Virus record (IMG/VR): IMGVR_UViG_3300021069_000062
Coordinates: 1-20,059 of that record
Reading direction: 5' to 3' (one strand)
DNA length: 20,059 nt
Origin: a virus
A model generated the notes under the pieces. That model saw nothing but the letters and a program-made list of their open reading frames with translations, was not told the origin of the DNA and searched no databases. Position 1 is the stretch's first letter; each line of letters opens with the position of its first letter. Below are positions 1 through 20,059 of the stretch, piece after piece. Position numbers and translations under genes: made by a program.

Positions 1-507
1 GATTTATCTTCTTATGAAGAGCAGCCAATGGGTGATTCTGAAGAATTGAAGACGTATACGCCTGATGATTTAAGTGATAAGTTTCAAGATGGTTTAGAAG
101 ACGAAAACCCAGCTACAGCAAAAGATATTCAAAACTTTGATAATATTGCTGGTTTCGAGGAAGAAGAAAACGATAATGCTATTCCTAAATTTGGTACATT
201 TTTTCAAGCATATAGATGGGCTAAAGAAAATAAAAAGACAATTAGGATAAAGTATAAGACATTAAAGGGTATCATTTTAATAAGAGATATAGAGCCAGTT
301 GGTGATTTTTTTGCAAGAACAACAAAACGTAGAAACGTTGCAGCTTGGGATAAGAATGTAAATGATGTTAGAACATATACAACCAATGGAGTATTGGCGT
401 TTGAATTTACTGGAGAAGAATTTGTTCCTAAGTTTAATTTTTCAAAAACTAGGAAAAATTATATAAGAAGATTAAGAAGAAGAAAAAACAAAAGTTTAAA
501 AAGGTAA
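1..507 (+). CDS. WYL-like domain protein, 5' end outside the window
   Basis: The frame is open from base 1 without a stop, so the gene probably begins upstream; an ATG at 28 has no good ribosome site before it. The first 50 or so residues are acidic and look disordered. From about base 205 to 450 the protein has a WYL-like layout: a helix (AYRWAKENKKT), then strands IRIKYKTLKG, RDIEPVG, the RNVAAWD segment matching the WYL core, and DVRTYTTNGVLAFEFTGEEF. The end is very basic (RKNYIRRLRRRKNKSLKR). WYL domains are known as ligand- or nucleic-acid-sensing modules in bacterial regulators, and related domains occur in phage proteins. Its role here is unknown. The assignment rests on pattern only. 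Confidence 0.5.
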   Translation, partial: DLSSYEEQPMGDSEELKTYTPDDLSDKFQDGLEDENPATAKDIQNFDNIAGFEEEENDNAIPKFGTFFQAYRWAKENKKTIRIKYKTLKGIILIRDIEPVGDFFARTTKRRNVAAWDKNVNDVRTYTTNGVLAFEFTGEEFVPKFNFSKTRKNYIRRLRRRKNKSLKR

Positions 508-571
508 TATTGTTAATAATTTGTAAAATACTAGATGATGTATCAGTATTTATCATTAAAAGGAAGATAAA

Positions 572-2065
572 ATGGAAAAAATAATTAATGATTTAGTTGA
601 ATTGGCTACAAAGTTAGATAATGATGGATATCATAAATTCGCTAGTAGAATTGATGATGTGTCCTCTTCTGTTTTACAAATAAAAACAGCACAATACGTT
701 GGTGTCCAAGGATATTGGATAAGGAATACCAGATGTTGGTCTAACTGCTACAGACAAAAAAGAGCAACCAGCAAATTGGGCGCACAACAAATTTGGGAAG
801 AATGTCATAAAGAATACGTAGAATCAATAAATAACGACAAAAGTGGTTGGGAAAAATATGCCAATGATAATAGTCTTATAAAGAAAGCTTCAGTACAAAA
901 TGAAGAAAAGAAATTTATTAATTCTTTTAATGCTAAGGTTGCTTCTGGATTGAATGTCGGAGATGCCGTATTCAATACTATAAATGAAGAAGTTAATACC
1001 TATTCAGATTCAATATTAGAAAAAGCAAAAGATATAGCTGTCTTAGCAAATACTGCGAAAGAAAATGGTTTTGATGATATTTCTATTAAGTTGGCTGAAG
1101 TTTCATCTTCTTTAGTAAAAGAATCTCAATTTGGTGGAGTATTTAATCAAATGTGGTCTGGTGCTAAAGGTTTATTCCAAGGTGATGAAGGCAAAAAGAT
1201 ATCTTGGTTAAATAATTTAGAAAAAGAAGTTATGGGCGGCATTGAGAATATTAGATTGAAAGGTAACAATAATGGCTTTATTCAACTCCAGCAAAAAGTT
1301 AGAGCTAAAATACCAGAATTACAAAATATGTTTGGAGCAGATCCAAAAGCTAAAGAATTGATGCAGGCTATTGGGGTATTCGCTAGTTCAAGTAACATAG
1401 GAAACCGTGGTGCGGCTGCTAATAGCTTATTAAAGGCTATTGGAGCGTATTCTACAGCGTTACAGCAAGTACAACAGTCTAAACAGACATCTCAACCAGC
1501 TAAACCAGCTAAAGACTCTCCTTGGTGGACACAAAATTATTTAACAAATACGCAAAATACAAACACGCAGAATCCAGCACCAGCGGGATCAGCAGCATCA
1601 CCCGCCGCAGCTTCTACACCAGCACAAACTCAAACGACCAATACGGCTCAACCACAGCAAAATGTAAATACCTATGGTTTAGATAAGGCGATTTTGGATG
1701 GCTACTTTAAAAATTACAGAGGATATACTCGAAATTATCTTAAGAAATATTTACCTGGAGTGTTTGCTTCGGTTAATGAGGTTTATAAATTAGCAGCAAC
1801 CGCAAAAGGAAGAAAGAAAATAAATATGAAAACATTTACTAATAATATGAATTTATTAGTAGATAATTTGAGAAAATTAGGGCCAAGTGGAGTTAAACAG
1901 TTTGCAAAAGAATATGGAATTAAATTAAATAGAAATTTTGCTAAGTCTTTGCCTGCTGTACAACCAACACCAGCCAAGCAACCTGAAAACAGTCAATATA
2001 GTAATGGCTATTTCAACCTCGGCACAACGACAGCTAGTTCTAAGAAAAAATATTTTAAATTGTAA
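572..2065 (+). CDS. Uncharacterised 497-aa protein, probable virion or head-associated protein
   Basis: Start ATG follows AAAGGAAG a few bases upstream. I do not recognise the family. Residues 8-44 and 151-186 are an internal duplication: both have the pattern LA-x-(K/T)-x(5-6)-G followed by a segment ending VSSS(V/L). This resembles the short helical 'LDxxGxxxxAxxLD' segments seen in large-phage structural proteins. Between them lies a Trp/Cys-rich patch (RNTRCWSNCYRQKR, then IWEEC). Residues about 305-365 are an Ala/Pro/Gln/Thr-rich linker, followed by a helical domain (about 370-470) and a basic tail ending KKKYFKL. There is no signal peptide or membrane segment. Position upstream of portal and protease suggests a structural or internal head protein, which is inference. 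Confidence 0.6.
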   Translation: MEKIINDLVELATKLDNDGYHKFASRIDDVSSSVLQIKTAQYVGVQGYWIRNTRCWSNCYRQKRATSKLGAQQIWEECHKEYVESINNDKSGWEKYANDNSLIKKASVQNEEKKFINSFNAKVASGLNVGDAVFNTINEEVNTYSDSILEKAKDIAVLANTAKENGFDDISIKLAEVSSSLVKESQFGGVFNQMWSGAKGLFQGDEGKKISWLNNLEKEVMGGIENIRLKGNNNGFIQLQQKVRAKIPELQNMFGADPKAKELMQAIGVFASSSNIGNRGAAANSLLKAIGAYSTALQQVQQSKQTSQPAKPAKDSPWWTQNYLTNTQNTNTQNPAPAGSAASPAAASTPAQTQTTNTAQPQQNVNTYGLDKAILDGYFKNYRGYTRNYLKKYLPGVFASVNEVYKLAATAKGRKKINMKTFTNNMNLLVDNLRKLGPSGVKQFAKEYGIKLNRNFAKSLPAVQPTPAKQPENSQYSNGYFNLGTTTASSKKKYFKL

Positions 2066-2125
2066 ATAAAGGATTTTTTGTATAAAAGTTCTAATTAATG
2101 TGATAGGGTTATTTTATTGAATTTT

Positions 2126-2132
2126 AAAGGAG
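2126..2132 (+). promoter_or_regulatory. Ribosome binding site that sets the start at 2141
   Basis: AAAGGAG lies 8 bases before the ATG at 2141. A TTG codon at 2117 is in the same frame but upstream of this site, so the ATG is the better start. Confidence 0.8.
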
Positions 2133-2140
2133 TTCAAACG

Positions 2141-2719
2141 ATGGAAAAAATTAAATTTATGACGAATTCTGTATCTCTTGGAAGTGGTATATCTTTAGCG
2201 GATATTGTCGCTGGCGTAAAGGGAAAAAATGTTAAGACGGCATCTTCTAGTGGCACTGTTAAGGTTGCTGAGAAAGAAGAAGGAAAGTCTTCTGGTCAAC
2301 CAGAAGCCGAAGCTAAATTAACTAACGAGCCAAAGGTTGTTGATGAAAAGTCTAAATCAGCGGCCAAACCAGCAGCTTCTAAATCTAAGGATAAAGGAGA
2401 GTCTTCTGGTCAGTTAGATGTTGAGCCTCTTCATCAGAAAGGCGAAAGCGTTAAGCCTTCTGCTGTAACTAATGAAAACAAGAAAGTAGAAGCATCTAAA
2501 GATAAAGAAGAAGACAAGAAAGACGATGACAAGAAAGATAAGAAGGATGAAAAAGACGAAAAAGCTATGGAAGCAAGTAAGTCTTTGACTGCATCTAATG
2601 TAACCAGGAAGGTTATAAAGCTTTCTAAATTGAACAGCAAAGACAGAGCAAGATACAGAAAATATCTTTTAGCTTACTATCCTGCTGCTTATGTAGATGC
2701 CATGTTGCAAGAACAGTAA
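2141..2719 (+). CDS. Lys/Glu-rich low-complexity protein, 192 aa
   Basis: The start ATG is chosen over an upstream in-frame TTG (2117) because AAAGGAG sits 8 bases before it. The N-terminus (MEKIKFMTNSVSLG) is short and ordered-looking. Residues about 25-150 are Lys/Glu/Asp/Ser-rich and likely disordered, with an imperfect internal repeat (KSSGQPEAE and ESSGQLDVE) and a charged run of KD and KE pairs near 125-140. The last 40 residues are different: a basic helix (VTRKVIKLSKLNSKDRARYRK) then YLLAYYPAAYVDAMLQEQ, which looks like a folded binding segment. The layout is like scaffold or internal head proteins, where a disordered body carries a C-terminal docking element. I do not recognise the family. 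Confidence 0.6.
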   Translation: MEKIKFMTNSVSLGSGISLADIVAGVKGKNVKTASSSGTVKVAEKEEGKSSGQPEAEAKLTNEPKVVDEKSKSAAKPAASKSKDKGESSGQLDVEPLHQKGESVKPSAVTNENKKVEASKDKEEDKKDDDKKDKKDEKDEKAMEASKSLTASNVTRKVIKLSKLNSKDRARYRKYLLAYYPAAYVDAMLQEQ

Positions 2720-2772
2720 TCTTTGCTTGTATTAGTTGTTGCACGATTTAAGCGATTAAAATAGGAATAATT

Positions 2773-3510
2773 ATGGCTATTGTACCAAGCGGACACAGAA
2801 GAAGAGTTGTAGCTCAAGGTTTAGATATGAACTCCGGCTATGGCATTGAGAACTCTATAAATGAAGGTGAAAATATTCCCACTGGTGGTCCTGTTAAAGG
2901 AAATGAGCCGCCAGTGGGAAATATTCCACCAGAAGAAACTGCCATTAAAGATAAACCAGGTGAAAGCAACGATTTTGTAAAAGTTCCAGACCAAGAAAAT
3001 GTAAAAAGTGAAGAAGCACACGATGTTTCTCAATATATATTTAATAAACTACAACAGTTTGGATATCCAGCAAGAAGATTAGAGCAATTTGAGGAAGAGT
3101 TTGTAAGAGAAAAGCTTTATCCTGGAGGCTCTAGAGAAATAGAAATAGCAATTCCAGATAGATACTATGGTAAGAAAACTAGAATTAGTGATAAAGACTT
3201 TGCCTCTATCGTTAAAGAGATACAAACCAAGTTTGGTCTTAGTTTTTCTGAGGCTGAAAGAAAAGATAAAAAGATAGTTATGCAATTCAGCTATGACGCC
3301 ACAGAAAGCGAAAATTCCGATGAAGAAGATATGGCTGGTGATATATTAGATGAAGTTTATGGTGGTGGCGGTGGAGCTTCAGAATCACAAAAGTCTTCTA
3401 ATAAGCCAAAGAAGCCTGCGACAAAGAAAATGGCCTCAACTATTTCTGAAATGATAAAAGAACACAGGAAGTCTTTGTTTGATGCTATAATAAAGGGAGC
3501 AAAGATATGA
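2773..3510 (+). CDS. Uncharacterised 245-aa acidic protein
   Basis: ATG is preceded by AGGAAT at close distance. The first 80 residues are Gly/Pro/Glu-rich and probably flexible. Residues about 85-180 look like a compact alpha/beta domain, with YIFNKLQQFGYPARRLEQFE followed by REIEIAIPDRYYGKKTRI and KKIVMQFSYDA. Then come an acidic stretch, a Gly run (about 197-201) and a basic helical C-terminus (STISEMIKEHRKSLFDAIIK). There is no membrane segment. The stop overlaps the next start by four bases (ATGA), so the two are translationally coupled and probably made in related amounts. Function is unknown; position suggests a head or connector component. Confidence 0.55.
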   Translation: MAIVPSGHRRRVVAQGLDMNSGYGIENSINEGENIPTGGPVKGNEPPVGNIPPEETAIKDKPGESNDFVKVPDQENVKSEEAHDVSQYIFNKLQQFGYPARRLEQFEEEFVREKLYPGGSREIEIAIPDRYYGKKTRISDKDFASIVKEIQTKFGLSFSEAERKDKKIVMQFSYDATESENSDEEDMAGDILDEVYGGGGGASESQKSSNKPKKPATKKMASTISEMIKEHRKSLFDAIIKGAKI

Positions 3511-4172
3511 AATTAAGTAAAACTAAAGATCAGTCATTTATAGACTTTATAGATATAAAAGAAGAAACTCCTAAAGAAAGCAAGCCAACAAAAGCTTCTT
3601 CTGAAAGTAAGTTTAAAATGAAAGCAGCACAGAAGTCAGATAATTCAAAAGCAATAGAGAATTATAGCAATAAGTCTATTTTGTCTGCTGGTGGTGGTTC
3701 TGTTCTTGATATTGGTGGTCCTTCTAAATATATTGGTTCTCAAACAAATAATAGTATTTTTGATACATCGGTTATCGAAAGAAATACTGGCAAAAAAGAC
3801 AATGGTGAAATTATAAAAGAAACCAATAAGAACATAGAAAAAGTAAGAAATGGATACAATCAAGAAAGAATGGATGAAATGGTTGATAATCTCAAAAACA
3901 CAGATACCAGAAAACAATCTAGTGTTAGTTCTTTATCTGAATATGGTTCTACAAAAAACTATCAGAAGCCAACAACAAGCATTAGCATATTTGATAATCT
4001 TGATGAAAAGGCATTTGGTAGATTAGCAGATAAAACCGATGGTGAAAAGATAACAGATAGAGCGAAGCAAAAAAAAGAAAAAGATGATTCTTGGAAAAAT
4101 AACTTTGGAACAAAGAAGATAACTTCTGATTTATTGAGTGGTCTTTTTAATTCGGATAAAAATAATGAATAA
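3507..4172 (+). CDS. Uncharacterised hydrophilic 221-aa protein
   Basis: The start overlaps the previous stop (ATGA) and is preceded by GGGAG at 3495-3499. The protein is Lys/Ser/Asp/Asn-rich and mostly disordered in appearance, with no Cys and no membrane segment. A short motif appears twice: NSIFDTSVIE (about residue 86) and ISIFDNLDEKAF (about 160). It ends with a possible helix, TSDLLSGLFNSDKNNE. The next gene starts inside its last codons. I do not recognise it. The composition is compatible with an internal head protein or scaffold-associated factor. Confidence 0.55.
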   Translation: MKLSKTKDQSFIDFIDIKEETPKESKPTKASSESKFKMKAAQKSDNSKAIENYSNKSILSAGGGSVLDIGGPSKYIGSQTNNSIFDTSVIERNTGKKDNGEIIKETNKNIEKVRNGYNQERMDEMVDNLKNTDTRKQSSVSSLSEYGSTKNYQKPTTSISIFDNLDEKAFGRLADKTDGEKITDRAKQKKEKDDSWKNNFGTKKITSDLLSGLFNSDKNNE

Positions 4173-5487
4173 AGTTTCTCAAAATAATCAGGGTACTATG
4201 GGTGGACTATCTGAAATACAAAAACAGATAGAAGAGATGATTCGTCAAGGAATACAAGTACCTGATAATATAAAATTAATACAAAACCCAGCACTTCAAC
4301 TTGCTGAATTACAGAAAATAAATGATGAAGCTAAAGTTGTTTCTAATGCTGCTGGTGAACTAGATCAGCAAACTCAAAAAGCTGTAAGTAAGCAGCAGGG
4401 TGAAATAGACCAAATGAAAAACATACAAACTGGAATAATTGCAAAAAGTAAACCATTTAATCTTAAAAAAGCTCAAATTGATGCTTTAGATCAATTCGCT
4501 TCCCAGAATACTGTAGAACCTTCCCAGAATAATCAACAAAGTAATATTTCTAAGTTGCAGGGTATGAAGTTTAACGGAGTTGAAGAGTTTGTAAAGGGAT
4601 ATTTAGATAAAGTAGATGAAATTAATGCTAGAAACGATATTTTGATGGCTGTAAGCTCTGCCGAAAATGTAGATAGCAGTATTGGAGAAAAAGTTAAAGA
4701 AGGGTTATCAATATATTATAAAGCAATAGGAGCGAAGAAAGATATGTCATTAAATGAAAAAGCTAACTTAGCTGACCACTTCTATAATTTACTACCTTCA
4801 GAAATGAAAATCGGCCCTTCCGACCGGGCTGAAGAGGGTATAATACCAAATGCCAATTATAAAGAAGAAATTACAGCTAAAATAAAAGACACAGAAGAAA
4901 GTATAAAGAAATTAGCTAAATCTAATCTACCTAAATCCAGCTTTAATTTAAATAAACAAGCTCAAGCTAAAACAGCAGAAAACATAATAATGTACGGACC
5001 ATCTGAAAAGAGATTCGATCCATTCTTGAGACAGCCCGTTTCTGATTGGCATATAGTTGAAAGAAATAAGGGTTACGGATTCGTAGTTGATGATGTATTT
5101 AATATTGACTGGGAATCAATCTGGCGTGGAAACATTATGGACAAATATTCTCGTCCATATAGAGATTCTAAAACCGGAGAATGGGTTGGTGGATACATTC
5201 AGAAGAGATTTGAAGTAGACAAATGGATTCCTGAAGGCAATAACTATCAGTTAAAGCCTGGTGAGCTAAGAAGGCCATACAACGCCTCTCAGGGAAGCTT
5301 AGAAGCAAGAATGGAAGAGCAAAGAAAAGCTGCATCTAAAGATTTAGGTTACGAACCAACTTCTGAACCAGAAACAACTAAATGGGATGAAAACGAATTA
5401 AGTGAAACTAAGGTTGCTAAGTCATTTAATTTAAATAAGTTTTCTTCTAAATGTGACACTTGCTCAACTTCTAAAAAAAAAACTTAA
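4165..5487 (+). CDS. Uncharacterised 440-aa structural-type protein, zero-frame part of a frameshifted gene
   Basis: The start ATG at 4165 overlaps the end of the previous gene by eight bases. It lacks a strong ribosome site, so coupling is likely; an in-frame GTG at 4138 is less plausible. The N-terminal 90 residues are Gln-rich and coiled-coil-like, followed by a helical middle (about 130-250). The C-terminal half is Trp/Tyr-rich (SDWHIVERNKGYGFVVDDVF, NIDWESIWRGN) and probably folded. The segment FNL(K/N)K occurs three times, at residues 98, 260 and 421. The frame ends just after CDTC and a ten-A run. A coding-like frame with no start of its own continues at -1 (see 5481-5909). Function is unknown; its position before the portal suggests a head or neck component. 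Confidence 0.6.
   Translation: MNKVSQNNQGTMGGLSEIQKQIEEMIRQGIQVPDNIKLIQNPALQLAELQKINDEAKVVSNAAGELDQQTQKAVSKQQGEIDQMKNIQTGIIAKSKPFNLKKAQIDALDQFASQNTVEPSQNNQQSNISKLQGMKFNGVEEFVKGYLDKVDEINARNDILMAVSSAENVDSSIGEKVKEGLSIYYKAIGAKKDMSLNEKANLADHFYNLLPSEMKIGPSDRAEEGIIPNANYKEEITAKIKDTEESIKKLAKSNLPKSSFNLNKQAQAKTAENIIMYGPSEKRFDPFLRQPVSDWHIVERNKGYGFVVDDVFNIDWESIWRGNIMDKYSRPYRDSKTGEWVGGYIQKRFEVDKWIPEGNNYQLKPGELRRPYNASQGSLEARMEEQRKAASKDLGYEPTSEPETTKWDENELSETKVAKSFNLNKFSSKCDTCSTSKKKT
5473..5482 (+). other. A10 run, candidate -1 frameshift or transcriptional slippage site
   Basis: Ten consecutive A are read as AAA AAA AAA A in the upstream frame, which then meets TAA at 5485. This contains the classical A AAA AAA slippery heptamer with the codons in phase. 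A -1 shift (or one extra A in the transcript) joins the 439 upstream codons to 142 downstream codons. I see no strong stem-loop just downstream, which favours transcriptional slippage, or a homopolymer sequencing error, over a pseudoknot-driven shift. Confidence 0.55.
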
Positions 5488-5909
5488 AAGCATTTATTGA
5501 AGAACCTAGAAGGCCAAAAGGTAGTGATTTTTTTGAATCTAAGCCAGCTAGTCCTGTTTATATATGCGAATGTGATGGTTCAGAAAGATCCGATACTTTA
5601 CAGCCATGTAAGGATGGTAAATATCCAATTCAAAAAGGATTTTACGCAAAAGCACCAGGTACTCCTCAGCAAGTAAAAGATTTAAGACAAGGCATTAAAG
5701 ACAATACACCTGAATATGTCCAGAAAGGTACTAATAACTTTGCCAGTAATGATGAAGAATTAGTAGAAAGTCAAATCAAAAGGAAAAGATTATATTATTC
5801 TGATGAAATAAAAATGATGAGCGATCCAGATACCGCCGATGAAGAGCCTGAAAATTCCGATATAAAATCTATGGAAGCAGCTTTTGATGAATTGGCTGGA
5901 AATGGATAA
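5481..5909 (+). CDS. Frameshifted C-terminal part of the preceding gene, 142 codons
   Basis: This -1 frame is open from the A10 run to TAA at 5907 and reads as normal protein: NLKAFIEEPRRPKGSDFFES, a Cys-containing stretch VYICECDGS then LQPCKDGKYPIQKGFY, and an acidic tail ending SMEAAFDELAGNG. No ATG, GTG or TTG with a ribosome site opens it; its only ATG codons are near the end. It is therefore best read as the C-terminus of a fusion of about 581 residues with the gene starting at 4165. The CDTC pair just before the A run and the CEC and C residues just after it could together bind a metal, which fits one continuous protein. The alternative is a gene recently broken, or a base-count error in the A run. 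Confidence 0.6.
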   Translation, partial: NLKAFIEEPRRPKGSDFFESKPASPVYICECDGSERSDTLQPCKDGKYPIQKGFYAKAPGTPQQVKDLRQGIKDNTPEYVQKGTNNFASNDEELVESQIKRKRLYYSDEIKMMSDPDTADEEPENSDIKSMEAAFDELAGNG

Positions 5910-5929
5910 TATTTATATTGGAGTAATGT

Positions 5930-8900
5930 ATGCCTATAAAAAAAGATAACAACGGTAATAGAAAATCTGTATTTGCAACTGGTGGTTTTAATCAAAATGT
6001 TACAAAGAAAGAATCAGTCGGGCACTATGCAGCAAGTTCAGCTACAAAAGGTATAAAGTTAGCTCAATTTGCTGGTGGTTCAGATTCCAGAATCACAATG
6101 ACTCAACCAATGTTTTCTTCGCCACTTCATACGCCTCAAAATTGGCAAACTCCAAGTAAAAGAAGAGAAATATATCAACAGTGTCGTCATTTCTATAGAA
6201 CAGAACCTAAAATTGGTGCTGGTATCGACTTCTATTCGCAATTCAGCATGAATAATTTTAAGTTAGAATGTAAATCTAAGAAAACATTAAAGATATTCGA
6301 AAAAATAGCTAAGGATTTAAGGATAAATCACTGGTCTAAACTTATTAGTCACGAATATTTTATGTTGGGTGACGTTTTTGTTTTTACAGAAATAGAATGT
6401 CCAGCCTGTAATGGGACTGGAATGGATAAAGAAGGGAAAGTTTGTAATCATCCAGATGGAACTATAAAAAGAATAATAGTATTAAACCCAGATTGGATCG
6501 AAGTAAAGCAAAGTGTACTTGCTGGAGATCCTGTTATTGTATTAGTTCCTGATGAAGAATTGAAAACAATAGTGTCAAAAAGAGATCCAAAAGAGATATA
6601 TGACAGATTACCAAAGAAGTTAATAGAACTTGTTACATCAGGTAAACCTATACAGTTGTCTAACAGATGTGTCAGTCATTTAAAGCACAATGAGTGTCCT
6701 TATGCTGATTATGGAGTTTCCCTTATACAAAGATTGTTGACTATGTTGGCTTATAAGACAAAGTTAATAACAGCAAACTGGATTGTTGCTGAAAGATTAA
6801 TTCTACCTATTAGAGTTGTTAAAATTGGAGACAAAGATCGTCCTGCTACCGCCGAAGACATAGCAGATGTAGGTAATCAGTTATCTATGGTTGCAAACGA
6901 TCCTAATCAAACACTTGTAACGCATCACGCCTTTGAATATGAGTGGTACGGAGCCTGTTTTCCAGAAGATGAAAACATAGAAGTATTTACAGAAAATGGA
7001 TGGAAAAAACACCAAGATATACAAGAGAATGAAAAATTGGGGACAATAAATAGTTTAACTGGTAAATTAGAACTACAAAACTACATAGAAAAATTTGAAT
7101 ACGATTATGATTCAGATATTTATGGAGGTTTGTATAATTTTAAATCTAAAAGAATGAATATTCCGGTGACTCCAAACCACAGAATGTTTACCAGAAAGTC
7201 ATTAAAGCATAATTATGAAATAATTCAGTCTCAGGATGTTAAAGGGCATTATAAGATGTTGTCTCAAATAGAATGGGATGGTTTTATTCCTGAAAATTTA
7301 CCATATATGAATATAGACAAATTGAAACATCTAGCACTTGAAGAATTTTTAGAATTTTCTGGATATTACTTATCAGAGGGGCATTTGCAGATAGAAAGGA
7401 ATAAAGGACTAAGTGAAGGTAAGCAGGTAAGAGCAGTTGGAATTACTCAGAAAAAATACAGTAAGTGTTACAGTAAAATAGATAAAATAGTTTCAACCGT
7501 ATATCCTTCTTATTCAATACATAGTGATACAAGAGGCCCAATAGATATTGATACATTTGTTGTTAATTCTGCCGATATCGCTAGATTTATGGACAAGGAA
7601 TTTGGTCATGGAAGTGGAGAAAAGAGTATCCCTAAATGGATTTTAGAATTACCAAAAAAATATTTACAAATTATGTTTGATTCTATGATGCTTGGTGACG
7701 GTAATGTAATAAAAATGAATTGTGGAAGCAAATATAAATATTCTACAAAATCGAAAAAGTTAGCTGATAATGTTTTTGATATAGTTATGAAGTTGGGATT
7801 CAGTCCAAAGATCTCATTAGAGAATGGTAATCAATTAAAACAAAGAGGGGCTTGCTATAGAATTTTTTGGACAGATAGCAAAAGTGTAAATGAACAACAA
7901 ATAGGAAGAATAGAAAGACTTCCGTACAAAGGAAAAGTGTGGTGTTATTCCGTTCCTAATAAATTATTAGTTGTTAGATTTTATGGAAGAATGTTCGTGA
8001 TTGGAAATTCTGGAAAAATACACAACATTACAGCAGAGTTGGAATTCGTTGGAAAAGAAATACTTGACGGTTTGATGTTAAATCAATCTTTATTAAATGG
8101 TGAAATGACTTCGTATTCTTCGGCTCAAGTTGGTGTTGAAACTCTTATAAGGAGATTGGAAGGATGGAGATCTTCTTTAGCTGAATGGATTGAGAGTAGG
8201 ATATTTTTACCTATCGCTATGATGAGAGGTTTTGTAGACGAAGAAGAGTCTGCTGAACTTGGCGAAACAGTATACTTGTATCCAAAAATAAAGTGGAATG
8301 ATTTAAATTTAAGAGACAACAGTAGTCAGTTGCAGATGCTTATGCAGTTGCAAGATAAAAATTTAATATCTATACAAACCTTATTGTCTGAATTTGATTT
8401 AAACTACGATCATGAAGTTGAAAAAATGAGAGAAGAACAGATGATGATGAGTTCTCTGCCTGGTGCCGCTGCTGGCGGCGGGGGTGGAGGTATGGGCGGT
8501 GGACCACCTATGCCGCCGATGGGCGGTGGTGGTGGCGGCGGTGGTGGCCCTCCAGGTATGGATTTAGGTGGTGGCCCCGGCGGTCCTCCTCCAGGTGGAG
8601 ATATGGGTGCGCCTCCAGGTGGAGATATGGGTGCCGGTGCTGCACCGCCAGCAGGTGGCCCACCAGGCACAGCTACAGCCGGGTCTATACCTAGTAATTT
8701 TAAAATAACCAAAAGAGGTAAAGGAGCGAAAGAACCAGAAGCCGCACCTGTACCACCACCAACTTTTATAAAGTTAACCAAACTAGAACAACAGATGCAT
8801 AAAATTATACAATCTGCTAAGATTCCTTTGCAGCTATATGGTCAGTATCAAGTTAAAGTTGCTGGACAAGATCAACCTTACCTTATGGATTTCGCTTTTC

Positions 8901-9220
8901 CAACTTTAGGAATAGCGATAGAGGCAGACGGTGCCGCTTGGCATGAGAATGTAGAATCGAAAACTAGAGATAATGAAAGAGACAAAGCTTTAGCTAATTA
9001 CGGATGGAGAGTTTTAAGGTTTAAAGAAAAAGCCATAGAACAAAATCCAGGAGAAGTAGCTAAAATGATATTAGCTCATGTTAAAGACGCAGAAAAACGT
9101 AAACATAAAAGAAAAGCAAGTGGAGAAAGTCTTATAAAGGAAGCTTCTAATTTTACTGAAATGTATAAAGTTGAAATGGAAAACGATATGGGTTGGATTT
9201 TTTATATAGAGGAAAAATAA
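5930..9220 (+). CDS. Portal protein precursor with intein and C-terminal DUF559-like nuclease-fold domain
   Basis: The portal forms the ring at one capsid vertex through which DNA is packaged and to which the tail attaches. GGAG at 5920-5923 precedes the ATG. The N-terminal extein (residues 1-342) has portal-like features: REIYQQCRHFYRTEPKIGAG, the MLGDVFVFTE strand, and a long helical stem region. Residues 157-174 form a possible zinc knuckle (CPAC...CNH). An intein fills residues 343-693. The C-extein resumes at Ser694 with SGKIHNITAELEFVGKEILD and LIRRLEGWRSSLAEWIES. A Gly/Pro/Met linker (about 846-930) then leads to a DUF559/Vsr-like domain (about 955-1060). The spliced protein would have 745 residues. 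The portal call is firm by layout and context. The nuclease fusion is unusual. Confidence 0.82.
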   Translation: MPIKKDNNGNRKSVFATGGFNQNVTKKESVGHYAASSATKGIKLAQFAGGSDSRITMTQPMFSSPLHTPQNWQTPSKRREIYQQCRHFYRTEPKIGAGIDFYSQFSMNNFKLECKSKKTLKIFEKIAKDLRINHWSKLISHEYFMLGDVFVFTEIECPACNGTGMDKEGKVCNHPDGTIKRIIVLNPDWIEVKQSVLAGDPVIVLVPDEELKTIVSKRDPKEIYDRLPKKLIELVTSGKPIQLSNRCVSHLKHNECPYADYGVSLIQRLLTMLAYKTKLITANWIVAERLILPIRVVKIGDKDRPATAEDIADVGNQLSMVANDPNQTLVTHHAFEYEWYGACFPEDENIEVFTENGWKKHQDIQENEKLGTINSLTGKLELQNYIEKFEYDYDSDIYGGLYNFKSKRMNIPVTPNHRMFTRKSLKHNYEIIQSQDVKGHYKMLSQIEWDGFIPENLPYMNIDKLKHLALEEFLEFSGYYLSEGHLQIERNKGLSEGKQVRAVGITQKKYSKCYSKIDKIVSTVYPSYSIHSDTRGPIDIDTFVVNSADIARFMDKEFGHGSGEKSIPKWILELPKKYLQIMFDSMMLGDGNVIKMNCGSKYKYSTKSKKLADNVFDIVMKLGFSPKISLENGNQLKQRGACYRIFWTDSKSVNEQQIGRIERLPYKGKVWCYSVPNKLLVVRFYGRMFVIGNSGKIHNITAELEFVGKEILDGLMLNQSLLNGEMTSYSSAQVGVETLIRRLEGWRSSLAEWIESRIFLPIAMMRGFVDEEESAELGETVYLYPKIKWNDLNLRDNSSQLQMLMQLQDKNLISIQTLLSEFDLNYDHEVEKMREEQMMMSSLPGAAAGGGGGGMGGGPPMPPMGGGGGGGGGPPGMDLGGGPGGPPPGGDMGAPPGGDMGAGAAPPAGGPPGTATAGSIPSNFKITKRGKGAKEPEAAPVPPPTFIKLTKLEQQMHKIIQSAKIPLQLYGQYQVKVAGQDQPYLMDFAFPTLGIAIEADGAAWHENVESKTRDNERDKALANYGWRVLRFKEKAIEQNPGEVAKMILAHVKDAEKRKHKRKASGESLIKEASNFTEMYKVEMENDMGWIFYIEEK
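6956..8008 (+). mobile_element. Intein 1, LAGLIDADG type, in the portal gene (351 aa)
   Basis: It starts at Cys343 (CFPEDENIEVFTENGWKKHQ, block A) and ends at Asn693, followed by Ser694 (FVIGN|S). Block B is VTPNHRMF with Thr414 and His417. Two LAGLIDADG-like helices are present, FSGYYLSEG (Glu483) and FDSMMLGDGN (Asp590), and both carry the acidic residue expected of an active homing endonuclease. Block F is WCYSVPNKLLVVRF. The residue before the terminal Asn is Gly instead of the usual His, a variant found in other phage and polymerase inteins ending GNS. Splicing would join WYGA to SGKI. The boundaries are set by sequence pattern and by continuity of the portal. Confidence 0.9.
8588..8635 (+). 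repeat. 24-bp tandem repeat encoding PPGGDMGA twice
   Basis: Two adjacent copies of 24 bases agree except at the last base. They lie in the Gly/Pro/Met-rich linker of the portal gene, whose GC-rich DNA stands out from its AT-rich surroundings. The unit probably arose by slippage, and the linker may vary in length among relatives. Confidence 0.85.
8792..9109 (+). other. DUF559/Vsr-like PD-(D/E)XK fold domain at the portal C-terminus
   Basis: Residues about 955-1060 of the precursor follow the DUF559 pattern: a leading helix (LEQQMHKIIQSA), a strand with Asp987 (MDFAFP), then IEADGAAWH with Glu998, Asp1000 and His1005. Next comes RDNERDKAL (1013-1021), and last YGWRVLRF (1024-1031). DUF559 is a family of small restriction-endonuclease-fold proteins related to Vsr. 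Key acidic residues are kept, so activity is possible but not shown. It is in frame with the portal, with no internal start before it. Confidence 0.7.
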
Positions 9221-9660
9221 TGGAATATTTTAATTTATCAAAACTTGCAGCCTTTGGAAAACCTAAAAGAAAAAGAATTAAGGATCGAGGTATAAACTGG
9301 AAAGAAAAATATAGAGAAAGATCCGAACCTCTCAAGAGACGTTTTGATAAGACTATAGGACCAGGTAGTTATTATAGATGGGAAGGCCACGATTACACAA
9401 CTAATCATGATTATTTTATTGTTATTGGTCCAGCTAAAGAATCTTCTGGTAAAAAAGCATTTTTTGCCGGGATAAAAAAATTACCAGACGATTGGGAACA
9501 TAAGAAAGTATATGCTCCTTATGGGAAATATTTTTCTAATATAGTCTCTGCTTTGAGTTATGCTTCAAGTCATTGGGGTTTAAGATTTCCACCAGGTCAA
9601 AGAAATTATTCCACTAGAGATATAGCTGCTGTTGAGATACCAAGAAGGGTAAAAGGATAA
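9220..9660 (+). CDS. Uncharacterised small basic protein, 146 aa
   Basis: ATG shares its A with the portal stop (TAATG) and is preceded by AGAGG at 9208-9212, so translation is coupled to the portal; a TTG at 9193 is a weaker start. It opens with MEYFNLSKLAAFGKPKRKR, a very basic N-terminus that contains the FNLxK segment also found in the gene at 4165. The rest looks like a compact domain rich in Trp, Tyr and His (GSYYRWEGHDYTTNHDYFIV, SHWGLRFPPGQRNYS). There is no membrane segment or Cys. The family is not recognised. Coupling to the portal suggests a head or connector role, which is inference only. Confidence 0.6.
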   Translation: MEYFNLSKLAAFGKPKRKRIKDRGINWKEKYRERSEPLKRRFDKTIGPGSYYRWEGHDYTTNHDYFIVIGPAKESSGKKAFFAGIKKLPDDWEHKKVYAPYGKYFSNIVSALSYASSHWGLRFPPGQRNYSTRDIAAVEIPRRVKG

Positions 9661-9745
9661 TATTGTTTTATTTAAAGGATTTTGGTTTTTTATAACACAA
9701 GTAATCATATATTTATTTCTTTTATTCTTTTATAAGGTGTAGAGT

Positions 9746-10438
9746 ATGTCTCCAATTGATATCGGTTTAGCAGTAGGTGGTTTTATAGCAGCTATAATTA
9801 TCGTCTTTGGTGGCGAATTTATGGGCCTAACTAACTTCTTTAATGTTAAAGGCTTAATAAATAAACTAAAAGGCAAAAAAGACGAAGATAATGAAGACTA
9901 TACTAAAGAAGAATTTAAAATGTTTTTAACCGCCGATCTTAGATTACAGCAATTAATAACAGAATTAAGATTAGCTACCGGAGCGCACAGAAGTCACATT
10001 TTTATGTTTCATAATGGTGGAAAATATGCTTGCGATACCCCGATTCGTAGATTCTCTTGCTCTCATGAATCTTTAGAAGTCTCTTCTGGTATACAAAACA
10101 CACAAGAAAGACAAAATATGTTAACTTCAGCATTTCCTGATAAACTAGAAAGAATATTTAATCCAGCTTATGAGATTTACATGGTGGATGATCTTCATGG
10201 TGGTCCTTGTAGAAATTATATGAAAGCATTTAATACTTATGCTTTTTCCGCTGACTCATTGAAATACAACAGTTTATTTGTTGGTTTTGTTGGTTTGCAT
10301 TGGCAAAAAGAAGATTACGATAGCGAAACTCTCTCAAAATACAAAGAAGCTATAGATAAATATAAACCGTTAATTGAAGATGCTATGGTTAAAAAAGTAG
10401 AAGCGTTTAAAAAACATAATAAGAAAAGCATATATTAA
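9746..10438 (+). CDS. Membrane-anchored protein with possible GAF-like domain, 230 aa
   Basis: AAGGTG lies about 9 bases before the ATG. Residues 5-22 form one hydrophobic segment (IGLAVGGFIAAIIIVFGG), likely an N-terminal membrane anchor. A charged linker follows (KLKGKKDEDNEDYTKEEF), then a helix and a domain with AHRSHIFMFHNGGKYACD, IRRFSCSHESLEVSSGIQN, and a strand-rich end (YNSLFVGFVGLHW). The pattern of a helix, then a strand ending FHNGG, then KFS-x-x-xE-like and a final strand resembles GAF-like sensor domains in uncharacterised phage and bacterial proteins. This is a family impression, not a proof. Why a membrane-bound protein sits between portal and protease is unclear; it could act at a membrane-associated assembly site. 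About 85 bases of AT-rich spacer precede it. Confidence 0.5.
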   Translation: MSPIDIGLAVGGFIAAIIIVFGGEFMGLTNFFNVKGLINKLKGKKDEDNEDYTKEEFKMFLTADLRLQQLITELRLATGAHRSHIFMFHNGGKYACDTPIRRFSCSHESLEVSSGIQNTQERQNMLTSAFPDKLERIFNPAYEIYMVDDLHGGPCRNYMKAFNTYAFSADSLKYNSLFVGFVGLHWQKEDYDSETLSKYKEAIDKYKPLIEDAMVKKVEAFKKHNKKSIY

Positions 10439-10499
10439 AAAAGAGGAAAATGTAATATTTTATTATAATTGATATGAGCTACAAAATATTGGAGAAGAT

Positions 10500-13400
10500 A
10501 TGTCTTTATACAAAAAAGCAAAAGTAGATATAACAAACAAATCATTAGAACCACTGAACGTTCCACAGTGGGAAGAATACAATTTGGTAAAATTGGCCCA
10601 CAAAGTAAGTAGTGTTGAGAAAAACAACAACTATGACGTTGGTGGATTTGATATAAAGAAAGCTGTTAAAGAAAATCCAGAATTCTTATTCTTGAAGATT
10701 TTTGCGATTAAAGAAGATGAAGTAAATGACAATGGAGATTCTTTCCCTAAAGAAGAATTAAAGAAGTCAGCACACACTTTTGTTGGCGTTCCTATATTTT
10801 GCAACCATCAAAATGATGATATTGAAAAAGCTAGAGGAAAAGTTGTACACTCCTGGTATGAAGATAAAGCTGGTGGTATATTTATTATTGCGAAAATAGA
10901 TAGAGTTGCTTATCCTGCCTTAGCTAGAGGCGTAGAAGAAAACTATATAAATGGATGTTTTCCTCCAGATGCTCCAGTTTTGATGTCTAATGGAACAGAA
11001 AAATGTATATCTGATGTTGATTGTGGAGAATTTGTAATATCAGGAAAAGGAAATATAAGACGAGTTTTAGGAAAGAGACAAAAAGGATATAATCATCCAT
11101 TAATTAATCTTTCTGTCGAAGGATTGAATAGTGATATAAAATTAACAGAATATCATAATATTTATGTATATAGGACAAGTGAAAAGTGCCTATGTGGGTG
11201 TAATGAAGATATCTTTGATGTCAAAGATAAAAGAATAACAAAACAGACATTTACAAGAAAGTTCCTTACTGGTCACAATATGAAAGGCACAGAGTTGCCA
11301 TATGAAAATATACAAAAAATAAAAGCAAAAGATGTAAAGATTGGAGATTTGTTGATTGAGCCAAAATATACAAAAGAAAAAGAAAAAAATTATATCTCAG
11401 AAGATGAGGCATTTCTAATAGGTTTATTTTTAGCAGAAGGAAGCTTTGAAAAAAGAGAAGGAATAAGACATTCTGTTATTTTTAATTTTGGATCAAGCGA
11501 ACTTGAAACTCTAGCTAGTAAATGTTTTGATTTATTAGGTAAAGTTTTCTCTAATAAGGAAAACTCTCCAACAATAAATCATTATCCAGACTCATCACAG
11601 ACAAGAGTTTGTTTATACGGTAAAGATGTAGCAGCGTGGTTTTTAGATAAATGTGGAGAATATAGTTACGATAAAGTTTTAAATGAAAAATTATTAAATA
11701 TTGATAAAAATTTAACTGCTGCATTATTAGCTGGATATATAGAAGGAGATGGATATAATGTAAAAAAGAAAATTTATGGAGTTGCAACTGTTTCTGAAAA
11801 ACTAGCAAGCCAGCTTAGAATTTTGTTCTCTAAAATTGGAATAAGAACAAGATATAGAGTTGTAAAAAATACTGGTAAATGGGGATATAGACCAGTACAC
11901 GAAATAGTATTTGGATTAACCACATCTAAAAAACTTAGAGAAAAATTAATATACAAAAAAGCAAAAGAGAATGAATATAAACCTGCTGCATGGCACAACT
12001 TGGAAGATATAGTTTTAAGAAAGGTAACGGGTATACAAAAAACTGAATATAATGGAGAAGTTTACGATTTAGAAATAGAAGAAGACCATTCTTATTGTGT
12101 AAACCATATTATGGTTTCAAATACTTCGATGGGCTGCTCTGTAGATGTTTCTGTGTGTAATATTTGCGGATCGGCGGCAAAGACTGCCGAAGAATACTGT
12201 GACCATATAAAACATAGAAAAAATAAAACATTTACTGGTAAAGTTGAATTAGCTTATGGTAAAAACGGTATTAAAGTGCCAGGATATGATTCTTGCCCTG
12301 TTAAGTTCTCAAATTTAGACGAAGATGGAAAAATCATTCATAAAGAATCTAAAACATATGAACATAACTTTGGTATAAAGTTTATAGAAGATAGTTTAGT
12401 AGTTAATCCAGCCTGTCATGACTGTTTAGTACATGAAGTTTTCAATACTGAAGGTTTATCTAAGAAGGTGGCTAAGTTAGGAGAAACATTAAGTAACTGT
12501 CACAATGGAGCTTGCTCAATTTCAGATAATAAAAAAGTGGCTCAGGTTCAAGACAAGATAAATAAGATTTCTGGTGCTTTAGAAATCAAATTCTTAAATG
12601 ACGCAATGGATAAGATAGAACGTGTTGCTAAGTCAATGATGGCTCAGAAAGAACACATATCTATGGAATACGTTAGCGATTTAGTAGAAGTTATTGCAAA
12701 AATACAAGAATATGCTGATGAACTTATTGAGAATGGATATACGCAATTACCATCAATAGTTTCAGAAGATAATGCACCAATTGTTAATGCTGTAGCTCCA
12801 ATTAAACCTCAGCCAGTGCCACAAATGTCAAAAGAACCAGAAAATAATAGTAATTTAAACCTGGATATGGGCAGTTTGGGTAATGTTACAATGCCTAAAG
12901 CGGCCAGTTTAATAAATAATGAAAAAGAAAAAAAGGAATTTATAAATTTATTTATAAATCTAAAAGAGATGTTAAAAGTATTTTCTAATAGAGTAGAGAA
13001 TATTTACAAAGTTAGTCAGTTAAAAAACATAGAAAAGGAGTCAGATGTAATGTCTACAAAAAATAGCCAAAACGATTCACAAGAAAAAGTTGCCTCTCAT
13101 GATACTAACGTAGTCACTGAAAGACAGTTAGATAATGCGAAATTTACCGGAGAAAGAACTAACGATTCTCCAACCGTTGTTACTGAAAAACAACTAGATA
13201 ATCCAAAAGATGTAAATGTTACATCTACTGACTCTCCTCAAGAAAGAAGAGGTTCTTATGATGTTATAACTGAGAAGCAGTTAGACAGCATTAAGAATGG
13301 TTATGTCGTTCGTTGGAACGAATATCCTGATGTTATAACTGAAAAACAATGGAATGAAACCAGTCGTTTGGTTGGTTCTATTTTAGACAAAGACCAATCC

Positions 13401-16400
13401 ACAATAACCACAGAGAAACAACTTGATGATTTCAGAAGTCATCACAGTTTCCCTATTCATGCTGTAATAACTGAAAAACAGTTAGATGCTGCCAAGGGTG
13501 ATATTGTTAATCGTTGGGCCGATTCTAAAGAAATAGTTAAGACTGCTAAGAACATTTTGGCAGAAACTATTGTTAACTTTGGTAAAACTCCAAGCGAGAT
13601 AATCAATGCAGTTGAATATATAAATAAGAATGTTAAGAATTTGGATAAAGCCTCTTTCTTGACTTTAGTTAATGCTCTTCCTAATAAGAAAGAAAATAGA
13701 TTTGCTGAAACTAATCGTTATGGATATTTCTCTAAGGTAGCATCTGGTGTAAATACTCCTAATGCTATTGATTCTTTGATTTTGACAGTTAGTGAAAACT
13801 TACAAGGTTTCTCTACTGACAACTTATTCGAAGCTATGAAGGTTGTAACTTCTAGCGAAGAAGGTATGAAGATGGTAGAAGCTTCTGTTCAAAATGCTTT
13901 GAAGCAAAAAGAAAATGTAGTAACAACTGTAAATAAGAAATCAGATTTTGAATCTGCTCTTAAGTCTTTAGCCGCATCTGAAGCTCCTTCCGATGGTATT
14001 TATCAAATAGCTTCAGACCTTTCTGAAATTGGCGTTCCTTTAGAAAATAAGAGAGAATTCTTGAAGTCTGTTGCTAAGTTTGCTAGAAGTGAAATTAACA
14101 ACAAGAATATCAAAGTTGCTTTGACCGCTGTTGATGTAGATGAAGAAAACGGTTTAGTTGTTGCAACCATGAAAGATGTTAATGTTTTAAGTGCAGATGA
14201 AAAGATTGCTTTGGCGCAAATAAATCCAGGTTGGATGAAGCCAGGGGCAGATGGTTTTGATGACCTTCCTGATGCTTCTGAGGTTTATCCTGGAGAAGAA
14301 CAGACTGCGGTTAAAGATGGACTTCCAACTGATGCCGATATGAATAATATTCCAAATGATGGTTTTGAAGATGTGAGTTTGGCCGGCACGGTAAGCCCTG
14401 GAAGCTCAAATATGTCTGCTGAACAACAGCTTGAACAAATATTTAATGGCGGTGTAGCCGGAAACGGTCCTTCTAAGAAGTCTATAGACGCCCCAGAACA
14501 AACTGGAATTGAGCCAGATGGATTTGGTGAAGATAACAAGATGATGATGGCTGCTTCTACTAAGAGAAAGGCTATGGTAAAACAAGCTCAGATGTTTGGT
14601 GGACAAGGTGGTGCAGGAGTTGGTGGTGAAATCCCTGGTGGACCTTCTGGTGGAGCCGGTGCAGGTGCAGGAGCAACTTTACCTCAACCACCAACTGGTG
14701 GTCAGCCTCCTCTAGAGAGCTTTGAACAAAGTGATATGGGTCAAGGGTTAGAAGAAGGTGGTATGGATGAATTGAATGCGGTTCCTCCTGGTACCAAGTG
14801 TCCAGTATGTTCTAGTGATGACGTAGATGTTGTTTCTGGAAAAGGACAATGTAATAATTGCGGTTCTAAGTGGTGGTATGAATCTGTCGTACACATAACC
14901 AATGATGCTTCAAGACCAGATCATGAAAGTGAAGAAGCTGGTGAAGGATTTGCTTTACCTGAAGATGATGGTGCGGCTAAGGGTATGGAAGCTGCTGCTT
15001 CTTATAAGATTGTTGCTTTAGAGAAATTTTCTGCAACAACTCTATTAACTAAGACTGCAAGAGAAAAGATAAGCAAGAACAATATAAAGTTGGGTTCGGT
15101 AAGTCCTCTTACTGGTTCAACAAATACAATAGAAGTATCTGCTAATGAACACTTGTGTTTAGATACGGGTATTCCTTACAGCGTGAAGTTTGCTTCTGTA
15201 TCTGATAAGCCAAATGAAGTATATGCTACTTGGATATGGAATCCATTAACTAAGGTTAGTTGTGATTCTTGTTCTAGAGAAAAGCAGAACATCGTAAAGG
15301 CTCTTGAAAAAATGAACATAACTGAAGAACAGTTTGATTTCATGGATATCGCAACCAAAGGTAAGACAATATTGGCTATGAAAGATAAGGGTCTTTTAGG
15401 TTCTATTAAGACTGCTGGTAAAAAAGCATCTGCAATAGAAACTTACAAGAACACTTTCTCTAAAGTAGCTTCTAAGGATTTCCCATGCGAAATGTGTCGT
15501 CAGAAGTTAGCTAATAGATTTGGTGAAAATGCGGTTTGCTTGAGTGGACCTTATGAAGGTAAGCCTTTAGCTGATGCTATCTGTAATTCTTTAAGAGATA
15601 ATGGTGTATATTCTACCAAGTTAGCAATGTCTGTAGGCGAAGATTGGATGGAAAAAGATGCTCAGTCTGAATGTTTGCAAGATTATTTGAAGATTGGATA
15701 TAACTTAAGACAATCACAAACAATTTGTACATATATAAAGACTAAGTATGCTCAAATAGAAAATCAAATTTCTGAAGAGTTAGGTAGTGGTATTGATGAG
15801 AATCCAGAAGGGCCAGGTGGACCTGGTGGATTGCCAACATCTACTCCAGAAGTAACTACAGATATGCCAGAAGAAATAAGTCCATTCAATGATGAAGGGC
15901 AACCTGGAACAGTAAGCGTTGAACTTCCTCTAGACCTTTTGGAAAAATTAGATGCAGCAATTGATATCGCTAAGGGTGAAAATCCAGCCGAAGAAGAACA
16001 TCACAACATTGAAGTTCCAGAAGTTGAAGTAGAAGTTGAAATGCCTGGTAATGTTGCTGATACCGTAGATACAGTTGTTGATAAGGTTTTGGATGAAAAC
16101 TTAGGAACCGAATCTAATGGAGTGCCTGCGGCTCCAGTAGAAGAAAAACCTTTGATGGAAAATATCGTATCTCCACTGGTCGCTCCTGCTGCAATCGCTG
16201 CTCCTGCTGTGTCTGAAGTTGCACCAGCCGGTGGTGAAGTTGTTGAAATAGAAGTTACCGAAGAACCTTCTGAAGTTGTTGAAGAGTCTACAGAATCAAC
16301 TGATGATGAATCTGATGATGATGAATCTGATGATGATGAATCTGACGACGATGAATCTGATGAAGATGAATCTGATGAAGATAATAAGGATGAAAATTCT

Positions 16401-17615
16401 GAAGAAGAAAAAGAAGGAGAAGAAGAAAAAGAAGAGAATAATGATGAAGACGAAAACGATAATCCAGGAGTAACTAATAAAGATACTTCTAAGAAGAAAG
16501 TAGAAAAAGAAGGAGAAGAAGGCAACATGATAACCGAAAAAGAAGCTTCAACTATGCGTCCTGGATATATCCCAAGACAAGGTTCAATAAATGGCTTGAA
16601 TTTAAGCGGTGTTCTTGATGTTATAAATAAGCAGAAGAAAGTAGCCAAGGGATTAGAACAAGAAAATGTTCAAGATTCTAAGGATATTGGGAAGATAAAA
16701 GATGGAAAGACGATTGGAATTGAACAGCCTTTGAATGAAAAAGGGCCAAAGATTCCATCTAAGGGAGATGGTTCTAAGATTGGTGACGAACAGCCAGTTA
16801 AAACTAAAGAAGTAGATGTTCCTTCTGCTGATGCTAGAATTGGTGGAGAAAAGGATAATGATAAGGCAACTGGTGGAGATACAAGATTCACTGGCGGCGA
16901 AGAAGGGGCTGGTAATTTTTCTGAAAAATCTAAGTCTGCGTCTACAAAGAATCGCATGAACAGATTAGCAGACAGTATAATCCAAGCTTCTGAAAAGAAA
17001 GTTGAAGTTAAGGCTCCTCAAGATGACGCAGATGTAAAACCATACAGTAATGGAAAAACAATTGGCGAAGAAGAGAAGTTTAGTCCTGAAACTATAAAAG
17101 ATAAAGATGTAAAGAGCGATGGTGGATTTATCGGTAAGGAAAAAGAAACACTTAAAGATAAACCAAAGGATGCTCCAAGTATCCCAGCCGGTGGTGGAAA
17201 GTTAAAGACTGATACCAGCGATGCTGAAAAACAGAACGAAGTAAAAGGTACTACCATAGCGGAGTCCGAAGAAGTTAAGTTAGTTACTGCAAAGGCAACT
17301 ACAATCGCAGGCAGAATGTTAGAGGCTGGAAAAATAACAGTCAAAGACTTAGGCAGAAAGATTGACGAGTTCAAAGCATTAAAATTAGCTCAACTATCAA
17401 GTTTAGAACAGGATATATTTCCTGTAAAGAAAGGACTCGACGTAGCATCAGACGGTTTAGAGCAAACCGTAGTTATCGGTAATAAGGAAACTAAAACAGC
17501 TAGTGCTGATGTTAACCTTACTAAACAGCTAACTGAAATGTTCACTCTCGGTAAGAGAAATGAATTGGCTAGTGAAACAGAACATGAGTTTAAAAAGACA
17601 TATGGTAGAAATTAA
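10500..17615 (+). CDS. Prohead maturation protease-scaffold fusion precursor with intein, 2371 aa
   Basis: GGAG at 10491-10494 precedes the ATG. The N-terminal domain looks like a phage capsid maturation protease: FLFLKIFAIKEDEVNDNGD, then VPIFCNHQNDDIEKARGKV with probable catalytic His103. After an intein (153-541) it continues TSMGCSVD with probable catalytic Ser543. A Cys/His cluster (CNIC...CDHIKH) follows. Beyond about residue 600 it is scaffold-like: helical segments, a block of ITEKQLD repeats (871-996), Gly-rich linkers, a zinc ribbon (Cys1434, 1437, 1451, 1454), and further Cys pairs (CDSC, CEMC). Next are a Cys-x17-Cys segment (1725-1743), a (DDDES) acid tract and IGxE repeats. The spliced product would have 1982 residues, far longer than typical prohead proteases. 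A nested start at 13050 would give a separate scaffold, as for lambda C/Nu3. Confidence 0.8.
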   Translation: MSLYKKAKVDITNKSLEPLNVPQWEEYNLVKLAHKVSSVEKNNNYDVGGFDIKKAVKENPEFLFLKIFAIKEDEVNDNGDSFPKEELKKSAHTFVGVPIFCNHQNDDIEKARGKVVHSWYEDKAGGIFIIAKIDRVAYPALARGVEENYINGCFPPDAPVLMSNGTEKCISDVDCGEFVISGKGNIRRVLGKRQKGYNHPLINLSVEGLNSDIKLTEYHNIYVYRTSEKCLCGCNEDIFDVKDKRITKQTFTRKFLTGHNMKGTELPYENIQKIKAKDVKIGDLLIEPKYTKEKEKNYISEDEAFLIGLFLAEGSFEKREGIRHSVIFNFGSSELETLASKCFDLLGKVFSNKENSPTINHYPDSSQTRVCLYGKDVAAWFLDKCGEYSYDKVLNEKLLNIDKNLTAALLAGYIEGDGYNVKKKIYGVATVSEKLASQLRILFSKIGIRTRYRVVKNTGKWGYRPVHEIVFGLTTSKKLREKLIYKKAKENEYKPAAWHNLEDIVLRKVTGIQKTEYNGEVYDLEIEEDHSYCVNHIMVSNTSMGCSVDVSVCNICGSAAKTAEEYCDHIKHRKNKTFTGKVELAYGKNGIKVPGYDSCPVKFSNLDEDGKIIHKESKTYEHNFGIKFIEDSLVVNPACHDCLVHEVFNTEGLSKKVAKLGETLSNCHNGACSISDNKKVAQVQDKINKISGALEIKFLNDAMDKIERVAKSMMAQKEHISMEYVSDLVEVIAKIQEYADELIENGYTQLPSIVSEDNAPIVNAVAPIKPQPVPQMSKEPENNSNLNLDMGSLGNVTMPKAASLINNEKEKKEFINLFINLKEMLKVFSNRVENIYKVSQLKNIEKESDVMSTKNSQNDSQEKVASHDTNVVTERQLDNAKFTGERTNDSPTVVTEKQLDNPKDVNVTSTDSPQERRGSYDVITEKQLDSIKNGYVVRWNEYPDVITEKQWNETSRLVGSILDKDQSTITTEKQLDDFRSHHSFPIHAVITEKQLDAAKGDIVNRWADSKEIVKTAKNILAETIVNFGKTPSEIINAVEYINKNVKNLDKASFLTLVNALPNKKENRFAETNRYGYFSKVASGVNTPNAIDSLILTVSENLQGFSTDNLFEAMKVVTSSEEGMKMVEASVQNALKQKENVVTTVNKKSDFESALKSLAASEAPSDGIYQIASDLSEIGVPLENKREFLKSVAKFARSEINNKNIKVALTAVDVDEENGLVVATMKDVNVLSADEKIALAQINPGWMKPGADGFDDLPDASEVYPGEEQTAVKDGLPTDADMNNIPNDGFEDVSLAGTVSPGSSNMSAEQQLEQIFNGGVAGNGPSKKSIDAPEQTGIEPDGFGEDNKMMMAASTKRKAMVKQAQMFGGQGGAGVGGEIPGGPSGGAGAGAGATLPQPPTGGQPPLESFEQSDMGQGLEEGGMDELNAVPPGTKCPVCSSDDVDVVSGKGQCNNCGSKWWYESVVHITNDASRPDHESEEAGEGFALPEDDGAAKGMEAAASYKIVALEKFSATTLLTKTAREKISKNNIKLGSVSPLTGSTNTIEVSANEHLCLDTGIPYSVKFASVSDKPNEVYATWIWNPLTKVSCDSCSREKQNIVKALEKMNITEEQFDFMDIATKGKTILAMKDKGLLGSIKTAGKKASAIETYKNTFSKVASKDFPCEMCRQKLANRFGENAVCLSGPYEGKPLADAICNSLRDNGVYSTKLAMSVGEDWMEKDAQSECLQDYLKIGYNLRQSQTICTYIKTKYAQIENQISEELGSGIDENPEGPGGPGGLPTSTPEVTTDMPEEISPFNDEGQPGTVSVELPLDLLEKLDAAIDIAKGENPAEEEHHNIEVPEVEVEVEMPGNVADTVDTVVDKVLDENLGTESNGVPAAPVEEKPLMENIVSPLVAPAAIAAPAVSEVAPAGGEVVEIEVTEEPSEVVEESTESTDDESDDDESDDDESDDDESDEDESDEDNKDENSEEEKEGEEEKEENNDEDENDNPGVTNKDTSKKKVEKEGEEGNMITEKEASTMRPGYIPRQGSINGLNLSGVLDVINKQKKVAKGLEQENVQDSKDIGKIKDGKTIGIEQPLNEKGPKIPSKGDGSKIGDEQPVKTKEVDVPSADARIGGEKDNDKATGGDTRFTGGEEGAGNFSEKSKSASTKNRMNRLADSIIQASEKKVEVKAPQDDADVKPYSNGKTIGEEEKFSPETIKDKDVKSDGGFIGKEKETLKDKPKDAPSIPAGGGKLKTDTSDAEKQNEVKGTTIAESEEVKLVTAKATTIAGRMLEAGKITVKDLGRKIDEFKALKLAQLSSLEQDIFPVKKGLDVASDGLEQTVVIGNKETKTASADVNLTKQLTEMFTLGKRNELASETEHEFKKTYGRN
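10956..12122 (+). mobile_element. Intein 2, LAGLIDADG type, in the prohead protease (389 aa)
   Basis: It starts at Cys153 (CFPPDAPVLMSNGTEKCISD) and ends at Asn541 before Thr542 (HIMVSN|T). Block B is LTEYHNIYV with Thr216 and His219. LAGLIDADG-like helices are LIGLFLAEGS (Glu313) and LLAGYIEGDGYN (Asp417), both with acidic residues. Block F is VYDLEIEEDHSYCV. The residue before the last Asn is Ser instead of His. Between blocks is an inserted possible zinc module: CLCGC (230-234) and, about 24 residues on, FLTGHN (256-261). Splicing would join ENYING to TSMGC, restoring the protease active site. Confidence 0.9.
13033..13052 (+). promoter_or_regulatory. Internal ribosome binding site and in-frame ATG inside the protease-scaffold gene
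   Basis: AAAAGGAG (13033-13040) stands nine bases before an ATG at 13050 that is in frame with the long gene. Strength and spacing match the sites of the other genes here, for example those at 2126 and 18292. Confidence 0.65.
13050..17615 (+). CDS. Nested scaffold-like product from internal start, 1521 aa (putative)
   Basis: This frame lies wholly inside the protease-scaffold gene and shares its stop. It would begin MSTKNSQNDSQEK and go straight into the ITEKQLD repeats, so it lacks the protease domain and intein but keeps the whole assembly region. In phage lambda the scaffold Nu3 is made the same way from inside protease gene C. The sequence evidence is the strong internal ribosome site and a change in character at this point, from Asn/Lys-rich helices to repeat-containing sequence with more regular codons. 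Whether it is translated cannot be seen. If it is, scaffold could outnumber protease and would not depend on splicing. Confidence 0.5.
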   Translation: MSTKNSQNDSQEKVASHDTNVVTERQLDNAKFTGERTNDSPTVVTEKQLDNPKDVNVTSTDSPQERRGSYDVITEKQLDSIKNGYVVRWNEYPDVITEKQWNETSRLVGSILDKDQSTITTEKQLDDFRSHHSFPIHAVITEKQLDAAKGDIVNRWADSKEIVKTAKNILAETIVNFGKTPSEIINAVEYINKNVKNLDKASFLTLVNALPNKKENRFAETNRYGYFSKVASGVNTPNAIDSLILTVSENLQGFSTDNLFEAMKVVTSSEEGMKMVEASVQNALKQKENVVTTVNKKSDFESALKSLAASEAPSDGIYQIASDLSEIGVPLENKREFLKSVAKFARSEINNKNIKVALTAVDVDEENGLVVATMKDVNVLSADEKIALAQINPGWMKPGADGFDDLPDASEVYPGEEQTAVKDGLPTDADMNNIPNDGFEDVSLAGTVSPGSSNMSAEQQLEQIFNGGVAGNGPSKKSIDAPEQTGIEPDGFGEDNKMMMAASTKRKAMVKQAQMFGGQGGAGVGGEIPGGPSGGAGAGAGATLPQPPTGGQPPLESFEQSDMGQGLEEGGMDELNAVPPGTKCPVCSSDDVDVVSGKGQCNNCGSKWWYESVVHITNDASRPDHESEEAGEGFALPEDDGAAKGMEAAASYKIVALEKFSATTLLTKTAREKISKNNIKLGSVSPLTGSTNTIEVSANEHLCLDTGIPYSVKFASVSDKPNEVYATWIWNPLTKVSCDSCSREKQNIVKALEKMNITEEQFDFMDIATKGKTILAMKDKGLLGSIKTAGKKASAIETYKNTFSKVASKDFPCEMCRQKLANRFGENAVCLSGPYEGKPLADAICNSLRDNGVYSTKLAMSVGEDWMEKDAQSECLQDYLKIGYNLRQSQTICTYIKTKYAQIENQISEELGSGIDENPEGPGGPGGLPTSTPEVTTDMPEEISPFNDEGQPGTVSVELPLDLLEKLDAAIDIAKGENPAEEEHHNIEVPEVEVEVEMPGNVADTVDTVVDKVLDENLGTESNGVPAAPVEEKPLMENIVSPLVAPAAIAAPAVSEVAPAGGEVVEIEVTEEPSEVVEESTESTDDESDDDESDDDESDDDESDEDESDEDNKDENSEEEKEGEEEKEENNDEDENDNPGVTNKDTSKKKVEKEGEEGNMITEKEASTMRPGYIPRQGSINGLNLSGVLDVINKQKKVAKGLEQENVQDSKDIGKIKDGKTIGIEQPLNEKGPKIPSKGDGSKIGDEQPVKTKEVDVPSADARIGGEKDNDKATGGDTRFTGGEEGAGNFSEKSKSASTKNRMNRLADSIIQASEKKVEVKAPQDDADVKPYSNGKTIGEEEKFSPETIKDKDVKSDGGFIGKEKETLKDKPKDAPSIPAGGGKLKTDTSDAEKQNEVKGTTIAESEEVKLVTAKATTIAGRMLEAGKITVKDLGRKIDEFKALKLAQLSSLEQDIFPVKKGLDVASDGLEQTVVIGNKETKTASADVNLTKQLTEMFTLGKRNELASETEHEFKKTYGRN
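13110..13487 (+). repeat. Six ITEKQLD-type repeats in the scaffold region
   Basis: Segments VVTERQLD, VVTEKQLD, VITEKQLD, VITEKQWN, ITTEKQLD and VITEKQLD start near 13110, 13176, 13263, 13332, 13404 and 13464, spaced about 20-29 residues apart. A seventh related copy (MITEKEAS) is at 16527. Sequence between copies is not conserved, so the motif itself is under selection. T4-type prohead proteases cut after Glu in I/L-x-E, which several copies contain. Confidence 0.8.
16302..16382 (+). repeat. 15-bp tandem repeat encoding (DDDES)n acidic tract
   Basis: About five units of DDES, DDDES or DEDES, in 15-base steps with synonymous changes, are followed by a Glu/Lys/Asp-rich tract to about 16470. 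The encoded protein is strongly acidic and surely disordered. Acidic tracts of this type in scaffolds may repel DNA or bind basic capsid faces; that role is inference. Confidence 0.85.
16512..16529 (+). promoter_or_regulatory. Possible second internal start in the scaffold region (weak)
   Basis: GGAG (16512-16515) and AGAAGG (16517-16522) precede an in-frame ATG at 16527 that would give a 362-residue product beginning MITEKEAS. The Glu-codon-rich context makes such purine tracts likely by chance, so this is much less secure than the site at 13033. Confidence 0.25.
16701..17144 (+). repeat. IGxE repeats near the scaffold C-terminus
   Basis: Six short segments recur with variable spacers: TIGIEQ, KIGDEQ, RIGGEK, RFTGGEE, TIGEEE and FIGKEK. 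They lie in Lys/Asp/Gly-rich, probably disordered sequence before the folded-looking C-terminus (from about 17270). They look like repeated short binding motifs; the partner is unknown. Confidence 0.6.
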
Positions 17616-17629
17616 TAAGCCTACCATAT
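17600..17629 (+). repeat. Inverted repeat across the stop of the protease-scaffold gene
   Basis: ATATGGTAG and CTACCATAT form a perfect nine-base stem with a twelve-base loop that contains the TAA stop. A run of six T follows only about 13 bases later, so it is not a standard terminator. It could be a weak attenuator or an RNA processing site before the capsid genes. Confidence 0.4.
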
Positions 17630-17662
17630 AAGAGAATGTAAATTTTTTAAGGAGAAAATAAA

Positions 17663-18217
17663 ATGGCTTTAATTGAAATCCAACACGTAATAGCAGGAGA
17701 TTACCCTGTAAACCCAAGCACCAACCCATCTTTGTTAGAAGGTAAGGTTGTTAAGCTTGACACTGGCGGTTATGTTGTTGCTGCCGGTGCTAACGAAGCT
17801 TACCCATTGGGTATTGCTGGCGATAGCTCTACTGCGGCAACGAAAGGCGGCGTAAGCTTAGGTGGAACACCTTATGCTAATACTCTCATCATTAATGGTG
17901 CGGGCAGCAAAAGAGGAACCTCTAATCGTATTTCCGACTTCTTTGATGAAACTGCTGCAAGTGGCAAAATCACTGTTTATCAAAATGGTGGTATCTTTGC
18001 TTCTGACCAAGTTGACTCTACTTTAGTTGTTGCTGCTCCAACCCCAGGCACCGCTTTGGGTGTAGCTGCTAACGGATTATTGAAAGTGTACGCTTCTGGT
18101 GCAGTAGTCGGTATCGTAACTAAGGCTTATGGAGCAGAACCATCTGGTGTCACTGGCACTGATGTAAATAGCTCTATATCTTTGGGCAACTACATCGAAT
18201 TCAAGATGTCTTTGTAA
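17663..18217 (+). CDS. Putative capsid decoration or cement protein, 184 aa
   Basis: AAGGAG at 17649-17654 precedes the ATG. The protein is rich in Gly, Ala, Val, Thr and Ser with predicted beta structure and no Cys. Its early part has the layout of phage cement proteins: LLEGKVVKLDTGGYVVAAG then AYPLGIAGDS. The rest (KITVYQNGGIFASDQVD, AVVGIVTKAYG, GNYIEFKMSL) continues as strands. It sits directly before the major capsid gene, where decoration proteins are commonly encoded, and shares with it a codon use richer in C-ending codons than upstream genes, as expected for an abundant virion protein. The alternative is another minor head protein. No enzyme motif is seen. Confidence 0.6.
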   Translation: MALIEIQHVIAGDYPVNPSTNPSLLEGKVVKLDTGGYVVAAGANEAYPLGIAGDSSTAATKGGVSLGGTPYANTLIINGAGSKRGTSNRISDFFDETAASGKITVYQNGGIFASDQVDSTLVVAAPTPGTALGVAANGLLKVYASGAVVGIVTKAYGAEPSGVTGTDVNSSISLGNYIEFKMSL

Positions 18218-18290
18218 TTTAACTGTGTGAATTTGAACAAACAATAACTATCATTCTAAGATTTGCTGTATGTGAATACTTAGAAATAGA

Positions 18291-18298
18291 AAAAGGAG
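18291..18298 (+). promoter_or_regulatory. Ribosome binding site that sets the capsid gene start
   Basis: AAAAGGAG is only two bases from an ATG at 18301 but eight from the in-frame ATG at 18307, so 18307 is the likely start. Confidence 0.8.
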
Positions 18299-18306
18299 AA
18301 ATGAAA

Positions 18307-19176
18307 ATGAGTTTTAATAAAAATAATTTGACTGACAAAGAAAAAGAAGATGTAATAGCTATTGCTATGTCTACCGATGAAGGTAGAGTAGCCTTGGCTC
18401 AAGCAATGGTTGAACCTATTCGTAGAAGTTTGGAATTCCAAGCTGTAGGTCGTAAGTGCTTGATGGTTGACGAATTACCACAGGGCGCATTGGCTCGTTA
18501 CGAAAGAGACGTAGCTTCCATCGCAACTGTTATATCTCGTCGTGGTGGCGTTCCTGACCAGATTGTAGAAGGTGAAGAAATTCTCGTTCCTACATTCGAA
18601 ATCGCGGCTCACCCAACTGTTAAGCTTTCAGAAATCAAGGCTCGTAGATTCTACATTGTAGACCGCGCCCAGATCAAGGCAAAAGAAGCGATTCAAAAGG
18701 AAGAAGATACAAATATTTTCGCCGCATTGCTCGCTGCTGCAACCTCTTCTGGTAACGTTGTTGACAACTTCGGAACCTTGAGCGTAGCATCTTTGAACAC
18801 CGCTTTCCGTTACATCGAGACGCATGACCTCGTTGCAACTAAGATAATCATGCACGCAACCCAGTTCGCTTCAGTCCGTGCGTTTGGTAAGACCTTCTAC
18901 GACGAAGCAACTCAGAGAGAAATCATCACAACCGGCCTTTATGGTCACTTGTATACCGCTGATATCCATGTATCTTCTCGTATGCCAGTCGATGTTGTGC
19001 TTGTCATAGCTTCTCCTGATACCGTTGGTGCGTTCCCAATTAGACAAGATATTACCGTACTTCCAGCAGACGATCCTAAGAAATTAAGATTAGGATGGGT
19101 CATCTACGAAGAAATCGGGATAGTGATCGTGAACGACTACGCAGTAGCAAGAATCAACGTAAGCTCTGCAACCTAA
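18307..19176 (+). CDS. Major capsid protein, HK97-fold type, 289 aa
   Basis: This forms the capsid shell. The start at 18307 is chosen over 18301 by the distance to AAAAGGAG. A helical N-terminus (TDKEKEDVIAIAMSTDEGR) precedes segments typical of large-phage capsid proteins: GALARYERDVASIATVISRR, EEILVPTFEIAAHPTVKLSE, KEAIQKEEDTNIFAALLAAA, then AFRYIETHDLVATKIIMHAT and a final strand set (GWVIYEEIGIVIVNDYAVAR). At 289 residues it is short but within range. Its codons favour CGT for Arg and C-ending codons more than upstream genes do, consistent with high expression. It follows the scaffold and decoration genes and ends the transcript at a strong terminator. I see no N-terminal propeptide of HK97 length. 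The fold is inferred from pattern and position. Confidence 0.78.
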   Translation: MSFNKNNLTDKEKEDVIAIAMSTDEGRVALAQAMVEPIRRSLEFQAVGRKCLMVDELPQGALARYERDVASIATVISRRGGVPDQIVEGEEILVPTFEIAAHPTVKLSEIKARRFYIVDRAQIKAKEAIQKEEDTNIFAALLAAATSSGNVVDNFGTLSVASLNTAFRYIETHDLVATKIIMHATQFASVRAFGKTFYDEATQREIITTGLYGHLYTADIHVSSRMPVDVVLVIASPDTVGAFPIRQDITVLPADDPKKLRLGWVIYEEIGIVIVNDYAVARINVSSAT

Positions 19177-19210
19177 TAACGACTAAACACCAATAAACAC
19201 GGTGCTTTTG

Positions 19211-19242
19211 AGAGCCTCAAGAAATTGAGGCTCTTTTTTTTT
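19211..19242 (+). terminator. Strong intrinsic terminator after the capsid gene
   Basis: A perfect ten-base stem (AGAGCCTCAA pairing with TTGAGGCTCT) closes a GAAA tetraloop, and a run of nine T (19234-19242) overlaps its end. It lies 35 bases after the capsid stop and should end the head-gene transcript. The next 150 bases are AT-rich with no gene seen; GTATATACA occurs twice there (near 19298 and 19354), without clear meaning. Confidence 0.93.
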
Positions 19243-19393
19243 ACACACATATAACAGCATATAACATTTATTATTGTACTGTGGCTTAATGGAATTGTAT
19301 ATACAGTAGCTCACTTTCCATATATTATTTTTAAAATATGTAAAACGAAGAAAGTATATACAAAATAATTAAATATTTGCCGATATAAGTTGT

Positions 19394-20059
19394 ATGAAAG
19401 AAGATTTTAAAAAACCATTTTTAACTAAGTGTCCAATCTGTGAAAGAGAATATGACAGTCATTGGAAGGTGGTTAATCATATAAGAAAGACGAAAGATAA
19501 AAACCACATAGACTTATTATCAAGAGATGAGTTTGAAATTATTAATTTATATAGGCAGAATAAGAATGTAAAAAGAGAAAATATTCACAACATTATATAT
19601 TCATTGAATAAAATAAATATATTTTTAGGTATTTCTTATGAAAAAATAATGTTATTCGTTTCTAAACATTTTTCAAAAGATGAAATGAATAGTTTTAAAA
19701 ATAGTAAAATATCTAAAACCATGAAAACTTTAGTAAAAACAGATGAACATAATAAAAACGTATCTAACTCTGTATCTAGAGCTTGGAAAGATGGTAAATT
19801 TCACACCATTAAAAACATTGAAGCTAGAAGAAAAGGTATAGAGGGCCGTAGGAGCTTTTCTGGCTCAGGTAATCCTATGTATGGTAAAGCGTCTCCTGTT
19901 GGTTCTGGGAGAGGCAGGGGAGGCTTTAGAGACGATATAGGACACTATGTAAGGAGTACGTGGGAAGCAAATTTCTGTCGAATATTAAAACTAAACAATA
20001 GAGAATATAATTTTGAAGGCAATAGGTTTTTTATTAGAATAAATGATAAAGATATGTCT
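19394..20059 (+). CDS. Homing-endonuclease-like protein, 3' end outside the window
   Basis: An open frame of 222 codons runs from ATG at 19394 off the end of the window. No good ribosome site precedes it, suggesting low expression. Residues 13-38 form a C2H2-like finger (Cys13, Cys16, His29, His38). The middle is helical and basic. SGSGNPMYGK (157-165) matches the NUMOD3 DNA-binding motif of phage homing endonucleases. From about 180, DDIGHYVRSTWEANFCRIL then NREYNFEGNRFFI resembles the start of a Vsr/EDxHD-type nuclease domain with Glu191 as a candidate catalytic residue; the remaining motifs would lie beyond the window. It stands after the capsid terminator as a free-standing homing gene. 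Strongly AT-rich codons separate it from the capsid gene. Confidence 0.65.
   Translation, partial: MKEDFKKPFLTKCPICEREYDSHWKVVNHIRKTKDKNHIDLLSRDEFEIINLYRQNKNVKRENIHNIIYSLNKINIFLGISYEKIMLFVSKHFSKDEMNSFKNSKISKTMKTLVKTDEHNKNVSNSVSRAWKDGKFHTIKNIEARRKGIEGRRSFSGSGNPMYGKASPVGSGRGRGGFRDDIGHYVRSTWEANFCRILKLNNREYNFEGNRFFIRINDKDMS

Follow-up and report, generated by a model that had tools for sequence, protein, structure and literature searches.

The portal gene of a 20,059-nucleotide virus record (IMG/VR IMGVR_UViG_3300021069_000062; the whole stretch is referred to as the window) encodes a portal protein that continues, in the same reading frame, into a nuclease domain of the DUF559 family. We regard it as virtually certain that this portal-nuclease fusion is real. 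Both parts are of known kinds; their lasting union, in which the active site is kept intact, was encountered in none of the isolated phages tested and nowhere in the literature searched. According to the usual view, portals are rings and valves with no enzyme of their own, and to our knowledge a genome-processing enzyme function is not known for any portal. Here the portal may itself be an enzyme, in that about a dozen active nucleases at the inner mouth of the channel would process each genome during packaging or be ejected with it, a proposal that we put forward tentatively; the function has a reasonable chance of being new. If the domain is active, the machinery of packaging or ejection would include an additional enzyme in a lineage that is widespread and has records of 300 to 550 kb, and one would have to ask how a genome can persist next to a portal nuclease. 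As a single domain, it lends itself to direct testing.

Organization of the portal gene

The window is spanned by a head-gene module consisting of upstream genes, the portal gene, a prohead-protease-like open reading frame (ORF), and the gene for the major head protein (positions 18301-19176; phrog_2522). The portal ORF (5930-9220, plus strand) codes for 1,096 amino acids, is interrupted by an intein, and is open throughout, so that portal, linker, and C-terminal domain share one frame, as the earlier note had read it. The N-terminal extein (residues 1 to 342; 5930..6955, plus strand) matched the portal family phrog_16240 with an E value of 8e-41. It is followed by the intein (residues 343 to 693 in the numbering used here; 6956..8008, plus strand), which starts with Cys, ends with Gly-Asn, precedes a Ser, and shows a weak match to LAGLIDADG_3. 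Its assignment is based on the homologue L010, which has no intein at the matching point, between YEWYGA and TGKIHN. This intein, which had previously gone unmentioned, sits at the junction of clip and stem. The remainder of the core, from stem to crown (8009..8449, plus strand), is 62 to 66% identical to its relatives, and after splicing the window portal comprises 745 amino acids. It is homologous to the portals of L010 and of Bacillus phage G; the L010 portal in turn matched phrog_16240 with an E value of 2e-43, and its fold, featuring wing, stem, clip, and crown, resembles those of the lambda, T4, HK97, GTA, and other portals with Z scores of 16 to 20. A MuF domain was not matched in the window portal ORF.

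Family, fold, and active-site residues of the C-terminal domain

The C-terminal domain (residues 944 to 1065; 8759..9124, plus strand) was assigned to the DUF559 (Vsr/EDxHD) type on the basis of Pfam matches, an AlphaFold2 model, and its invariant residues. It matched DUF559 (PF04480) with 48.6 bits at a cut-off of 20.6 (E = 8.1e-13) and also reached the cut-off of REase_MTES_1575 (PF18741); all 75 of 75 relatives matched PF04480 at E <= 0.01. The Pfam family Vsr (PF03852) was not listed for the window domain, was matched at E <= 0.01 by 2 of the 75 relatives, and gave 16.3 bits for L010 versus a cut-off of 27. The AlphaFold2 model of the domain, computed with 75 relatives, had a pLDDT of 90.2 and displayed the Vsr/restriction-endonuclease fold, with matches to NGO0050, a DUF559 protein (3hrl; Z 13.2, rmsd 1.9 over 93), the EDxHD homing endonuclease I-Bth0305I (3r3p; Z 12.9, rmsd 2.5 over 96), and the mismatch endonuclease Vsr (1cw0; Z 10.7, rmsd 2.2 over 100). 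The best Foldseek match was PvuRts1I; the fold relatives include this modification-dependent enzyme as well as AbaSI, and FASTKD4 was also among the structural matches. The DUF559/Vsr-like nuclease fold that the earlier note had proposed for the portal C terminus was thus recovered from both sequence family and structure. Family and fold are shared with known DUF559/REase_MTES_1575 proteins such as NGO0050, which in this search were free-standing or occurred in other contexts, whereas here the domain is fused to a portal. Vsr is alike in fold, but its Pfam cut-off is not reached by the portal domain. The likeness to I-Bth0305I extends to a profile match (E = 6e-7) and to a conserved Glu, Asp, His, Asp pattern, for which the assignment of the letters EDxHD to individual residues is our own inference.

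Asp987, Glu998, and Asp1000 as well as the motifs RDNERD and GWRVLRF, all named in the earlier note, are present in the window domain at the residues given there, and conservation of the acidic residues, which the note had proposed to check, was borne out among the relatives. In 122 distinct fused domains, whose identity to that of the window falls to about 31%, Glu953, Asp987, Glu998, His1005, and Asp1014 are invariant, as are Arg1017, Asp1018, Gly1025, Trp1026, and Arg1030; position 1000 is occupied by Asp in 118 domains and by Glu in another 2, i.e., acidic in 120 of 122. The median dN/dS of the domain was 0.098, compared with 0.077 for the portal core. In seven phages (L016, L019, L023, L028, L039, L046, and L077), an intein is inserted directly after Glu998 of the E-x-D-G motif (E^C...HN^CDG), so that the active site of the nuclease becomes complete only after splicing. 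Since inteins are, as a rule, retained at sites that are conserved and important for function, their insertion in E-x-D-G is a separate piece of evidence that this motif matters. Taken together, these features strongly suggest an intact nuclease; the domain is very probably catalytically active and would be expected to cleave DNA in a metal-dependent manner. The reverse view, already raised as a DNA-binding relic, is that the domain serves as a noncatalytic DNA-binding or structural module. This fold can lose catalysis, as RAP domains illustrate, and a basic motif of the KRG/KKG type in the tether of many relatives would suit DNA binding; with the catalytic residues invariant in 122 of 122 domains, a dN/dS of about 0.1, and inteins placed within the motif itself, we nevertheless consider a relic improbable.

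Distribution and inheritance of the fusion

Viral contigs were scanned with the portal core and the domain, followed by ORF and HMM analysis. A single-sequence query with the C-terminal domain of the window found no match among viral sequences, whereas a query with an alignment was successful. In 129 of the 148 distinct portals with a readable core end, a DUF559 domain was present in the same ORF, so that the fusion is more than a chance occurrence; other portals with the same C terminus, for which the earlier note had suggested a search, thus do exist. The remaining 19 are accounted for by 13 members of the phage G clade, 4 portals cut by contig ends, L084/L207, and L080, a record with broken frames. 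In L084/L207, a TGA codon lies in the linker (4950-4952) and the domain is open in the next ORF, which may reflect a natural split, an error, or readthrough. Hence, every complete portal of the clade carries the domain (129/129), as opposed to none in the sister clade, to which Bacillus phage G belongs (0/13), and no domain-free portals were found scattered inside the fusion clade. Of the named records whose portals are related, Bacillus phage G, Tunturiibacter phage Tunturi_5, Virus Rctr197k, LR745208, and Mycobacterium phage Myrna have no nuclease domain in the portal. Among named portals, gp14 of phage G comes closest, with 34% identity in the N-terminal part, and likewise has a Gly/Pro tail, but differs in having no nuclease domain; a Gly/Pro-rich tail is also present in the domain-free portals of Rctr197k and Myrna. 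In a relative of phage G (L272:3135-6182), the portal ORF continues into sequence resembling the neighboring gene (gp15-like), another natural lengthening of the portal tail.

The fusion clade is a large group of uncultured bacterial viruses, mostly huge, with records of up to 548 kb; among the isolated phages that were checked, none had the fusion. A scan of a genome collection yielded one locus. The fusion portal of L163 (JAFDWS010000002.1, 138237-154653) is located on a 1.36-Mb contig of an Armatimonadetes metagenome-assembled genome and resembles the 479-kb virus record L188 at 89% identity, which points to either a giant provirus or a mis-assembly. No description of a portal-DUF559 fusion was found in the literature searched, which covered a minority of subscription papers, and the judgment that the arrangement is not a standard one is supported.

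Twelve of 14 large fusion records contain exactly one domain of this type. In the records G025 and G026 (L287, L288), a second DUF559 domain occurs in a separate ORF of about 303 amino acids beside the portal one. Pairwise distances of domain and core were closely correlated (Mantel r = 0.946, with 0 of 999 permutations as high). The sequences indicate that the domain was acquired once, before the radiation of the clade, by the portal of one uncultured large-phage lineage and has been vertically inherited since; according to the simplest reading, it was added at the base of the lineage onto a flexible tail that already existed. Hits of the scan outside portals were intein-borne or free-standing DUF559 endonucleases. 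In L157, L158, and L160, the gene for a MuF-like head-morphogenesis protein contains an intein whose endonuclease is a DUF559 domain. Capture of a homing-type endonuclease, from an ancestor of the homing-endonuclease/Vsr type, is a plausible source of the portal domain, and the fusion has the appearance of such a nuclease domesticated into a part of the virion. It could also be argued that the domain has remained a selfish homing endonuclease and serves to spread the portal gene or DNA close to it, as I-Bth0305I is among the closest solved folds and DUF559 serves as an intein endonuclease in the MuF-like head proteins of L157 and L160. Yet the domain occurs in every complete member of the clade and in none of the sister clade, is single copy in 12 of 14 records, and is co-inherited with the core, while inteins show a patchy distribution across these ORFs (detected in 42 of 129, at several sites, with 0 to 3 per relative); a domain universal in the clade is in this respect unlike a mobile element. 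Moreover, a region for recognition of a long DNA site was recognized neither between portal and domain nor in the short, poorly conserved C-terminal tail (9125..9220 including the stop codon, plus strand). In contrast to I-Bth0305I, the portal domain is neither mobile nor patchy, shows no recognizable extended DNA-recognition region, and is fused to a virion protein; continued homing appears very improbable.

Position of the nuclease domain and proposed role

Portal core and nuclease domain are connected by a Gly/Pro-rich flexible tether (8450..8758, plus strand). Its length in the window is about 100 residues, rather than the approximately 80 given in the earlier note, and includes a basic stretch with a KRGKG motif (8711-8725). 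In 129 relatives, the tether has a median length of 114 residues (range, 73 to 199) and a median Gly plus Pro content of 42%, and 79 of the 129 possess a basic motif of the KRG/KKG type. The model of the intein-free L010 portal features a confident core (residues 87 to 507), a disordered tether (507 to 603), and a folded domain extending to residue 722 or thereabouts. The L010 core could be aligned with T4 gp20 as far as residue 515 of 524, i.e., to the end of the crown, which in the T4 portal lies farthest inside (PMC4493910). Since the core aligns to the end of the T4 crown, the tether should start inside the capsid, and the nuclease is predicted to hang off the C-terminal crown on the capsid-interior side. 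This position disagrees with the DNA entry point originally envisaged for the domain, as the portal C terminus belongs to the crown in the capsid interior and not to the outer entry face (PMC4493910).

The best explanation, although we hold it to be slightly less likely than not, is a packaging-time nuclease at the inner portal mouth. Judging from solved portals, about twelve nuclease copies on flexible Gly/Pro tethers would extend from the portal crown into the capsid interior, where they could sample the DNA at the inner mouth while packaging proceeds and introduce nicks or cuts at sites of a limited kind, such as branches, flaps, mismatches, aberrant ends, or a specific sequence; the presumed outcome is a genome packaged in a clean state. 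Specificity would have to be restricted because an unrestricted nuclease next to the packaged genome would destroy it. That the domain acts on DNA being packaged is a possibility of which we are slightly less confident still. T4 endonuclease VII, which is associated with packaging, works with the portal gp20, and releases stalled branched DNA, provides a precedent (PMC10893049), but it is a separate protein of another fold that acts outside the head, whereas the portal domain is covalently attached and predicted to be inside.

The main competing explanation is that of an ejected effector: the neighboring prohead protease would cut the tether, and the freed nuclease would stay in the capsid, enter the next cell together with the genome, and attack host or competitor DNA there. 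The interior position of the domain, the long and flexible tether, and the conserved protease gene beside the portal are in line with this scenario. A protease homologue was found close to the portal in 256 loci; in the window, the protease-like domain (phrog_18299, head maturation protease, E = 1e-7) forms the start of a long ORF (10500-17615, plus strand) that also matches Intein_splicing and is followed by a small gene. MuF toxins, in which C-terminal effectors are similarly hung on a portal-associated head component, have been proposed to be delivered in such a way (PMC5576092); the present fusion differs in that the portal itself is the fusion partner, there is no MuF domain, and the domain is universal in its clade rather than polymorphic. 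Delivery as an effector would further be restricted to about twelve copies at most, the domain evolves slowly, unlike polymorphic toxins, and the protease adjoins the portal also in phage G, which has no such domain. No immunity partner was identified. The two small genes between portal and protease-like ORF (9220-9660 and 9746-10438) are conserved in no more than 6 to 7 loci and hence do not point to a partner gene. Overall, we regard an ejected effector as rather unlikely. Appreciably less likely is a defensive function before head closure, in which portals that are unassembled or still assembling would cleave the DNA of the host or of rival phages within the infected cell. While the conserved active-site residues and the modification-dependent PvuRts1I and AbaSI among the fold relatives would fit, portals are late products, the task would be better served by a free nuclease, and defense gives no reason for the invariable fusion to the portal. 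A second intein of the window (10956-12122) is located inside the prohead-protease-like ORF, directly 5' of a TSMGCSV stretch that resembles the catalytic Ser motif of the protease.

Terminase and resolvases of the fusion clade

Matches to RuvC were limited to phage G and one relative, i.e., to 2 of 3 sister records tested. Among 14 fusion records, which may be incomplete, EndoVII was present in 2 and RusA in 4, whereas 8 had no match to RuvC, EndoVII, or RusA over the cut-off or at an E value of 0.001, which might hint that the portal domain takes the place of a resolvase in these 8; T7 EndoI gave no match over the cut-off. A debranching role of the portal domain would thus be partly redundant with the EndoVII or RusA-like resolvases of 6 of the 14 large records. 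A nuclease at the portal would also be well placed to replace a lost terminase nuclease and make the headful cut if TerL were without one. However, TerL homologues are present in nearly all viral records of the fusion clade that were tested, and wherever the Asp, Asp, and Asp-Asp nuclease motifs could be read in a copy, they are retained, which argues that the portal domain does not make good a lost terminase nuclease; with its location on the capsid side also speaking against a headful cut, this explanation is exceedingly improbable. In L177 to L181, the TerL gene is split at the Walker A lysine by long insertions, which are probably inteins.
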